Positions 1 through 64,000 of a stretch of 64,000 nucleotides of DNA are shown here, piece by piece. Position 1 is the stretch's first letter. The number at the start of each line of letters is the position of its first letter. The stretch covers positions 1 to 64,000 of the forward strand of contig DULK01000093.1 in the NCBI GenBank assembly GCA_012840385.1, written 5' to 3'. This stretch comes from Syntrophomonadaceae bacterium (GTDB taxonomy: Bacteria > Bacillota > DSM-12270 > Thermacetogeniales > Thermacetogeniaceae). The notes below the pieces were generated by a model that worked only from the letters and a program-made list of their open reading frames with translations, was not told the origin of the DNA and did not search any database. Position numbers and translations under genes: made by a program.

Positions 1-210
1 AGACGGCAGCCGACCGGCTCCTATGACGCCGTCCATGGCGCATAGTCGCCTATCAAATTCCTGTTTCGCTTCGGCTGCCGTTAGCTGCTCCTTCGTCAAG
101 GGCGAGTAACAACCTCCGTAGGTCGCTACGCCAGCAAGGATAAACCGCTTTTTCGTTTCTCTGCTGGTGCCGCCGGAGGCGGCGTGATCGTGTGTCTCAA
201 AATATAAATC
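1..210 (+). repeat. Large palindromic repeat, copy R1 (cut by window start)
   Basis: This is the right part of a dispersed palindromic repeat also found near 7.6, 17.0, 26.9, 33.9, 36.9, 37.75 and 42.9 kb. It contains the central complementary pair CGGCAGCCGA (near base 4) and TCGGCTGCCG (near base 71). An inner hairpin CTATGACGCC/GGCGCATAG lies between them. The right arm ends in AGCAAGGATAAACC and a small GCCGCC–GGA–GGCGGC hairpin. The left arm is missing because the window starts inside the element. It has no plausible open reading frame. Confidence 0.85.
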
Positions 211-311
211 GAGTTATTCAACATAATCCAGGTTGTTCCTGCAATGATGATAGGATGATGGTAGATTTATATGTATGGTAATAGCATAATACCATCTGGT
301 AATTTTTATGA

Positions 312-317
312 TATAAT
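312..317 (+). promoter_or_regulatory. Possible -10 box for the DUF488 pair
   Basis: A perfect TATAAT lies 38 bases before the GTG start at 356, in AT-rich DNA. I see no good -35 box at the expected distance, so this is only a candidate. Confidence 0.3.
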
Positions 318-355
318 TGGTTTGTACGAACTTTTTTCGATTGGAGATATGTGTT

Positions 356-799
356 GTGCAAACAGAAAATGAGGGTTATGTTATAACTTCTGACGTGTCT
401 TCTTTGGTGAATGTTAATTGTGATGAGATATGGCTGATTACTAGAGCTGGTAAGGACATACCGGGCACAATCCGTGTGCGAGCCCTGGCACCTGAAAAAA
501 CTCTGTTCGCTCAATATTATAATGAGTGGCGTTTAAAAGACCCCAAAGAATGGTGGCCTCTCTACCGCCAGGAGTTTCTTAGAGAACTTGCAATGCCAGA
601 GAAGATGTATGCTTTACGGAAATTATGGCAACTGGTGAAGAGAGGCAAAATAATTGCGCTGGCTTGTTTCTGCAAGGATAGTCGCTATTGCCATCGTACT
701 TTGGTCGGTAATATTTTGAAAGAGCATGGGATCCGTGTTTATGAAATAGGGAAAAACGAGGGAACTAATCATGAATACAAACAGTTAAATTTGTTTTGA
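356..799 (+). CDS. DUF488-family protein 1
   Basis: A 147-residue soluble protein of the DUF488 family. The family is recognised by the C-terminal segment CFCKDSRYCHR, a Cys/His cluster, followed by a short helix. The function of DUF488 proteins is not settled. The GTG at 356 is preferred because GGAG at 343–346 stands nine bases upstream; the same frame is open back to a TTG at 317. The stop lies just before a second DUF488 gene, so the two are probably co-transcribed. The DNA is clearly more AT-rich than the core genes from 4 kb on, which suggests acquisition by transfer. Confidence 0.7.
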   Translation: MQTENEGYVITSDVSSLVNVNCDEIWLITRAGKDIPGTIRVRALAPEKTLFAQYYNEWRLKDPKEWWPLYRQEFLRELAMPEKMYALRKLWQLVKRGKIIALACFCKDSRYCHRTLVGNILKEHGIRVYEIGKNEGTNHEYKQLNLF

Positions 800-813
800 A
801 GTTGGTGATAAGC

Positions 814-1209
814 GTGATTATTTATACAATAGGTTATACAAAAAAGACGCTAAGGGACTTTATTGAACAGTTAAAGCACAACCATGTCAAGAAGGTCATT
901 GATGTTAGACTAAATAATACTTCACAACTGGCGGGTTTTTCTAAAAAGGAAGACCTGAAGTATATTCTCGAGCTGGTTGGGATTGAATATGAGCACAATT
1001 TGGATCTTGCACCAACGGTTAGTATTCTGAAAGCTTATAAAGAGAAAAGGATTACATGGGAGGAGTATGAAAAGCTTTTTAGGGAAATATTGGAAAAGCG
1101 CAGACCAAAAATATATAACGGCAAAGAAAACGCTAATATCTGCTTTTTATGTACTGAAGATAAGGCGACAAATTGCCATAGAAGATTAGTAGCAGAATAT
1201 TATTACTGA
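814..1209 (+). CDS. DUF488-family protein 2
   Basis: A 131-residue DUF488 protein. It starts with the family's IYTIGYT strand, has VIDVRLN in the second strand, and ends with a Cys-rich segment (CFLCTEDKATNCHR). The GTG at 814 places the conserved IYTIGYT at the very N-terminus; the frame is open to a TTG at 796 that has no ribosome binding site. It follows the first DUF488 gene by 14 bases and shares its AT-rich composition. The two paralogues are only distantly alike, so this is not a fresh duplication. Function is unknown. Confidence 0.75.
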   Translation: MIIYTIGYTKKTLRDFIEQLKHNHVKKVIDVRLNNTSQLAGFSKKEDLKYILELVGIEYEHNLDLAPTVSILKAYKEKRITWEEYEKLFREILEKRRPKIYNGKENANICFLCTEDKATNCHRRLVAEYYY

Positions 1210-1301
1210 TCCTCCTTTGCCTGGTGAGATAGATTATGATAATCCTTAATAATCTAATACCCTAACAGTAATAGGGTAGTCATCCGTGTTCGATCTCAAG
1301 C

Positions 1302-1331
1302 CCCTGCTCCTTTCGAGCAGGCTTTATTTTT
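1302..1331 (+). terminator. Intrinsic terminator after the DUF488 pair
   Basis: The stem CCTGCTC/GAGCAGG has a short loop and is followed by a T-rich run (CTTTATTTTTT). It lies between the DUF488 pair and the peptidase gene. Confidence 0.75.
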
Positions 1332-1406
1332 TGGATGAATTGGAATTAATTGCAGGAGGAACGGAAAAAATAGCAGTATGGCCGGCATTTTGTGAGGTGA
1401 ATACAG

Positions 1407-2291
1407 TTGAGGAAAAGAATAGCACTGGGTGTTGTTGCGCTGTTTCTGGCCGGGTGTTTCTTGTTTCCTGTTACACCGGCCGCCGGTTATTTTCCGGAGG
1501 ACGGCTTTGAGCCTTACTGGCTTATGAAAAAACTGACGGCGCCTAAACCTGCCGTCCGGGAACACCGCCGGCTTTATTATGAGGTGCGCTCCGGGGATAC
1601 CCTCTGGGGTTTGGCCCGGCGCTGGGGTGTTGAGCCTGCCACCATCGCTGCCGCCAACGGGATTCGAGAGGACGCGGCGCTGTACCCCGGGCAGTACCTG
1701 GTGGTCCCCTCAGCGGAGGGGTTTATCCATAGGGTGGCGCCTGGAGAGACATTGTGGTCGCTGTCGCGCCGCTACCATGTCAGTGTGGCGCGTCTGGCTT
1801 CCGCCAACCGGATCTCCGATCCGGCTGCCCTGGCCGTGGGCACGGAACTGGTCATACCGGGGGACGCCGCCGTTTTAGCCCAAAGCTCCGAGGGGGTGCG
1901 GTGGGCGGCAAGGGGCCTGGGAAGCACTCTTGTCTGGCCGCTGTTGGGCGCGATCACCTCCTTTTTCGGTGCCCGATCGGGGGAATTTCACCACGGCCTC
2001 GATATTGCAGGGGACTACGGGGATCTGATCAGGGCGGCCGAGCGGGGCGAGGTGGTTTTTGTAGGGCACAGGCCTTTTTACGGTTACACCGTAATCCTGG
2101 ATCACGGCCGCGGGGAACAAACCCTGTACGCTCACATCGAGGAATCCCTGGTGAAGGTGGGCGAACCGGTGGATAAGGGACAGGCCGTCGCCCGGGTCGG
2201 CTCTTCCGGGAGGGCAACAGGCCCCCATCTCCATTTTGAGGTGAGGCGGAACAACAGGGCCGTCGACCCGTTGCCGTACCTGAGCCGGTAG
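1407..2291 (+). CDS. Secreted LysM–M23 peptidoglycan peptidase
   Basis: A 294-residue exported murein hydrolase. Residues 1–27 form a signal peptide (basic start, hydrophobic core with LAGC). Two LysM modules follow, at about 57–100 (EVRSGDTLWGLA) and 108–150 (HRVAPGETLWSLS). A C-terminal M23 metallopeptidase domain covers about 185–290, with zinc ligands in HHGLDIAG and the HLHFE motif. Such enzymes cut peptide cross-links in the wall during growth, sporulation or germination; which of these applies cannot be told. The TTG start follows GAGGTGA by six bases. It stands alone between two accessory stretches. Confidence 0.88.
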   Translation: MRKRIALGVVALFLAGCFLFPVTPAAGYFPEDGFEPYWLMKKLTAPKPAVREHRRLYYEVRSGDTLWGLARRWGVEPATIAAANGIREDAALYPGQYLVVPSAEGFIHRVAPGETLWSLSRRYHVSVARLASANRISDPAALAVGTELVIPGDAAVLAQSSEGVRWAARGLGSTLVWPLLGAITSFFGARSGEFHHGLDIAGDYGDLIRAAERGEVVFVGHRPFYGYTVILDHGRGEQTLYAHIEESLVKVGEPVDKGQAVARVGSSGRATGPHLHFEVRRNNRAVDPLPYLSR

Positions 2292-2431
2292 TTTACTCCT
2301 GCAGCCCGTTAGACCTTCAATCCGTTCGTACGGCACCATCAGGAGAACGAAAAATAGCGAACTCTTCGGTCCGTTTCCTTTATCCCGGCTGGAGGTAACC
2401 TTTCAGCTTTATTTCTCCTTAAAGCTTGCAG

Positions 2432-2821
2432 TTACCAGTTCTGTAATTCAATATCCTCGACTTCATCGAAGTGTTTATCCCGCGTTACCAATATTAGTTT
2501 ATACTGCCTGGCAAGAGCAGCGATCCAAATATCATTTTCCGGTATCGGGTGGCCTTTTTCACGCAGTTGGTTCTTTATCAGTCCGTATTCCCAAGCTGTT
2601 CGTGAGTCACAACTCAGTATAGCGCAACTTGCAGCGAAATTGTTAATACAATCTAAATTTTCTTGTACCCGGCTTGATTTTCGGGCACCAAAGTAAAGTT
2701 CTCCTAAAACAATTGCAGGCACAATAATCTCATTCGCAGATGCCACTTTATCCTGAACAGCAGTGTCCCCACTGAACAATGCAATTACTATATTAGTGTC
2801 CAGCAAGAACTTACCATTCAT
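2432..2821 (-). CDS. vapC: PIN-domain toxin, VapC type
   Basis: A 129-residue PIN-domain ribonuclease. The acidic residues expected of the metal site are visible: FLLDTNIVIAL near the start, the E of VLGELYFGA, NDIWIAALA, and the final D of LVTRDKHFD. VapC-type toxins cleave tRNA or rRNA when released from their antitoxin. Its ATG overlaps the end of the upstream small gene by 11 bases, the usual layout of a toxin–antitoxin operon. The surrounding DNA is AT-rich. Confidence 0.85.
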   Translation of the reverse strand: MNGKFLLDTNIVIALFSGDTAVQDKVASANEIIVPAIVLGELYFGARKSSRVQENLDCINNFAASCAILSCDSRTAWEYGLIKNQLREKGHPIPENDIWIAALARQYKLILVTRDKHFDEVEDIELQNW

Positions 2822-3038
2822 CAGTGTCCACCTGCTCGCAACCTATTTCTATCGCCTGGCTCATTACTCGCGCGTCTTCTTCCGATAGTGTTCCGGCAAA
2901 GCGGACAAGTTGCTTGCCTGGTACACCTTTTGGAAAAGAGGCTAACGTCCTTACATAATTCAGAACCTGCCGTTGAACCTCATATGGCAAGCGATCAAGT
3001 TGTTTAAGAATTTCCTGTTTGACATATTCTCTAGCCAA
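2811..3038 (-). CDS. Antitoxin of the PIN toxin (VapB/DUF2281-like)
   Basis: A small protein of about 75 residues directly upstream of and overlapping the PIN toxin. The start KQEILKQLDRLPYEVQ resembles DUF2281-type antitoxins, which have a short amphipathic N-terminal helix and an acidic C-terminal tail for binding the toxin. I chose the TTG at 3038 because GGAG lies nine bases upstream on this strand; the frame stays open to 3107. It probably neutralises the toxin and represses the operon. The call rests mainly on position and the N-terminal pattern. Confidence 0.7.
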   Translation of the reverse strand: MAREYVKQEILKQLDRLPYEVQRQVLNYVRTLASFPKGVPGKQLVRFAGTLSEEDARVMSQAIEIGCEQVDTDEW

Positions 3039-3061
3039 TGCTTTACGCTCCTTTCCAAGGG

Positions 3062-3157
3062 ATGCTCGGCAGTAACCGGCAGCTTCCCTTCTTTGTACCA
3101 TTTCCACGCGGTCTTGTAGTTAATTCCTTGTTTTCTCGCCCACTCGCTGAGTTTCAT
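3062..3157 (-). pseudogene. Remnant of an IS607-type serine recombinase
   Basis: The frame starting at ATG 3157 encodes about 31 residues (MKLSEWARKQGINYKTAWKW and onward, ending KEGKLPV). These look like the N-terminal MerR-like helix-turn-helix of IS607-family resolvases (TnpA). Similarity stops after KLPVTAE, and the rest runs out of frame through the antitoxin gene. The resolvase catalytic domain and the TnpB partner are absent. It is therefore a truncated relic of a mobile element next to the toxin–antitoxin pair. Confidence 0.65.
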
Positions 3158-3401
3158 GTAGATATTATGCTGTAAATTGCTTAACAGTTTTTAACCCCAC
3201 GAACATAGGAGCTGAATATTCCGAGGTTTTTGATGCCGTACTGCTCATTTGAGAAGTTTTTTATTTTTGCCTCAAGTTATCCAGGTCGTTCACGCCAAAC
3301 ATCCTTCGAGCAACTGTTCTCATCATATATATTACCAAATACCAGGTCCAATAATAGCATATTTTTCTCTGCTAAGATTACAGCCCACCGCACTCACAAT
3401 G
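3158..3401. other. AT-rich gap with no gene seen
   Basis: Between the recombinase relic and the terminator at 3402 I find no start–ribosome-site pair leading to a convincing protein. The open frame from about 3230 crosses the terminator and the opposite-strand gene. Confidence 0.5.
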
Positions 3402-3451
3402 AAAAAGGGGCCGTCCCCATTGAAATTGCTCTTTTGGGACGGCCCCTTTTT
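3402..3451 (-). terminator. Bidirectional intrinsic terminator
   Basis: A 16-bp stem (AAAAAGGGGCCGTCCC with GGGACGGCCCCTTTTT) flanked by A and T runs works in both directions. It lies just after the stop of the minus-strand gene ending at 3473. Confidence 0.85.
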
Positions 3452-3472
3452 AAATCGACCTTTTTGATTTAT

Positions 3473-3859
3473 TTATTCACCCCGGTCTTTGTTGGTGTTG
3501 AAGACCGGGTGTGGAGCCTGGGGGCCTCCGAATTCCCGTGCGGTTTCAAACCCGACGTTGGTGCTCAATTGCCCTCCGCTGAAACCGGGTGCCGGGCCGA
3601 ACTGGCCTCCTCCTGCCACCCCGGGGGTGAAGGTGCCCCCGACCGGATTTACATTGAACCCGCCGGCGGCAGCGCCCACATTATACCCCGGTCCTGCGAT
3701 TTGGGTGCCGGCTGTAAGCTGGTTCATCTGGCTGGAAATTTGCTGGGCCAACTGAACACAGCGCTGGAGTTGCTGGGCGGTATTGCGTTCGCTTTGGCTT
3801 AGCTGGTTGCAGATCTGCATGATTTGATTGAGATTTTGTTGAACCGATTGAAGCGGCAT
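3473..3859 (-). CDS. Uncharacterised helix plus Gly/Pro/Asn-rich protein
   Basis: I do not recognise this 128-residue protein. Residues 1–50 are Gln/Asn-rich and helical (SVQQNLNQIMQICNQL, AQQLQRCVQLAQQI), possibly a coiled coil. From about residue 50 it becomes low-complexity and rich in Gly, Pro, Asn and Phe (GPGYNVGAAAGGFNVNP), like some spore-coat or surface proteins; that is only an analogy. There is no signal peptide. GGAGGTG lies nine bases before the ATG, and a strong terminator follows the stop, so it looks like a real single-gene unit. Confidence 0.7.
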   Translation of the reverse strand: MPLQSVQQNLNQIMQICNQLSQSERNTAQQLQRCVQLAQQISSQMNQLTAGTQIAGPGYNVGAAAGGFNVNPVGGTFTPGVAGGGQFGPAPGFSGGQLSTNVGFETAREFGGPQAPHPVFNTNKDRGE

Positions 3860-4013
3860 TAATTAAGACACCTCCAAAAATTTATTTAAATCGATAGTAG
3901 TATTTTCTGATTGCCGTTCCTTTATACGGAAAAGAGGAACCGGGGATGTGCCATTAAATGGCAGGTACGAGGCCCTCAGGCCTCCGGCCTGCTCACCACG
4001 ACGGGGAAAGGGT

Positions 4014-4042
4014 TTGCCAAGGGGTGGGGGGTATGCTATAAT
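4014..4042 (+). promoter_or_regulatory. Promoter of rpmE
   Basis: TTGCCA (4014–4019), a 17-base spacer and TATAAT (4037–4042) form a near-consensus vegetative promoter 29 bases before the ATG. Confidence 0.75.
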
Positions 4043-4070
4043 AATCACCGTTACACTGGAGGTGAAAATG

Positions 4071-4271
4071 ATGAAAGAGGGCATTCATCCGAAATACTCC
4101 AGGGCCGTCATCACCTGTGCCTGCGGCGCCAGGTTCGAGGTCGGCTCTACTGTGCCGAACATGAGAGTGGAGGTTTGCTCGAACTGCCATCCCTTTTACA
4201 CCGGAACCAGAGCCCGGGTGGTGGAAAAGGGCGGCAGGGTCGAGAGGTTCCGGAAGAAGTACGGGCGCTAG
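4071..4271 (+). CDS. rpmE: Ribosomal protein L31
   Basis: A 66-residue protein of the large ribosomal subunit. It begins MKEGIHPKY and carries a CxC...CxxC set (CACG near residue 16, CSNC near 36) typical of zinc-binding L31. The second of two adjacent ATGs (4068, 4071) fits the family start and sits six bases after GGAGGTG. It heads the rpmE–yqhQ–prfA–prmC block that is common in Firmicutes. Confidence 0.96.
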
Positions 4272-4323
4272 AAAGGGCGGCTGCCGGGCTGCTCTTTTTT
4301 CGCGCCAAAAGGGGGGCTGGAGA

Positions 4324-5247
4324 GTGCCTCGGAAGGGCAGTGATGCTCCTTTTCAATACGGCGGCCAGGCGGTTATCGAGGGAGTTATGATGCGTGGTCC
4401 CCGGTCGGTAGCCACCGCAGTGCGTGCCGGGGGGGAGATCGTGGTAGATGAAAAGGACCTGGATCCATGGACGGACAGATATCCTGTTTTAAAGTGGCCT
4501 CTGATAAGAGGTACTGTGGTGTTGATAGAGTCGATGGTGCTGGGGATCCGGGCCCTCAACCTTTCGGCGGCCCTGGTTTCCGGCGAGGGGGAAGAAGAGG
4601 CCGGCCTCAGCTCCCTGGCGATCGGCCTCACCGTGGCCCTGGCCTTGATGTTCGGTATCGTGCTTTTTGTCGTGATCCCCACCTGGCTGGGGCATATGAC
4701 CAGAGGCTGGACGGGGACCTGGGGACAAAACCTTGTCGAGGGGATCACCAGGCTGGGCATCTTCCTGGCGTACCTTTTGGGAATCCGCTGTTTTGAGGAC
4801 ATCAGGCGGGTTTTTCAATATCATGGGGCGGAACATAAGGTGATCAACACCTACGAGGAGGGAGCGCAGCTCACCGTGGCGGAGGTGGCCAAACGCTCCA
4901 CGATGCACCCGAGCTGCGGCACCTCCTTTTTGCTGGCCGTGCTGGTCATCAGCATCTTTGTCTTTGCCCTGCTGGGCAATGGCCCGTGGTGGTGGAAGTT
5001 CGGCGCCCGCCTGCTGCTCCTGCCGCTGGTCGCCGGGCTGGGCTACGAGTTTATCCGCTACTCCCGTCGCCACCGGGAAAGGGTTGGCTGGCTGATCGCG
5101 CCCGGCCTCTGGCTGCAGAAGCTCACCACCGGTGAACCGGATGAAGGGATGATCGAGGTGGCGATCACCGCTTTCGAAAGAGTTCTCGTGCCGCCTGTAA
5201 GCAGCACGGAGAGCCTGAACCCGAAAGTAAGTATCAAGTTCAGTTGA
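4324..5247 (+). CDS. yqhQ: DUF1385 membrane protein, YqhQ family
   Basis: A 307-residue integral membrane protein of the DUF1385/YqhQ family. The hallmark YGGQAVIEGVMMRGP is near residues 12–26. Hydrophobic segments lie near 97–120, 135–155, 200–222 and 228–245, and the conserved YHGAEHKVINTYE stretch is near 166. The role is unknown, but the gene is a standard neighbour of prfA in Clostridia. The GTG start is preceded by a G-rich site; no closer alternative keeps the conserved N-terminus. Confidence 0.88.
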   Translation: MPRKGSDAPFQYGGQAVIEGVMMRGPRSVATAVRAGGEIVVDEKDLDPWTDRYPVLKWPLIRGTVVLIESMVLGIRALNLSAALVSGEGEEEAGLSSLAIGLTVALALMFGIVLFVVIPTWLGHMTRGWTGTWGQNLVEGITRLGIFLAYLLGIRCFEDIRRVFQYHGAEHKVINTYEEGAQLTVAEVAKRSTMHPSCGTSFLLAVLVISIFVFALLGNGPWWWKFGARLLLLPLVAGLGYEFIRYSRRHRERVGWLIAPGLWLQKLTTGEPDEGMIEVAITAFERVLVPPVSSTESLNPKVSIKFS

Positions 5248-5262
5248 GTGTGGTGATGTGTG

Positions 5263-6354
5263 ATGCTGGAAAAACTTGAAGGCCTTGAGGCCCGTTACGT
5301 TGATCTTGAGCAAAAGTTGAGCGATCCGGCGGTGCTTGCCGATATGGATACATGGCGCAAATATGCAAAAGCCCACGCGGACCTCACCGAGGTGGTGACG
5401 GCCTACCGCGATTACAAGCGGGTGTGCAAGGAACTCGAGGACACCCGGTCCCTCCTGGAGGAGGAGAGGGACCCGGAGATGCGGGATCTGGCAGAGGCGG
5501 AGCTTGAAGAGCTCGAGGAAAAGAAGGAGAAGCTCGAGGAGGAACTGAAGATCCTGCTCCTGCCCCGGGACCCCAGGGACCGGAAGAACGTCATCGTGGA
5601 GATCCGCAGCGGGACGGGTGGAGAGGAGGCGGCCCTCTTCGCCGGGGATCTCTTCCGGATGTACAGCCGCTACGCCGAGCGGCAGGGCTGGAAGGTGGAG
5701 GTCCTCAGCAGCCACCCCACCGACATGGGGGGCTTCAAGGAGATCATCTTTCAGGTGAACGGGGAATCGGTTTACAGCAAGCTGAAGTATGAGAGCGGCG
5801 TACACAGGGTGCAGAGGATCCCGGTCACGGAGTCGGGGGGCAGGATCCATACCTCGGCGGCGACGGTTGCCGTGCTCCCCGAGGCGGAAGAGGTGGATGT
5901 CCAGATCGACCCGCAGGATATCCGGATTGACATTTTTTGTTCCAGCGGGCCGGGGGGGCAGTCGGTGAACACCACCCAGTCTGCGGTGAGGATCACCCAT
6001 ATTCCAACGGGAATTGTGGTCTCCTGCCAGGACGAGAAGTCGCAGCATAAAAACAAGGAGAAGGCGATGCGGGTCCTGCGCGCCCGTTTGCTGGACCGTG
6101 CCCAGCGGGAGCAGCACGGGGAGATCTCCTCGATGCGCAGGTCGATGATCGGGAGCGGGGACCGCAGCGAGCGGATCAGGACCTACAACTTCCCCCAGGG
6201 GCGCCTGACCGATCACCGGATCGGCCTCACCCTGTACAGGCTTTCCGACATCCTGGAAGGGGACCTGGATGAGGTGATCACCGCCCTGATCACCGCCCAG
6301 CGCGCCGAACAGCTCCAGCGGGAATTGCCCGCCGGGGAGGAAGCCGGTGCCTGA
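5263..6354 (+). CDS. prfA: Peptide chain release factor 1
   Basis: Class I release factor of 363 residues, recognising UAA and UAG stops. The codon-reading tripeptide is PVT in [14 protein letters not shown]. The catalytic GGQ lies in [15 protein letters not shown]. The N-terminal third is a charged helical domain with long Glu/Lys/Leu runs. The ATG at 5263 is used rather than the GTG just before it. The prmC gene, which encodes the methylase for the GGQ glutamine, starts directly after the stop. Confidence 0.96.
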
Positions 6355-7269
6355 ATGACAGGGGGAGAGTTGCTGCGGAAGGGAACGAAGGCCCTGCGGG
6401 AGGCCGGGATCGAGGCGCCCAGGCTGGAGGCCGAGGTCCTGCTTGCCCACGCATGGGGAAGGCCCCGCACCGAACTGTTGATTGCTCCCGAAAGGGAGGT
6501 TCCCGACGCCGTTATTCATAGCTTTTGGAAATCCGTCGAACTGCGGGCGGCGGGGATGCCCGTCGCCTACCTCACCGGGGAAAGGGAGTTCATGTCCCTT
6601 TCCTTTTCTGTCGGGCCGGAGGTGTTGATTCCCCGCCCCGAAACCGAACTGCTCGTGGAGAGGGTCCTTGGGTTTCTAAAGGAGTGGCGCCGGGAGCCGG
6701 TGCTGGCGGCGGATGTCGGAACCGGCTCCGGGGCGATCGCCGTCAGCCTGGCCTGTTACGAACCGCGGGTGCATCTGTTCGCCACCGATATCTCCGGGGC
6801 GGCTTTAAGGCTTGCGGCGTCGAATGCCGCCCGGCACGGCGTGGCGGAAAGGATCGAGTTCGTGGAAGGCGACCTGCTGGAGCCCGTCCTTGAAAAAAGA
6901 GGGGGTGGAACAGGCGCCGTGGTTGCCGCCAACCTCCCTTACATTCCCCGGCGGGAGCTGGAAAGACTCCCTGTGGATGTGCGCCGGGAACCCCGCCTCG
7001 CCCTCGATGGGGGTGAAGACGGCCTGGATCTGTACAGGCGCCTGATCCCGCAGGCGGCGGCTTTCCTGCAGCCCGGGGGGCTCCTGGCCTGCGAGATCGG
7101 TGAAGGGCAGGGCCGGGCGCTGGCCGGCCTGCTTGATAGAGAGTACTGGACGGAGGTCACCGTGGAGCGGGATTACCGGGGGGAGGAGAGGCTGGTAACC
7201 GCTTTGCGAACCGGCCACCCGGGTTCACCCTGCACCGGCGGGAAGAATCTTTGCAGAGGCCAACAGTAA
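6355..7269 (+). CDS. prmC: Release-factor glutamine N5-methyltransferase
   Basis: A 304-residue SAM-dependent enzyme that methylates the GGQ glutamine of release factors. Residues 1–80 form the N-terminal helical domain. The SAM site is DVGTGSGAIAVSLA near 120–133. The active-site motif, normally NPPY, reads NLPY here (193–196). The ATG abuts the stop of prfA, so the two are translationally coupled. The C-terminus has about 20 extra, uncharacteristic residues (TGHPGSPCTGG...). Confidence 0.93.
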   Translation: MTGGELLRKGTKALREAGIEAPRLEAEVLLAHAWGRPRTELLIAPEREVPDAVIHSFWKSVELRAAGMPVAYLTGEREFMSLSFSVGPEVLIPRPETELLVERVLGFLKEWRREPVLAADVGTGSGAIAVSLACYEPRVHLFATDISGAALRLAASNAARHGVAERIEFVEGDLLEPVLEKRGGGTGAVVAANLPYIPRRELERLPVDVRREPRLALDGGEDGLDLYRRLIPQAAAFLQPGGLLACEIGEGQGRALAGLLDREYWTEVTVERDYRGEERLVTALRTGHPGSPCTGGKNLCRGQQ

Positions 7270-7289
7270 CATTTTAAGAAAACAAGCAG

Positions 7290-7326
7290 GGCTGCCCCAA
7301 AAGCTTGAGTTGGGGCAGCCTTTTTT
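7290..7326 (+). terminator. Intrinsic terminator after prmC
   Basis: The stem GGCTGCCCCA/TGGGGCAGCC is followed by six T. It closes the rpmE–prmC unit and marks the core side of the insert. Confidence 0.9.
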
Positions 7327-7545
7327 ACTTCATTTCTGGCACAAATTTTGCATGGTTTTGAGGGGTGCGGCGTTGGTCCGGAAATTAATTACGGATGATT
7401 TCCGGTGCGGGAAAGGAGCTTTCTTTATGAAAGGCGAAACCGGAAGCGGCCCAGAGGTGAATTCTGATGTGAGATGTGGGAAGGGCCGGCGTGTAGTTTC
7501 CGTAATGGCCATTAGATGACTTTAAGGTGGAAGGAGACGGTAAAC

Positions 7546-7668
7546 ATGCTCGGAATTATAAAGCAAAAGCTGATAATGCAACAGAGTTTCGGTGAGTGCT
7601 GGGTCGCTGCGCCAGCAAGGATAAACCGCTTTTTCGTTCCTCTGTTGGTGCCGCCGGAGGCAGCGTGA
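7546..7668 (+). pseudogene. Short reading frame running into a repeat
   Basis: A 40-codon frame has a strong AAGGAGA site nine bases before its ATG. It starts MLGIIKQKLIMQQSFGE, but from about 7602 it is made of repeat sequence. It may be the 5' stub of a gene cut by the repeat, or chance. I recognise nothing in it. The rest of 7327–7900 holds no other gene. Confidence 0.25.
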
Positions 7669-7690
7669 TGGTCTGCCCTGAAAATACATC
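7602..7690 (+). repeat. Palindromic repeat, right-end fragment R2
   Basis: Only the right end of the dispersed repeat is present: GGTCGCTGCGCCAGCAAGG, the TAAACCGC stretch, the CCGCCGGAGGC hairpin and the terminal TCTGCCCTGAAAAT. It lies between prmC and the permease gene. Confidence 0.8.
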
Positions 7691-7838
7691 GAATTCACCC
7701 GCCGGTCTACCGCTCGACTCGAGAGTCTATTAAGTAAGAATGAACGGATCGTGACTTTCGGGATGGGGATCCGGGCCTGCGCTGCAGTCCGCCTCCAAAT
7801 ACCCCGCTCAAAGATTCCAATCTTCGGCTGTCATGGTA

Positions 7839-7844
7839 TATAAT
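7839..7844 (+). promoter_or_regulatory. Possible -10 box of the permease gene
   Basis: A TATAAT lies 57 bases before the ATG at 7901. The -35 region (TTCCAA at 7815) is poor, so confidence is low. Confidence 0.3.
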
Positions 7845-7900
7845 TAAAAGCTGGCGGGTATTTTGGACTGGGACAGTAACAGGAGAAAGGAACGGCCAAG

Positions 7901-9181
7901 ATGAGCGGGCAGATGCAGTTGATTGCGGCTGTGACGGTTTTTATTGCCGTTTACGGGTTGATCGTTTTCAACAAGGGGCACAGGACCGTGGTGGCCTTTG
8001 CCGGCGCCATACTCCTGATTTTGCTCGGTATCTTAAGCCAGCGGGAGGCCTTTGCCGCCATCGACTTCAACACCCTGGGGCTGCTCATCGGAATGATGAT
8101 CATCGTGGGGATCCTCCAGCAGTCCGGGTTGTTTGAATACCTGGCCGTCTGGTCGGGGCGACTGGGAGGTGGCGAACCCTTCCGCATCCTCCTGATCCTG
8201 TCGGTGATCACCGCCCTCCTCTCTGCCATGCTGGACAACATCACCACCGTGATCCTGATCGTTCCCGTTACCTTTTCCATTGTCGAGGTTCTGGGGGTAT
8301 CACCCTATCCCTTTTTATTTGCGGAAATCATCGCCTCCAACATCGGCGGGACCGCAACCCTGATCGGAGACCCTCCGAACATCATGATCGGAAGCGCAGC
8401 CAGGCTCGGCTTTCTGGATTTCATTAAAAACCTGGGGCCGGTTGTTGCTCTCATTTTCCTGGTAACTTCCGCTCTTTTCTGGCTGCTGTGGGGGCGCAGA
8501 TTCCGGGTGAGTGAAGAGAAAAAGAAGGAGCTTCTGGATCTCGACCTGCAGGGCCAGATCCGCGACCCCGTCCTGCTCCGCAGGGGTCTAATGGTGCTCG
8601 GCCTCACCTTCCTGGGCTTTCTCCTGCACCAGTTTATTAACGTCGAGTCTGCCACAATAGCTCTCGGGGGGGCTGTGCTGATGCTGCTTCTGACCGATAC
8701 CACCCCGGAGGAGGCCTTCTGGTTTGTCGACTGGTCCACCATCTTTTTCTTTGCCGGGCTGTTCGTTGCCGTTGGCGCCCTGGAGAAGGTGGGGGTGATT
8801 CACGCCCTTGCAACCTGGTCACTCCACGTTACCGGGGGCAGCCTGGTTGCCACAGGCCTGCTGGTCCTGTGGCTTGCCGCCCTGGCCTCCGCCGTTGTGG
8901 ACAACATTCCCTTTGTGGCCGCCATGATTCCCCTGATCAAGGACCTGGGGGCGATGACGGGAATGCCGCTGGTTCCCCTGTGGTGGGCGCTGGCCCTCGG
9001 GGCGTGCCTGGGGGGCAACGGTTCCCTCATCGGCGCCTCGGCAAATGTGATCGTCTCCGGCATCGCCAGGCAGAAGGGTTACCCCTTCACCTTCATGGGC
9101 TTCACCAGGGTCGCCTTTCCCCTGATGATCCTCTCCATCCTGATCTGCCACGCCTACCTCTACTTCTTCTTCCTGCGATAA
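7901..9181 (+). CDS. ArsB/NhaD-superfamily ion permease
   Basis: A 426-residue inner-membrane transporter with about 11–12 hydrophobic segments. The two inverted halves carry the superfamily signatures NIGGTATLIGDPPNIMIGS (about 147–165) and GGNGSLIGASANVIVSG. Members move arsenite, sodium or dicarboxylates; the substrate cannot be read from the sequence. No ArsR or ArsC gene is nearby, so arsenic export is not supported by context. The ATG follows a GAAAGGAA site. It is the first gene of the insert between prmC and tsaC. Confidence 0.85.
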   Translation: MSGQMQLIAAVTVFIAVYGLIVFNKGHRTVVAFAGAILLILLGILSQREAFAAIDFNTLGLLIGMMIIVGILQQSGLFEYLAVWSGRLGGGEPFRILLILSVITALLSAMLDNITTVILIVPVTFSIVEVLGVSPYPFLFAEIIASNIGGTATLIGDPPNIMIGSAARLGFLDFIKNLGPVVALIFLVTSALFWLLWGRRFRVSEEKKKELLDLDLQGQIRDPVLLRRGLMVLGLTFLGFLLHQFINVESATIALGGAVLMLLLTDTTPEEAFWFVDWSTIFFFAGLFVAVGALEKVGVIHALATWSLHVTGGSLVATGLLVLWLAALASAVVDNIPFVAAMIPLIKDLGAMTGMPLVPLWWALALGACLGGNGSLIGASANVIVSGIARQKGYPFTFMGFTRVAFPLMILSILICHAYLYFFFLR

Positions 9182-9572
9182 CAGAAACGGCCTGCGGCGT
9201 CGTCCGCTTCTCCTGCCTGTAAAAACTCACCATATTTGCCAGAAAAATATCTTTCTTGGGTGTCCGAATTAAATTCGGTTAATGCGAAGAATCGGTGGCT
9301 CTCAAGTTCGCCTGGACCGGTTTGGTCAATATTTTACACACTTGTTGGTGTGCTTAACACACGGGGTACCAAGAAAATTCACAGGGAAGCCAACCCCTAT
9401 TTGAGTAATTAACGATACGAAACGAACAGGCCCAAACTGTTAAAGCTGCCTCAGGGGGTGGGAATGAACCGGTGAAGCTGTTGAGGATTCGTCTTTGGGA
9501 GGGAAATCGGCATTCGGGTGGCAGTTCTTCTTAATGGTTCAAACTTTCCCAAAAAAGGTTAAGAAAGGGGTA
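9182..9572. other. Long leader before the first BCCT gene
   Basis: About 390 bases without a convincing gene. A frame joined to the transporter is open from 9495, but its extra N-terminus (MGGKSAFGWQFF...) is unlike BCCT proteins and lacks a ribosome site. Short inverted repeats occur (GAATTAAATTC at 9268–9278; ACACAC/GTGTG around 9340). I recognise no riboswitch class. Confidence 0.45.
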
Positions 9573-11102
9573 ATGCAATTAATGACAAGCGGCGCTGGCT
9601 CGACAAATCGTACCGTTCTGTACATTTCCTCGATCATCGTCCTGTTGTTCGTACTTTTCGGTATGTTCCTGCCTGAGGGAATGGGTCAAGTCGTTAATGC
9701 CGTGTTCGACTTTTTAACTGCCGATTTCGGCTGGCTTTACCTGCTGGCGGTCGCCATTTTTATAGCCTTCGCCTTCGGGATCGCCTTCAGCCGCTATGGG
9801 CAGGTTAAGCTGGGGAAAGACGACGACCGGCCCGAGTTCAGCAACTTCCAGTGGTTTGCCATGCTGTTCGGCGGCGGAATGGGTATCGGTCTCGTGTTCT
9901 GGTCGATTGCCGAGCCGATCTTCCACTACATGGCGCCTCCCTTTGGCAAAGGCGGCACTGCCGAAGCCATGCACACGGCCATGCGGATCGTGTTCTTCCA
10001 CTGGGGCATCCACGCCTGGGTTATCTTCGCCATTGGCGGTCTGGCCCTGGCATACTTCCAGTTCCGCAAAGGGTTGCCCTTTCTGATCAGTTCCGCTTTC
10101 TACCCGCTGCTTGGTGACCGGATTTACGGCCCCATCGGCAAGGCCATAGATATTCTGTCGGTGTTTGCCACAGTCTTCGGCGTGGCCACGAGTCTGGGCC
10201 TCGGCTCCAGCCAGATAGCCACCGGTATCCAGTATATCTGGGGAGTCAAGGCGACTCCTGCTACCATTTCTGTGATCATTGCGGTAATGACCGCCATCTT
10301 CACCATGGCCACGATCTCCGGCTTGAAAAAGGCCATGCAGGCTGTTGCCAATTTTAAGGTCTGGCTTTCAATCGCCTTCATGGTATTTATCTTTATCTTC
10401 GGCGGCATGGTCTTTATCCTGAACAACTTCACCGATGCCCTTGGTGGCTACCTGCAAAACTTTATCGGGCAGACCCTGTGGATGGGCAACCCCGACTGGC
10501 TGAAGGGCTGGACCGTGTTCTACTGGGCATGGTGGATTGCCTGGGCTCCGTTCGTCGGGCAATTTGTTGCCAGGGTTTCCAAAGGCCGTACCATCCGGGA
10601 GTTCGTGCTGGCGGTGACCCTGCTTCCCACCGGCTTCTCCTTCATCTGGCTGGCGATTTACGGCGGTGCGGCTTTTCACCTTGATAAGCTGGCCAATGGT
10701 GCCATCCAGGCCGCCGTCAATACGGACTACACCACCGCCCTGTTCGTCACCCTGAAGCAGTTGCCGCTGTACTCAATTACCGCTCCCTTAGCCATTCTCC
10801 TGATCGTAGCCTGCTTTGTGGGGGCGGCGGATTCCGCAACCTTTGTGCTGGCCATGCTGACTTCAGGCGGCAACATGGACCCGGACAAGAAACTCCGCGG
10901 CTTCTGGGGTATCTTGCAGGGTGCCATCACCATCATCCTGATCCTGGCCAGCGGCACCACTGTGTTGAAAGCCTTGCAGACGGCCTCCATTGCCTCTGCC
11001 TTCCCCTTCATGTTGATCATGCTGGCCATGTGCTACAGCATTTACCGCGCCCTCCGGCAGGATCATGCTCCGGAGCTGAAAGCCGGGGAATTCAATCCCT
11101 AA
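9573..11102 (+). CDS. BCCT-family betaine/choline/carnitine transporter 1
   Basis: A 509-residue secondary transporter with 12 predicted membrane segments. The BCCT signatures are clear: the glycine-rich GGGMGIGLVFWSIAEP of TM3 and the Trp-rich WTVFYWAWWIAWAPFVGQF of TM8 with KGRTIREF after it. The family imports quaternary ammonium compounds. It probably supplies the substrate for the methyltransferase genes that follow. ATG 9573 is close to AAGAAAGG; ATG 9582 is an alternative. The cytoplasmic tails are short, unlike osmosensing BetP types, which fits catabolic uptake. Confidence 0.92.
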   Translation: MQLMTSGAGSTNRTVLYISSIIVLLFVLFGMFLPEGMGQVVNAVFDFLTADFGWLYLLAVAIFIAFAFGIAFSRYGQVKLGKDDDRPEFSNFQWFAMLFGGGMGIGLVFWSIAEPIFHYMAPPFGKGGTAEAMHTAMRIVFFHWGIHAWVIFAIGGLALAYFQFRKGLPFLISSAFYPLLGDRIYGPIGKAIDILSVFATVFGVATSLGLGSSQIATGIQYIWGVKATPATISVIIAVMTAIFTMATISGLKKAMQAVANFKVWLSIAFMVFIFIFGGMVFILNNFTDALGGYLQNFIGQTLWMGNPDWLKGWTVFYWAWWIAWAPFVGQFVARVSKGRTIREFVLAVTLLPTGFSFIWLAIYGGAAFHLDKLANGAIQAAVNTDYTTALFVTLKQLPLYSITAPLAILLIVACFVGAADSATFVLAMLTSGGNMDPDKKLRGFWGILQGAITIILILASGTTVLKALQTASIASAFPFMLIMLAMCYSIYRALRQDHAPELKAGEFNP

Positions 11103-11208
11103 TCCGAAGGCTCCGGACTGCCTGTACAGGCGAAGATTTTGCGACAGGGGAAGGTACAGAAGAGGCGATGGTTAGATAGCCGACTTTCTATGAAGGAAGG
11201 GATGTTGT

Positions 11209-12126
11209 TTGGACAGATTCAATGTTGAGCAAAAGAGCTATCAGATTGCCGGTGTCAGAATCGGTGGGCAGCCCGGGGAAAGGGCCACGGTTCTTTGTGG
11301 AAGCATCTTCTTCAGGGGCCATAAGATCGTCAGAGACAACCTGAAGGGTGATTTCGACAGGGAAGCCGCCCGGGCGCTTCTTGCAGAAGAGGCCGAGATC
11401 TCGGCCGAAACCGGCAACCCGCGCATTATCGATGTTATCGGGGATACTGCAGAAGCCCTGGCCCGTCACGCCGAATTCGTTTTGCACGAGACGGAGTCAC
11501 CAATCCTGTTTGACAGCCTTACTCCTGAAGCCAGAAGCGGTGCGCTGGAGATGCTGAAGCCCGATGCTTCATTGGGTGAAAGGATCATTTACAACTCACT
11601 GGATCCCAACAGCACAGACGAGGAACTAAACACGATCGCCAAATACGGGATTAAAAGCGCAGTTATTTTAGCTTTCGACAAGATGGCCCTGATGCCGGAG
11701 CAGCGCATGCAGCTTCTGACCGCACCCGGTGGTTTGCTGGAGAAGGCCGCACAGGCGGGCATCGAGAATTTCCTGATTGACCCAGGCGTCCTGGATGTGG
11801 CCAGCCTGGCCTGGACCACTTTAACCATTCGCCAGGTCAAGGAACAGCTCGGGCTGCCGGCGGGCTGTGCCCCGTCGAACTCTGTTTACCTGTGGAAGAA
11901 GATGCGCAGCAAGGGTGCCCCGGTCTTCGAGGGAGTGGCCGATGTGGTCTTCACCTACCCCGTGGTTAACGGAGCGGACTTCCTGCTGTACGGGCCAATT
12001 GGCAACGCCCGATGGGTTTACCCGGCAGTGGCGACTGCCGATGCCATCATGGCGTACGGGAAGAAGGCACTGGGGGTACGCATCCGGGACAAAGAGCACC
12101 CGTTGTTCAAGATTTTTAAAGATTAA
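11209..12126 (+). CDS. mtgA: Methylcorrinoid:tetrahydrofolate methyltransferase (MtrH/MtgA-like)
   Basis: A 305-residue TIM-barrel protein of the MtrH family. It begins RFNVEQKSYQIAGVRIGGQPG and has the barrel strands RIIDVIGD, SPILFDS and FLIDPGVLD. In archaea MtrH acts in methyl transfer with H4MPT; bacterial homologues in betaine-demethylating anaerobes (MtgA) move the methyl group from a corrinoid protein to tetrahydrofolate. Placement beside an MttB homologue and a corrinoid protein supports that role. The TTG start sits eight bases after GAAGGAAGG. The exact partner specificity is inferred. Confidence 0.87.
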   Translation: MDRFNVEQKSYQIAGVRIGGQPGERATVLCGSIFFRGHKIVRDNLKGDFDREAARALLAEEAEISAETGNPRIIDVIGDTAEALARHAEFVLHETESPILFDSLTPEARSGALEMLKPDASLGERIIYNSLDPNSTDEELNTIAKYGIKSAVILAFDKMALMPEQRMQLLTAPGGLLEKAAQAGIENFLIDPGVLDVASLAWTTLTIRQVKEQLGLPAGCAPSNSVYLWKKMRSKGAPVFEGVADVVFTYPVVNGADFLLYGPIGNARWVYPAVATADAIMAYGKKALGVRIRDKEHPLFKIFKD

Positions 12127-12264
12127 CCGCTACGGGGGGCTTTCCACACTTTGTTCGTCATGCTCAGCATCTGTTGCGAGCGGGTACCGGTTATTGCCGT
12201 AGCGCCCTCTTAAGAATGGGTGGTGCGGGGTAAGTTATATTTAAATCCAAAAGGGGTGAGCCAA

Positions 12265-13695
12265 GTGTCAAAAGTAACGCTGAAAGTTTTGACGGATGAG
12301 GACATCAGGCAGATTCACAACACATCCCTGCAGTTGCTGCAGGAGGTGGGGATTGAGGTCGAGTACGAGCCCGCCGTCGAGGTTCTGAAAGAGGCGGGGA
12401 TGAGGGTTGAAGGAAGGCGCGTTTTCTTCGACCCGGCCTACGTAGAGAAGAAGGTTGCCGAGGCACCCCACGACTTCACGCTGTACGCACGCGACCCCAA
12501 ACACAACGTACATATCGGCGGAGACGACGTGGCCTACGTGCCCGGCTACGGCGCTCCCTTTGTAATCGACGCTGGGGGAAACAGGAGGCCGTCCACCTGG
12601 GAGGACTACATGAACCTCCTCAAGCTCGCCCACATGTGCGAGGAAATGGACCTGAGCGGCGGGATGCTGGTGGAGCCGAACGATCTGGACGACAGGACCC
12701 GCTACCTGGATGCCCTATACGCCCACATCCGCTACAGCACCAAGTGCCTGATGGGCTCAAGCTACGGGGCGGACGGTGCCAGGGACACCGTTGAGCTGCT
12801 GGCTCCCGTGTTCGGCGGTAAAGATGCCATCAAGGAGAAGCCGGTGGTGATTACCCTGATCAACACCATCAGCCCCCTCAAGCTGGACGCCCGCCAGACC
12901 GGCGCTCTCATGGAATACGCCAAATGGAAGCAGGCCATGGTGATCGCCTCGCTTGTCATGGCGGGTTCAACCGGACCGGCGACCCTGGCAGGGGCTCTTG
13001 CAGTTCAGAACGCCGAGGTCCTGGCGGGTATAACCCTGGCCCAGACGGTAAACCCGGGGACACCTGTTGTGTATGGAAGCGCCTCATCGATTACGGACAT
13101 GCGCACTGGTTCGGTGTCCATCGCCAATGCGGAAGCGGCGCTTCTCACCGCTTCGACCGCCCAACTGGCGAGATTTTACGGCATACCTTGCCGTGCAGGT
13201 GGCGGGTTAACCGACTCCAAGACCGTTGACGGACAGGCGGGGTATGAATCCGCCCTGATGCTCATGTCCCCCGTAACAGCCGGTGTCAACTTCATTCTGC
13301 ACACCGCGGGCATCCTGCAGTACTGGCTGTGCATGTCCTACGAGAAATTCATCATGGACGCAGAAATAGCAGGGGTGATAAGGAGATTTAAGAGGTCCAT
13401 CGACGTCAACGAAAACACCCTTGCCCTCGACGTGATCAAGAAAGTGGGGCCCGGTGGCCACTTCCTGACCCAGATCCATACGAAGCGGAACCACAAGACC
13501 GAAATGCGGAAGCCGGTTTTAAGCGACAGGCAGTCTTATGAGGGCTGGTCCAAGGAGAAGCTCACAACAGAACAACAGGCAGCCCGGGTATGGAAGAAGA
13601 TGCTGGCCGAATACGAGGATCCCGGCCTTGATGAGGCCCTGCAGAAGCATCTCCAGGAGTACATCGAAGCCCGTAAACGGGAAATCACAAAATAA
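12265..13695 (+). CDS. mtgB: MttB-family corrinoid methyltransferase, non-pyrrolysine
   Basis: A 476-residue member of the trimethylamine methyltransferase (MttB) superfamily. It reads straight through with no in-frame TAG, so it lacks the pyrrolysine of true MttB. Non-pyrrolysine members use quaternary amines such as glycine betaine (MtgB), proline betaine, carnitine or butyrobetaine. Conserved stretches include PGYGAPFVID near 96–105 and GGGLTDSKTVDGQAGYES in the later barrel. GTG 12265 follows AAAGGGGTGA; the frame is open to 12220. It methylates the corrinoid protein encoded 15 bases downstream. The substrate cannot be fixed from sequence alone. Confidence 0.88.
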   Translation: MSKVTLKVLTDEDIRQIHNTSLQLLQEVGIEVEYEPAVEVLKEAGMRVEGRRVFFDPAYVEKKVAEAPHDFTLYARDPKHNVHIGGDDVAYVPGYGAPFVIDAGGNRRPSTWEDYMNLLKLAHMCEEMDLSGGMLVEPNDLDDRTRYLDALYAHIRYSTKCLMGSSYGADGARDTVELLAPVFGGKDAIKEKPVVITLINTISPLKLDARQTGALMEYAKWKQAMVIASLVMAGSTGPATLAGALAVQNAEVLAGITLAQTVNPGTPVVYGSASSITDMRTGSVSIANAEAALLTASTAQLARFYGIPCRAGGGLTDSKTVDGQAGYESALMLMSPVTAGVNFILHTAGILQYWLCMSYEKFIMDAEIAGVIRRFKRSIDVNENTLALDVIKKVGPGGHFLTQIHTKRNHKTEMRKPVLSDRQSYEGWSKEKLTTEQQAARVWKKMLAEYEDPGLDEALQKHLQEYIEARKREITK

Positions 13696-13710
13696 AAGGA
13701 GGAGAATGCG

Positions 13711-14355
13711 GTGATTTTAGAGGAACTGAAGGAGGCCGTAATTGAAGGCGACCGTGAGCTTGTCGAAGAACTGTGCCAGAAGGTGCTGGATGAAAAAATC
13801 AACCCGGTGGAGGCTGTGGAAAACGGCCTGATTAAAGGAATCGAGGAGATCGGCCGGCTGTGGACCGACGGAGAGATGTTCCTGCCGGACGTCATGATGG
13901 GAGCAGACGCCCTTAAGGCCGGCCTGGATATCCTGGGGCCGGAGCTGAGCAAGGCAAAGGCGGCGGGTGACGCAAAGGAGGGCAAGGGCAAGATCGTCAT
14001 CGGGACCGTAAAAGGGGATATCCATGACATCGGGAAAAACATCGTAGCGGCCATGATGACCGCAGCCGGTTATGACGTTTACGACATCGGTTTCGACCAG
14101 GACGCCGCCGCATTCACAAACAAAGCGGAGGAAGTCGGTGCCCAAATCATCGCAGCCAGTGCCCTCTTGACCACAACCATGGGCGAGCAGAAGGAATTGG
14201 TGGACTACCTCAAGGAAAGGGGTTTGCGGGACAAGTACAAGGTGATCATCGGTGGAGGCCCCACCACCCAGGGCTGGGCCGACGAGATCGGGGCGGACGG
14301 CTGGGCGGAGACCGCAAACGATGCCGTATCCCTCTGCAACAAACTCCTTGCCTAG
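13711..14355 (+). CDS. mtgC: Corrinoid methyl-carrier protein (MttC/MtgC type)
   Basis: A 214-residue cobalamin-binding protein. Residues 1–88 form the helical cap (B12-binding 2). Residues 92–214 are the Rossmann-like B12 domain with the base-off motif GDIHDIGKN, whose His ligates cobalt. It carries the methyl group between the MttB-family protein and the MtgA-like enzyme. The GTG start has a strong AAAGGAGGAG site. It closes the tight mtgA–mtgB–mtgC set and a hairpin follows. No gene for a reductive activator (RamA type) is in the window. Confidence 0.92.
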   Translation: MILEELKEAVIEGDRELVEELCQKVLDEKINPVEAVENGLIKGIEEIGRLWTDGEMFLPDVMMGADALKAGLDILGPELSKAKAAGDAKEGKGKIVIGTVKGDIHDIGKNIVAAMMTAAGYDVYDIGFDQDAAAFTNKAEEVGAQIIAASALLTTTMGEQKELVDYLKERGLRDKYKVIIGGGPTTQGWADEIGADGWAETANDAVSLCNKLLA

Positions 14356-14379
14356 GGTTAGATCGTGTTCAGGTGTTGA

Positions 14380-14404
14380 GAAGCCGCCCCTGCGGGGGCG
14401 CTTC
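14380..14404 (+). terminator. Hairpin after the corrinoid gene
   Basis: The stem is AAGC(C)GCCCC / GGGGCGCTT with a tight loop, followed by a weak T-rich stretch (CTTACTCTTTAC). It could end or attenuate transcription before the second transporter. Confidence 0.55.
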
Positions 14405-14510
14405 TTACTCTTTACAGTCCCCGGGCTGCAATTGCCAAAGATGGTAAACACCTACGCTGGTTTGTTCATTTGAAACCCGGCTTATAAAATAAGAGCGAGG
14501 AGAGTTGATG

Positions 14511-16022
14511 ATGGCTCTGGTACCCGAAGACCTGCCCGGTGATATCAAAAACAAAAGCTTGGATAAAAAGGTGTTGGGAATATCCCTTTTGATGCTTCTG
14601 CCCTTTGTAATCTGGGGGGTGGTTGCTTCAAGGAGCTTTGAGAAGGCACTCAATAAATGCCTGGCTTTTTTCACCACCTACTTTGATTGGAGCTACCTGC
14701 TGATCGCCGCGGGGTTCGTGATTTTTGCCGTGTGGATGGCATTCGGCCGGTTCGGCAGCAGGAAATTAGGAAACCCGGAGGACAAGCCAGAGTACTCCCT
14801 GCCGGAATGGTACGCCATGCTGTTCAGTGTGGGAATGGGTATCGGGGTGCTCTTCTGGGGTGTGGCGGAGCCGCTTTACCACTACATAGCTCCTCCTTTA
14901 GGGTCGCCCAACACGCCGGAAGCGGCGGATCTGGCCATGCGCTACACCTTTTTCCACTGGGGTCTGCACCCCTGGGCTATTTATGCCATAGTGGGGTTGA
15001 CCATAGGCTACTTCACCTATAAGTATGATCTCCCCTGTTCCGTCAGCACGACCCTCTACCCCCTGCTCAAGGAAAAAACCTGGGGAACATTGGGAAAGGT
15101 TATCGACGCCTTCGCAGTCTTCGCAACCATCGGCGGGGTGGTCACTTCCATAGGGCTGGGAGCCCTGCAGATCAACAGCGGTTTGAACTTGGTGTTTTCA
15201 GTTCCTGCCAACAAAAATGTGCAGTTAATTATCGTCGTCCTTTCCACGCTACTGTTCACCTATTCCGCCATCCGAGGAGTCAGCCGCGGCATCAAGATCT
15301 TCTCCGAGGCGAGTTTCTATATCGGGATCGCCCTGATGGTCTTCCTCTTTATATTTGGCCCCGCCAGGTTTATCCTGCGGTTGTTCACCCAGTCGGTGGG
15401 GTCCTACATTCAGAACATCATCCCCATGTCCTTTTGGACCGATGCGGTGCGGGGCTCCGGTTGGGTGGGAAGCTGGACGGTCTTCTACTGGGCGTGGTGG
15501 ATAGCCTGGGCACCTTTCGTAGGGCCCTTTTTTGCCAAGATATCCAAGGGCCGCACCATCAGGGAGTTCATGATCGGTGTTCTGTTTTTCCCGACGGTGT
15601 TTGACATGATCTGGTTCGGGGTTTTCGGCGGCAGCGGCCTGTATTTTGAGATCTTCCGCCATGCCGGCCTCGCCGCCGCCGTCCAGAAAGATGTGGCCAC
15701 CTCCATCTTCCTGCTGCTGAAGCACTATCCCCTGTTTACCGTGACCGCCATTGCAACCGTGATTGCCGCTGCCTCGTTCTACATCAATTCCGCCGATGCG
15801 GCGGTTTTCACTGCCGGGATGCTCAGTGAAAAGGGCAATCTGGAGCCGCGCCATACGACCAAGGTGATCTGGGGAATTATTAGCGGGCTGGCCGCTGCCG
15901 TGCTGTTGTATACCGGCGGGTTGACCGGTCTGCAGACGGCCTCGATCGTGGCGGCGTTTCCCTTCATGCTGATCATGGTGGCCATGTGCGTTTCCCTTGT
16001 GAAACTTCTGAACAGCGAGTGA
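14511..16022 (+). CDS. BCCT-family betaine/choline/carnitine transporter 2
   Basis: A 503-residue, 12-segment BCCT transporter, a diverged paralogue of the one at 9.6 kb. Signatures: SVGMGIGVLFWGVAEPLYHY in TM3 and WTVFYWAWWIAWAPFVGPF in TM8 followed by KGRTIREF. ATG 14511 follows AGGAGA by seven bases; TTG 14505 and ATG 14508 are in the same frame. With the first transporter it flanks the methyltransferase genes. The two may differ in substrate or affinity, or one may export the demethylated product; this is inference. Confidence 0.92.
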   Translation: MALVPEDLPGDIKNKSLDKKVLGISLLMLLPFVIWGVVASRSFEKALNKCLAFFTTYFDWSYLLIAAGFVIFAVWMAFGRFGSRKLGNPEDKPEYSLPEWYAMLFSVGMGIGVLFWGVAEPLYHYIAPPLGSPNTPEAADLAMRYTFFHWGLHPWAIYAIVGLTIGYFTYKYDLPCSVSTTLYPLLKEKTWGTLGKVIDAFAVFATIGGVVTSIGLGALQINSGLNLVFSVPANKNVQLIIVVLSTLLFTYSAIRGVSRGIKIFSEASFYIGIALMVFLFIFGPARFILRLFTQSVGSYIQNIIPMSFWTDAVRGSGWVGSWTVFYWAWWIAWAPFVGPFFAKISKGRTIREFMIGVLFFPTVFDMIWFGVFGGSGLYFEIFRHAGLAAAVQKDVATSIFLLLKHYPLFTVTAIATVIAAASFYINSADAAVFTAGMLSEKGNLEPRHTTKVIWGIISGLAAAVLLYTGGLTGLQTASIVAAFPFMLIMVAMCVSLVKLLNSE

Positions 16023-16055
16023 GGAGAAATAAATTGATCTGCGAGGGAGTCATCA

Positions 16056-16742
16056 ATGATTAGCCGGCTTTCCTGGCCTGCGCTGTCAGCCGTGTTCAAT
16101 ATTGTACTGATCGACCTGGTGCTGTCGGGCGATAATGCTGCCGTGATCGGTTTGGCGATCAGAAACCTGGCTGCCGATCTGAGAAAAAAGGCGGCCTTTC
16201 TAGGTACCGGCGCGGCTGTCATCCTGCGTGTGGCTGCTACATCAATAGTTGCTCTTTTAATAAGAATCCCCTGGTGCAATACGGTTGGAGGCGTGATTCT
16301 GCTCTGGATTACCTATAAGCTTCTTATAAACAGCGAATCTCAAAAGAACCTCAGGGCTGAAAGCAGTTTCTGGAAAGCAGTGTGCTTGATTGTCGTTGCC
16401 GATTTTTCCATGTCTTTTGACAATGTTATAGGAGTGGCGGGGGCTGCACACGGAAGCGTACCGCTGGTAATTTTCGGGCTGGCTGTAAGCATTCCTGTTT
16501 TAATCTGGGGAAGTAACCGGCTTGCCGGCTTAATGGACAAATACCCAATTATCGTCTTTTTGGGCGGGGCCGTCCTGGTACATACATCTGCTACCATGAT
16601 CATCAAAGGACTAAAGCTCGCTGCGTTTATAGGGCGGACCCCGGCGACATTTGTACCCTGGCTTTTGGCCCTTTCTCTTCTGGTCTGGGGTTGTTCCGGT
16701 AGTTTCAAAGAAAAGGTGCGTGGCGAGAAGCTGAAAAGTTAA
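16056..16742 (+). CDS. TerC-family membrane protein (YjbE-like)
   Basis: A 228-residue protein with about seven membrane segments. Two TerC repeats carry the acidic motifs IDLVLSGDNAAVIGLA (about 20–35) and MSFDNVIGVAGAAHG, which lie in the membrane and probably bind metal. TerC/YjbE proteins are linked to manganese export in other Firmicutes. It starts 33 bases after the second BCCT gene, so it is probably in the same transcript. I see no yybP-ykoY manganese riboswitch. A link to amine metabolism is not obvious. Confidence 0.88.
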   Translation: MISRLSWPALSAVFNIVLIDLVLSGDNAAVIGLAIRNLAADLRKKAAFLGTGAAVILRVAATSIVALLIRIPWCNTVGGVILLWITYKLLINSESQKNLRAESSFWKAVCLIVVADFSMSFDNVIGVAGAAHGSVPLVIFGLAVSIPVLIWGSNRLAGLMDKYPIIVFLGGAVLVHTSATMIIKGLKLAAFIGRTPATFVPWLLALSLLVWGCSGSFKEKVRGEKLKS

Positions 16743-16889
16743 AATAGTGCACGTTAACAAGGTTATATCAGCCACAATTTATTAAGAAAGTTCACTACCC
16801 GGAACCGCATCCTGCGGATAAAATTAATAAAAAAAAAGACACCAGCAAAATTTGTTGCACCTATCATACCCCGAGACGTTCTCATACCG

Positions 16890-16960
16890 GAAGCACCAGT
16901 TACTGTATAATTCAACCCCCCTCCCCCCAAACCCCAGGGGGGTGTTTTTTTTGGTGCTTC
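16890..16960 (+). terminator. Terminator after terC inside a larger inverted repeat
   Basis: ACCCCCCT (16915–16922) pairs with AGGGGGGT (16936–16943) and an eight-T run follows. An outer pair (GAAGCACCA near 16890, TGGTGCTTC ending at 16960) encloses the whole unit. It closes the methyltransferase operon. Confidence 0.8.
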
Positions 16961-16972
16961 TGAGGGCACTTT

Positions 16973-17255
16973 TCTGCCCCGAAAATATGCTCCGGTTTAT
17001 CCTTGCGCTTGCTCCCGGACTCCGGTTGAACTCGCCCTAAGACTCGTCGCAGACGGCAGCCGACCGGCTCCTATGACGCCGTCCATGGCGCAGAGTCGCC
17101 TAGCTCAACATCCTGTTTCGCTTCGGCTGCCGTTAGCTGCTCCTTCGTCAAGGGCGAGTAACAACCTCCGTAGGTCGCTGCGCCAGCAAGGATAAACCGC
17201 TTTTTTGTTCCTCTGCTGGTGCCGCCGGAGGCGGCGTGGAGGTCTGTTTTGGAAA
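16973..17255 (+). repeat. Large palindromic repeat, copy R3 (nearly complete)
   Basis: Order: TCTGCCCC end, TCCGGTTTATCCTTGCGC, an ACTCGCCCTAAGACTCG arm, central CGGCAGCCGA, an inner CTATGACGCC hairpin, then the complementary right half TCGGCTGCCG, AGGGCGAGTAAC, GCAAGGATAAACC and the GCCGCC–GGCGGC hairpin. Left and right halves are imperfect reverse complements. It occupies the gap between the terC terminator and the regulator gene. Confidence 0.85.
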
Positions 17256-17357
17256 CCCCCTGATCTTCCGGTAAATAATGATCACTTATTGTCGAAAAAG
17301 GAAGTGTATAATAAAAGGTAGGACACTTCCTGAGTGCCGGAAAGGGAGGGGTTTGAG

Positions 17358-18671
17358 TTGTTCGTAACTTTTGGTGAAGGGACGGGTAAGCATGCTAACA
17401 TAGAAAGGGTTATTGAAAAGCAGTTGTTGCAGCGGCTGCTAAATTCCTTTTCTTCCGCCACCAGGCTGTTTGTTGCCGTGACCGATGTTGACGGTGAGTG
17501 TATACTCACATCAGATAAAGGAGACTGCGAATTCTGCCGCCTGGTAAAGGCGGATCCGGTTGGCATGGAACGCTGCCGGGGTTCTTACGCCCGTGCCGGC
17601 AAACAGGCGAAAAAGTGGAACGAGCCCTATTTTTTCAGGTGCCATGCCGGGCTGATCGCCTGGGCCTGCCCGATCCTTTTGAACAACATCCATGTCGGAA
17701 ATATGATCTGCGGACAGGTCCTGATGTGGGAGCCGGAGGAGCTTTTCTGGCTGGAAATGAAAGAGTCGACAAAGGACCTCAGGCAGGACAGCGAGGTTCT
17801 GTTGGAGGCGGCGCATAAGCTGGAGATCGTTTCGGCAACCCAGGTGCAGGCGGCCGCAGACCTGCTCTTTATCATAGCCGGTTACCTGGCGAAGGCTGGC
17901 ACCGATCTCTTCGATTACCAGCAGAAGCTGCGTACAGTCGGCTCCTGGCTCTGGGTGGAGAACTACAAGCGCAGAGAAGCCCGGGAGAATGAAGGCGCGG
18001 GTTCGGCTGCACGCTTTTTCGATCTGGAAAGCCAGATTTTTGCCGAGATCCGCCAGTCAAACATCGAAAAGGCCAGGCAGTTGCTGGACAGGCTTGCCCT
18101 GGAATTTTTTACCCGCAGCAAGGGCCAGATCGAGGTCATTAAGGGGTTAAGCATCGAATTCATCGGCTCGCTGGCCCGGCTGGCCACGGAGTGCGGAATT
18201 AAATTCGAGGAATCATTCAGGTACGGGATGCTTAAATTCAATGAACTCGAGAAAGCCGACACGGTGGAGAAGGTCTTCCTGTGGCTCCTGTCCACCGGGA
18301 ACTCCTATATCGACCTGCTTGCCGATCAAAAGGAAGACGAAGGAGAAGCCGTGATTAAAAAGGCCATGTCATACATCCAAAACAACTATGTCTCTCCCGA
18401 CCTTTCCCTTGAAGAGATATCGAAAGCCTGCTATATCAGCCCTACATACCTGAGCAGGCTCTTCAAAAAGAAAAAGGGATACACCCTGATGGAACACATC
18501 AGGAATGTCCGGATCGAACAGGCGAAGCTTCTTTTACAGGAGCGGGATATGACGACGAGTGAAGTTGCACAAAGTGTCGGCTACAGCGATCGCACCTATT
18601 TTTGCAAGGTTTTCAAGCAGGTCGTCGGTTTGAGCCCCAACGAATACAGGAAGAAATTCATGATCCAGTAA
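17358..18671 (+). CDS. PocR-domain AraC-type regulator
   Basis: A 437-residue transcription regulator. The N-terminal PocR-type ligand-binding region (about 15–180) contains the Cys-rich CEFCRLV...CRGSYARAG...RCHAGLIAWACPI pattern. A helical linker follows, then a C-terminal pair of AraC helix-turn-helices (about 340–437; LSLEEISKACYISPTYLSRLF, SEVAQSVGYSDRTYFCKVF). PocR-type sensors often sit by corrinoid and methyltransferase genes. It most likely controls the adjacent amine operon in response to the substrate. TTG 17358 follows GGGAGGGG; the frame is open to 17334. Confidence 0.88.
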   Translation: MFVTFGEGTGKHANIERVIEKQLLQRLLNSFSSATRLFVAVTDVDGECILTSDKGDCEFCRLVKADPVGMERCRGSYARAGKQAKKWNEPYFFRCHAGLIAWACPILLNNIHVGNMICGQVLMWEPEELFWLEMKESTKDLRQDSEVLLEAAHKLEIVSATQVQAAADLLFIIAGYLAKAGTDLFDYQQKLRTVGSWLWVENYKRREARENEGAGSAARFFDLESQIFAEIRQSNIEKARQLLDRLALEFFTRSKGQIEVIKGLSIEFIGSLARLATECGIKFEESFRYGMLKFNELEKADTVEKVFLWLLSTGNSYIDLLADQKEDEGEAVIKKAMSYIQNNYVSPDLSLEEISKACYISPTYLSRLFKKKKGYTLMEHIRNVRIEQAKLLLQERDMTTSEVAQSVGYSDRTYFCKVFKQVVGLSPNEYRKKFMIQ

Positions 18672-18680
18672 GGCCGGATA

Positions 18681-19355
18681 TCAAGGCTTGGCGATGTCGA
18701 GCAGTTTCTTGTTGTTGTTTAACAGGTCGTGTACCACCTTGATGGCTTCGTGGGGAGTATCGGCATAGGCGTCTGCCCCGATGGATACGGCAAATTCCTT
18801 TGTGACAGGCCCGCCCCCCACGATTATCTTGATGGAGTCCCGCACCCGGTGGATGTAAAGCATCTCGATGACGTTGGACATCTCCCCCATGGTGGTGGTG
18901 AGCAGGGCGGACATCGCCAGCAGGTCGGGCTTGTACTGTTTCACGGCCTGCACAAAATTGAGGGCGGTGACGTCAACCCCGAGATCGATTACCTCATACC
19001 CGGCGAATTCAAGAAAAAGGGCAATCAGGTTCTTTCCGATGTCGTGAATGTCGCCGGCCACCGTGCCGATGATGATCCTCTTTCCCCGGGCGGCTTGCCG
19101 CTTGTAGGGCTTCAAGGCGTAAAGGCCGGCCTTGATCGCACGGGAGGCGAGCAGTACGTCGGGGATATTGAAGTCCGCTCCCTGAAATTGTTCGGCTACC
19201 TGCCTTGTGGCGGGGATTAACGCCTCTTCCAGGATCTCTTCCGCGCTCATGCTCATCTTCAAGCCTGATTCAACCAGCCTGGCTGCCTCATTGGCCTCAC
19301 CGTTCAATATCGCTGCTGTAATTTCCTTGAAAATGTAACTGCGGCCTGGCTTCAA
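18681..19355 (-). CDS. Second corrinoid methyl-carrier protein
   Basis: A 224-residue protein of the MttC/MtgC type, with a helical cap and a B12-binding domain bearing GDIHDIGKN near the middle (TVAGDIHDIGKNL). It differs clearly from the carrier at 13.7 kb, so it is not a recent duplicate. It lies tail to tail with the PocR–AraC gene and has no methyltransferase beside it, so it must serve an enzyme encoded elsewhere or share one of the local ones. TTG 19355 sits nine bases after AAAGGAGGT; the longer frame to 19475 is not typical of the family. Confidence 0.87.
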   Translation of the reverse strand: MKPGRSYIFKEITAAILNGEANEAARLVESGLKMSMSAEEILEEALIPATRQVAEQFQGADFNIPDVLLASRAIKAGLYALKPYKRQAARGKRIIIGTVAGDIHDIGKNLIALFLEFAGYEVIDLGVDVTALNFVQAVKQYKPDLLAMSALLTTTMGEMSNVIEMLYIHRVRDSIKIIVGGGPVTKEFAVSIGADAYADTPHEAIKVVHDLLNNNKKLLDIAKP

Positions 19356-19706
19356 CCCGGCACAACCTCCTTTTACGGGGCACCAGCTATACCTCTCACA
19401 TTTTATTCTTCTCGGCCCGTACCAGGACTCCTTCTCCGCCGGTTGAGATCTCGAGATCTTTTGCGGTGCAAACATTTATGTCCCCCTCGATTACACCAAA
19501 AAGCATGAAAATACTCCGGCGGATGAACTTGCTGCATATAGGGAAGACCTGCACCTCATGTCAGACTGGGGAATAACCGTCAGCCGTACATATTTTCATA
19601 AAAATTGTCGCATGCGAGAAGGAACCGGACTTAATATAACGAATCATAAATCTCATTATATGCCTGTTACCGCTACTTCATACCCCGCCCCGGCAAGAGG
19701 CAGGCG
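19356..19706. other. Divergent gap with no gene seen
   Basis: This gap between the minus-strand corrinoid gene and the permease fragment should hold the corrinoid gene's promoter. I find no clear promoter pair, no coding frame with a ribosome site, and no remains of the missing permease N-terminus. Confidence 0.45.
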
Positions 19707-20210
19707 ATGCGTTACACCCTCTCAAGATGGGTGCGGCGGGCTCCCAGGCCGGTTCTCTCCGCCGCCGTATTTTTTGCAATAGCCTTTGTTATGAACAATT
19801 CAGGGCTTCAGAACGTGGGTGGGGCATGGAAGGTTGTGGATCACAGTTCCAACATGATCTGGGTTCTCGCCCGGGGTTCGGCCCTGGCCTTCGGCGCCTT
19901 TTATCCCTTCATCAGCGCCTTTATGGGACTGTTCGGCGGCTTTATCAGCGGCAGCGAGGCATCCACCATTGCCATGTTCACGAAGTACCACCTCCTGACC
20001 TCCAGGATGCTCAACGTCAACGCCCTGGTGGTGACCGCAGCAACCGCCATCGGCGGCGGCCTGGCCAGCGTCATCTCTCCGGCCAAGCTCCAGAACGCCG
20101 CGGCGACTATCGACGCCCTGGGAATCGAGAGCAGGGTGATCAGGACGGCATTTCTGATCTCGGTGCTAATTACCGTTGTTGCGGCCATGATCGCCCTTAT
20201 AGTGGCATGA
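19707..20210 (+). pseudogene. C-terminal fragment of an L-lactate permease family protein
   Basis: The 167 residues match the last third of LctP/LldP lactate permeases. Features: FGGFISGSEASTIAMF resembles the family's glycine-rich GSxxSxxxxF motif, GGGLASVISPAKLQNAAATI follows, and the protein ends in a hydrophobic helix. Intact permeases are about 500–560 residues. The first two thirds are absent upstream. The frame is clean with three or four membrane segments and an ATG, so it may be expressed, but it is most simply a decayed transporter gene. Confidence 0.6.
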
Positions 20211-20404
20211 TCGAGGGACGATGGTGTGAATGCGAAGGCCCGGCTGTTTAACGCCGGGCGCTGCCGTTTGTGGCGAAAGGGCCGGGAATATTGGAAATTG
20301 TGGCTGCGTTGGTGTATGCTATTGGTGGTGAATTGCAACGTCGGTATTCTGCAGGTGAAATGGAAATCATAATACAGGGATAGAAAACCGGTGCAGGTGG
20401 GATG

Positions 20405-21511
20405 ATGAAACAGGTCAAAGCAACTCGCTATTACAGGGTGGACAGGGAGCACCCGGCACCTGATGTTATCGAGGCTGCGGCCCGGGTAATCAGGGGAGGC
20501 GGAACGGTGGCCTTTCCCACCGAGACGGTCTACGGTTTGGGGGCGAACGGGCTGGACCCGGAAGCTGTGGAGAAGATCTTCCGGGCCAAGGGTAGGCCGC
20601 GGGGAAATCCCCTGATCCTGCACGTCTCCTCCCTCGACCAGGCCCGGGGGCTGGTGGCTGCATGGCCTCCCGAGGCGGAGACCCTGGCGCGCCTGTTTCT
20701 TCCCGGCCCCCTGACCCTGATCCTGCCGCGGGCCCCCGTGGTTCCGGATGTGGTAACGGCAGGACTGCCCAGCGTCGCCCTGCGTTATCCCGCCCATCCG
20801 GTTGCCCTCGCCCTGATCGAGGCGAGCGGCGTTCCCATTGCCGCCCCGAGCGCCAACCTTTCCGGTCACCCGAGCCCTACCTGTGCGGCGCACGTTCGGT
20901 CGGATCTGGACGGCAGGATAGACGTCATCCTTGACGGGGGCCCCACCGAGGTGGGGTTGGAGTCCACCATCCTGAGTCTTACCGGTGACCGGCCGGTTCT
21001 TCTGAGGCCGGGCGGAGTGACCAGGGAGCAGATCGAAAAGGCCTTGGGGGTGGAAGTCAAGCTCCATGAAGCCGTACTGACCGGACGGCCGCGTCCCGAA
21101 AACCCCGAAAAGGGGGCAGGCAGCGAAGCGACCGCCGTCGCTCCTTGCCCCGGGCTGTTTTTCAAGCATTATGCCCCTCGCGCCCGGGTGATCATGGTTA
21201 CGGGGGATCCGGACCGGCAGGCGGCCAAGATCGGTGACTATCTGAACTCGCACCAGGACCTCAGGATCGGCGTGCTGGCGACGGAGGAAAACGCCGTTTC
21301 CTACCGGGAAAGCACCATACCGCCGGCGCACCTGGAGATTCTCGGTTCCCGCCGGAACCCGCCGGAAATTGCGAGTCGCTTTTTTGGCGCCCTGCGCAAC
21401 TGCGATGATCATGAAGTGGATATAATTCTGGTAGAAACCATACCGGCGGCGGGAATTGGTCTTGCAGTGATGAACCGCCTGTGCCGGGCGGCGGAGAATC
21501 GGGCCATTTAA
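20405..21511 (+). CDS. tsaC: L-threonylcarbamoyladenylate synthase (Sua5/YwlC)
   Basis: A 368-residue enzyme making threonylcarbamoyl-AMP, the first step of the t6A37 modification of ANN-decoding tRNAs. The YrdC domain covers about 1–210 with GGTVAFPTETVYGLG, KGRPRGNPLILHV and PSANLSGHPSPT. The extra Sua5 C-terminal domain is present (KHYAPRARVIMV near 260). ATG 20405 is favoured over 20402 by spacing. It resumes the conserved Firmicute order tsaC–ywlE–rpiB–glyA. Confidence 0.95.
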   Translation: MKQVKATRYYRVDREHPAPDVIEAAARVIRGGGTVAFPTETVYGLGANGLDPEAVEKIFRAKGRPRGNPLILHVSSLDQARGLVAAWPPEAETLARLFLPGPLTLILPRAPVVPDVVTAGLPSVALRYPAHPVALALIEASGVPIAAPSANLSGHPSPTCAAHVRSDLDGRIDVILDGGPTEVGLESTILSLTGDRPVLLRPGGVTREQIEKALGVEVKLHEAVLTGRPRPENPEKGAGSEATAVAPCPGLFFKHYAPRARVIMVTGDPDRQAAKIGDYLNSHQDLRIGVLATEENAVSYRESTIPPAHLEILGSRRNPPEIASRFFGALRNCDDHEVDIILVETIPAAGIGLAVMNRLCRAAENRAI

Positions 21512-21572
21512 GCTGTTGCCGCTGATTAGAGAGGGGTCTTTATGTTACGGCTGACGAAGGGGTGAAGTGCTG

Positions 21573-22265
21573 ATGAAGCGGATTTTGTTTGTCTGCACGG
21601 GCAATACCTGCCGGAGTCCTATGGCCGAGCACCTCGCCCGCAAGGTTCTGCACCGCATGAACCTGGAGGACAGGATTGAGGTGGCCTCGGCGGGCCTCTC
21701 CGCTCTTCCCGGAGCTCCGGCCAGCGGGGAAGCGCGGGCCGTCCTGGCGAGCAAAGGAATTGACCTCAAAGGCCACCGGGCGGTGCAGTTGAGCCCGGAG
21801 CAGATACGGCAGGCAGATTTGATTTTTACCATGACTGCAGGCCAGAAGCGGCAGCTGCTCGAGCTTTACCCCGAAGCCCGCAATAAGGTTTTTGTTTTGA
21901 AAGAATACGGTGAACAGGGGTTGCAGTCGGGGCATGCCTCTCGTTTGAGCGAGGTCCTGAGAAGGATCGAGGAAAAGAGGATCAGGTTCCAGGCTGCCCA
22001 CGGCAAACGCATCAGCAGGCTGGAGCAGGAAAGGGCGGAAATCCTGAAGCGGCTTCAGGAGATAGAAGACGAACTGGTTTCATGGCAGGATCTCTTGAAG
22101 GAGGAGCTCCGCCCGGAGGCCGATGAACTGCGCCGCCTGGAGGAGGAAATGTCCGGATACGATATTCCGGACCCTTTCGGGCAGTCCCGGGAGGTTTACG
22201 AGGAGTGCGCCTCAGAACTTGCCAGGGCGATTGAAGCGGCAATCAGGCGCCTGGCGGAGGAGTGA
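21573..22265 (+). CDS. LMW protein phosphatase (YwlE-like) with coiled-coil insertion
   Basis: A low-molecular-weight phosphatase; the YwlE branch removes phosphate from protein arginine. The P-loop CTGNTCRSPMAEH starts at residue 8 and the general acid lies in DIPDPFG near 197. Usual length is about 150 residues, but this protein has 230. The extra 75 or so residues (about 118–192) sit between the central strand and the DPFG loop. They are highly charged and helical (EEKRIRFQ, RLEQERAEILKRLQEIEDEL), a likely coiled coil. ATG 21573 follows GAAGGGGTGA by seven bases. Confidence 0.88.
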   Translation: MKRILFVCTGNTCRSPMAEHLARKVLHRMNLEDRIEVASAGLSALPGAPASGEARAVLASKGIDLKGHRAVQLSPEQIRQADLIFTMTAGQKRQLLELYPEARNKVFVLKEYGEQGLQSGHASRLSEVLRRIEEKRIRFQAAHGKRISRLEQERAEILKRLQEIEDELVSWQDLLKEELRPEADELRRLEEEMSGYDIPDPFGQSREVYEECASELARAIEAAIRRLAEE

Positions 22266-22369
22266 ATGTTGTTTAAAAAAGAGGAAATATGGAACTTGAT
22301 CACGAAATCTTAAAATGGCAGCTTCCCGGCAGTTGAAGCCAATCTAGTTCGGTTAGGAAGGTAAGTCCC

Positions 22370-22825
22370 ATGCGTATTGCGATCGGAAGCGATCATGCCG
22401 GTTTTCGCCTGAAGGAAAAGGTTAAGAACCGTTTCAGTTCACCCCAGATCGAGTTTTCAGACTTCGGGGTAAGTTGTCCCGAACCGGCGGATTACCCCGA
22501 TATTGCCGAGCCGGTGGCCGAGGCTGTGGCACGGGGTGAGGCCGACCTGGGGATCCTGATCTGTGGCACGGGGATAGGAATGGTGATCGCCGCAAACAAG
22601 GTCCCGGGCATCAGGGCAGCCCTCTGCCACGATCTCTTTACGGCCCGGGCAGCCCGGGAGCATAATGATGCCAACATCCTGACCCTTGGGGAGAGGGTTA
22701 CCGATCCCGATCTGGCCTGCCAGATCGTTTCGGAGTGGCTGAAAGCCGGTTTCCAGGGGGGTCGCCACGCCCGGCGCCTCGCCAAGATCCGTGCCCTCGA
22801 AGAAAAACACTGTAAAAAGACCTGA
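22370..22825 (+). CDS. rpiB: Ribose 5-phosphate isomerase B
   Basis: A 151-residue RpiB/LacAB sugar isomerase that interconverts ribose 5-phosphate and ribulose 5-phosphate. Family marks: IAIGSDHAGF at the start, DFG near 36, LICGTGIGMVIAANKV near 70–85 and the AREHNDANILTLGER stretch. It lies between the phosphatase and glyA in the usual Firmicute order. TAGGAAGGTAAG precedes the ATG. Confidence 0.95.
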   Translation: MRIAIGSDHAGFRLKEKVKNRFSSPQIEFSDFGVSCPEPADYPDIAEPVAEAVARGEADLGILICGTGIGMVIAANKVPGIRAALCHDLFTARAAREHNDANILTLGERVTDPDLACQIVSEWLKAGFQGGRHARRLAKIRALEEKHCKKT

Positions 22826-22858
22826 ACCGGTTATCCCGCGGGAAACAGGAGGTAGAAG

Positions 22859-24106
22859 ATGGATTGGATCGAAAGGTACCTGATGCCGGTGGACCCCGAG
22901 GTTGCCGCAGCCATCCGGTCTGAGGCAAGACGGCAGCAGGAAAAGATAGAACTGATCGCCTCGGAGAACTTCGTCGACCGGGCGGTTCTCGCAGCGCAGG
23001 GCTCGGTGATGACCAACAAGTATGCCGAGGGGTATCCCGGGCACCGCTACTACGGCGGCTGTGAATACGTGGATGTGGTGGAGAACCTGGCCAGGGAAAG
23101 GGCCAGGGCAATTTTCGGTGCGGACCATGTAAATGTACAGCCCCACTCGGGTACACAGGCGAATACGGCGGTGTTCTTTGCGGTTTTGAAACCCGGCGAC
23201 CGCATCCTGGGCATGAACCTGACCCACGGCGGACACCTGACCCACGGCAGCCGTGCCAATATTTCCGGGAATTACTACGAAAGCCACTTTTACGGGGTCA
23301 ACGACGACGGCTATCTTGATTACGAGGAAGTCCGAAAAAAGGCTCTGGAGGTGCGGCCCCGCCTGATCATAGCTGGGGCGAGCGCTTATCCCAGGATCAT
23401 AGATTTCGCCGCCTTTGCCGGGATTGCCAGGGAGGTCGGAGCATACCTGATGGTGGACATGGCCCACATTGCCGGCCTTGTGGCCGCCGGATTGCATCCG
23501 AACCCGGTTCCCGTTGCCGAGTTTGTCACAACCACCACCCATAAAACCCTGCGCGGCCCCCGGGGTGGGATGATCCTGTGCCGGGGAAAATACGCCTCCG
23601 CCATCGATAAGGCAGTCTTTCCGGGGATTCAGGGCGGGCCGTTGATGCATGTGATCGCCGCCAAGGCCGTCTGCCTGAAGCAGGCCCAGTCCGAGGAGTT
23701 TCGCCTCTACCAGCAGCAGGTGGTGAAAAACGCCCGCGTCCTGGGAGAAACCCTGGTCGGGTACGGTTTCGCCTTGGTCTCAGGGGGAACCGACAACCAC
23801 CTGCTTCTTGTGGACCTCCGCAATAAGAACCTCACCGGAAAAGAAGCGGAATCAATCCTGGATAAAGTGGGAATAACAGTAAATAAGAACACCGTTCCTG
23901 CGGACCCACGGGGCCCGCAGGTTACCAGCGGAATCCGCATCGGCACTCCCGCCGTGACGAGCCGGGGCATGAAAGAACGGGAAATGGAGATGATCGGGAG
24001 GGCAATCCATTGCGTCCTTTCCCACCCCGGCGATGCTGCAAAACAGGAGGAAGCCCGCCGGATCGTCCGGAAGCTGTGCACTGCTTTCCCCCTGTATCGG
24101 GAATAG
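22859..24106 (+). CDS. glyA: Serine hydroxymethyltransferase
   Basis: A 415-residue PLP enzyme that converts serine and tetrahydrofolate to glycine and methylene-tetrahydrofolate. Signatures: [40 protein letters not shown], and the PLP lysine in [26 protein letters not shown] precedes the ATG. It could use one-carbon units delivered by the methyltransferase island. Confidence 0.97.
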
Positions 24107-24109
24107 GTG

Positions 24110-24583
24110 ATGATTTTGTTGAACAGGCCCGGCTGGAACGACTACTTCATGGAGATCGCCCGGGTGGTGGCTCGGCGTTCCACCTGTGTGCGGCGCCAGG
24201 TGGGAGCAATCATCGTCAAGGAGCGCCGCATCCTCTGCACCGGCTATAACGGAGCGCCGGCGGGTTTGCCGCACTGTGCCGAGGCCGGCTGCCTGAGGGA
24301 GAGGCTCGGCGTTCCTTCCGGTGAAAGGCACGAGCTGTGCCGGGGGCTGCACGCCGAGCAGAATGCCATCATTCAGGCCGCCCTGCACGGAATCAGCATC
24401 AGGGGCGGGACGTTTTATATCACGCACCGGCCCTGCACCCTTTGTGCCAAGATGATCTGCAATGCGGAAATAAGGGAAGTATTTTTTCAGGGGGACTACC
24501 CTGACCGGCTCGCCCTCGACATTTTCAGAGAGGCGGGGGTGAAGCTGGTCAGCATGGGGCCTGAGACGGGAGAGGGTGATTGA
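24110..24583 (+). CDS. dCMP deaminase (ComEB type)
   Basis: A 157-residue zinc cytidine/deoxycytidylate deaminase that supplies dUMP for dTTP synthesis. The zinc and catalytic motif is [16 protein letters not shown] gives the two cysteine ligands. An extra CAEAGC...[10 protein letters not shown] region is typical of ComEB. It starts directly after the glyA stop (GTG 24107 or ATG 24110), so it is coupled. Confidence 0.92.
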
Positions 24584-24899
24584 GATCAAGACGAAGGATA
24601 TCACGCTGCCGCGCCTGAACAACCTGACGCCGACCCTGGAATCCACCGCTCTGAAGCTGATGGAGGAGGCTGGGGAACTCGCCCAGGCCATCGGCAAGTT
24701 CCGGGGTTTGAGCGGCGAGCAGATGGTTTTGAACGAGCAGCAGGTGGTCGACTGCATACTGAGAGAGCTGCTGGACGTGGCCCAGACGGCGGTATCCCTC
24801 ATGTTCGTGCTGGAGGAGGAGTACGGTGCGGATGTCGGGGCCGCCCTGGAGCGCCACATCAAGAAATTGATCAAGAAAGGCTATCTTCGGGTGGAGTAG
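24576..24899 (+). CDS. MazG-like nucleotide pyrophosphohydrolase
   Basis: A 107-residue all-helical protein of the MazG/dUTPase-like superfamily. [16 protein letters not shown] and [15 protein letters not shown] supply the EExxE...ExxD-type metal-binding pattern. Such enzymes hydrolyse non-canonical or excess NTPs and dNTPs. The GTG start overlaps the dCMP deaminase stop by eight bases, which links it to nucleotide clean-up. Substrate is not determinable. Confidence 0.78.
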
Positions 24900-24920
24900 G
24901 ACGGAACGGCGGCAGAGGAC

Positions 24921-26087
24921 ATGAGGAAAAGAATCAAGGTATTGAGCATCTTCGGCACAAGGCCGGAAGCAATTAAAATGGCTCCCGTGATTAAAGAATT
25001 GGAGAGCCACCCCGACAGCATCAACAGCCGGGTGGTGGTCACGGCACAGCACCGGGAGATGCTCGATCAGGTCCTGCGGGTTTTCTCCCTGCAGCCCGAC
25101 TACGACCTGGCCGTCATGCGGCCCGGCCAGGATCTTTTTGATGTTACAGAGGCGGTGCTGCGGGGTTTGAAAAACATCCTTGCCCGGGAAGAGCCGGACA
25201 TGGTGCTGGTGCAGGGGGACACCACCACCACCTTTGCCGGGGCGCTGGCCGCTTTTTACTGCCGGATTCCGGTGGGCCACGTGGAAGCCGGTTTGAGGAC
25301 CTATGAAAAGTATGCACCCTTTCCGGAGGAGGTCAACCGTGTCCTGACTTCGCACCTGGCGGATCTCCATTTTGCTCCCACGGTTACCGCCAGGGATGCC
25401 CTGCTGAGAGAGGGTATAGAAGGCGAAAAGATCGTCATCACCGGAAACCCGGTCATCGACGCCCTGCACCTGGCCGTCAAAAGACCCTTCCGGCTGGAAC
25501 CCGAACTGGAGCGGGCGTTTCAGGAGAACCGCCGGGTCCTTTTGCTGACCACCCACCGGCGGGAGAACCTGGGAGGGCCGCTGCGGGAAGTTTACCGGGC
25601 CCTGCGCGGCCTGCTGGACCGCTACCGGGACCTGGGGGTTATCTTTCCGGTTCACAGAAACCCTGCGGTGCGCAGGGAGGTGGAGCGGGTTCTGGCCGGG
25701 GTTGAACGGGTCTATTTGACCGAGCCCCTCGACTACCTCCCCTTCATTAATGTAATGAAGAGGGCGTACCTCGTCCTCACAGACTCGGGTGGGATCCAGG
25801 AGGAGGCGCCGGCCCTCGGCAAGCCCGTACTGGTCCTGCGGGATGTGACGGAGCGCCCGGAGGCCGTGGCAGCCGGTACGGCCATGCTGGTGGGGACGGA
25901 CCGGGAGCGGGTGGAGGCGGCGGTGGGCCGCCTGCTCGAGGATCAGGATGCCTACCGGGAGATGGCGGAGGCCGTCAACCCGTACGGGGACGGCAACGCC
26001 GCCAGACGCATCGTGCAGGCGGTTTTGTGGTATTTTAACAGGGGACCGGCGCCGGAGGCCTTTTGCCCACCGGCAGTTGGTGTATAA
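24921..26087 (+). CDS. wecB: UDP-N-acetylglucosamine 2-epimerase
   Basis: A 388-residue non-hydrolysing GT-B-fold epimerase that makes UDP-ManNAc for wall polymers. Marks: FGTRPEAIKMAPVI at the N-terminus, QGDTTTTFAGALAAF, HVEAGLRT, and the C-terminal TDSGGIQEEAPALGKPVLVLR. It lies between the nucleotide genes and the ATP synthase genes, a common Firmicute position. Confidence 0.95.
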   Translation: MRKRIKVLSIFGTRPEAIKMAPVIKELESHPDSINSRVVVTAQHREMLDQVLRVFSLQPDYDLAVMRPGQDLFDVTEAVLRGLKNILAREEPDMVLVQGDTTTTFAGALAAFYCRIPVGHVEAGLRTYEKYAPFPEEVNRVLTSHLADLHFAPTVTARDALLREGIEGEKIVITGNPVIDALHLAVKRPFRLEPELERAFQENRRVLLLTTHRRENLGGPLREVYRALRGLLDRYRDLGVIFPVHRNPAVRREVERVLAGVERVYLTEPLDYLPFINVMKRAYLVLTDSGGIQEEAPALGKPVLVLRDVTERPEAVAAGTAMLVGTDRERVEAAVGRLLEDQDAYREMAEAVNPYGDGNAARRIVQAVLWYFNRGPAPEAFCPPAVGV

Positions 26088-26179
26088 TTTTTTTAGCTGT
26101 TGTGTTTTTAAAGAGGATTTTCGATAAAATAAGCGAATATAATTTGAGGCGTTTGTTTTGTTCAGAGGGCAGGGAGTGT

Positions 26180-26428
26180 ATGGCCAAGAAGAAGGATAGC
26201 CCTGCTGCCGCCGCCTGGCGGGTGCTGGGACTGATGACGAATATCGGGATTACGCTGGCGGCTGCTGTTTTGATCGGCTATTACATGGGGCATTACCTCG
26301 ACAGGTGGTTGCTGCACAGGACCGATTCCTGGTTTACGATTATCTTCGCCCTTTTCGGTATCGCAGCAGGCTTTCGAGCTGTTTTTCGGATGCTCAACCA
26401 ATCTCTTGACGGTGGGGGTAAGGAGTGA
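26180..26428 (+). CDS. atpZ: AtpZ-like ATP synthase accessory protein
   Basis: An 82-residue protein with two hydrophobic segments (about 17–37 and 50–70) and a short charged tail. It matches the small AtpI/AtpZ proteins proposed to help magnesium or calcium uptake or c-ring assembly. ATG 26180 follows GGGAGTGT; the frame is open upstream into wecB, but that part is unlike the family. It heads the ATP synthase gene cluster. Confidence 0.75.
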   Translation: MAKKKDSPAAAAWRVLGLMTNIGITLAAAVLIGYYMGHYLDRWLLHRTDSWFTIIFALFGIAAGFRAVFRMLNQSLDGGGKE

Positions 26429-26437
26429 TGACCCGCC

Positions 26438-26803
26438 GTGCGCTGGAAGTTTTTATTCATCGGCTTGTTATGGGGGACTGCGGTAAGTGTCGGCAATTAT
26501 TATTACCTCAAACTGGTGGTAAAAAAAAATGAAAACCGGCCTCCACGGGATAAGATCCTGGCGGTTGTCAACTGCTATATAATGCGCTATTTTATTAATA
26601 TCGCTGCACTTCTGTCTATATACTGGATTTTCAGGGATATCTGGACGATTGCGGGGACGGGGATCGGCCTTACGGTGATGAAAAACGTCACTGCTGTGCT
26701 GGAACTAAGAAGGGGCAGGGACGAACACCGGAAAGCCGCAGCAAAGAGGAAGTCCTACAAGAGGATCCTTGATTACCCTGATGATTATGACCGGTACTGG
26801 TGA
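26438..26803 (+). CDS. atpI: ATP synthase subunit I
   Basis: A 121-residue membrane protein with about four hydrophobic segments and a very basic tail (RRGRDEHRKAAAKRKSYKR). AtpI helps assemble the c-ring. The GTG start lies nine bases after the preceding stop. A palindromic repeat begins within a few bases of its stop and separates it from atpB. Confidence 0.78.
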   Translation: MRWKFLFIGLLWGTAVSVGNYYYLKLVVKKNENRPPRDKILAVVNCYIMRYFINIAALLSIYWIFRDIWTIAGTGIGLTVMKNVTAVLELRRGRDEHRKAAAKRKSYKRILDYPDDYDRYW

Positions 26804-26805
26804 TT

Positions 26806-27085
26806 ATACGCTCACGCCGTCCATGCGGCACCATCGAAAGAATGAAAATAGTGGTTTATCCTTGCAGGCGCAGCGACCTTACGGAGGTTGTTACCTCGCC
26901 CTTGACGAGGAGCAGCTAACGGCAGCCGAATCGAAACAGGAAGTTGAGATAGGCGACTATGCGCCATGGACGGCGTCATAGGAGCCGGTCGGCTGCCGTC
27001 TGCGACGAGTCTTAGGGCGAGTTCAACCGGAGTCCGGGAGCAAGCGCAAGGATAAACCGGAACATATTACAGGGCAGGTTTTTAA
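26806..27085 (-). repeat. Large palindromic repeat, copy R4, inside the atp cluster
   Basis: This copy is inverted relative to R3. Reading the plus strand, it runs from CTCACGCCGTCCATGCGG through GTTTATCCTTGC, GTTACCTCGCCCTTGACG, AACGGCAGCCGA, an inner hairpin (GACTATGCGCC...GGCGTCATAG), TCGGCTGCCGTC, AGGGCGAGTTCAACC and GCAAGGATAAACCGG to ACAGGGCAGG. It fills almost the whole 346-base gap between atpI and atpB. Confidence 0.85.
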
Positions 27086-27149
27086 GGTTTAATGTAATTT
27101 GTTAAAATAGTTTTAAAATAGTTAGATGGGAAGGAAAGGGGTACAGGAA

Positions 27150-27827
27150 GTGGAGGGCCACACCAGCGACATCTTATTCAAACTTTTTGGTTTACCGGTG
27201 ACAAGCCATGTCACAACCATGTGGGCGATCATGGCGGTTTTGCTTGTTCTTTGCCTGATCGTGTCGAGAAGCTTGCAAAAGGTTCCCGGCCGCTTGCAGA
27301 GTTTGGCCGAGTTTACCGTGGAAGGGCTGCTGAACTTTTTCGGAGGCATTTTGGGTCGGGAGAAGGCGCGCCGCTACTTCCCCTTTTTAGCGACCTTCTT
27401 CCTTTTCATTCTGTTTTCCAACTGGTCGGGAATTCTACCGGGTGCCGGTCACCTGAAGGGTTTCAAACCCCCAACCAGCACCTGGAGCGTAACCATCGGG
27501 CTGGCCATCGTGGTTTTTGTCCTGGTACAGGTGGCGGGAATCCGGGAAAAGGGCCTGGGCTACCTGAAGCACTTCATACAGCCCATCCCGATTCTACTGC
27601 CTTTGAATATCATTGAGGAACTCGTCAAACCCCTGTCTCTTTCCCTCCGACTTTACGGCAACATCTTTGGAGAAGAAACTGTGGCGGCAGTTCTGCTCAG
27701 CCTGGCGCCATACTTCTCACCGATTCCCATGCAGCTGCTGGGCCTGCTCTTCGGCTTTATCCAGGCACTGGTCTTTACGACTCTGGCAGCGATTTACATA
27801 TCCATCGCCACCGCCGAGGGTCATTGA
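27150..27827 (+). CDS. atpB: ATP synthase subunit a
   Basis: A 225-residue F0 subunit that forms the ion half-channels. Five or six membrane segments are visible. The essential arginine lies in LSLRLYGNIFGEE. GTG 27150 (MEGHTSDILFKLFG) sits eight bases after GGAAAGGGG; ATG 27126 is an alternative adding eight residues. It follows repeat R4 rather than atpI directly, so it may rely on read-through or its own promoter. Confidence 0.95.
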   Translation: MEGHTSDILFKLFGLPVTSHVTTMWAIMAVLLVLCLIVSRSLQKVPGRLQSLAEFTVEGLLNFFGGILGREKARRYFPFLATFFLFILFSNWSGILPGAGHLKGFKPPTSTWSVTIGLAIVVFVLVQVAGIREKGLGYLKHFIQPIPILLPLNIIEELVKPLSLSLRLYGNIFGEETVAAVLLSLAPYFSPIPMQLLGLLFGFIQALVFTTLAAIYISIATAEGH

Positions 27828-27950
27828 AAGAGCAATGGAGTTGTCGATCCGGCCGTAATCCTCTGTTACAAGACGGCCTGGAGATATAATATGACTGATG
27901 CAAGAAGTGATTAGAATTGAGGATGAACATTCGGAAAGGAGGGAGACAAT

Positions 27951-28181
27951 TTGGTAAATGCGATCATTGCGCTGGCAGTTGCCCTTGTAATGGGGATCGC
28001 TACAGTGGGTCCTGCTGTGGGGCAGGGTAATGCAGCAGCAAAAGCCATGGAAGGAATCGCCCGCCAGCCGGAAGCGGCCGGAGAACTGCGAACAACGCTG
28101 ATCATTGCGTTGGCCTTTATGGAGGCGTTGACCATTTACGGACTCTTAATTGCTTTTATGCTGCTGGGAAAAATTGGTTAG
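27951..28181 (+). CDS. atpE: ATP synthase subunit c
   Basis: A 76-residue proteolipid with two membrane helices joined by the polar loop ARQPEA. The ion-binding glutamate is E58 in [11 protein letters not shown]25 (GPAVGQG) is kept as in sodium-type rings, but the Ser/Thr pair that follows the glutamate in sodium-binding c subunits is replaced by Ala-Leu. Proton coupling is therefore more likely. TTG 27951 follows GGAAAGGAGGGAG. Confidence 0.95.
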
Positions 28182-28269
28182 CTAAAGGTCTTTGGGATCT
28201 CCCCGGGGGCGTTGGTTCAGCCTTACGAGACGCCCCCGGTATTTGACCCGCCTGATGGAGGGAATTTTC

Positions 28270-28755
28270 GTGGAATTTACCTGGTATGAGTTCACATGGG
28301 CAATTATCAATTTTCTCGTGATTCTTGCCATCCTGTATAAATTTTTCTATAATCCTGTGATCAAGTTTCTGGATAACCGCAGTGACGAGATCAGGCGCAA
28401 CATCTCCGAGGCCGAGCAGGCGCGGGCGGAGGCGGAGGCGGTGCTCGAGGAGTACCGCAACAAGCTGGCCGGCGCAAAGCAGGAGGCCCAGGAGATAGTT
28501 GCCAGGGCGACCAGGGTTGGTGAGGAGGCGCGTGCCGCACTGCTGGAGCAGAGCAGGGCAGAGGCCGCGGCGCTGCTGGAAAAGGCGCACCAGGAGATCC
28601 AGCGCGAGCGCGATGATGCCCTGAAGACGCTGCGCCAGGAGGTGGCTTCCCTGGCCGTGATGGCGGCGGAAAAGATTTTGGGCAGGACTGTGACAAAGGA
28701 AGACCATACAAAGATGGTGGATCAGTTCCTGGATGAGGTAGGGGAAGTTCATTGA
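28270..28755 (+). CDS. atpF: ATP synthase subunit b
   Basis: A 161-residue peripheral-stalk subunit. One N-terminal membrane helix (WAIINFLVILAILYKFF) precedes a long charged coiled coil rich in Ala, Glu, Arg and Gln. GTG 28270 follows GATGGAGGGA; the upstream in-frame part from 28192 is not like the family. Its stop overlaps the atpH start in TGATG. Confidence 0.94.
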   Translation: MEFTWYEFTWAIINFLVILAILYKFFYNPVIKFLDNRSDEIRRNISEAEQARAEAEAVLEEYRNKLAGAKQEAQEIVARATRVGEEARAALLEQSRAEAAALLEKAHQEIQRERDDALKTLRQEVASLAVMAAEKILGRTVTKEDHTKMVDQFLDEVGEVH

Positions 28756-29315
28756 TGCAAAATGCCATTGCCCGCCGTTACGCCAGGGCCCTGTTTCAAC
28801 TGGCCAAGGAACAGGGTAGTCTCGATGCTGCGGCCTCCGATCTCCAGATCATATCTAAATTCCTGGAGGATCCTGCTCTAAAGGATCTGCTGGGACATCA
28901 GCGGATCTCCTCCCGCAGGAAAAAAGAGATCGTGCGGGCGCTGTGGGAGAAACTCGTCTCCCGCACGGTTCTGGCTTTTATCGAACTGCTTGTAGACAAG
29001 CACCGGGAGCGCTACCTGGATGCTATAGTTGAAGTTTTCTCGGACCTTTTACGAGCGGAACGGAATATTGCAGTGGCGGAAGTAAAGACCGCCTTCCCCC
29101 TTGACCCCGAAGCAGAAGCAAGGGTGCGGCAGGTGCTGGAAAAGCATTTTAAAAAGCAAATTGAATTGAAAGTAAGCGTGCACCCGGAGCTGATCGGAGG
29201 AATGGTGATCAAGGTGGGTGACCGGATCATTGATGGGAGCGTCTCCAAGCGGTTGGCTTTGATGGGGGCGCGACTCGCTGACAGATCTTTAGGAAAGCTA
29301 GAGGTGGGAACATAA
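28755..29315 (+). CDS. atpH: ATP synthase subunit delta
   Basis: A 186-residue stalk subunit joining b to the alpha3beta3 head. The N-terminal helical domain starts AIARRYARALFQLAKEQ. The conserved C-terminal GGMVIKVGDRIIDGSVSKRL segment is present. It is coupled to atpF and abuts atpA. Confidence 0.95.
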   Translation: MQNAIARRYARALFQLAKEQGSLDAAASDLQIISKFLEDPALKDLLGHQRISSRRKKEIVRALWEKLVSRTVLAFIELLVDKHRERYLDAIVEVFSDLLRAERNIAVAEVKTAFPLDPEAEARVRQVLEKHFKKQIELKVSVHPELIGGMVIKVGDRIIDGSVSKRLALMGARLADRSLGKLEVGT

Positions 29316-30851
<1,536 letters not shown>

Positions 30852-30866
30852 AAAAGTGAAGTCAGA

Positions 30867-30905
30867 CGCACATGCCGCCCAGGCGGCACTATCAGAATGC
30901 AGGTG
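30867..30905 (+). repeat. Small fragment related to the palindromic repeat
   Basis: The stretch ACATGCCGCCCAGGCGGCAC resembles the left outer segment of repeat R8 at 42742. It lies in the atpA–atpG gap, which shows no gene and no terminator. Confidence 0.5.
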
Positions 30906-31005
30906 AAGTCAGGGTTGGGGGTTGATTCATAACTGGCGTTGAACAGGCTTCCGACATCTGACATCACACCTCGGACATCTATTACAAGGTGGGTGACGCC
31001 AATCT

Positions 31006-31869
31006 ATGCCGGAGCAAATGCGTGACATCAAACGGCGCATACGGAGCATCAAAAACACCGAGCAGATCACCAAGGCCATGGAAATGGTGGCCGCGGCACG
31101 CCTGCGTCGCGCCCAGTCAAAGGTTGAATCGGCAAGACCTTACGCCGAGGAGATTCGCAAAATGGCCGGGCGGATCGCTGCTTCCCTTGAAGACGTTTCC
31201 CATCCTCTCCTTGTGGAGCGGGAGGTCAGGAACACCGGTTTTGTAATCTTTACCTCCGACCGCGGCCTGTGCGGAGCATTTAACGCCCGGGTGATCAGGT
31301 TTGCCCAGGATGTTTTAAGGGAAAGGGATGCCAGAAGTATCGTGGCGGTGGGCCGCAAGGGGCGCGATTTCTTCCGGCGGCGTGGGTACGATCTGCTGGC
31401 CGAATTTATCGGAATAGGTGATGAGCCGGGGGTTGATGTCGCTCGGGAGGTTGTGCGACATATATTAAAACTCTATGAAAGCGGAGCACTGGATGAGATC
31501 AACCTGGTTTATACCGAGTTTGTATCGACTTCCAGGCAGCGCCCGGTGGTGAGACGCCTCCTGCCTATAGAGATTCCCACAGGTGATGGAAATGAGAGCA
31601 GGCGGGCAGACGATTACATCTACGAACCCAGCCCGAAGAGGGTCCTTGACATCATCTTGCCCCGGTTTGTGGAGGCCCAGGTTTACCGTGCCATGCTGGA
31701 GGCAAAGGTCAGCGAACACGCTGCCCGGATGCTGGCAATGGGAAATGCCACCGAAAATGCCGGGGAAATGATCAACCAGCTGACCCTGTCATTCAACAAG
31801 GCAAGACAGGCGGCGATTACCAAGGAACTGACCGAAATCGTCACCGGGGCGGAAGCGTTGAAAGGATAA
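31006..31869 (+). CDS. atpG: ATP synthase subunit gamma
   Basis: A 287-residue rotor shaft. The N-terminal helix MRDIKRRIRSIKNTEQITKAM, the FTSDRGLCGAFN motif and the C-terminal helix with RMLAMGNATENAGEMI...LSFNKARQAAITKEL are all present. It ends 12 bases before atpD. Confidence 0.97.
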   Translation: MPEQMRDIKRRIRSIKNTEQITKAMEMVAAARLRRAQSKVESARPYAEEIRKMAGRIAASLEDVSHPLLVEREVRNTGFVIFTSDRGLCGAFNARVIRFAQDVLRERDARSIVAVGRKGRDFFRRRGYDLLAEFIGIGDEPGVDVAREVVRHILKLYESGALDEINLVYTEFVSTSRQRPVVRRLLPIEIPTGDGNESRRADDYIYEPSPKRVLDIILPRFVEAQVYRAMLEAKVSEHAARMLAMGNATENAGEMINQLTLSFNKARQAAITKELTEIVTGAEALKG

Positions 31870-33323
<1,454 letters not shown>

Positions 33324-33324
<1 letters not shown>

Positions 33325-33737
33325 TGAAGAGCTTTAAGCTGGAAATAGTAAATCCGGAGCGGGTTGTCGTCTCCGAAGAAGTGGAATCGGTGGTGCTCCC
33401 TGCCGTTGACGGCTTCCTGGGTATCCTGCGCAACCACGTGCCTATCTTCGGCGGCCTGGACATCGGCGTGATCAGGTACCGCAAGGAGGGGAAATCCCAC
33501 ACCGTGGCGTGCAACCTTGGAGTCTTCGAGATGCGGGAAAACACCCTCCGGGTCCTGGCAGATACTGCCGAGCGGGGTGAAGACATCGACGTGTTGCGCG
33601 CCCAGGAGGCCAAGAAGCGGGCCGAACGGCGCCTCCAGGAAAAGGCCCAGGACTTGGACTACGTCCGTGCCGAGCTTGCTCTGAAGCGTGCCATCGCCCG
33701 CCTCAAGGCGGCTGCGGGGGAAGGTAAGGGAAGGTAA
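33324..33737 (+). CDS. atpC: ATP synthase subunit epsilon
   Basis: A 137-residue regulatory rotor subunit. The N-terminal beta-sandwich contains DGFLGILRNHVPIFGGL and ends with FEMRENTLRVLADTAE. A C-terminal helical pair follows (AQEAKKRAERRLQEKAQDLDY). Repeat R5 starts about ten bases after the stop, so the operon ends here. Confidence 0.95.
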
Positions 33738-33747
33738 TAAGTGCCGG

Positions 33748-34008
33748 GATCGCCTTAAGATTCGTCGCAGACGGCAGCCGAGCGGCTCCTATGACGACCT
33801 CCGTGGCGCATAGTCGCCTAGCTCCCCCCGCACTCAATGGCACTTTCTCTCTGTAACGAGATAATTAATGACAGCCAGTTCCGAATGAACGTTATAGGTA
33901 GAATTCCCTTTGAGTGCGGGATCGCTTCGGCTGTCGTTAGCTGCTCCTCGTCAAGGGCGAGGTAACAACCTCCGTAAAGTCGCTGCGGCTGCAAGGATAA
34001 GCCACTGT
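33748..34008 (+). repeat. Large palindromic repeat, copy R5, with nested element
   Basis: Left arm GATTCGTCGCAGACGGCAGC, an inner hairpin (CTATGACGACC...TGGCGCATAG) and right arm TTCGGCTGTCGTTAGCTGC, AAGGGCGAGGTAACAACC, GCAAGGATAAGCC. A 95-bp element occupies the apex (33826–33920). It lies between the convergent atpC and feoA genes and may act as a two-way terminator, since neither has another visible one. Confidence 0.85.
33826..33920. mobile_element. 95-bp MITE-like element, copy A
   Basis: Ends are the inverted pair CCCCGCACTCAA and TTGAGTGCGGG. The body is AT-rich and non-coding (GGCACTTTCTCT, then CGAATGAACGTTATAG). A second, diverged copy sits at the same place in repeat R6. It is too short to code for a transposase, so any mobility would need one encoded elsewhere. 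Confidence 0.65.
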
Positions 34009-34010
34009 TA

Positions 34011-34334
34011 TTATTCTGAGGAGAATGAATCCCGGTGATTTAACCACCGCCGCCACAAACCGTGCCGGTAACGATGACGGCCGCAGGCCGCACCCGCCCC
34101 GGGTTCTTTAGCCACCTCGATGCTTTGAGCGGTTTCTGTATCGACGGCAAGCTGGGTGTGGCCCACCTGAATGACGTAGGAAGGAAACTTTTGGAGCAGC
34201 CTAATCGGGAGCCCGGGGTAAAGCCCCAGGGCTAATAACTTCCTGACCTTGTCGGGATTGCTGTTGGTCAGGGAGAAAATTCTGCCGTGCTGGCCTACCT
34301 CCATGTTGGTAAGTGTTACCACATTAACCGGCAT
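34011..34334 (-). CDS. feoA: FeoA-domain protein
   Basis: A 107-residue small SH3-like protein; FeoA partners FeoB in ferrous iron uptake on the cytoplasmic side. Residues 1–75 carry the family pattern (NMEVGQHGRIFSL, LLALGLYPGLPIRLLQ, VIQVGHTQLAVDTETAQSIEV). The last 30 or so residues are an unusual basic, His/Arg-rich tail (GRHRYRHGLWRRWLNHRD) whose end abuts repeat R5. It overlaps the Cys-rich gene by 11 bases. Confidence 0.88.
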   Translation of the reverse strand: MPVNVVTLTNMEVGQHGRIFSLTNSNPDKVRKLLALGLYPGLPIRLLQKFPSYVIQVGHTQLAVDTETAQSIEVAKEPGAGAACGRHRYRHGLWRRWLNHRDSFSSE

Positions 34335-34512
34335 GTCTTCTTTCCCCCATCCATTTTTTCAACCACCTGATCAATCCCGGTTCTTTGGGTATTTCATAGC
34401 CGCAGTGCGGGCACTTCAGTTTACCGCAAGTTCCGTGCAAGGGACAGCCGCTGCAACCTGCAACGGCGTCTTTCTCTAGAAATTCCAAACCGCAAAATGA
34501 ACACCTGATCAC
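34324..34512 (-). CDS. Cys-rich zinc-ribbon protein between feoB and feoA
   Basis: A 62-residue protein with seven cysteines: CSFC (4,7), CSGC (20,23), C29 and CPHC (34,37), then a basic helix (WLKKWMGERR). It probably binds zinc or an iron–sulfur cluster. The GTG overlaps the feoB stop by four bases and its end overlaps feoA, so it is a translationally coupled part of the iron-uptake operon. It differs from the FeoC and FeoB-associated Cys-rich proteins I know; its role, perhaps metal sensing or delivery, is unproven. Confidence 0.8.
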   Translation of the reverse strand: MIRCSFCGLEFLEKDAVAGCSGCPLHGTCGKLKCPHCGYEIPKEPGLIRWLKKWMGERRHAG

Positions 34513-36563
34513 AGGCTCACCCCCAGGAAAAGGATCAGCCGGTACAGCAGGTATCCCGACAAAAAGGCGAACGGAAAGATAAAGGAGGCTATGGCGGCGG
34601 CGGTTTTCACCCCGCGCTCCTTAATCATCATGGTGAACTGGGCGATGCACGGCACGAACAGCGTCAGGGTGGCCGATGCCACCACCAACTGTGTGCCCGT
34701 AAGCCCTCCGCTGCGGTAGAGGTCGAACAATCCTGCGGCGCCGTAGTCCCTTCTGAAGAATCCGAACAGGAACACCTGCGCCGTCTGTGCCGGCAACCCG
34801 AGCCACTTGACTAGAGGGGTCAACACGGCGATCAGGAACTGGAAGACCCCTGTCAGCTCCCCGAACCAGATCAAAACACTGGCCAGGATGAAGAGCGGCA
34901 GCACTTCGACGAAGTACCACTGCATCCTGGTGTATGTTTTCATGAATACGTTCTGCCACCTCGGCCAGCGCATGGGGGGAAGTTCCATGTAGAAACCGGA
35001 TGGCTCCCCGGGGATCAGCCTGGCGGTTAAAAAACCTACCAGAATAAAGACCAGGGAGATAAATCCCACCCAAACGGCCATCGCCTTTGGCCGTCCGGAA
35101 AGAACGGCCAGGATCACACCCAGTTGGGCGGAACAGGGGATTGCCAGGGCGAGCAGCAGGGTTGCGATCACCCGTTCCCGGGGCGATTCCAGAGTGCGGG
35201 TGACCATGGTGGCCATAGTGTCACACCCGAAGCCGAGGGTCATGGGGATCACCGCCCGTCCGCTCAGGCCGACCCACTTGAAGACCCGGTCCACCAGCAT
35301 TGCCAGCCGGGGCAGGTAGCCGGAGTCTTCGATTACGGAGAAGACCAGGAAAAAGGTTCCGACGATGGGAAGTACGATGGCTATGGCATACCTCAGAGCA
35401 AGGGTGAGAACTCCGTAGTCTTTTGCCAGCAGGCTTTGCACGGCCGGCCAGGGGACATAGCTCGTCACCAGGCTGTTTATCAAGGGGTTAACAACGGTTT
35501 CATAACCGGTTTCCAGATAGTCCACCAGGGTTCCGGCCCCAAAGACCCCCACGAACCGGTACAGGCCGAAATAGAGAACAAGCAGCAGGATCGGGATTCC
35601 GGTGAGGGGCTGCATGGTCAGCCTGCTGATGCGTTCCCCCCAACTAAGGCGGTGCTGCGGCCGTTCTGTCACCACCTGCCGGCACAGCTTGCTCACCCTG
35701 TCCTGGCGCCGTTTCCCGATGACGAAGTTGAGGGATTCCTGACCGCTCGCCTGTAATCCAGCGACAAGCTCATTTATTCTATCATAGTTTGCAGTATCCC
35801 GTTTGGCGACGAGCTCGTGAATTTCCCGGTCGCCCTGCAGCAGCAATAGGGCCACAGCCCGTTTGGTAAGGCCGTAATTGTTTGAAAGCAGCTGTTCGAT
35901 TTTTAAGATGTTTTTCTCGATTTCGGGAGTATAGACAACCAAATGGCGCGGTGCGTCCTGGCTTTCTGCTTGCCTCTTAGTATGGAGACGGTAACCGGCC
36001 ACAACTTCCCTGAGCCGGTCCAGGCCGAGCCTGTATACGGCGGAGGTGGCGACAACGGGGACTCCCAGGAGCGCTTCCAGCTTGCGGAAATCTATGTTAA
36101 TCCCAAGTCTCCTGGCTTCATCGATCATATTCACGACAAGCACAACAGGGAAGCCGGCCTCGATCAGCTGCAGGGTCAGATTAAGCATGCGCTCCAGGTT
36201 CTTGGCGTCGACGACGTGCAGGACCACCCCGGGCTGCTCCTCCAGCAGGAGCCGTCTTGTAACCCTTTCCTCTTCGGTAATTGGCATTAAAGAATACATT
36301 CCGGGGGTGTCCACTACTCCCAATACCGCCCTTCCTAATGAGGACTTTCCCCTGGAGACTTCGACGGTGGTGCCGGGGTAGTTGGATACTGTGGCCCGGG
36401 CACCCGTCAGCAGGTTAAAGAGCACGCTCTTGCCCACGTTGGGGGTACCCACAAGGGCGACCTGATACATGAAGTGAGCAGCCGGGGTTTTGTCGCGGCT
36501 TTGGGTGCCTGACCAGGTTTTAAGAACGGGAAACAGGCCTGTCTTTGAGTGGCAGTGTTCCAT
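34509..36563 (-). CDS. feoB: Ferrous iron transporter FeoB
   Basis: A 684-residue membrane protein with an N-terminal G domain and a C-terminal transport domain. G motifs: GTPNVGKSVLFN near 39, the G2 threonine in NYPGTTVEV, DTPGMYSL, and the NKxD equivalent NMID. A helical spacer follows, then eight or more membrane segments with Gate motifs (GFGCDTMATMVTRT, PCSAQLGV). The ATG at 36563 follows GGGGAGTG; the first 30 or so residues (MEHCHSKTGLFPV...) are an extra His/Cys-bearing extension. A Fur box lies upstream. Confidence 0.96.
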   Translation of the reverse strand: MEHCHSKTGLFPVLKTWSGTQSRDKTPAAHFMYQVALVGTPNVGKSVLFNLLTGARATVSNYPGTTVEVSRGKSSLGRAVLGVVDTPGMYSLMPITEEERVTRRLLLEEQPGVVLHVVDAKNLERMLNLTLQLIEAGFPVVLVVNMIDEARRLGINIDFRKLEALLGVPVVATSAVYRLGLDRLREVVAGYRLHTKRQAESQDAPRHLVVYTPEIEKNILKIEQLLSNNYGLTKRAVALLLLQGDREIHELVAKRDTANYDRINELVAGLQASGQESLNFVIGKRRQDRVSKLCRQVVTERPQHRLSWGERISRLTMQPLTGIPILLLVLYFGLYRFVGVFGAGTLVDYLETGYETVVNPLINSLVTSYVPWPAVQSLLAKDYGVLTLALRYAIAIVLPIVGTFFLVFSVIEDSGYLPRLAMLVDRVFKWVGLSGRAVIPMTLGFGCDTMATMVTRTLESPRERVIATLLLALAIPCSAQLGVILAVLSGRPKAMAVWVGFISLVFILVGFLTARLIPGEPSGFYMELPPMRWPRWQNVFMKTYTRMQWYFVEVLPLFILASVLIWFGELTGVFQFLIAVLTPLVKWLGLPAQTAQVFLFGFFRRDYGAAGLFDLYRSGGLTGTQLVVASATLTLFVPCIAQFTMMIKERGVKTAAAIASFIFPFAFLSGYLLYRLILFLGVSL

Positions 36564-36605
36564 GGATTCACTCCCCGCTGTGAGATGTATAAAAAATCAG
36601 GTTAT

Positions 36606-36626
36606 TGAGAATGATAATCATTTTCA
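36606..36626 (-). promoter_or_regulatory. Fur box of the feo operon
   Basis: The 21-bp near-perfect palindrome TGAGAATGAT-A-ATCATTTTCA closely matches the classic Fur consensus. It lies 43 bases upstream of the feoB ATG. On the minus strand TTGAAA followed 17 bases later by TAACCT could be the promoter, which the box would cover. A Fur-family gene is nearby at 37256. Confidence 0.85.
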
Positions 36627-36759
36627 ATTATAATTATAGTGGTCGCCAACCACCGGGTCAAGGGCAGACAAGCAGACAAGGGGACGGTTCTCTTGTCTAA
36701 AATACAGCACCAGGGCTTGCTCAGACCGGTTCTAAGGCAGCTGCGGAACTGTGTAACGA

Positions 36760-37160
36760 AACCTGAACATTTTCAGGGCAGACGATCACGCCGCCTCCGG
36801 CGGCACCAACAGAGGATGAAAATCTGGTTATCCTTGCGCTTGCTCCCGGACTCCGGTTTAACTCGCCCTAAAACTCGTCGCAGACGGCAGCCGACCGCCT
36901 CCTACGCTGCATCCATGCAGCGGAGTCGGCTACTTTCCCCGCACTCAATAGCACTTTCTCTATAATTAGGTGATTTAATAACAATCAATCTCGAATGAAC
37001 ATTAAAGGAAAGGATTTCCTTTGAGTGCGGGGTCAGTTCGGCTGCCGTTAGCTGCTCCTTCGTTAAGGGCGAGTAACAACCTCCGTAGGTCGCGGCGCCT
37101 GCAAGGATAACCGGAATGTATTTACAAGGCAAGATAAACCTGAACATTTCCAGGGCAGGA
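36760..37160 (+). repeat. Large palindromic repeat, copy R6 (fullest), with nested element
   Basis: Both outer ends carry CTGAACATTTTCAGGGCAG-like segments. Then come the CCGCCTCCGGCGG hairpin, TCTGGTTATCCTTGCGC, AACTCGCCCTAAAACTCG, CGGCAGCCGA, an inner CTGCATCCATGCAG hairpin, the 95-bp nested element, TCGGCTGCCGTTAGC, AAGGGCGAGTAAC and GCAAGGATAACCGG. It lies between the divergent feoB and fur genes. Around 36655–36760 a short extra non-coding stretch (AGACAAGCAGACAAGGGG) precedes it. Confidence 0.88.
36937..37032. mobile_element. 96-bp MITE-like element, copy B
   Basis: Perfect 12-bp inverted ends CCCCGCACTCAA / TTGAGTGCGGGG enclose an AT-rich body similar to copy A (GCACTTTCTCT, CGAATGAACATTAAAGG). 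It occupies the apex of repeat R6, where R8 has only about 18 other bases. Confidence 0.7.
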
Positions 37161-37255
37161 AAAGGGATGATTTTGGGGAATACATAGTTGTTTCCCTATA
37201 TTCATATGATAGGTTGTGGCGGTGTATGGTAATTAATAGAATAAGAGGCGGGATT

Positions 37256-37693
37256 ATGGAAAAGAAAATTGACCAGATCGAAAAAAAGCATTTCTCCTCC
37301 CAGTACAAATTGACTCCTCACAGAAAGATCATCCTCGAGGCGATCATCGGAAACAGCGACAGGCACCTGAGTGCCGAGGATATTTACGGGCTGCTCCGTA
37401 AGAAAGGGATTGAGATAGGTCTGGCCACCATCTACCGGACCCTGGAATTATTCGTGGAGCTCAACATCCTCCACAAGGTTAATTTTGACGACGGGCGCAG
37501 CCGTTATGAGCTTACCTGCCACGAGCGCCACCGTCATCATCACCTGGTTTGCCTGAGCTGCGGGGAGGTTGCGGAGGTAGAGGACGACCTTTTGAACAAG
37601 CTGGAGGAGATAATAGAGCGCAACCACGGCTTCAAGATAACCGATCATACTGTGAAGTTTTACGGCTACTGCCGGCGCTGCCGCCCAAAGTAG
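37256..37693 (+). CDS. fur: Fur-family metalloregulator
   Basis: A 145-residue regulator. The N-terminal winged helix reads LTPHRKIILEAIIG...LSAEDIYGLLRKKGIEIGLATIYRTLELF. The metal-binding part has HERHRHHHLVCLSCGEV with CxxC, and the second CRRC near the end forms the structural zinc site. It likely represses the feo operon through the box at 36606; a Zur or PerR role cannot be excluded. ATG 37256 follows AGAGGCGGG. Confidence 0.9.
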   Translation: MEKKIDQIEKKHFSSQYKLTPHRKIILEAIIGNSDRHLSAEDIYGLLRKKGIEIGLATIYRTLELFVELNILHKVNFDDGRSRYELTCHERHRHHHLVCLSCGEVAEVEDDLLNKLEEIIERNHGFKITDHTVKFYGYCRRCRPK

Positions 37694-37724
37694 ACTGTCC
37701 GTAAAATAACAGGAAATTTAAAAA

Positions 37725-37810
37725 CCCGCTCCCGGCGCTCCGGTTGAACTCGACCAAAGACTCGTTGCAGACGGCAGCCGACCGGCCCGGTGATGCCTGA
37801 GCGGCATGTA
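37725..37810 (+). repeat. Palindromic repeat, left-half fragment R7
   Basis: Only the left arm is present: CCCGCTCCCGG, TCCGGTTGAACTCGACC, AGACTCGTTGCAGACGGCAG, CCGACCGG. It lies just after fur and before a terminator. Confidence 0.8.
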
Positions 37811-37825
37811 GGTGAAATACGAAAT

Positions 37826-37852
37826 AAAAAGACCCTGTCTTGGGGTCTTTTT
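37826..37852. terminator. Bidirectional terminator between fur and the MFS gene
   Basis: AAAAAGACCC pairs with GGGTCTTTTT. A and T runs on both sides serve the two convergent genes. Confidence 0.85.
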
Positions 37853-37876
37853 CGCGTTTCTGGTTTTTGTCGGCAA

Positions 37877-39070
37877 TCAGCCGCTAACCGCTTTGAGCTG
37901 TTTCTTTGTGACCAGCAGCACCGGAACTGCTGCCAGTTGTACGGTGATCGAGAAGATCACCAGGGCGAGCACCGACCTGTCGTAGAGAATGCCCATCAGG
38001 GAGCTGCCCAGGAACCAGAACAGGCCGTAGCCGGTGTTGAAGATGCCGTAGGCAGAACCCCGTTTGTGGGAGGGAACCATTTCCGAGATGGCCGCTCTGA
38101 GCACCGACTCCTGGGCGGCCATGCCTATCCCCCAGGCGATCATACCTGCCACTGCCGGCCGCCATCCTCCCAGGAAAACCAGCGGGGCGAACAGGGATGA
38201 GAGCAGGGAAGAGATGATCAGGGTGTTGACCCCCAGGCGGTCAAACAACCGCCCGAATATGAGAGCGGCCACGGCATCGACCCCCATCGCCACGGCATAG
38301 AGGATCGGAACGATGTTGTCCGAGAAGATGGCCGCCTTTTTGAAATGATAGGCGATCAGGGCAAAATCGGCATACCCTGCTGCGATCAGGGCGGTGGCGA
38401 CTAGGTACATCCAGAAAGCGCCCGGCAGGCCCTTGCTTTCAATCTTTTTGGAGACGGGCTCAAAATCCCGCGGGCGCGGGTAAAGGATGCGGGCCGTGGC
38501 CAGGATAACGAGCACCAGGAAGGCCGGGATGGCGAGAATTCCGAAGCCTAATCGGTAGTTTCCATAGCGTGTCATCACCGCTGCGATCAGCAGGGGGCCG
38601 GCCAGGGCCCCGATCTGATCCATGGCCTCATGCAGGCCAAAACCCCAGCCTCTCCCGACCCGGGAGGTGGCATGGGATAACATGGCGTCCCGGGCGGGTG
38701 TGCGGATCGCCTTCCCCAGGCGTTCAGAAATGATCAAAAGGGCGGCAATCTGCCAGTAACCTGCCACGGCAAGCAGGGGGACTGCCACCAGGTTCATGGT
38801 ATACCCTGTGAGGGTGATCAGCCAGTACCTTCCGGTTTTATCCGTAAGGAACCCGGAAACCAGCCTCAGGCAGTATCCGATCAATTCCCCCAGTCCGGCA
38901 ACTACACCCACCACTGTGGCGCTGGCCCCCAGCAGGGCGAGAAACGGCCCGGTAATGCTGCGCGCTCCTTCGTACGTAATATCTCCGAAGAGGCTGACCA
39001 GACCCAGCAGTAAGATGAACTTCAGAGCGGTTCCCCTGGAGATGTCCCTGGCTTCAGTCTCGGTTTTCAT
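37877..39070 (-). CDS. Major facilitator superfamily transporter
   Basis: A 397-residue, 12-segment MFS permease. Early marks are GLVSLFGDITYEGARSITGPFL and the loop 2–3 region GFLTDKTGRYW; the middle has SERLGKAIRTPARDAMLSHA. The pattern resembles drug or metal exporters annotated near iron genes in Clostridia; the substrate is unknown. ATG 39070 lies seven bases after AGGAGT; GTG 39079 is in frame but overlaps that site. It is convergent with fur. Confidence 0.88.
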   Translation of the reverse strand: MKTETEARDISRGTALKFILLLGLVSLFGDITYEGARSITGPFLALLGASATVVGVVAGLGELIGYCLRLVSGFLTDKTGRYWLITLTGYTMNLVAVPLLAVAGYWQIAALLIISERLGKAIRTPARDAMLSHATSRVGRGWGFGLHEAMDQIGALAGPLLIAAVMTRYGNYRLGFGILAIPAFLVLVILATARILYPRPRDFEPVSKKIESKGLPGAFWMYLVATALIAAGYADFALIAYHFKKAAIFSDNIVPILYAVAMGVDAVAALIFGRLFDRLGVNTLIISSLLSSLFAPLVFLGGWRPAVAGMIAWGIGMAAQESVLRAAISEMVPSHKRGSAYGIFNTGYGLFWFLGSSLMGILYDRSVLALVIFSITVQLAAVPVLLVTKKQLKAVSG

Positions 39071-39350
39071 GGATCTCACTCCTAAAAAGCTGCAATTTGC
39101 ATCTTATTAGCTTTAGGCATATATTTCCGAAATCCTCTTTTCTGCACTCAAAAATTTGAGTGTCGTGCGAAAATATTGCCGCCCCTCTGTCTCTGGGCCG
39201 GAAAGTTGGCATCGGTCCCGGTTGGTACGGCTTTTTGTGCCTAAACCCGCAGGCGTTGAACGATTGCAGCAGGCCGGGCCGTGTGGAATAAAAGAAGAAG
39301 CAGTGGGAGAAAATATCACGAATAACCTGGGATCGGGAGGCGGCGTTACC

Positions 39351-40094
39351 GTGCAGAAGGCACTTATCACTCTAATATTTTTAGGCGCTTTTTTTGCCCT
39401 TATACTCCCGGGAACCGGCAAGATCAACAGGGAGAGGCTTGTCCTTGGGGAGCTTGTTCCCCTGCTGCAGGACAGCGGAGTACGGGTAGAAGGCATCGAC
39501 CTTGACGGCTGGGGGGTTTTGCGGGATGCGGAAGAACCCCGGGCGATCTGGTGTAAGCTTGGCCGGGGGCAACAACTTGGCCTGTCGGGCAGCAGGATGC
39601 GCCAAGTTGAGACAGACTGGGGCGCATGCTTGAAGATAAAAAAAGATTTCGAGGACGGGACAAAAGTCCTTATAAGTATCCAAAAGGTTGAGAAGATCGT
39701 CCCTGGAGATTTATGTTATATTGTTGTTAAATGCAGCCTCCCCGGTGCAGGTGAACAGGGACAGGCCTGGGAAAAGAGGCTCAGGGCTTTCCTGGCCGGT
39801 TTCTTCAGGGAGAGGGGATTGTACTTCACCGTCAGGGGAGAGCTTGATCGGAGATTAAATCCAGAAGAGCAGATGGCCTGGGGCAGAGCAGTCTACCGGG
39901 ATCTTGGCGGGAAGCCGGTAGAAACTATCCGGACCGAAAGATACCTCAACCTGATCGGGTATACAACTGTCCTGCCGGAGGCCGTTACGGCCGGCAACAG
40001 CAGGTATAATCTAAATATAGCACTGGTGAACGGCAGTGATACGAATGAAACCCGGATATATCTGGGTTCTCCAGTAATAACCAGTGAATATTAG
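39351..40094 (+). CDS. ywmB: YwmB-family (DUF1779) exported protein
   Basis: A 247-residue protein with an N-terminal signal or anchor (ALITLIFLGAFFALILPG) and a mixed alpha/beta body ending in SRYNLNIALVNGSD...TRIYLGSPVI. The YwmB family lies next to murA in spore formers; function is unknown. The GTG at 39351 after GGGAGG gives a proper signal peptide; the frame is open to 39156, but that part is uncharacteristic. The match is to family pattern and position. Confidence 0.78.
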   Translation: MQKALITLIFLGAFFALILPGTGKINRERLVLGELVPLLQDSGVRVEGIDLDGWGVLRDAEEPRAIWCKLGRGQQLGLSGSRMRQVETDWGACLKIKKDFEDGTKVLISIQKVEKIVPGDLCYIVVKCSLPGAGEQGQAWEKRLRAFLAGFFRERGLYFTVRGELDRRLNPEEQMAWGRAVYRDLGGKPVETIRTERYLNLIGYTTVLPEAVTAGNSRYNLNIALVNGSDTNETRIYLGSPVITSEY

Positions 40095-40221
40095 GGTGTT
40101 ATGAAGAGGAATCGGGAGAATTATGGCGAAATATTATGGAAACAAATATTATTTCGGATAAGGAGGTGGCTCCTGCTTCTAAACTGTTTTATATTGGCTG
40201 TTTTGGAAGGCAGGAGAGGTA

Positions 40222-41493
40222 TTGGAGGATAAATTTATTATCGAAGGCGGGATCTGCCTGAAGGGTGATGTTCGGATCAGCGGTTCTAAAAATGCGTGTT
40301 TACCTGTTCTTGCGGCTTCTCTCCTGACACCGGAAAAGTGTGTGATTTCCGGGATACCCCGGCTGGCCGATGTCAGAACAATGATCCGGATGTTGACGGA
40401 GCTGGGGGTGCAGGTTGCCGTTCAGGGTTCACAGGTTACAGTTCAGGCACGGGAGTTGCAGAAACCGGGGCAGCTTCAGCAATATGCCAGGAAAATGCGG
40501 GCATCTTTTTTATTGATGGGACCTGTTTTAGCCCGGCAGGGAAAGGCATGTATGGCCCTGCCGGGTGGGTGTGCCATCGGAAAGCGCCCGGTGGACCTGC
40601 ATTTAAAGGGCCTGGCCGCACTGGGAGCGGAGATCCGGATTGAAAAAGGCTTTGTCAAGGCGACCGCCAGGCAGCTTCAAGGTGCCGAGATCGTCCTTGA
40701 TTTTCCCAGTGTCGGTGCCACGGAAAACATCATGATGGCAAGCGCCTGCGCCAGGGGAACGACAACGCTGGTTAACGCCGCCGCCGAGCCGGAGGTCGTC
40801 GACCTTGCCGATTTTCTGAACAAGATGGGGGCAGAGGTAACAGGGGCGGGGACCAGGGTAATCCGCATCAAAGGCAATCCTTCCCTGCATGGTGCGGTGC
40901 ATACGGTAATACCAGACCGGATTGAGGCCGGAACCTACCTGGCGGCAGCGGTGGCGACCGGCGGAGAGGTGCGGCTTGCACGGGTTGTACCCGACCACCT
41001 GCGCTCGGTGATTGAGAAGTTCCGGGAGGCAGGGGCCTGCATCGAGGAGGGAAATGACGAACTGTTTGTATCCGCCCCGCAGGAACTGCGGCCGCTCGAT
41101 ATCAGCACATCTCCCTATCCAGGTTTCCCGACCGACATGCAGCCGCAGTTTGCGGCCCTCCTGACGACCGCGGCCGGAACAAGCAGGATTACGGAGAATA
41201 TCTTCGAAAACCGTTTTCTATACACATATGAACTGGTGCGCATGGGCGCATCCATTGAGGTTACAGGCACGACTGCGGTGATTCGCGGGGTCAGGGGCCT
41301 GCGGCCGGCTTGTGTTAAGGCTGGCGACCTGCGTGCCGGGGCTGCCCTGGTCATCGCCGCCCTCAAGGCCTGGGGGGAGACCGAGATCGGCGGTGTCTAC
41401 CACCTGGATCGGGGGTACGAGGATCTGGAAGAAAAACTGGGGGGCCTGGGGTGCAGGATCCGGCGGGTCACAGAACAGGCCGCCAACCTGTAA
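40222..41493 (+). CDS. murA: UDP-GlcNAc 1-carboxyvinyltransferase
   Basis: A 423-residue enzyme of the first committed step of peptidoglycan synthesis, joining enolpyruvate from PEP to UDP-GlcNAc. Marks: GDVRISGSKNACLPVLAASLL near the start; the catalytic cysteine in LPGGCAIGKRPVDLHL (about residue 117). It ends with GYEDLEEKLGGLG. The TTG start follows AGGAGAGG. The Cys loop separates it from its aroA cousin at 60 kb. Confidence 0.96.
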   Translation: MEDKFIIEGGICLKGDVRISGSKNACLPVLAASLLTPEKCVISGIPRLADVRTMIRMLTELGVQVAVQGSQVTVQARELQKPGQLQQYARKMRASFLLMGPVLARQGKACMALPGGCAIGKRPVDLHLKGLAALGAEIRIEKGFVKATARQLQGAEIVLDFPSVGATENIMMASACARGTTTLVNAAAEPEVVDLADFLNKMGAEVTGAGTRVIRIKGNPSLHGAVHTVIPDRIEAGTYLAAAVATGGEVRLARVVPDHLRSVIEKFREAGACIEEGNDELFVSAPQELRPLDISTSPYPGFPTDMQPQFAALLTTAAGTSRITENIFENRFLYTYELVRMGASIEVTGTTAVIRGVRGLRPACVKAGDLRAGAALVIAALKAWGETEIGGVYHLDRGYEDLEEKLGGLGCRIRRVTEQAANL

Positions 41494-41675
41494 GTACCGC
41501 AGGACAGCGGCGGGACGGTTCCCGTTTCTCTTCATGAGAACTTCATGCCGCTCGTACGGGTGGGTGAAGGTGGCGGCTTAACCTTACAGAAGCAGCAACA
41601 TACCTGTGCTCTACCTGGAGCGATACGTCTGGTTTGAGGCGGTTCAAAAAATTTAACTGGAAACCGGTCTAATAT

Positions 41676-41712
41676 CCCCCCATTTCTAATAAATAGGAAT
41701 GGGGGGGTAATT
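41676..41712 (+). terminator. Hairpin between murA and spoIID
   Basis: CCCCCCATTTCT pairs with AGGAATGGGGGG, followed by GTAATTTTA. It may end murA transcription before the sporulation gene, which would need its own promoter. Confidence 0.6.
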
Positions 41713-41745
41713 TTACCTTCACCGGGGCGGAAGGGAGGAAGGGCG

Positions 41746-42738
41746 GTGTCAACCTGGACCAGGGGATATAAATTTTTAGGGCTTGCCGTGCTGATCTACT
41801 GCCTGGTGATGCTGGGAATTCCCGCCCTGCTGGTGCGCGGCTGCGGTTTCGACCGGGGAATGGTTGAGGAAAGCAACGGCCGGATGGTGAGGGTTCAGCT
41901 TGCGCCGGGACGGGTTGTGGCTCTGCCCCTGGAAACCTATCTGATCGGGGTGGTTGCAGCGGAGATGCCTGCGGAGTTTGACATCGAAGCACTCAAGGCC
42001 CAGGCGGTTGCGGCCCGTACCTATACCCTGCTGAGAATCAACGGTAAAGCATCCGACCGCAAACACCCGGATGCCGCTCTCTGCGCCGATCCGGGACACT
42101 GCCAGGCGTGGCTTTCCCTGGGGGACCTCCGTAAAAGATGGGGATTGTTCGCTTTTGGCAGCAATTATGAAAAGGTGGCTTCGGCCGTCAGAGCGACTGC
42201 CGGGGAGGTTTTGGTTTACCGCGACGAACTGATCGACCCGGTATACCATGCCAGCTGCGGTGGAAGGGGCACTGAAGATGCAAAAGAGGTATGGGGCCGG
42301 GACATTCCGTACCTGAAACGGGTACCCTGCCGCTGGGACCCTCCCGAGAGGCAAGGGGTCGTGGCAACCTCCTTCAGTATGAAAGATTTTTTCACTCGTC
42401 TGGGAATTACCGGTCAGGCAGTTCCGGCCAGCAACGCAGCAGGCCTGGTTCAGGTCCTGGACAGGACCGGAAGCGGTCGCGTCCGCCGTGTTGAAATTGC
42501 TTCACAGGTCTTCCGCGGCGTGGAGCTGCGAAAGGCCCTCGGCCTGCGTTCAACTGATTTTACGGTCAGTGCGGCCGGCGGCAAGGTTACTTTCTACACC
42601 AGGGGATACGGGCATGCCGTAGGGATGTGCCAGTACGGAGCTCAGGGACTTGCCCTGCGGGGGCAGACTTACCGGCAGATCTTAGAGTATTATTACCGGG
42701 GTGCAGTGATGAAAAAGCTGCCAGAAGCCGGTAATTAG
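41746..42738 (+). CDS. spoIID: Stage II sporulation protein D
   Basis: A 330-residue lytic transglycosylase that acts with SpoIIP in forespore engulfment. An N-terminal membrane anchor (about 10–33) precedes the SpoIID domain. E73 in VAAEMPAEFD matches the catalytic glutamate; QAVAARTYTLLR and YGHAVGMCQYGAQGLA are conserved. The GTG start lies after GGAAGGGAGGAAGG. It follows ywmB–murA as in Bacillus. Confidence 0.95.
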   Translation: MSTWTRGYKFLGLAVLIYCLVMLGIPALLVRGCGFDRGMVEESNGRMVRVQLAPGRVVALPLETYLIGVVAAEMPAEFDIEALKAQAVAARTYTLLRINGKASDRKHPDAALCADPGHCQAWLSLGDLRKRWGLFAFGSNYEKVASAVRATAGEVLVYRDELIDPVYHASCGGRGTEDAKEVWGRDIPYLKRVPCRWDPPERQGVVATSFSMKDFFTRLGITGQAVPASNAAGLVQVLDRTGSGRVRRVEIASQVFRGVELRKALGLRSTDFTVSAAGGKVTFYTRGYGHAVGMCQYGAQGLALRGQTYRQILEYYYRGAVMKKLPEAGN

Positions 42739-42739
42739 A

Positions 42740-43090
42740 CACTCATGCCGCCCAGGCGGCACCAACAAGGATAACCAGAATGTATTTCCAGGGTAGACCA
42801 CCACGCCGCCTCCGGTGACACCAGCAGAGGATGAAATCTGGTTATCCTTGCGCTTGCTCCCGGACTCCGGTTTAACTCGCCCTAAAACTCGTCGCAGACG
42901 GCAGCCGACCGCCTCCTACGCTGCATCCATGCAGCGGAGTCGGCTGCTTCGGCATCCATGCCTCAGTTCGGCTGCCGTTAGCTGCTCCTTCGTTAAGGGC
43001 GAGTAACAACCTCCGTAGATCGCGGCGCCTGCAAGGATAACCAGAATGTATTTACAAGGCAGGATAAACCTGAACATATTTCCAGGGCAG
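42740..43090 (+). repeat. Large palindromic repeat, copy R8, with a partial extra left end
   Basis: A short piece (ATGCCGCCCAGGCGGC, AAGGATAACCAGAATG) precedes a full unit: CTGGTTATCCTTGC (left) and GCAAGGATAACCAG (right) are perfect reverse complements. ACTCGCCCT/AGGGCGAGT and CGGCAGCCG/CGGCTGCCG pair inside. No nested element is present, so this copy shows the empty apex. A TGCCGGG–TTG–CCCGGCA hairpin follows at 43101–43117. Confidence 0.88.
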
Positions 43091-43196
43091 TAACTTTAAG
43101 TGCCGGGTTGCCCGGCATTCCTTAGTCCCTTCGTCGGTGCACTCTCATACTGCTGTTGTCGAACCAATGGTGTTCATGGGTGGCCAAAATATATTA

Positions 43197-43226
43197 TTGA
43201 CAACCGGAATGTTCAGTTGGTACAAT
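43197..43226 (+). promoter_or_regulatory. Promoter of trpB2
   Basis: Consensus TTGACA (43197–43202), an 18-base spacer and TACAAT (43221–43226), 51 bases before the ATG. Confidence 0.8.
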
Positions 43227-43277
43227 ACACTAAATGCTTTTAACAAGTAAAAACAGAGTTAGGAGAGATGAGACGAG

Positions 43278-44633
43278 ATGGAAGAGACGAAGATCTTTCT
43301 GGACGAGAGAGAGTTACCCCAGGCATGGTACAACATTCAGGCCGATCTGCCTGAACCACTCCCGGCGCCGTTAAATCCTGCCACCAGGCAGCCGGTTGGC
43401 CCCCAGGATCTGTCAGCAATATTTCCACCCGATTTAATTGCCCAGGAGGTTTCAACCGAACGGTATATTGATATTCCAGGAGAAATACTGGATATCTACC
43501 GTTTATGGAGACCTACGCCCCTTTGTCGCGCCAGGCGGCTGGAAAAGGCTCTGGACACCCCCGCCCAAATTTACTACAAGTACGAAGGGGTCAGTCCTGC
43601 CGGTAGTCATAAACTGAATACCGCGGTTGCACAGGTCTATTACAATAAAAAGGCCGGGATCAAGCACCTGACTACCGAGACGGGAGCCGGACAGTGGGGG
43701 ACCGCTCTCAGTATCGCCTGCAGGTTTTTCGGATTGGACTGCACCGTTTACATGGTACGGGTCAGCTATGAGCAAAAGCCATACCGCAAGGCTATCATGG
43801 AGGTCTATGGTGCACGCGTGGTACCGAGTCCCAGCACCGAAACGGAGTCGGGCAGGCGCGTGCTTTCGGCGAATCCCGATTCGCTCGGCAGCCTGGGGAT
43901 CGCCATCAGTGAAGCGGTTGAAGTAGCCGCAGGGCGACCTGATACTAATTATTCCCTTGGTAGCGTGTTAAACCATGTGGTCTTGCATCAATCAGTAATC
44001 GGTTTAGAGGCGAAGGCACAGATGGAGAAAATCGGCTTATACCCTGACGTTATCTTCGGGTGCCATGGAGGAGGCAGCAATTTCTCCGGTCTGGTCTTTC
44101 CCTTTTTACCGGATAAATTCAAGGGGAAGAAGTTTCGTGCCGTGGCTGTAGAACCCACCTCCTGTCCGACCCTGACCATGGGCAAATATCTTTACGATTT
44201 TGGCGACACTGCCGGCTTTACACCCCTGATGAAGATGTACACCCTTGGTCACGACTTTGTTCCTCCGGGAATCCACGCCGGCGGCCTGCGCTACCACGGT
44301 GCATCCCCGTTAGTCAGCAAGCTTTATCACGACGGTTACATTGAAGCACAGGCTTTTGACCAGACTGATGTCTTCAAGAGCGCGGTGATGTTTGCACAGA
44401 ATGAGGGGATACTGCCCGCTCCCGAGTCCGCCCATGCCATTCACGCAGCTGTGGTTGAGGCTTTGAAAGCCAGGGAGGCCGGAGAAAAGAGGGTGATCCT
44501 GTTCGGATTGAGCGGCCACGGCCATTTTGACCTGACTGCCTACAGCGCCTTTTTAAACAACCAATTGAGCAATGCTCAATATACCCAAGAAATGCTGGAA
44601 GAGGGGTTGAAATCAGTTCCAAAGGTCGGATAA
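43278..44633 (+). CDS. trpB: Tryptophan synthase beta chain, TrpB2 type
   Basis: A 451-residue PLP enzyme of the long TrpB2 branch. The PLP lysine lies in [25 protein letters not shown] follows, and [12 protein letters not shown] holds the phosphate loop. TrpB2 differs from TrpB1 in its extended N-terminus and weaker TrpA partnering; it may salvage indole. No other trp biosynthesis gene adjoins it, although trpS lies 2.2 kb downstream. It has its own promoter. Confidence 0.93.
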
Positions 44634-44670
44634 ATGCTATATACGGATTTTTTATAATTCTAATTTTAAT

Positions 44671-44692
44671 AGGCCACACATGGTGTGGCCTT
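44671..44692 (+). terminator. Short palindrome after trpB2
   Basis: AGGCCACACA/TGTGTGGCC-type hairpin with only TT after it on the plus strand; a T-rich run lies on the other side. It may be a weak terminator or a regulator site for the next gene. Confidence 0.45.
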
Positions 44693-44717
44693 AAACGTGC
44701 GTTTCGGCGGGTTCGCG

Positions 44718-44747
44718 TTGACACCGTACAGAGGTGCGTGTTAGAAT
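44718..44747 (+). promoter_or_regulatory. Promoter of lysA
   Basis: TTGACA (44718–44723), 18 bases, TAGAAT (44742–44747), 49 bases before the TTG start. Confidence 0.72.
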
Positions 44748-44796
44748 AACCTAAATGTATGGGAGAAAGCGGAAAATGGAGGAAGGAGTATAGCTA

Positions 44797-46131
44797 TTGA
44801 GACTGCAGGGAACAATGAGGATTAATGCTGCCGGTCATCTAGAAATCGGCGGCTGCGACACTGTGGATCTCGCCCGCGACTTCGGGACCCCCCTTTACGT
44901 GATAGATGAAGCCTTGCTGCGGAGCAATTGCCGCGAGTACTATGATGCTTTTACTAAAGAAAACAGCAACGATCTGGTTATTTATGCGGGCAAGGCTTTT
45001 TTAGTTGGAGCCATGAGCCGGATTGTGGCAGAAGAGGGTTTAGGTCTCGATGTTGTATCCGGTGGGGAGCTTTCAATTGCATTAAGTTCGGGATTTCCTC
45101 CCGAAAAAATATTTCTGCATGGAAACAACAAATCCCCGGAAGAAATGTTGTATGCCTTGAAGAGCGGAGTAGGGCGTATTGTTGTTGATAATTACTTTGA
45201 GCTGGAGATGCTGGAAAAACTGGCCTTCCAGGAGGGGGTGCGCCCGGCAGTACTGTTGAGGATCGCCCCTGGGATTGAGGCTCACACCCACTCTATTATC
45301 ACGACGGGTCAAACCGACTCCAAGTTCGGGTTTACCCTGGAAAACGGGGATGCTCTAAATGCCGTCAAAATCGCCCTGGCATTAAACCACATCGATCTTA
45401 AGGGTCTGCACTGTCATATCGGATCGCAGATCTTTGAACTGGATGCCTTTCGTCATACCGCCCGGGTTATGATGGGGTTCTTAAAGGAAATCCGCGACAG
45501 GCTCGGCTGGACGGCAGAGGAACTGGATCTGGGGGGCGGACTCGGGGTTTATTACAGCGACGGGGATAACCCTCCGTCGATCAAGGATTATGCCGATGCT
45601 ATACAATCCAGTGTGGATGACTGTTGCCGAAAATGGGGCTACCCGAGGCCGAGTCTGATCGTAGAGCCCGGCCGTTCCATCATCAGCCCTGCCGGAACGA
45701 CAATATATACGATTGGTGGTATTAAGGATATCCCGGGTATACGCAAGTACGTGGCGGTAGACGGCGGTATGACCGATAACCCAAGGGTTGCCTTATACCA
45801 GGCAAAGTATGAAGGACTGATTGCCAATAAGGCGGACATCCCGGTTCAGGAAGTGGTTTCAGTTACTGGAAGGTGCTGCGAGTCAGGGGACATGCTGATC
45901 TGGGATCTTGCCGTTCCAAAGGTGGAACCGGGTGACCTTCTGGCCATATCCTGTACGGGGGCTTATAATTATTCCATGTCAAGCAACTATAACGGCCTTC
46001 CTAGGCCCGCGGTGGTGCTGGTAAAGGACGGCAGCGCCGATCTGATTGTAGAGAGGGAAACCTACGAGGATTTAAGAAGACACCATCGCATACCACCGCG
46101 TTTGCTTGGAACCTGCCGGCAGAAGGGTTAG
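44797..46131 (+). CDS. lysA: Diaminopimelate decarboxylase
   Basis: A 444-residue PLP enzyme of the alanine-racemase fold that makes L-lysine from meso-diaminopimelate. The PLP lysine lies in VIYAGKAFLV; HCHIGSQIFELD and GGGLGVYY hold the cofactor phosphate; GRCCESGDML contributes the second-subunit cysteine. The TTG start follows GGAGGAAGGAG. It has its own promoter and continues into the protease gene seven bases downstream. Confidence 0.95.
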   Translation: MRLQGTMRINAAGHLEIGGCDTVDLARDFGTPLYVIDEALLRSNCREYYDAFTKENSNDLVIYAGKAFLVGAMSRIVAEEGLGLDVVSGGELSIALSSGFPPEKIFLHGNNKSPEEMLYALKSGVGRIVVDNYFELEMLEKLAFQEGVRPAVLLRIAPGIEAHTHSIITTGQTDSKFGFTLENGDALNAVKIALALNHIDLKGLHCHIGSQIFELDAFRHTARVMMGFLKEIRDRLGWTAEELDLGGGLGVYYSDGDNPPSIKDYADAIQSSVDDCCRKWGYPRPSLIVEPGRSIISPAGTTIYTIGGIKDIPGIRKYVAVDGGMTDNPRVALYQAKYEGLIANKADIPVQEVVSVTGRCCESGDMLIWDLAVPKVEPGDLLAISCTGAYNYSMSSNYNGLPRPAVVLVKDGSADLIVERETYEDLRRHHRIPPRLLGTCRQKG

Positions 46132-46137
46132 ATACTA

Positions 46138-46773
46138 ATGTACGGTTTTAATATTAATGAACTTCTCCTTTGGTTGCCTGCGGTGATTATTGCCCTTACC
46201 TTTCATGAATATGCGCATGGCAAGGTAGCCGACCGGCTGGGCGATCCAACACCGCGTTATCAGGGTAGGCTCACCTTAAATCCGTTTGCTCACCTGGATC
46301 CCATCGGTTTCCTGCTTCTGCTTGTTACCCACTTCGGGTGGGCAAAGCCGGTTCAGGTTAATCCCTTGAATTTCAGGGGAGATCGCAGCAAGGGGATGAT
46401 GCTGGTCGCTTCGGCAGGACCGCTCATGAACCTGCTGGTTGCATTTACGGCTACCCTGATTAAGAGCCTTGCCATCCCTGAAGGAGTTGTGCCGAATTTT
46501 TATATAACGGAGGTCCTTAATGGTATTATCTTTATCAACATTTACCTGGCCCTGTTTAATCTGATTCCCGTACCTCCGCTGGACGGCTCCAGGATCCTGG
46601 CAGGCTTGTTTCCCTCCAGCGAACTGGTCTATCACCTGGAAAGGTATGGTGTTATTATCCTGATCCTTTTGATTTTCACCGACATAGTCGGCCTTGTGCT
46701 GTCTCCCATTGCTTCCTGGCTGTATAATTTCTTTACGGTCATCACCCGTTTTATCGCCGGTCCCTTCGTTTAG
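46138..46773 (+). CDS. Site-2-type M50 membrane protease
   Basis: A 211-residue polytopic zinc protease. The HExxH motif is HEYAH near residue 23; the third ligand region is NLIPVPPLDGSRIL. This short rhomboid-sized branch has no PDZ domain and is common in Clostridia next to trpS and scpA. Its substrate is unknown; it is not SpoIVFB by sequence pattern. Confidence 0.88.
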   Translation: MYGFNINELLLWLPAVIIALTFHEYAHGKVADRLGDPTPRYQGRLTLNPFAHLDPIGFLLLLVTHFGWAKPVQVNPLNFRGDRSKGMMLVASAGPLMNLLVAFTATLIKSLAIPEGVVPNFYITEVLNGIIFINIYLALFNLIPVPPLDGSRILAGLFPSSELVYHLERYGVIILILLIFTDIVGLVLSPIASWLYNFFTVITRFIAGPFV

Positions 46774-46821
46774 GCCGGAGAGGGTGGTAAATATGTTGAA
46801 ATTACAAGGAAGGGATGCAAT

Positions 46822-47835
46822 ATGAAGCAGGGTACTATCTTGAGCGGGATGCGCCCCACCGGCCGCCTTCATCTTGGACACTTGAGCGTTTTGCAGAACT
46901 GGAGCAAGCTCCAGGATAAATATCACTGTTTTTTCATGGTCGCCAACTGGCATGCTCTGACTACTGCTTATGACGAACCCGGGCAGACGATGGAAAATAC
47001 CAGGGAGATGGTGCTTGACTGGTTGATGGTGGGCCTTGACCCCAACCGGAGCACGATATTTGTCCAGTCCGACGTTAAGGAACACGCTGAACTGCACCTG
47101 CTCTTTTCTTTGATCACACCGGTTTCCTGGCTGGAGCGCTGCCCGACCTACAAGGATCAGATCCAGCAGTTCCGTGAGCAGGGTAAGGACATTACTACAT
47201 ATGGTTTTTTGGGATACCCGCTGTTGCAGGCTGCCGATATTTTGATATACAAGGCTAACGTGGTGCCGGTCGGAGAAGACCAGCTTCCTCATCTGGAATT
47301 ATGCCGGGAAGTGGCAAGGCGCTTTAACTACATTTATCAAAAAAAGGTTTTCCCCGAACCGCAGCCTTATCTCGCTGAGGTTGCCCTCGTGCCCGGGATT
47401 GACGGCAGGAAGATGAGTAAGAGTTACGGCAATCATATACCTATTGCCACAACACCCGAAGAAATTCAAGCCAGGGTGCGGCAGATGATTACAGATCCCG
47501 AACGCATTCATGCAAAGGACCCGGGGCACCCGGATGTCTGCAACATTTACGCCTTTCACAGAATTTTTAACCAGCCTGAAGTTGAAGAGCTCGACCGGGT
47601 GTGCAGGCGGGGCGAAATAGGATGTGTTCCCTGCAAAAAGAAACTGGCGCAAATTCTTATTGAATATCTTTCGCCTTACTGGGAGCGGCGCCGCGAATTT
47701 GAGAAAGACCCCGACTACGTGTGGGATATCCTGAACGACGGGGGCAAGAAGGCGCGTCTTAAGGCGCGCCAGACAATGGAAGAAGTACGGGCGGCGATGG
47801 GACTTGAAATACCGTGTGAAATTGGAAGTTTATGA
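46822..47835 (+). CDS. trpS: Tryptophanyl-tRNA synthetase
   Basis: A 337-residue class I synthetase. The HIGH-type motif is LHLGHL in GMRPTGRLHLGHL; KMSKS is exact in DGRKMSKSYGNHI. No T-box leader is visible upstream. Its 3' end overlaps scpA by 32 bases. Confidence 0.97.
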   Translation: MKQGTILSGMRPTGRLHLGHLSVLQNWSKLQDKYHCFFMVANWHALTTAYDEPGQTMENTREMVLDWLMVGLDPNRSTIFVQSDVKEHAELHLLFSLITPVSWLERCPTYKDQIQQFREQGKDITTYGFLGYPLLQAADILIYKANVVPVGEDQLPHLELCREVARRFNYIYQKKVFPEPQPYLAEVALVPGIDGRKMSKSYGNHIPIATTPEEIQARVRQMITDPERIHAKDPGHPDVCNIYAFHRIFNQPEVEELDRVCRRGEIGCVPCKKKLAQILIEYLSPYWERRREFEKDPDYVWDILNDGGKKARLKARQTMEEVRAAMGLEIPCEIGSL

Positions 47836-48520
47836 GGGGCCGCTTGACCTGCTCCTTAAACTCGTAGAAAGACAAGAAGTTGCTGTTGCGTCGGTATCAG
47901 TCTGTGAGATAATCGATCAGTTTATGGATTATTTTGTGAAAACCGAATTTACCGATGTTGAAGAGGGTAGCCGCTTCCTGGTAATTGCGGCTACCCTTCT
48001 CTCCGTTAAGGCGCAGTTGGTGCTGCCGAGGCCGGAGCAGGACGCTACGGATGAATGCATAGAATTAGAAGAGGATGGTGGTATTGATGTTGATTTCGGA
48101 CCGGAATATCTGAGCATCAAAGAAGCTGCTGCCATCCTGGAGAAGCGTGCTGAGGACTGGCGGTTGGTCTATAAGCGTCCTGCAATACCCTTTCAGAAGG
48201 ACGGCCTACCAAAGGTCGAGCGCCTGGACGTTTCATTGCTTGTTTCTGCTTTCAAAGAAGTACTGAAGCGAAATGTTCCTCCAGAGCCCTATAAAGTACA
48301 GGCTCCTGTGCTTGACATCTGGGAGAGGATCGACGTGGTTCTGGGGTTTCTTATGCAAAAACCGGAGGGGATTCTGTTTCGCGAGATGTTTCTTCCAAAC
48401 TCACGTAAGGATGAACTTATAATAACCTTTCTTGCCATACTGGAACTGGTCTACCAGGGAAAGATTAAGGTGAGGCAGGAAAACCTCTCAGGAGATATTT
48501 ATCTTGCGCCGGCTTGCTAA
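47804..48520 (+). CDS. scpA: Chromosome segregation and condensation protein A
   Basis: A 238-residue kleisin that bridges SMC heads. The N-terminal YEGPLDLLLKLVERQEV is the SMC-neck binding segment; an acidic middle and C-terminal winged helix (LVYQGKIKVRQE) follow. The TTG start lies inside trpS. It precedes scpB as usual. Confidence 0.94.
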   Translation: MKYRVKLEVYEGPLDLLLKLVERQEVAVASVSVCEIIDQFMDYFVKTEFTDVEEGSRFLVIAATLLSVKAQLVLPRPEQDATDECIELEEDGGIDVDFGPEYLSIKEAAAILEKRAEDWRLVYKRPAIPFQKDGLPKVERLDVSLLVSAFKEVLKRNVPPEPYKVQAPVLDIWERIDVVLGFLMQKPEGILFREMFLPNSRKDELIITFLAILELVYQGKIKVRQENLSGDIYLAPAC

Positions 48521-48545
48521 GATATGTTCTCTGGGAGGAGTTGGA

Positions 48546-49082
48546 ATGCCTGTAATTTTTCCGAAAGAAACCATGGCTATTCTAGATGCCCTGCTTTTTT
48601 CTAGTTCAGAACCACTGACATTGGCCAGATTGAGCAGCCTTTTGGGGTTGCTTCCCGAGGATGTTAAACAGCTTTTAGGAGAACTGCAGAAACTCTATGA
48701 TCAGCCCGGCCATGGGCTTCAGCTGGTAGAGGTTGCTCAGGGTTATCAGTTGGTCACCCGTAAGGAATATCATCCCTATGTACAGAAACTTCAGCAGGAG
48801 AGAGAAAAAGAACCTCCATTATCGTCAGCTGCCCTGGAAACTTTGAGCATTATCGCCTACTACCAGCCTGTGACTCGGGCAAGAATTGAGTCGATAAGGG
48901 GGGTCAAGGTTGATCATGTCTTGGCCACCCTTCTGGATCGCGGCTTGATCAAGGAGGTTGGCCGCGGGGAGGGCCCCGGTCGGCCGCTTCTCTACGGTAC
49001 AACGACAGTATTCCTGGAAACATTCGGTCTTAAAAGCCTGGATGACCTGCCACCTCTTGAACCCTTTGAAAAGCCAGAATAA
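48546..49082 (+). CDS. scpB: Chromosome segregation and condensation protein B
   Basis: A 178-residue double winged-helix partner of ScpA. Marks: ILDALLFSSSEPLTLARLSSLL near the start and LETLSIIAYYQPVTRARIESIRGV, typical of ScpB, in the second domain. ATG 48546 follows GGGAGGAG; the frame is open to 48504. Confidence 0.95.
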   Translation: MPVIFPKETMAILDALLFSSSEPLTLARLSSLLGLLPEDVKQLLGELQKLYDQPGHGLQLVEVAQGYQLVTRKEYHPYVQKLQQEREKEPPLSSAALETLSIIAYYQPVTRARIESIRGVKVDHVLATLLDRGLIKEVGRGEGPGRPLLYGTTTVFLETFGLKSLDDLPPLEPFEKPE

Positions 49083-49126
49083 CCCGGGGAATGGTATATT
49101 TTTGTAAATGTGCGCAAATCTAATTA

Positions 49127-49855
49127 GTGCCGGGATTATTTGCCGAGGTGACAGGGTTTTTGCATAGGCTCAACCTTTTCTTGCTTTTGATTGCTCTGTT
49201 CGCTGTTGTGGTATATCTCCTTTTTGCTTTGCCCCTCGAGCTACATATCATGTACAAGGGGAAGGGGAAAAGGCATTCTTTATTGTTGAGGTTTCAAATT
49301 TTTAACGGCCGGATAGGGGTCGGTACGAAGTTTTTATTTGGTCAGAAGATAAAAAGTGAAGAACCTAAAGTCGGTTTGGCTAAAAGGACGGGAATAAAGT
49401 TATTTTCACGCATGAAGCGCAAATATCACCGTCGTAATCCTCGTTCCCTGTATGAGATTAAATTTTATTACCTGACATTAAAAAAGTTGATGAATTTTAT
49501 ACAGGTCTTCATGCGTCATGGTGTCTGTAAGCGATTCGCCTGGGATACCACCGTCGGTTTCAATGATTACGCAGCAACAGCTATTTCCACCGGGCTGCTA
49601 TGGGCTCTCAAAGGGTATATAATCGGGTGTATATCCCGCTGGCTCAAGATTCTTCCTCCCGGTCCGCGGTTTCATGTTGTCCCACAATTCGGAAAGGCAG
49701 GCTTTGAAATCAGTCTGGATTGCATATTAGAGACCCGTTTAGGCCATATTATGATCCAGTTGATGAAGTTTTTGTTTTGGTGGCTCCAGATATTTTTAAA
49801 GAGAAGTACTAGGAGGTGGAAGTATTGGGCGACCATCCGATCGAAACACTCATGA
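49127..49855 (+). CDS. DUF2953 membrane protein
   Basis: A 242-residue protein with an N-terminal membrane segment (LFLLLIALFAVVVYLLFALPL), a basic middle and a conserved GFNDYAATAISTGLLWALKG stretch. It fits DUF2953, found before the GerW/YtfJ gene in spore formers; function unknown. The GTG start has no strong ribosome site; GTG 49148 is an alternative. It overlaps the next gene by 31 bases. Confidence 0.78.
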   Translation: MPGLFAEVTGFLHRLNLFLLLIALFAVVVYLLFALPLELHIMYKGKGKRHSLLLRFQIFNGRIGVGTKFLFGQKIKSEEPKVGLAKRTGIKLFSRMKRKYHRRNPRSLYEIKFYYLTLKKLMNFIQVFMRHGVCKRFAWDTTVGFNDYAATAISTGLLWALKGYIIGCISRWLKILPPGPRFHVVPQFGKAGFEISLDCILETRLGHIMIQLMKFLFWWLQIFLKRSTRRWKYWATIRSKHS

Positions 49856-50268
49856 AGACAGCCATGGAAAACATTAAAGAAATGATCGATGTTAACACAA
49901 TCGTTGGTGATCCCGTTGAAACCCCTGACGGCAGCGTAATTATGCCGGTTTCCAGAGTTTCTTGTGGTTTTGCAGCAGGCGGAGCCGACTATCAGGCTGA
50001 AGGGAGCCGGGGTGGAGAAGGCGCTCTTCCTTTTGGTGGTGGCAGCGGGGGTGGTGTTTCCGTGCAACCGGTCGGTTTTCTGGTAGTGAGTCACAACCAG
50101 ATCAGGCTGCTTCCTGTTGAAGGAAACCTTGTTGTTGACCGATTGATAGATTTGGCACCGGAACTCCTGGAAAAGTTGCAGGGAATGTTAAAACGGCAAC
50201 AGCCGGCAGCACCGCCAGCAGCCCCTTCGGCAACTACCACACCCCCAACAACCTCTCCAACGGTTTAA
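49825..50268 (+). CDS. ytfJ: GerW/YtfJ-family spore protein
   Basis: A 147-residue protein of the GerW family, found in the forespore of Bacillus and linked to germination. The N-terminus is HPIETLMKTAMENIKEMIDVNTIVGDPVETPDG. A Gly-rich centre, GFLVVSHNQIRLLPV and VDRLIDLAPELLEKL follow. The tail is Pro/Ala/Thr-rich. TTG 49825 lies eight bases after AGGAGG. Confidence 0.92.
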   Translation: MGDHPIETLMKTAMENIKEMIDVNTIVGDPVETPDGSVIMPVSRVSCGFAAGGADYQAEGSRGGEGALPFGGGSGGGVSVQPVGFLVVSHNQIRLLPVEGNLVVDRLIDLAPELLEKLQGMLKRQQPAAPPAAPSATTTPPTTSPTV

Positions 50269-50396
50269 ATGCGTCACAAAAACATGTATAATTAAGAATG
50301 GAGAATGAGGGGAATTTTCCCCCTTTTTTCTTTGCCTTGCCAGTTACCAGGCTTATAACTGAGATTCCTATCTGCCGCTTCTGGAGGGAACTCCTT

Positions 50397-51554
50397 ATGC
50401 TATGGCGAAGGGCCACATGTTTTTTTATTGTAATCATTGTGGTTATGTTTAATGTAACTGCTGGAATACGACATGTCGAGGCAACAGACTCGAGTTTACC
50501 CGAGATACAGGGAAAAGCGGCGATTCTTATAGACGAAGGCTCAGGGCGGGTTCTTTACCAAAAAAATGCCAATCGGCGAATGTCTCCGGCAAGCCTCACA
50601 AAGATTATGACCGCACTGTTAGTTATTGAAGATGATGATATTGATCAAAGAGTACACATCAGCAAGCGGGCAGCAGAGACTGGAGAGAGTTCTATCTGGT
50701 TAGAGGCTGGAGAAACATTAAGCCGGAGGGAGCTTTTGTACGCCCTGATGTTAAGCTCGGCAAATGATGCGGCTGTTGCCCTTGCGGAGAGCGTTTCCGG
50801 CACCCAGGAAAAGTTCGTGCAGAAAATGAACACTCGTGCCAGGCAGCTTGGTTTAAAGAATACGCACTTCTGTAATCCTCACGGTCTCGAAGCTCCAGGC
50901 CATTACACCACGGCTTACGACCTTGCTTTTCTTACCAGGCAGGCCATGACTGATCCCCTTTTTCAAAAGGTTGTTGCAACCAGAGCAATGGAGATACCGT
51001 GGGCAGGCCACCCCTGGAACCGGCAGCTGTTTAATAAAAACAGGCTTCTCTACAGGTACAGGGGAGCGATTGGGGTTAAGACCGGCTACACCAAAAGAGC
51101 AGGAAATTGCCTTGTGGGAGCAGCTCAGCGGGGCCCTTTAAAATTAATCGTCGTTGTTCTCAATTCATCTCAGGTATATGAAGATGCCGAAAAGCTGCTC
51201 GATTATGCTTTTGTTCGCTATCAGGGATATGCGATTAAATTGGATGAAAAACATTTAAAGGTAAATGTCAAAGGAGGGCGCTCTCGAGATGTTCGTTTGA
51301 ACCCGGAACGGGATGTTGTGGTTGCGGTTACCCCTTCTGAGAAGAAACTGTTGACTTATAGGGTTTCCGTACCGGGGAGCGTTCGTGCGCCGGTTAAACG
51401 TGGGGCGGCCCTCGGTTCCATTCGAATTTTATTGAAGGGTAAGGAAATCGGCAGCGTCAATCTTCTGGCCAGATCAGAGGTCGGCAGGCGGCCGCCGCTT
51501 TGGATACGGTTGGTTGCAGGCATCAGGCTTCTTTTCCATAGAATATTTGGGTAA
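50397..51554 (+). CDS. dacF: D-alanyl-D-alanine carboxypeptidase (DacF-like)
   Basis: A 385-residue penicillin-binding protein 5-type enzyme. A signal peptide covers about 1–30. The SxxK motif is in MSPASLTKIMTALL, SxN in LMLSSANDAAVA, and KTG in GVKTGYTKRAGN. A beta-rich PBP5 C-terminal domain follows. It trims stem peptides, probably in spore cortex given the ytfJ and spmAB neighbours. ATG 50397 follows GGAGGG; the ORF is open to 50298 but the extra part is not a signal peptide. Confidence 0.93.
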   Translation: MLWRRATCFFIVIIVVMFNVTAGIRHVEATDSSLPEIQGKAAILIDEGSGRVLYQKNANRRMSPASLTKIMTALLVIEDDDIDQRVHISKRAAETGESSIWLEAGETLSRRELLYALMLSSANDAAVALAESVSGTQEKFVQKMNTRARQLGLKNTHFCNPHGLEAPGHYTTAYDLAFLTRQAMTDPLFQKVVATRAMEIPWAGHPWNRQLFNKNRLLYRYRGAIGVKTGYTKRAGNCLVGAAQRGPLKLIVVVLNSSQVYEDAEKLLDYAFVRYQGYAIKLDEKHLKVNVKGGRSRDVRLNPERDVVVAVTPSEKKLLTYRVSVPGSVRAPVKRGAALGSIRILLKGKEIGSVNLLARSEVGRRPPLWIRLVAGIRLLFHRIFG

Positions 51555-51631
51555 TTAAAGCCAGGGTTCCGGTCTATTTAATTCCTCTCCTACATAAAGG
51601 TTGAATTAGTTAGAAACTGGAGGGGAGAAGA

Positions 51632-52237
51632 ATGCTCGACCTGATCTGGCTTGTATTGCTTTTAGGGGGTATTTTAGCAGGAGCCCTTACCGGGAAAATA
51701 GAGCTCGTAACCGGAACTTTATTCAGCGGCGCAAATGAAGGGGTAAAGGTCTGCCTGGATCTGATCGGACTTATGACTCTCTGGCTGGGCATGCTGGAAA
51801 TCGCCAAACAGGCCGGCCTCATTACCTTGATTGCCCGCTGGATGCGGCCTCTTACCAGAGTTTTATTCCCCGGCGTTCCTCCGGAACATCCAGCCTTGGG
51901 CGCTATTATCATGAATATCAGCGCGAACATTCTCGGGCTGGGGAATGCTGCGACGCCTTTTGGTCTGAAAGCGATGGAGGAACTTCAAAAAATAAACCCC
52001 GACCCTGGTAAGGCTTCAGATGCCATGTGTACTTTTCTCGCCCTCAATACTTCCTGCCTTACCCTTATTCCCGCAACCATTATAGGTGTCCGGGTTGCAG
52101 CAGGGTCCTCCAACCCGACGGAAGTAGTCGCACCTACCATTATCGCAACAGGTTTCTCCATGGTGATTGTAGTCCTTATTGATATTTTCTGGCGCACCTT
52201 GCTACGTCCCTGGTACAGGAGGTTTAAAAAGTGCTAG
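51632..52237 (+). CDS. spmA: Spore maturation protein A
   Basis: A 201-residue membrane protein with a nucleoside-recognition (Gate) domain. Features include LFSGANEGVKVCLDLIGLMTLWLG and NISANILGLGNAATPFGLKAM. SpmA and SpmB are needed for full spore core dehydration in Bacillus. It overlaps spmB by seven bases. Confidence 0.94.
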   Translation: MLDLIWLVLLLGGILAGALTGKIELVTGTLFSGANEGVKVCLDLIGLMTLWLGMLEIAKQAGLITLIARWMRPLTRVLFPGVPPEHPALGAIIMNISANILGLGNAATPFGLKAMEELQKINPDPGKASDAMCTFLALNTSCLTLIPATIIGVRVAAGSSNPTEVVAPTIIATGFSMVIVVLIDIFWRTLLRPWYRRFKKC

Positions 52238-52767
52238 ATGTGGTCCTGGCCAAAATATCCATATGGGCGATTCCGGTGCTTTTTTGCGTGTTTCTGGTGC
52301 TGGGATGGGCGCGCCGCGTTCCTGTCTACGAGACATTTATCCAGGGTGCAGCAGAGGGGTTTCAGATAGCGGTGCGGATTATTCCTTACCTTGTGGCGAT
52401 GTTTGTGGCGATCAAGGTTTTTCGGGTCTCCGGAGCAATGGACATGCTCGCTCGTTTGTGTGCTCCTGTACTGTCAATCCTGGGAGCACCTCCTGAGGTT
52501 CTTCCTCTGGCTTTGATGAGACCGCTTTCAGGAAGCAGCGCACTGGGAATTGCCACAGAGTTGATTAAAACCTACGGACCTGACTCATTTCTCGGCAGGC
52601 TTGCCTCTGTTATGCAGGGCACGACGGATACGACCTTTTTCGTGTTAACTGTATATTTCGGTTCAGTTGGGATAAAAAAGTACCGTCATGCCCTGGCCCT
52701 GGGCCTGATTGCAGATCTGACAGGACTTCTTCTCTCAATATTTCTTTGCAACCTGATCTTTAAATAA
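52231..52767 (+). CDS. spmB: Spore maturation protein B
   Basis: A 178-residue partner of SpmA, also of the Gate family. [29 protein letters not shown] and [11 protein letters not shown]...[19 protein letters not shown] are characteristic. GTG start after AGGAGGTTTAAAAA. Confidence 0.95.
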
Positions 52768-52834
52768 AACAGCATTGCCAGTGCAGGAAAAAAAGCTGAA
52801 ACGTCGAAATAGATTGCTTCAAGGGGGGGCAAAG

Positions 52835-53692
52835 ATGATAAATGTCGGGATAGTCGGGGCGGGTAAAGGTGGATGCGCGGTTTTGAAGGCGATGGAGGGT
52901 CTTCCAGATGTAAGGGTGGTAGGGATATCGGATCTAAATGAAGATGCTCCCGGTATGAAGCTTGCCCGAGAACTGGGTATAAAAACCTTTCGTGATTGTT
53001 TGGATCTGCTGCGTTTGCCCAATCTGGATATAGTGATCGAGGCCACAGGAAATCCAAAAGTGCAGGAACTTTTACATGAAAATAAACCTCCTGGGTCTAC
53101 CATAGTAGACTCCCAGGTGGCGCGCTTGATGATGATCATGGTTGATTCGAAGGAGGGTATGATCAGGGAACTTCATGCCCAGGCGCAGCAACTGGCTGCG
53201 ATGGCCGATGAACTAAACAGGAGCGTAAAGGAAATAGCGGCAACAGCCCAGGAGCTTGCGGCGGGAGCAGAGAGTCTGGCTGTAGAGGGTAAAAAGCTGG
53301 GGAGCATTGCAGATGCGGCAAAGCAACATGTGGCTGACACGGGAGAGGTACTGAATTTTATCAAAAAAGTGGCGACCCAGACAAAGCTGTTAGGCCTGAA
53401 TGCGGCTATTGAAGCTGCCCGGGCCGGTGAATACGGGCGTGGTTTTGCCGTCGTTGCCGATGAGGTTCGTAAACTCGCAGAGGATAGCGCCGTGTCAGCA
53501 GAACAAATCGGATCGATTTTGCGGAATATTGAAAAATCAGTAGGTGAAATACTAACAGAAGTTGATGAAACGGCGGGTGTGAGCGAACGCCAGGCTGCAT
53601 CGACCGAACAGATGGCGGCCACCATCGAGCAGTTGGGGAGGCTGGCCGGGAATCTGGAAGAGGTCGCCCATCGACTTGCTATTCTGGAGTAA
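52835..53692 (+). CDS. Soluble Rossmann–chemoreceptor chimera
   Basis: A 285-residue protein with no membrane segment. Residues 1–100 look like an NAD(P)-binding Rossmann domain: [13 protein letters not shown], then [10 protein letters not shown] and [16 protein letters not shown]. From about 115 it is a chemoreceptor signalling coiled coil, with the tip segment [19 protein letters not shown] and [17 protein letters not shown]. It may report redox or nucleotide state to a CheA/CheW system, or act as a scaffold. ATG 52835 follows an AAGGGGGGG site. No other chemotaxis gene is in the window. Confidence 0.85.
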
Positions 53693-53727
53693 TACTCAAT
53701 AAAGTTGCACTACGAGGTGAAGCAAAG

Positions 53728-54465
53728 ATTGTTCTAGAGCGGCTTCAAAAGGTATTGGCAGGGTCAGGCATCGGAAGCCGGCGCTATTGTGAAGAACTGA
53801 TTCGTGATGGCAGGGTGATGGTTGACGGTAAGGTTGCTACCCTTGGGATGAAGGTCGACCCTGCTAAGAACCTGATATGCGTGGACGGAAAAAAGGTTAC
53901 CGTCTCCAAAAGGCATGTTTGTTTGATGGTCAACAAACCAAAGGGCTACGTTTCTACCGTAAAGGACCCCCAGGGAAGGCCAAAGGTTACCGACCTTGTA
54001 CGTATCCCTGGGGTACGTCTTTTTCCTGTTGGAAGACTGGATTGCCAGACGAGCGGCTTGATTCTTTTAACAAATGACGGGGAACTGGCATACATGTTAA
54101 CCCACCCGAAATACGGCGTTTGGAAAACCTACCATGCTCTTGTCAAAGGGATACCTGGCCCTAAAGCTTTAGCTGCCTTACGCGAAGGGGTTCCGCTTGC
54201 AGAAGGAAGAACTGCTCCCGCCCGCGTTGAACTGTTGAGAGTGTTACGGGGCCCGCATGCTCTGCTGGAGATCAGCCTGCGGGAAGGGAAAAAGCGGCAG
54301 GTCCGCAAGATGTGCCGGTATGTAGGCCACCCTGTGGTGGAGCTGAAACGTGTCAGGCTTGGTTTTCTTACTCTCAAAGGGTTACGAACCGGGGAATACC
54401 GTTTTCTGACTCAAGAAGAGATCGAGCGTTTAAAAGAGCTTGCTGGAAGGGGGAGACAGAAGTAA
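53728..54465 (+). CDS. rluB: 23S rRNA pseudouridine synthase (RluB type), ATT start likely
   Basis: An RsuA/RluB-family enzyme of 245 residues. The N-terminal S4 domain reads LERLQKVLAGSGIGSRRYCEELI. The catalytic aspartate lies in VGRLDCQTSGLILLTNDG, and KRQVRKM is near the end. The first standard start is TTG 53755, which would remove the conserved LERLQKV. GAGGTGA (53714–53720) stands seven bases before ATT 53728, giving the normal family N-terminus, so a rare ATT start is the best reading. Confidence 0.9.
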   Translation: MVLERLQKVLAGSGIGSRRYCEELIRDGRVMVDGKVATLGMKVDPAKNLICVDGKKVTVSKRHVCLMVNKPKGYVSTVKDPQGRPKVTDLVRIPGVRLFPVGRLDCQTSGLILLTNDGELAYMLTHPKYGVWKTYHALVKGIPGPKALAALREGVPLAEGRTAPARVELLRVLRGPHALLEISLREGKKRQVRKMCRYVGHPVVELKRVRLGFLTLKGLRTGEYRFLTQEEIERLKELAGRGRQK

Positions 54466-54607
54466 ACTTCTGGTATAGAAGAAAGCAGGAAGAAAAAATT
54501 GAAATAAACCGCGCTGTTGAATGATTTGTTTTAGAGGAATTTTGACAGATTAAAAGAAATTATTACAGGGTTGGAGAATTTTGTCCAGGGGAGGAAAAGA
54601 AGCAGGG

Positions 54608-55057
54608 ATGACTGAAATAACCAGCGATAAAAAGCTACGTTTAAAAGTTCGGTTTGATTATCGTGGAGAAGAGAAGCCGGGTCGTATGTTTTCACGGGGT
54701 AAAGACGGAGAGCAGGTTGCAGAAGAAATCAGGGAACAGAGAGCGATTTTACTGCGTAATATTCCGATCCAGGGTGTCAAAGTTGAGGACATAAATACGA
54801 ATGGTGAGATCTACCTTGTAAGGGATGAGGTAACTGGTCGTGAGGTTGCTTATGCACCCATTGAGTTTATACTGGAGGCCGACAGCATCGAAAACGTAAT
54901 TCCTTTTCTGCTGAGGGAAGAGTTCCGCAAGATTGAGGTGGTTTCACCTTCAGAGGTTACGCTGGACAAGCATGAGGTGGAGCGCATTATTTACAAAATG
55001 AATGAAGAACTGCGGACGTATCGTCTATACCTGGAAAAAAGGTTAAACACGAAATAA
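54608..55057 (+). CDS. Uncharacterised acidic protein
   Basis: I do not recognise this 149-residue soluble protein. It is highly charged with alternating strands and helices (KLRLKVRFDYRGEEKPG, EIYLVRDEVTGREVAYAPIEFILEAD) and a C-terminal helix (HEVERIIYKMNEELRTYRLYLEKRL). No motif is evident. ATG 54608 follows GGGAGG by 12 bases; TTG 54581 in the same frame is possible. It lies 32 bases before the HDOD gene, so the two may be co-transcribed. Confidence 0.65.
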   Translation: MTEITSDKKLRLKVRFDYRGEEKPGRMFSRGKDGEQVAEEIREQRAILLRNIPIQGVKVEDINTNGEIYLVRDEVTGREVAYAPIEFILEADSIENVIPFLLREEFRKIEVVSPSEVTLDKHEVERIIYKMNEELRTYRLYLEKRLNTK

Positions 55058-55089
55058 AGTTTCGGGATATCTCCGGGGAGGTAGAGGGG

Positions 55090-55941
55090 GTGCGCGTTTC
55101 TCTCGACCAGATTGTCCGTCGTGTTAACGATTTGCCGGCTTTGCCTCATGTTGTAGGTCAGGTTCTGAAGCTCACAGACGATCCAAATTCCACGGTAAGA
55201 GAACTAAATGACGTCATATGCCAGGATCAGGCCCTGACGGCAAAAGTGCTTCGGCTTGCCAACTCCGCTTACTACGGTTATCCCCGCCGTATTGGAACAA
55301 TAGTTGAAGCTATTGTGATTTTGGGATTTAACGTGATCCGTAACTTAGTGCTTGCTGCATCTGTCCACAACCTGCTTAATAAAGAGGTACCGGGTTACCG
55401 TTTGGGGGTGGGTGAGCTGTGGCGACACTCAATTGCCTGTGCCATGGCGGCCCGAACACTGGCCAGGCGTGTCCGGTATCCCAAACCGGATGAGGCTTTT
55501 GTAGCAGGACTGTTACATGATATTGGCAAGGTTATCCTCAGTGTTTACGTTAGTGAGACATACGATGAGATCATTCAAAAGGTGCGGCAGTTTCAGATCC
55601 CCTTTTCACAAGCAGAGGAGGAAATACTGGGCTTTACTCACGCGGTAGTTGGAGCCAGGGTGGCAGACAGATGGAACTTACCGGAATCTCTTGTGCAGGC
55701 AATTGCCTGCCATCATAACCCTCAGTTGGCTAAAGAAAATCCCGGGCTTGTGGCGATCGTCCACCTTGCCGATGTATTGTGCATGACCATGGGGATTGGT
55801 CTGGGTGGGGATGGCATGTATTACTCGGTGGTTCCCCAGGCTTTTGCAGCGCTCGGGCTGAAACCTGAAGATCTTGAGAGTGTGATGGGAGAACTGGGAG
55901 ATCTCTTTATTGATCAAAATGCTTTCCTGCCAACCGTTTGA
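55090..55941 (+). CDS. HDOD-domain signalling protein
   Basis: A 283-residue protein that is almost entirely one HDOD domain, an output module related to HD phosphohydrolases. LPALPHVVGQVLKL, LRLANSAYYGYPRRIGTI, AGLLHDIGKVIL and IACHHNP are all present; the HD pair is kept in LHDIG. Such proteins regulate by protein contacts and are often tied to motility or stress. It has no receiver domain. GTG start after GGGGAGGTAGAGG. Confidence 0.88.
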   Translation: MRVSLDQIVRRVNDLPALPHVVGQVLKLTDDPNSTVRELNDVICQDQALTAKVLRLANSAYYGYPRRIGTIVEAIVILGFNVIRNLVLAASVHNLLNKEVPGYRLGVGELWRHSIACAMAARTLARRVRYPKPDEAFVAGLLHDIGKVILSVYVSETYDEIIQKVRQFQIPFSQAEEEILGFTHAVVGARVADRWNLPESLVQAIACHHNPQLAKENPGLVAIVHLADVLCMTMGIGLGGDGMYYSVVPQAFAALGLKPEDLESVMGELGDLFIDQNAFLPTV

Positions 55942-56013
55942 TCCTGCATAAAAAAGCACCAGAACGGAAAATAAAAATATAGCCTAAAATGTACCAGGAC
56001 TGAGGGAAGTACT

Positions 56014-56514
56014 TTGGGAAGGGATTTTTTTGATGAAGCTAGCGGTTGGGAAAAGGGTCTGCACATAACTTTAGTTCTCACGTTTTTCTTTCTCCTTCTT
56101 CTCCAGGTCATCTTTACAGTGGAACCCTTTCGGTACCATCTCAGTTCGACGGAGAGATTAGAGGGGGTTGTTTGGTCTGCGGGCAACTATTCCGGAGCAC
56201 CAGAATCAGGCCATGACATGGTTAAAATAGAAATTGTGCTGGTTGAGCATGTTGCTTCCCCTCAAGTTTTCGTTCTCATTAATGGTCGGCCTGCAGCAAG
56301 TTTTAACAAGCAAAGGACATTGATCGACATTCGGGAAGGGGACGAAATCCTGATTGACGCTTCAAGACATAAAGGGCCACTGACTTTTCGGGTGAAAGAG
56401 CTTTCTTCAGAGGTGCTCTGGCCTCCGTCTGATTATTTGGTAACGACCTGTTCGTCTTGTGTAAGTTTGGGAAGGGTTAAAATGAAAAAAAATTACGGCG
56501 GCTGGGGGGATTGA
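56014..56514 (+). CDS. Uncharacterised membrane-anchored protein
   Basis: A 166-residue protein with one strong membrane segment (about 18–36, rich in Phe and Leu) and a soluble beta-rich part outside (VKIEIVLVEHVASPQVFVLI, FNKQRTLIDIREGDEILIDAS). A CSSC pair near residue 148 may form a disulfide. I recognise no family. It lies one base before the HutP-like gene and probably shares its transcript. The TTG start follows GAGGGAAG. Confidence 0.65.
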   Translation: MGRDFFDEASGWEKGLHITLVLTFFFLLLLQVIFTVEPFRYHLSSTERLEGVVWSAGNYSGAPESGHDMVKIEIVLVEHVASPQVFVLINGRPAASFNKQRTLIDIREGDEILIDASRHKGPLTFRVKELSSEVLWPPSDYLVTTCSSCVSLGRVKMKKNYGGWGD

Positions 56515-56515
56515 A

Positions 56516-56932
56516 TTGGACAATTTGGGAAGCCGGCAGGTGGCTGCCATTGCGATTGCCATGGCTTTGACAGAGAAGCGGGAAGAAGAGATAAAAAAGA
56601 AGGCAGAGTTTGCTAAAATGGGCATCAGAACCGCCGCAGTGGACTGTGGCGGGGAGTTTATCAGTTCGGTAAAAAAGTTTGTGGAACATGCCGTTGTTGC
56701 TGCCAAACGGGAGGGAGTTATTAAAGAAACTCACAGCGAAGAAGGTGCGGTTGCCGGTGCAACCAGGGAGGCGTTGAACCAGATCAGTATGAAAGCGGTA
56801 GGCTTTAATGTGGGAGGAAAAATAGGTATAGCCCGATACAAGGATCATGTCAGTGTTGCGATCTTTTTAGGAGTTGGCCTGCTTCATTTAGACGAGGTGG
56901 CCATCGGTCTGGGCCACCGGGCTGTGCCCTAG
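56516..56932 (+). CDS. HutP-family RNA-binding protein
   Basis: A 138-residue protein resembling HutP, the histidine- and magnesium-dependent antiterminator of Bacillus hut. Marks are the helical N-terminus AIAIAMALTEKREEEIKK, an H-rich middle (FVEHAVVAAKREGVIKETH), IGIARYKDHVSVAIFLGVGLLHLDEVAIGLGHRAV at the end. No hut genes are near. It lies next to aroH, so it may bind RNA in aromatic amino acid genes; this is a guess. TTG start. Confidence 0.8.
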   Translation: MDNLGSRQVAAIAIAMALTEKREEEIKKKAEFAKMGIRTAAVDCGGEFISSVKKFVEHAVVAAKREGVIKETHSEEGAVAGATREALNQISMKAVGFNVGGKIGIARYKDHVSVAIFLGVGLLHLDEVAIGLGHRAVP

Positions 56933-56945
56933 GAGGTTTGGCAGT

Positions 56946-57338
56946 TTGGACAAAGTATGGGTGCGCGGCATACGAGGAGCCGTTACTATAAAGGATAATT
57001 CGCCAAAGGCCATCCGTGAGGCTACAAAAGATTTATTATCGCTGATCGCTGCCGAGAATAAAATCACCAGCAGGGATATTATCAGCATCATTTTTACAGT
57101 TACCAGCGACCTGGATGCCGCTTTTCCTGCGGAGGCAGCACGGGAATTGGGATGGAACCTTGTGCCGCTTTTATGTGCAACCGAGATTCCGGTCCCCGGT
57201 TCCCTGGAAAAATGCATTCGGGTTCTCGTGCATGCCTATATGTCTTGTTCGCAGGAAGAAGTGCGCCACATTTACCTTGGGGGTGCGGTGAAACTAAGGC
57301 CGGATCTAAATGATAAAAAGGAAAATAAATATTGTTGA
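56946..57338 (+). CDS. aroH: Chorismate mutase, AroH class
   Basis: A 130-residue monofunctional chorismate mutase that converts chorismate to prephenate, the substrate of the TyrA downstream at 59 kb. Marks: WVRGIRGAVTIKDNSPKAIREATKDLL, FTVTSDLDAAFPAEAAR with the active-site Arg, and PLLCATEIPVPGSLEKCIRVLVH. TTG start after CTAGGAGGTTTGGCAG. Confidence 0.95.
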   Translation: MDKVWVRGIRGAVTIKDNSPKAIREATKDLLSLIAAENKITSRDIISIIFTVTSDLDAAFPAEAARELGWNLVPLLCATEIPVPGSLEKCIRVLVHAYMSCSQEEVRHIYLGGAVKLRPDLNDKKENKYC

Positions 57339-57444
57339 CGGATTAATTCTGGGTTGGTATCATGAGAAAGGGTTTGGCCTGTTGGCTCTGAGATACCGGC
57401 AGGCTGGCTATAATTTTAAAGTAATGAAGAGGGAGAGGATATGA

Positions 57445-57624
57445 ATGCCGCCGAAAGTCGATCTTAGCAAATGTTCCGGTTGCGGGACCTGCGTTGACGT
57501 ATGTCCCAGCGAGGTATTTGAAATTGAGAACGAAAAATCAAAGGTTGCTCGGCCGGACGATTGCACAGGGTGCGAGACCTGTGTTGAGGAATGCCCTGAA
57601 GAAGCAATTGAATTAGAAGAATAA
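57445..57624 (+). CDS. 2[4Fe-4S] ferredoxin
   Basis: A 59-residue electron carrier with two CxxCxxCxxxC clusters: CSGCGTCVDVCP (from residue 10) and CTGCETCVEECP (from 40). The rest is acidic. Clostridial ferredoxins of this type serve pyruvate oxidation, hydrogenases and similar low-potential reactions. ATG 57445 follows GGGAGAGG; ATG 57441 is in another frame and ends at once. A terminator follows. Confidence 0.93.
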   Translation: MPPKVDLSKCSGCGTCVDVCPSEVFEIENEKSKVARPDDCTGCETCVEECPEEAIELEE

Positions 57625-57635
57625 GATGTATGTGT

Positions 57636-57668
57636 AAATCCGGTGCTGAAACGGCACTGGATTTTTTG
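57636..57668 (+). terminator. Terminator of the ferredoxin gene
   Basis: AAATCCGGTGC pairs with GCACTGGATTT (one G-T pair), followed by TTTT. Confidence 0.85.
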
Positions 57669-57849
57669 TGCTAAAGTCAGGAGTCGGGTCAAGCAGGTTC
57701 AGTTTGTTATGGGAGCAGTTGTTGTGCGCAACATTATATGTTAAAATAAGCCTGACCGGGAGAGTATTACGGTAGCTAGGTTTGCCCGGTTATCGATTGG
57801 GAGTTTTATAAGGCAGGACGGTAGGACGGCGGGGAGGAGATAAAAATTT

Positions 57850-57881
57850 AAGGATACTCCTGGCGGAGTATCCTTTTGTTT
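57850..57881 (+). terminator. Terminator-like hairpin in the aroF leader
   Basis: AAGGATACTCC, loop TGGC, GGAGTATCCTT, then TTGTTT. It lies 50 bases before the aroF start and could act as an attenuator of the aromatic operon or merely end an upstream transcript. Confidence 0.65.
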
Positions 57882-57933
57882 CATTATTCATTTTCCCGCA
57901 TGTCCTCCTCAGAAAAGTAAGGGAGGCTTTAAA

Positions 57934-58980
57934 ATGATTATTGTGATGGAAGCATCGGCAACCAGGCAGGAAATCGAGGCAGTGCGTACGAAGTTAGTTC
58001 AGGAGGGGTTTTCTGTCCATCTTTCTGAGGGGGTTGCAAGAACCATCATTGGTGTTATCGGGGACAGAACCCGGGCCTTGAGTTTATCACTGGGAGTCAT
58101 GCCGGGAGTGGAGAAGGTTATTCCGATCTTAAACCCTTTCAAACTTGCCAGTCGGGAGTTCCAACAGGAGAACACCGTTATCAGAGTCGGCAAGCATGCC
58201 CTGGGAGGAAATGAGATTCAGATAATTGCCGGACCGTGCGCTGTAGAGTCGAGAGAGCAATTGTTGGAAACAGCATTCGCGGTGAAAGAGGCCGGTGCCA
58301 CCTTTTTGAGAGGCGGTGCCTTTAAACCCCGTACATCGCCGTACTCTTTCCAGGGGCTTGAAGAGGACGGGCTGGAAATCCTGGCGGAGGCACGGGAAAA
58401 GACCGGCCTGGCTGTGGTAACGGAAGTTATGGACCCGCGCCAGGTGCCTTTAGTGGCCGATTATGCTGATGTGCTGCAGATTGGAGCAAGGAACATGCAG
58501 AACTTCTTCTTGTTAAAGGAAGTTGCCAAGGTTAACAAACCGGTTTTGCTAAAGAGAGGGCCCTCTGCAACCATTGAAGAGTGGCTGATGGCCGCCGAGT
58601 ACATTATGCTGGGAGGCAATTATCAGGTAATCCTTTGTGAGCGCGGTATCAGAACCTTTGAAACTTTTACCCGCAACACCCTTGATCTCAATGCAGTCCC
58701 TGTGGTCAAGAACCTTTCGCACCTTCCCGTGGTAGTGGATCCAAGCCACGGCACAGGTAAATGGTGGCTGGTGAAGCCTATGGCTCAGGCAGGTATTGCA
58801 GCCGGAGCCGATGGCATTATGGTCGAGGTGCATCCATCCCCCAGTGATGCCCTGTCAGACGGAGAACAGTCCTTGACACCCGAGAATTTCCGTGCTCTTA
58901 TGGAAGGGATTAAGCATATTGCTTCCGCTGTGGGCCGGTGCCTCCCTGAAATTGAGGTTCAAGAGGGACAGTGCCGGTAA
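57934..58980 (+). CDS. aroF: DAHP synthase (type I-beta, with N-terminal regulatory domain)
   Basis: A 348-residue enzyme joining PEP and erythrose 4-phosphate, the entry to aromatic amino acid synthesis. Residues 1–75 form the ferredoxin-like regulatory domain ([16 protein letters not shown]). The TIM barrel has [47 protein letters not shown] and [14 protein letters not shown]. It begins aroF–tyrA–aroA–cmk–plsC–ispH. TyrA's ATG overlaps its stop. Confidence 0.96.
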
Positions 58981-60065
58981 TGAAGAAGATCGCTGTTGTT
59001 GGTTTGGGAGTGATCGGCGCCTCCCTCGGAATGGCTCTCAACGCCACAGGAAAATACCATGTGATTGGTATCGACAGGGATGACGAAACCCTGCAGATAG
59101 CTCTGGAAACCAGGGCTGCTGCGGAGGTAACCGGTGATGTTTGTAAGGGTGTCCGGGATGCAGATGTTGTGTTTCTGGCGGTGCCTGTAACCGGGATCTT
59201 GAGAATTGCCGAAATAATCGAGGATTGCGTACCCCCCGGGGCGGTTGTGACCGATGTGGGAAGCACGAAACGAACTGTTGTTGAGGCTTTGGAAGAAAGA
59301 TTCTCCTCGCGGTTTGTGGGAGGACACCCCATGACCGGTTCCGAGTATACGGGAATAAAGGGAGCCGATCAGTATCTTTTCGAGAATGCGATTTATGTGC
59401 TTACACCCACTTCCCGCACGGATTTTGATGCCCTTGAAACCGTTAAGACTGTTGTGGCGGATACAGGGGCGCGTATCCTTTGTGTATCGCCCCATGAGCA
59501 TGATCTGATGGTGGCTGCTGTCAGCCATTTGCCGCATCTTTTAGCTGTTTCCTTAATGAATACCGCCTGTGAGATTGCTCGTGTTCACCCGGAGACATTG
59601 ATTCTGGCAGCAGGCGGCTTTCGCGATATCACCCGTATTGCCTCCAGTCAATCCTCCATGTGGCGTGATATATATGCAACCAACCGAAAAAATATCATAG
59701 AAGTAAGCCGGGAGTTGCGAAAGTATCTGGAGCGGATAGAAAGAAGCCTGGAGCAGGAGGACTTTGATGCTATTGTAACAGAAATACAGAGGGCCCGGCA
59801 GGAGCGGGAGAAAATACCTCTTAAAATAAGGGGCTTTCTCCCTTCGATACATGAGGTGATGGTTACGGTGCCTGATCAACCGGGAAGCATCGCGGACGTA
59901 ACCGGGGCCATAGCGACAGCCGGGATAAACATTATTGACATCGAGATAGTGCGTATCCGGGAGGGAGAGGGTGGCACCCTCAGGCTGGCATTCAAAACGA
60001 GCGAGGAAGCGGATTCGGCTCAGGCGGTTTTACGGGCTCGGGGTTTCTTGGCAAAAAGACGTTAA
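58980..60065 (+). CDS. tyrA: Prephenate dehydrogenase with ACT domain
   Basis: A 361-residue NAD-dependent enzyme making 4-hydroxyphenylpyruvate for tyrosine. The N-terminal NAD site is VGLGVIGASLG; GSTKRTVVEAL, HPMTGSEYTGI and the catalytic-region SPHEHDLMVAAVSHLPH follow. A C-terminal ACT domain (about 290–361; VMVTVPDQPGSIADVTGAIA) probably binds tyrosine. GTG 58971 is a possible earlier start. Confidence 0.95.
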   Translation: MKKIAVVGLGVIGASLGMALNATGKYHVIGIDRDDETLQIALETRAAAEVTGDVCKGVRDADVVFLAVPVTGILRIAEIIEDCVPPGAVVTDVGSTKRTVVEALEERFSSRFVGGHPMTGSEYTGIKGADQYLFENAIYVLTPTSRTDFDALETVKTVVADTGARILCVSPHEHDLMVAAVSHLPHLLAVSLMNTACEIARVHPETLILAAGGFRDITRIASSQSSMWRDIYATNRKNIIEVSRELRKYLERIERSLEQEDFDAIVTEIQRARQEREKIPLKIRGFLPSIHEVMVTVPDQPGSIADVTGAIATAGINIIDIEIVRIREGEGGTLRLAFKTSEEADSAQAVLRARGFLAKRR

Positions 60066-60078
60066 AAAAGGTGGTAGC

Positions 60079-61398
60079 ATGAAACTGCGAATTTTTCCCG
60101 GTCACGGGCTGGCCGGGGTGTGTAAGGTGCCCGGCGATAAATCAATATCGCACAGGGCGGCATTGCTAGGTGCTATTGCGCATGGGAGTACGGATATTGT
60201 AAATTTCCTGCAGGGTGCGGACTGCCGGAGTACGCTGGGCTGTCTTAAAGCCCTTGGTGTGAAAATCAAAGAGAGCACAGAGGCGGTTCGCGTGGTGGGA
60301 AAGGGCCTGGGCGGGTTAACTGAACCTTTAACGGTGCTTGACGCGGGAAATTCGGGAACTACCATACGGTTGCTGCTGGGAATCTTAGCCGGGCATGATT
60401 TTTTTACAGTAATAACCGGAGATGACTCCCTCCGTCGAAGGCCGATGGCGAGAGTCATTAAGCCTCTAAAGGAGATGGGCGCCCAAATATGGGGCCGCGC
60501 CAATGACAGCAAGGCACCGCTGGCGGTAAAGGGTACTTCCGAGCTGACTTCCATTACATATACCCTTCCGGTGGCGAGCGCCCAGGTTAAATCGGCTATT
60601 CTGCTGGCCGGTTTGTATGCTCAGGGGACCACACAGGTAACGCAGCCGGTTCCCTGCAGGGACCACACGGAAAGGATGTTGCAGGCTTTTGGAGCCGATG
60701 TAGAGGTGGACGGTATGACAGTACGTATAAAAGGAGGCAAAGACCTGCATGCGCAGAAAGTCATGGTTCCCGGAGATATATCTGCAGCTTCCTTCCTGCT
60801 TGTAGCCGGGAGTGTGGTTCCGGGCAGCGATATACTTATCCGGGACGTAGGAATAAATCCCACCAGGACCGGGATCCTGGAGGTACTGGATATGATGGGT
60901 GCCAAAATTGATGTCTATAACGAGCGTACCTGGAATGGGGAACCCGTTGCGGACCTTCACGTTCAGCCTGCCGGGCTGAAAGGTATCAGGATCGGTGGGG
61001 AGTTAATTCCCAGGGTAATTGATGAAATCCCGGTTATCGCAGTGGCTGCTTCGGTTGCCGAGGGGACTACCGAAATAAGCGATGCCGCAGAACTCAGGGT
61101 AAAGGAGACGGATCGTCTCAAGGCGATTACTTGCGAGTTGCAGAAAATGGGAGTTGCTATAGAAGAAAAGCCGGACGGACTGGTAATCCGGGGCACCGGT
61201 CGCATTGAAAAAGCTACTGTTGATTCCTGGGGGGATCACCGGATGGCAATGGCCCTTGCCATTGCAGGTTTGGTAGCTTCAGGTGAGACCATAATCAATG
61301 ATACGGCGTGCATCGATGTTTCCTTTCCGGACTTTCAGGAAACCCTCCGGGGATTGGGCGCAAACCTGGAAAACTGGTCAGATGATGAAACAATATGA
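60079..61398 (+). CDS. aroA: 3-phosphoshikimate 1-carboxyvinyltransferase (EPSP synthase)
   Basis: A 439-residue enzyme of the sixth shikimate step. Marks: VPGDKSISHRAALLGAIA near the start, LDAGNSGTTIRLLLGILAG, DDSLRRRPMARVIKPL and DHRMAMALAIAG near the end. ATG 60079 after AAAAAAGGTGG; the open frame to 59971 lies inside tyrA. Confidence 0.97.
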   Translation: MKLRIFPGHGLAGVCKVPGDKSISHRAALLGAIAHGSTDIVNFLQGADCRSTLGCLKALGVKIKESTEAVRVVGKGLGGLTEPLTVLDAGNSGTTIRLLLGILAGHDFFTVITGDDSLRRRPMARVIKPLKEMGAQIWGRANDSKAPLAVKGTSELTSITYTLPVASAQVKSAILLAGLYAQGTTQVTQPVPCRDHTERMLQAFGADVEVDGMTVRIKGGKDLHAQKVMVPGDISAASFLLVAGSVVPGSDILIRDVGINPTRTGILEVLDMMGAKIDVYNERTWNGEPVADLHVQPAGLKGIRIGGELIPRVIDEIPVIAVAASVAEGTTEISDAAELRVKETDRLKAITCELQKMGVAIEEKPDGLVIRGTGRIEKATVDSWGDHRMAMALAIAGLVASGETIINDTACIDVSFPDFQETLRGLGANLENWSDDETI

Positions 61399-61423
61399 TA
61401 GAATATTGTGCGGAGATGATTGC

Positions 61424-62110
61424 ATGTCCCGCACCCCGAATATTGCCATCGATGGACCTGCCGGTTCAGGCAAAAGCACGGTTGCAAGGGAAGTCGCTTG
61501 CAGACTAGGTTTTCTCTACGTCGACACTGGTGCCATGTACCGTGCTGTAACTTACCTGGCGTTAAGATCCTCCGTTGACTTCAGTGACGAAGCAGCTTTG
61601 GCCGCGCTTGCCCGCAAGATAAAATTCTCTCTTGTACGTTATTTAAAAAGCGGCCATGTCCTTCTCTGGTGTAACGGTGAGGATGTAACACCTTATTTGC
61701 GGTCGCAGGAAGTTTCGCAGCAGGTGGCAAGGGTGGCTGCAGTTCCTGAGGTTCGTCACCATCTTGTTAAGTACCAACGCCTCTTTGCCAAGGGGGGCGG
61801 CGTTGTTATGGAGGGGCGCGATATCGGAACCGTGGTTTTACCGGATGCCGCATATAAATTTTTTCTAACGGCATCTCTGGAGGTGCGACTTGCCAGAAGA
61901 GAACGGGAACTCATGGCACAGGGAAGACATGTGCAAAGGGATGAACTGCGGAAGGAATTTATCTTCAGAGATGATATGGATCGTAAGCGTGAGGTTGGCC
62001 CCCTGAAGGTCGCGCCCGAGGCTGTAGTGATTGACTGCAGCGATCTGAGTGTCGAAGAAGTAGTCAACAGAATAGTGAACAGGGTTGAAACGAGCAGCGG
62101 AGGAGGTTAG
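61424..62110 (+). CDS. cmk: Cytidylate kinase
   Basis: A 228-residue CMP/dCMP kinase. P-loop DGPAGSGKSTVAREVA near residue 10, then YVDTGAMYRAVTYLAL and GRDIGTVVLPDA. ATG 61424 lies after CGGAGATGA. The gap to plsC is four bases. Confidence 0.95.
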   Translation: MSRTPNIAIDGPAGSGKSTVAREVACRLGFLYVDTGAMYRAVTYLALRSSVDFSDEAALAALARKIKFSLVRYLKSGHVLLWCNGEDVTPYLRSQEVSQQVARVAAVPEVRHHLVKYQRLFAKGGGVVMEGRDIGTVVLPDAAYKFFLTASLEVRLARRERELMAQGRHVQRDELRKEFIFRDDMDRKREVGPLKVAPEAVVIDCSDLSVEEVVNRIVNRVETSSGGG

Positions 62111-62114
62111 CAAG

Positions 62115-62705
62115 ATGCTTTACCGGTTTGCGCGCAGCCTTTTCCGTTTTTTATTTATTGTTTTTTGTCGCTGGGAGGTCGAGGGCCTGGAAAACCTTCC
62201 TGGAAGGGGCCCATTCATAGTGGTTGCCAATCATGTAAGCTACTGGGATCCGATCGCTGTTGGGTGTGCGCTACCTCGACAGGTCTTTTTTATGGCAAAA
62301 AAAGAACTCTTTTCGTACCCGGTTTTCGGGACTGTGTTGAGGTGGTTGGGAGCTTTCCCGGTGAACAGGGGACAGCCCGACCGAGCTGCACTGAAAAGGG
62401 CCTTTAATCTTCTTAAGGATGGTGAGGTACTTGGCATTTTCCCCGAAGGGACCCGCAGCAAAACCGGGGAGATGCTTACCCCATACAGCGGGGCGGTATA
62501 CCTGGCCTTGCGGGCAGGAGTTCCTGTTTGCCCGGTGGCCCTGATCGGAACAAATAAAATATTTTACCGGGGTTTATTCCGGAAGTTTAAGGTTAGAATC
62601 GGAGCACCGATTTCATTTAAAAAAAGCGGAAAAGAAGATCTCCAAACCGCAGCCGAATTCATGATGGAAAGAATTAAAGAATTATCGGAATTCCGGAGAG
62701 CTTAG
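62115..62705 (+). CDS. plsC: 1-acylglycerol-3-phosphate acyltransferase
   Basis: A 196-residue membrane-associated acyltransferase of phosphatidic acid synthesis. The HxxxxD motif is NHVSYWD near 42–48; FPEGTRSKTG supplies the glycerol-phosphate site. A hydrophobic N-terminus anchors it. Strong AGGAGG site before ATG 62115. Confidence 0.95.
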   Translation: MLYRFARSLFRFLFIVFCRWEVEGLENLPGRGPFIVVANHVSYWDPIAVGCALPRQVFFMAKKELFSYPVFGTVLRWLGAFPVNRGQPDRAALKRAFNLLKDGEVLGIFPEGTRSKTGEMLTPYSGAVYLALRAGVPVCPVALIGTNKIFYRGLFRKFKVRIGAPISFKKSGKEDLQTAAEFMMERIKELSEFRRA

Positions 62706-62781
62706 GAAGGAATCTTGTCTTACATGCCGAAAAACCTATATATTGTGGAAGGCTGGAATAGAAGGGAGTTTATCAAGGGGA

Positions 62782-64000
62782 TTGAAGATTGTTCGCGCCG
62801 GTACTGCCGGTTTCTGTTTTGGTGTTCGCAGGGCATTGGAACTGGTGGAGCAGGCCTTACAGAGCCACGAAAAAATATGTACCGTGGGGCCCCTCATTCA
62901 TAATCCGGCTGTGATAGAGGATTTGCAAAATAAAGGGGTGGAGATTGTCGGTGATCTCTCGGAGGTTGAGGGAAAGCCGGTTTTAATCAGGACGCATGGA
63001 GTGGTGCCGGGGGTCTTTCAGGAGGCGAAGGAGAAAGGGATTGCCCTTGTTGACGCCACATGTCCCTTTGTCAGAAGGGTCCAGCAACTTGCAGCAGAAC
63101 TGGGGCAGCAAGGATATCAGGTTGTGGTAGTCGGAGAAGCGGACCACCCTGAGGTTAAAGGCATCCTGGGATGGGCAGGAGACAACGTCATTGTTGTAGA
63201 AACAATTTCAGATGTGAGTAAGCTGCGAAATTGTGCAAAGATAGGCGTGCTGGCTCAAACTACCCAGAACCGTTTGCAGTATTATGAAATTACTAAGGAA
63301 ATAATCGGAAAAGCAAAGGAAATACGTATTTATGATACGATTTGCCAGGCCAGTATGACAAGGCAGAAGGAAGCTGCCGAAATCGCAAATAATGTTGATA
63401 TAATGATTGTGATTGGGGGAAAGAATAGTGCCAATACAAGGCACCTTGCAGAAATTTGTAGAAAGGTTGTTCCCACATACCATATCGAAGATGTTTCTGA
63501 GTTGCATCCTGCCATGCTGCAAGGAGCAGGTTCAGTAGGGGTAACGGCTGGGGCATCAACCCCAGATTGGATAATTGAGGAGGTTATTAAGGGAATGACG
63601 ATGTTTGGAGAAGAAACGGAAAAATTAATGGACCAGGGGGCGCAGGCAGTTACTCAGGACAAGAATGAAGGAGAAACAAATCCTGGGACAGCTGGCGATG
63701 AGGGAACTCCTTCGGTCACCAAGGAATTACCGGAACCCGGTCAGGAGGAGATGATGAACTTAGAGCTTGCGGGCACGCCTCGCCAGATTCAACAGGGCGA
63801 CCTTATCAGCGGAACGGTTGTACAGGTGAGGGAAGATGAGGTCCTGCTCGATATTGGAGGGAAATCCGAAGGGATCATACCCCGCCAGGAGTTGTCCTTA
63901 AAAAATATTAAACACCCGCTCGAGGCGGTCCAGGTGGGAGATGTGATTGATGTCTATGTTCTCCGTGTAGAGAACGATGAGGGGCATTTGATCCTTTCCA
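62782..64000 (+). CDS. ispH: IspH–ribosomal protein S1 fusion (cut by window end)
   Basis: At least 406 residues, running off the window. Residues 1–280 or so are HMBPP reductase (IspH/LytB), the last step of the MEP isoprenoid pathway; cluster cysteines lie in GFCFGVRRALEL, ATCPFVRRVQ and TICQASMTRQKE. An acidic linker (about 280–340) leads to an S1 RNA-binding domain (DLISGTVVQVREDEVLLDIGGKSEG). TTG 62782 gives the family start MKIVRAGTAGFCFGV; GAAGGGAG lies 13 bases upstream. The IspH–S1 fusion is known in Clostridia; further S1 repeats presumably follow. Confidence 0.93.
   Translation, partial: MKIVRAGTAGFCFGVRRALELVEQALQSHEKICTVGPLIHNPAVIEDLQNKGVEIVGDLSEVEGKPVLIRTHGVVPGVFQEAKEKGIALVDATCPFVRRVQQLAAELGQQGYQVVVVGEADHPEVKGILGWAGDNVIVVETISDVSKLRNCAKIGVLAQTTQNRLQYYEITKEIIGKAKEIRIYDTICQASMTRQKEAAEIANNVDIMIVIGGKNSANTRHLAEICRKVVPTYHIEDVSELHPAMLQGAGSVGVTAGASTPDWIIEEVIKGMTMFGEETEKLMDQGAQAVTQDKNEGETNPGTAGDEGTPSVTKELPEPGQEEMMNLELAGTPRQIQQGDLISGTVVQVREDEVLLDIGGKSEGIIPRQELSLKNIKHPLEAVQVGDVIDVYVLRVENDEGHLILS

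What the first reader, a model, noticed from the sequence alone, without database searches (positions are those of the whole stretch)
16973..17255. Family of large imperfect palindromic repeats, eight copies or fragments in 64 kb
Copies or fragments lie at 1–210, 7602–7690, 16973–17255, 26806–27085, 33748–34008, 36760–37160, 37725–37810 and 42740–43090, plus a small piece at 30867. Each full copy is a long inverted repeat: outer GGTTATCCTTGC/GCAAGGATAACC, then ACTCGCCCT/AGGGCGAGT, then CGGCAGCCGA/TCGGCTGCCG, with a small hairpin at the apex. The apical hairpin differs between subtypes (CTATGACGCC/GGCGCATAG versus CTGCATCCATGCAG) while pairing is kept, which hints at selection for structure. 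It could be a non-autonomous mobile element or a structured RNA family. I do not recognise it as a described family.
Basis: partly seen in the sequence, partly recalled or inferred. Interest (0 to 1): 0.72.

Follow-up and report, generated by a model that had tools for sequence, protein, structure and literature searches.

The report
Mobile repeats carrying TwoAYGGAY RNA
The palindromic repeats are copies of a known but unexplained RNA motif (TwoAYGGAY). Comparison with related genomes shows that the motif is the core of a small jumping DNA element; in one related lineage it lands on gene-end terminator hairpins and duplicates the whole hairpin.

Summary
The repeats are real. All eight copies or fragments in the window lie between genes. 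Two copies match Rfam RF01731 (TwoAYGGAY) above its curated threshold, so the family is described, although its function is unknown. The genome (draft, Thermacetogenium-like Clostridia) holds about 67 core-bearing loci; some sites filled here are empty or shortened in same-genus genomes.

New evidence: (1) many clostridial lineages amplified their own copies, up to 97% alike within a genome; (2) pairing extends about 50 nt beyond the Rfam model on each side; (3) in distant genome G129 the element is a 264-bp unit (CAGA…TCTG), and 23 of 25 sites carry a locus-specific terminator-like hairpin (17–27 bp) duplicated on both sides, with a single terminator at one such site in four relatives; (4) every core tested has at least two CsrA-type GGA motifs, and 39 of 40 genomes with the motif encode csrA.

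Not shown: expression, CsrA binding, the transposase, or target duplication in the window's own genome. Stems show no G·U excess over A·C, arguing against RNA-only selection.

The parts
1..195 (-). TwoAYGGAY element, subtype I, truncated by the contig start
7602..7690 (-). Fragment: flanking hairpin module plus outer arm, ending where a type-B insert begins (CCAGCACTCACC)
16973..17255 (-). Full element, subtype I (core RF01731 match at 17017-17173, minus strand, 43.1 bits)
   Evidence: the same site in G001 holds a copy with two extra palindromic inserts
26806..27085 (+). Full element, subtype I; absent from the orthologous site in G002
30864..30894 (.). Isolated flanking hairpin module (GCCGCC..GGCGGC), no core
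33738..34017 (-). Element, subtype I, with apical hairpin 1 replaced by a type-A insert; no intact copy at the orthologous sites of G001 and G002
33826..33920 (-). Type-A palindromic insert (CCCGCACTCAAAGG...CATTGAGTGCGGGG)
36769..37162 (-). Element, subtype II, with type-A insert; lies between feoB and a fur-family gene; absent from G002
36937..37032 (-). Type-A palindromic insert replacing the GGCATGGATGCC hairpin
37725..37800 (-). Fragment of the 3' half of the core
42740..43092 (-). Full element, subtype II (core RF01731 match at 42862-43018, minus strand, 47.5 bits), with a doubled outer module

Best explanation
The repeats are copies of a small non-autonomous mobile DNA element whose core is the Rfam motif TwoAYGGAY: a long, mostly paired nested stem ending in two hairpins that display A(N)GGA in their loops. 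Shown: membership of RF01731; high copy number; presence/absence differences between near relatives; separate amplification in many Clostridia; conserved pairing that extends beyond the Rfam model; and, in genome G129, exact insertion (ends CAGA...TCTG) at terminator-like hairpins with the whole hairpin duplicated. Inferred: an enzyme supplied in trans inserts the element at extruded hairpins or palindromes; in the window's genome it then diversified by nested insertion and exchange between copies, so that clean target duplications are no longer seen. Functional inference, about 0.35: the two hairpins bind CsrA when transcribed, so the element titrates or responds to CsrA.
For: Identity. Copy number about 67; at least 19 contig ends fall inside copies. 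Empty or shortened sites in G001/G002. Found in 40 of 300 genomes of the phylum; within-genome core identity averages 75%, between genomes 40%. Outer 50-nt flanks pair with their own partner: median -39.9 versus -17.4 kcal/mol swapped, own partner best in 27 of 34. 26 of 40 consensus pairs show compensatory change. G129: 168 end-motif matches versus 5 in the control; 23 of 25 sites flanked by the same locus-specific hairpin, alignment score median 18 versus 6.5 swapped; 17-27 bp, MFE median -12.7 versus -2.5 shuffled; a single terminator at one orthologous site in four relatives. Similar duplications in G246 and G251. CsrA: at least 2 A(N)GGANG motifs in 35 of 35 cores versus a mean of 0.5 shuffled; csrA in 39 of 40 motif-bearing genomes.
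Against: No locus-specific target duplication at 28 copies of the window's own genome, and the G129 end motif is not enriched in the window. Several 'empty' sites keep part of an outer arm, so some could be deletions rather than never-filled sites. No transposase or autonomous partner was identified; the RAYT-like gene is flanked by a different repeat. Stems show no G-U excess over A-C (21 versus 18; 12 versus 10), so RNA-level selection on the stems is not supported. The csrA association is only partly corrected for relatedness.
Confidence: 0.85

Rival explanations
1. It is primarily a cellular small RNA, a CsrA-sequestering sponge like CsrB/RsmZ, with many copies kept for function; the mobility is incidental.
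For: Both apical loops fit the CsrA consensus (RUACARGGAUGU, GGA in a hairpin loop; PMC4347634); every one of 35 diverse cores has at least two such motifs on one strand and almost none on the other; 39 of 40 motif-bearing genomes encode csrA versus 180 of 260 without it, Fisher p=2e-5, family level p=0.003. The same idea was proposed in PMC4333381.
Against: Tens of near-identical, polymorphic copies in both orientations, core-less forms that still carry target duplications, and no G-U excess look like a mobile element rather than a gene. No expression evidence is available.
Confidence: 0.3
2. A REP/BIME-type palindrome moved by a RAYT (Y1) transposase.
For: The genome and both same-genus genomes each have one 261-268 aa Y1_Tnp gene, and the repeat is palindromic and mosaic like BIMEs.
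Against: The RAYT genes are flanked by AGACAAGGGGACGGTTCT hairpins, not by this element; many relatives have the gene but no TwoAYGGAY match.
Confidence: 0.06
3. A cis-regulatory leader, as the Rfam type 'Cis-reg' suggests.
For: Rfam annotation; intergenic location.
Against: No consistent orientation: in 58 classifiable loci the downstream gene is on the same strand in 25 and opposite in 33; in the window several copies are antisense to both neighbours. The 2010 description left cis-regulation as 'n' (PMC2864571).
Confidence: 0.04
4. In the G129-type lineages the element is a MITE of an IS1202-group insertion sequence, whose target duplications are also unusually long (16-28 bp).
For: Target-duplication lengths 17-27 bp match the range given for the IS1202 group (PMC10132070).
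Against: No IS1202-like transposase or matching inverted repeats were examined; no end-motif pair 0.8-5 kb apart was seen among the listed matches. The IS1202 paper found no specific target for that group.
Confidence: 0.2
5. Copies are by-products of larger segmental duplications or chance palindromes.
For: None found.
Against: Flanks differ at every copy, and pattern counts exceed every shuffle.
Confidence: 0.01

Closest known systems
Rfam RF01731 TwoAYGGAY RNA (Weinberg et al. 2010, PMC2864571)
   Same: Same core: passes the gathering score, with two hairpins whose loops carry YGGAY-type sequence.
   Different: Described as a candidate structured RNA, probably RNA and not cis-regulatory, with no function. 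The papers that could be read do not mention its being a high-copy mobile repeat, its longer paired arms, its end motif, or the target duplication.
Bacterial MITEs, especially BOX, RUP and SPRITE of Streptococcus pneumoniae (PMC3049150, PMC10969869)
   Same: Short, intergenic, multi-copy, palindromic, modular, inserted into one another, transcript would be structured.
   Different: Carries a conserved two-hairpin GGA core shared across many clostridial families; in G129 the target is a terminator-like hairpin that is duplicated whole. No parent IS known.
REP/BIME with RAYT transposase (PMC2817692)
   Same: High-copy intergenic palindromes in mosaic arrays.
   Different: Not associated with the RAYT gene present in these genomes.
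IS1202 group of insertion sequences (PMC10132070)
   Same: Unusually long target duplications (16-28 bp).
   Different: The element is about 264 bp and non-coding; no transposase link tested; the IS1202 group has no known specific target.
CsrA-sequestering sRNAs (CsrB/C, RsmX/Y/Z)
   Same: GGA in hairpin loops matching the CsrA consensus; csrA present in the same genomes.
   Different: Dozens of mobile copies with only two strong hairpin sites each; expression and binding untested.

Membership tests
RF01731 TwoAYGGAY | Covariance-model score at or above the gathering score (43 bits) | tested here: met
   47.5 and 43.1 bits in the window; up to 55.9 bits elsewhere in the genome
RF01731 TwoAYGGAY | Two apical hairpins with AYGGAY-type loops on one strand | tested here: met
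   At least two A(N)GGANG motifs in 35 of 35 cores, 74 of 89 motif GGAs inside predicted hairpin loops; one subtype-I loop is shorter (AACAGGATGTT)
MITE | Short, non-coding, multi-copy, with terminal inverted repeats | tested here: met
   About 200-280 bp, about 67 loci, arms complementary; G129 ends CAGASTGTMGACAAA
MITE | Target-site duplication at copies of the window's own genome | tested here: not met
   0 of 28 copies exceed the swapped-flank 99% level; hence 'works like a MITE' here, and called a MITE-type element only in G129-like lineages
MITE | Target-site duplication in other lineages | tested here: met
   23 of 25 in G129; clear cases in G246 and G251
MITE | Cognate autonomous transposon with the same ends | tested here: inconclusive
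   No pair 0.8-5 kb apart among the listed matches in G129, but only 100 of 168 matches were listed
REP/BIME | Repeat flanks the RAYT gene | tested here: not met
   No significant element match at the three RAYT loci; a different repeat flanks the gene
CsrA-sequestering sRNA | GGA in hairpin loops matching the CsrA consensus | tested here: met
CsrA-sequestering sRNA | csrA gene in the same genome | tested here: met
   39 of 40 motif-bearing genomes
CsrA-sequestering sRNA | Transcribed and bound by CsrA | not testable with these tools
   needs RNA-seq and binding assays
Cis-regulatory leader RNA | Upstream of and co-oriented with a regulated gene | tested here: not met
   25 same versus 33 opposite
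IS1202 group | Target duplication of 16-28 bp | tested here: met
   17-27 bp in G129; not in the window's genome
IS1202 group | IS1202-type transposase and matching inverted repeats | not tested

The most novel reading that the evidence does not exclude
TwoAYGGAY is a family of non-autonomous transposons that recognises intrinsic-terminator stem-loops by their structure and duplicates the entire stem-loop, so that the target-duplication length is set by the hairpin. It carries a maintained pair of CsrA-binding hairpins, so each insertion places a terminator-flanked CsrA ligand at the end of a transcription unit.
Probability: 0.25. Interest if true: 0.85.

Novelty: new variant of a known kind. 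Interest (0 to 1): 0.62.

Why it matters
An RNA motif described in 2010 and held in Rfam with no known function is shown to be the core of a mobile element spread across many Clostridia. That changes how its covariation, copy number and 'cis-regulatory' label should be read, and its real boundaries are wider than the model. Duplication of a whole terminator-like hairpin at 23 of 25 sites in one genome is an unusual insertion signature that makes the target rule directly testable. If the GGA hairpins bind CsrA, mobile DNA would be dispersing ligands of a global regulator.

Tried and rejected
RAYT mobilisation: the RAYT loci carry a different repeat. Viral carriage: a core pattern found 0 matches in viral contigs. 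Cis-regulatory orientation: no consistent direction. A G-U versus A-C strand test was expected to support RNA-level selection but showed parity; a tRNA calibration of it failed because only 6 tRNAs were in hand, with no G-U or A-C pairs in their acceptor stems. Folding energy favours the motif strand (30 of 34), but since G-U counts are equal that difference comes from loops and mismatches, so it is weak evidence for RNA. Direct repeats flanking copies in the window's genome: none above the swapped control. Searches of the open library for the end motif found nothing.

Full report
OBSERVATION. Sequences written out in one orientation confirm the nested arms, the two apical subtypes and the fragments. 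Pattern counts for the inner and outer arms exceed every shuffle. All eight copies or fragments are intergenic: for example 16973-17255 lies between a terC-family and a pocR/araC-family gene, 36769-37162 between feoB and a fur-family gene, and 42740-43092 between a spoIID-domain gene and a PLP-enzyme gene.

IDENTITY. cmscan of the window against Rfam gives only two hits, both RF01731 TwoAYGGAY, both on these repeats and on the minus strand (47.5 and 43.1 bits, gathering score 43). The family was described in 2010 as probably RNA, not cis-regulatory, found in human gut, gamma-Proteobacteria and Clostridiales (PMC2864571). A later paper proposed that it binds CsrA (PMC4333381).

ORGANISM AND COPY NUMBER. 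The window is contig 87 of a 2.70-Mb draft genome. Named contigs bearing the core pattern are clostridial, including Clostridia isolates 25 and 27, DTU068, Syntrophaceticus sp. and Thermoanaerobacterales 50_218; G005 has the genome length I recall for Thermacetogenium phaeum DSM 12270 (2,939,057 bp; own knowledge). Merging the searches gives about 67 core-bearing loci in the genome, or 83 with outer-arm-only or unresolved loci. This may overcount slightly, because at least 19 contig ends fall inside copies, so some may be two halves of one copy. Same-genus genomes G001 and G002 have 23 and 18 Rfam-level hits.

PRESENCE/ABSENCE. G001 is about 97% and G002 about 91% identical to the window in shared DNA. 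At 26806 and 36769, G002 lacks the element, with only 7-10 bp between the flanking matches. At 33738 both relatives lack the intact element, and G001 keeps a short hairpin containing a core fragment. Of 13 further copies tested by joined-flank search, six show an empty or shortened site in at least one relative (L031, L043, L045, L060, L064, L151). Some keep a single outer arm, so loss by recombination is possible there. At 16973, G000 and G001 share flanks but carry different subfamily cores, and G001 has two extra inserts, which suggests exchange between copies. One locus (L068) has its two flanks on different contigs in both relatives: recombination or misassembly.

MOSAIC STRUCTURE. Three families of 91-102 nt palindromes occupy fixed positions in the element: type A (CCCCGCACTCAA..TTGAGTGCGGGG) in place of apical hairpin 1 in both subtypes, type B (CCCAGCACTCAC..GTGAGTGCTGGG) in place of CCTACGGAGG, and type C (CCCGGCACTCAA..TTGAGTGCCGGG) in place of CGGAGTCCGG or of the whole core. 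Core-less outer stems also occur (L175, L176, L177, L191). The genome is thus a system of nested palindromes whose tips can be exchanged.

BEYOND THE GENOME. RF01731 is detected in 40 of 300 genomes of the phylum, in 21 families (strict filters, few candidates scored per genome, so copy counts are lower bounds). Copies within a genome are alike (up to 97% in G129; mean 75%) and between genomes they are not (mean 40%), so each lineage has amplified its own family.

STRUCTURE. In 34 copies from different genomes the 50-nt flanks outside the Rfam model pair with each other (median -39.9 kcal/mol against -17.4 for swapped flanks; own partner best in 27 of 34), although their sequences are unrelated between lineages. 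In a 14-sequence alignment, 26 of 40 consensus pairs have compensatory changes. The structure is therefore larger than the Rfam model. The strand question is not settled: the motif strand folds more stably in 30 of 34, but in folds made without G-U pairs single mismatches inside helices are G-U 21 and A-C 18 (12 and 10 in 83 copies of the window's family). RNA-level selection on the stems should favour G-U; parity fits pairing kept or renewed at the DNA level.

INSERTION SIGNATURE. In G129 the unit has sharp ends: 168 matches to CAGANTGTNGACAAA against 5 for the reversed control, mostly in inverted pairs about 264 bp apart, with some 42-115 bp core-less forms. At 23 of 25 units a locus-specific stem-loop ends at the left boundary and is repeated at the right boundary (score median 18, swapped 6.5, swapped maximum 13). 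These duplicates are 17-27 bp and fold well (median -12.7 kcal/mol, shuffled -2.5); 13 of 20 have an A-rich stretch before the left copy and 16 of 20 a T-rich stretch after the right copy, as in intrinsic terminators. At the site of copy L249, four same-genus genomes lack the element and have one orthologous terminator hairpin. Similar duplications occur in G246 (3 of 3 copies) and G251 (2 copies), with shorter ones in G049 and G122. This is insertion with duplication of a terminator-like hairpin. It is not visible at 28 copies of the window's own genome, whose ends differ. The same mechanism there is an inference, and the alternative is spread by recombination among nested palindromes.

CSRA LINK. 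All 35 diverse cores have at least two A(N)GGANG motifs (mean 2.5, shuffled 0.5, complement 0.03), and 74 of 89 lie in predicted hairpin loops, matching the CsrA consensus and its structural preference (PMC4347634). csrA is present in 39 of 40 genomes with the motif and 180 of 260 without it (Fisher p=2e-5); at family level 21 of 21 motif families lie among 93 csrA families of 120 (p=0.003). The family count was read off the output by hand, and lifestyle is not controlled for. This supports but does not prove binding.

WHAT WAS EXCLUDED. The RAYT-like gene is bordered by another repeat. No matches to a core pattern occur in viral contigs. Orientation relative to genes is mixed (25 same, 33 opposite), which argues against a cis-acting leader.

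VERDICT. A known RNA motif, now seen as the core of a mobile element with an unusual target signature in at least one lineage. The membership claim RF01731 is firm. The claim that it is mobile is strong. The mechanism in the window's genome, the enzyme and the function are open.

Noticed in passing
G000:C101:29901-30239 (L144); window 36674-36691: A single RAYT-like Y1 transposase gene flanked by AGACAAGGGGACGGTTCT hairpins, a separate REP-like family; one exact copy of that hairpin arm lies in the window near feoB.
   Followed up: partly
L021, L051, L062, L139, L140, L142, L151, L178-L180; window 33826-33920 and 36937-37032: Three families of 91-102 nt palindromes (types A, B, C) with related ends (NGCACTCA) that replace hairpins of the element; type B also stands alone in another genus and sits in a different repeat.
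   Followed up: partly
L029, L038, L040, L055 (flanks): A further repeat, GTCTACCGGCGAGCGACCTATGGAAGGCCGGGTAACAGGACAGGCGAAGCGAGGATGACA, abuts many copies; it also carries GGA motifs.
   Followed up: no
G000:C104:22457-22647 (L147); G001:C19:14443-14599: A TwoAYGGAY copy lies a few hundred bases downstream of the csrA gene in both genomes; could be coincidence at this copy density.
   Followed up: no
window 19460-19935: About 475 bp present in the window genome is missing from G001 (31 bp between the flanking matches); not an element of this family.
   Followed up: no
L068 (G000:C28): The two flanks of this copy are on different contigs in both G001 and G002, each next to a copy: rearrangement between copies or misassembly.
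   Followed up: no
L288-L292 (G129): Core-less units of 42-115 bp; four of the five have duplicated hairpins at both ends, so the end motif alone may be mobile or they are internal deletions after insertion.
   Followed up: partly
L272 (G314): Next to the single terminator at the empty site is TTTCTGACTGTAGAAAAA, resembling the G129 end motif: possible remnant of an excised element.
   Followed up: no
window 9495-11102 and 14505-16022: Two BCCT-type transporter genes (choline/betaine/carnitine) about 5 kb apart share stretches of 75-79% identity; the first has a Pfam match, the second is inferred from that identity.
   Followed up: no
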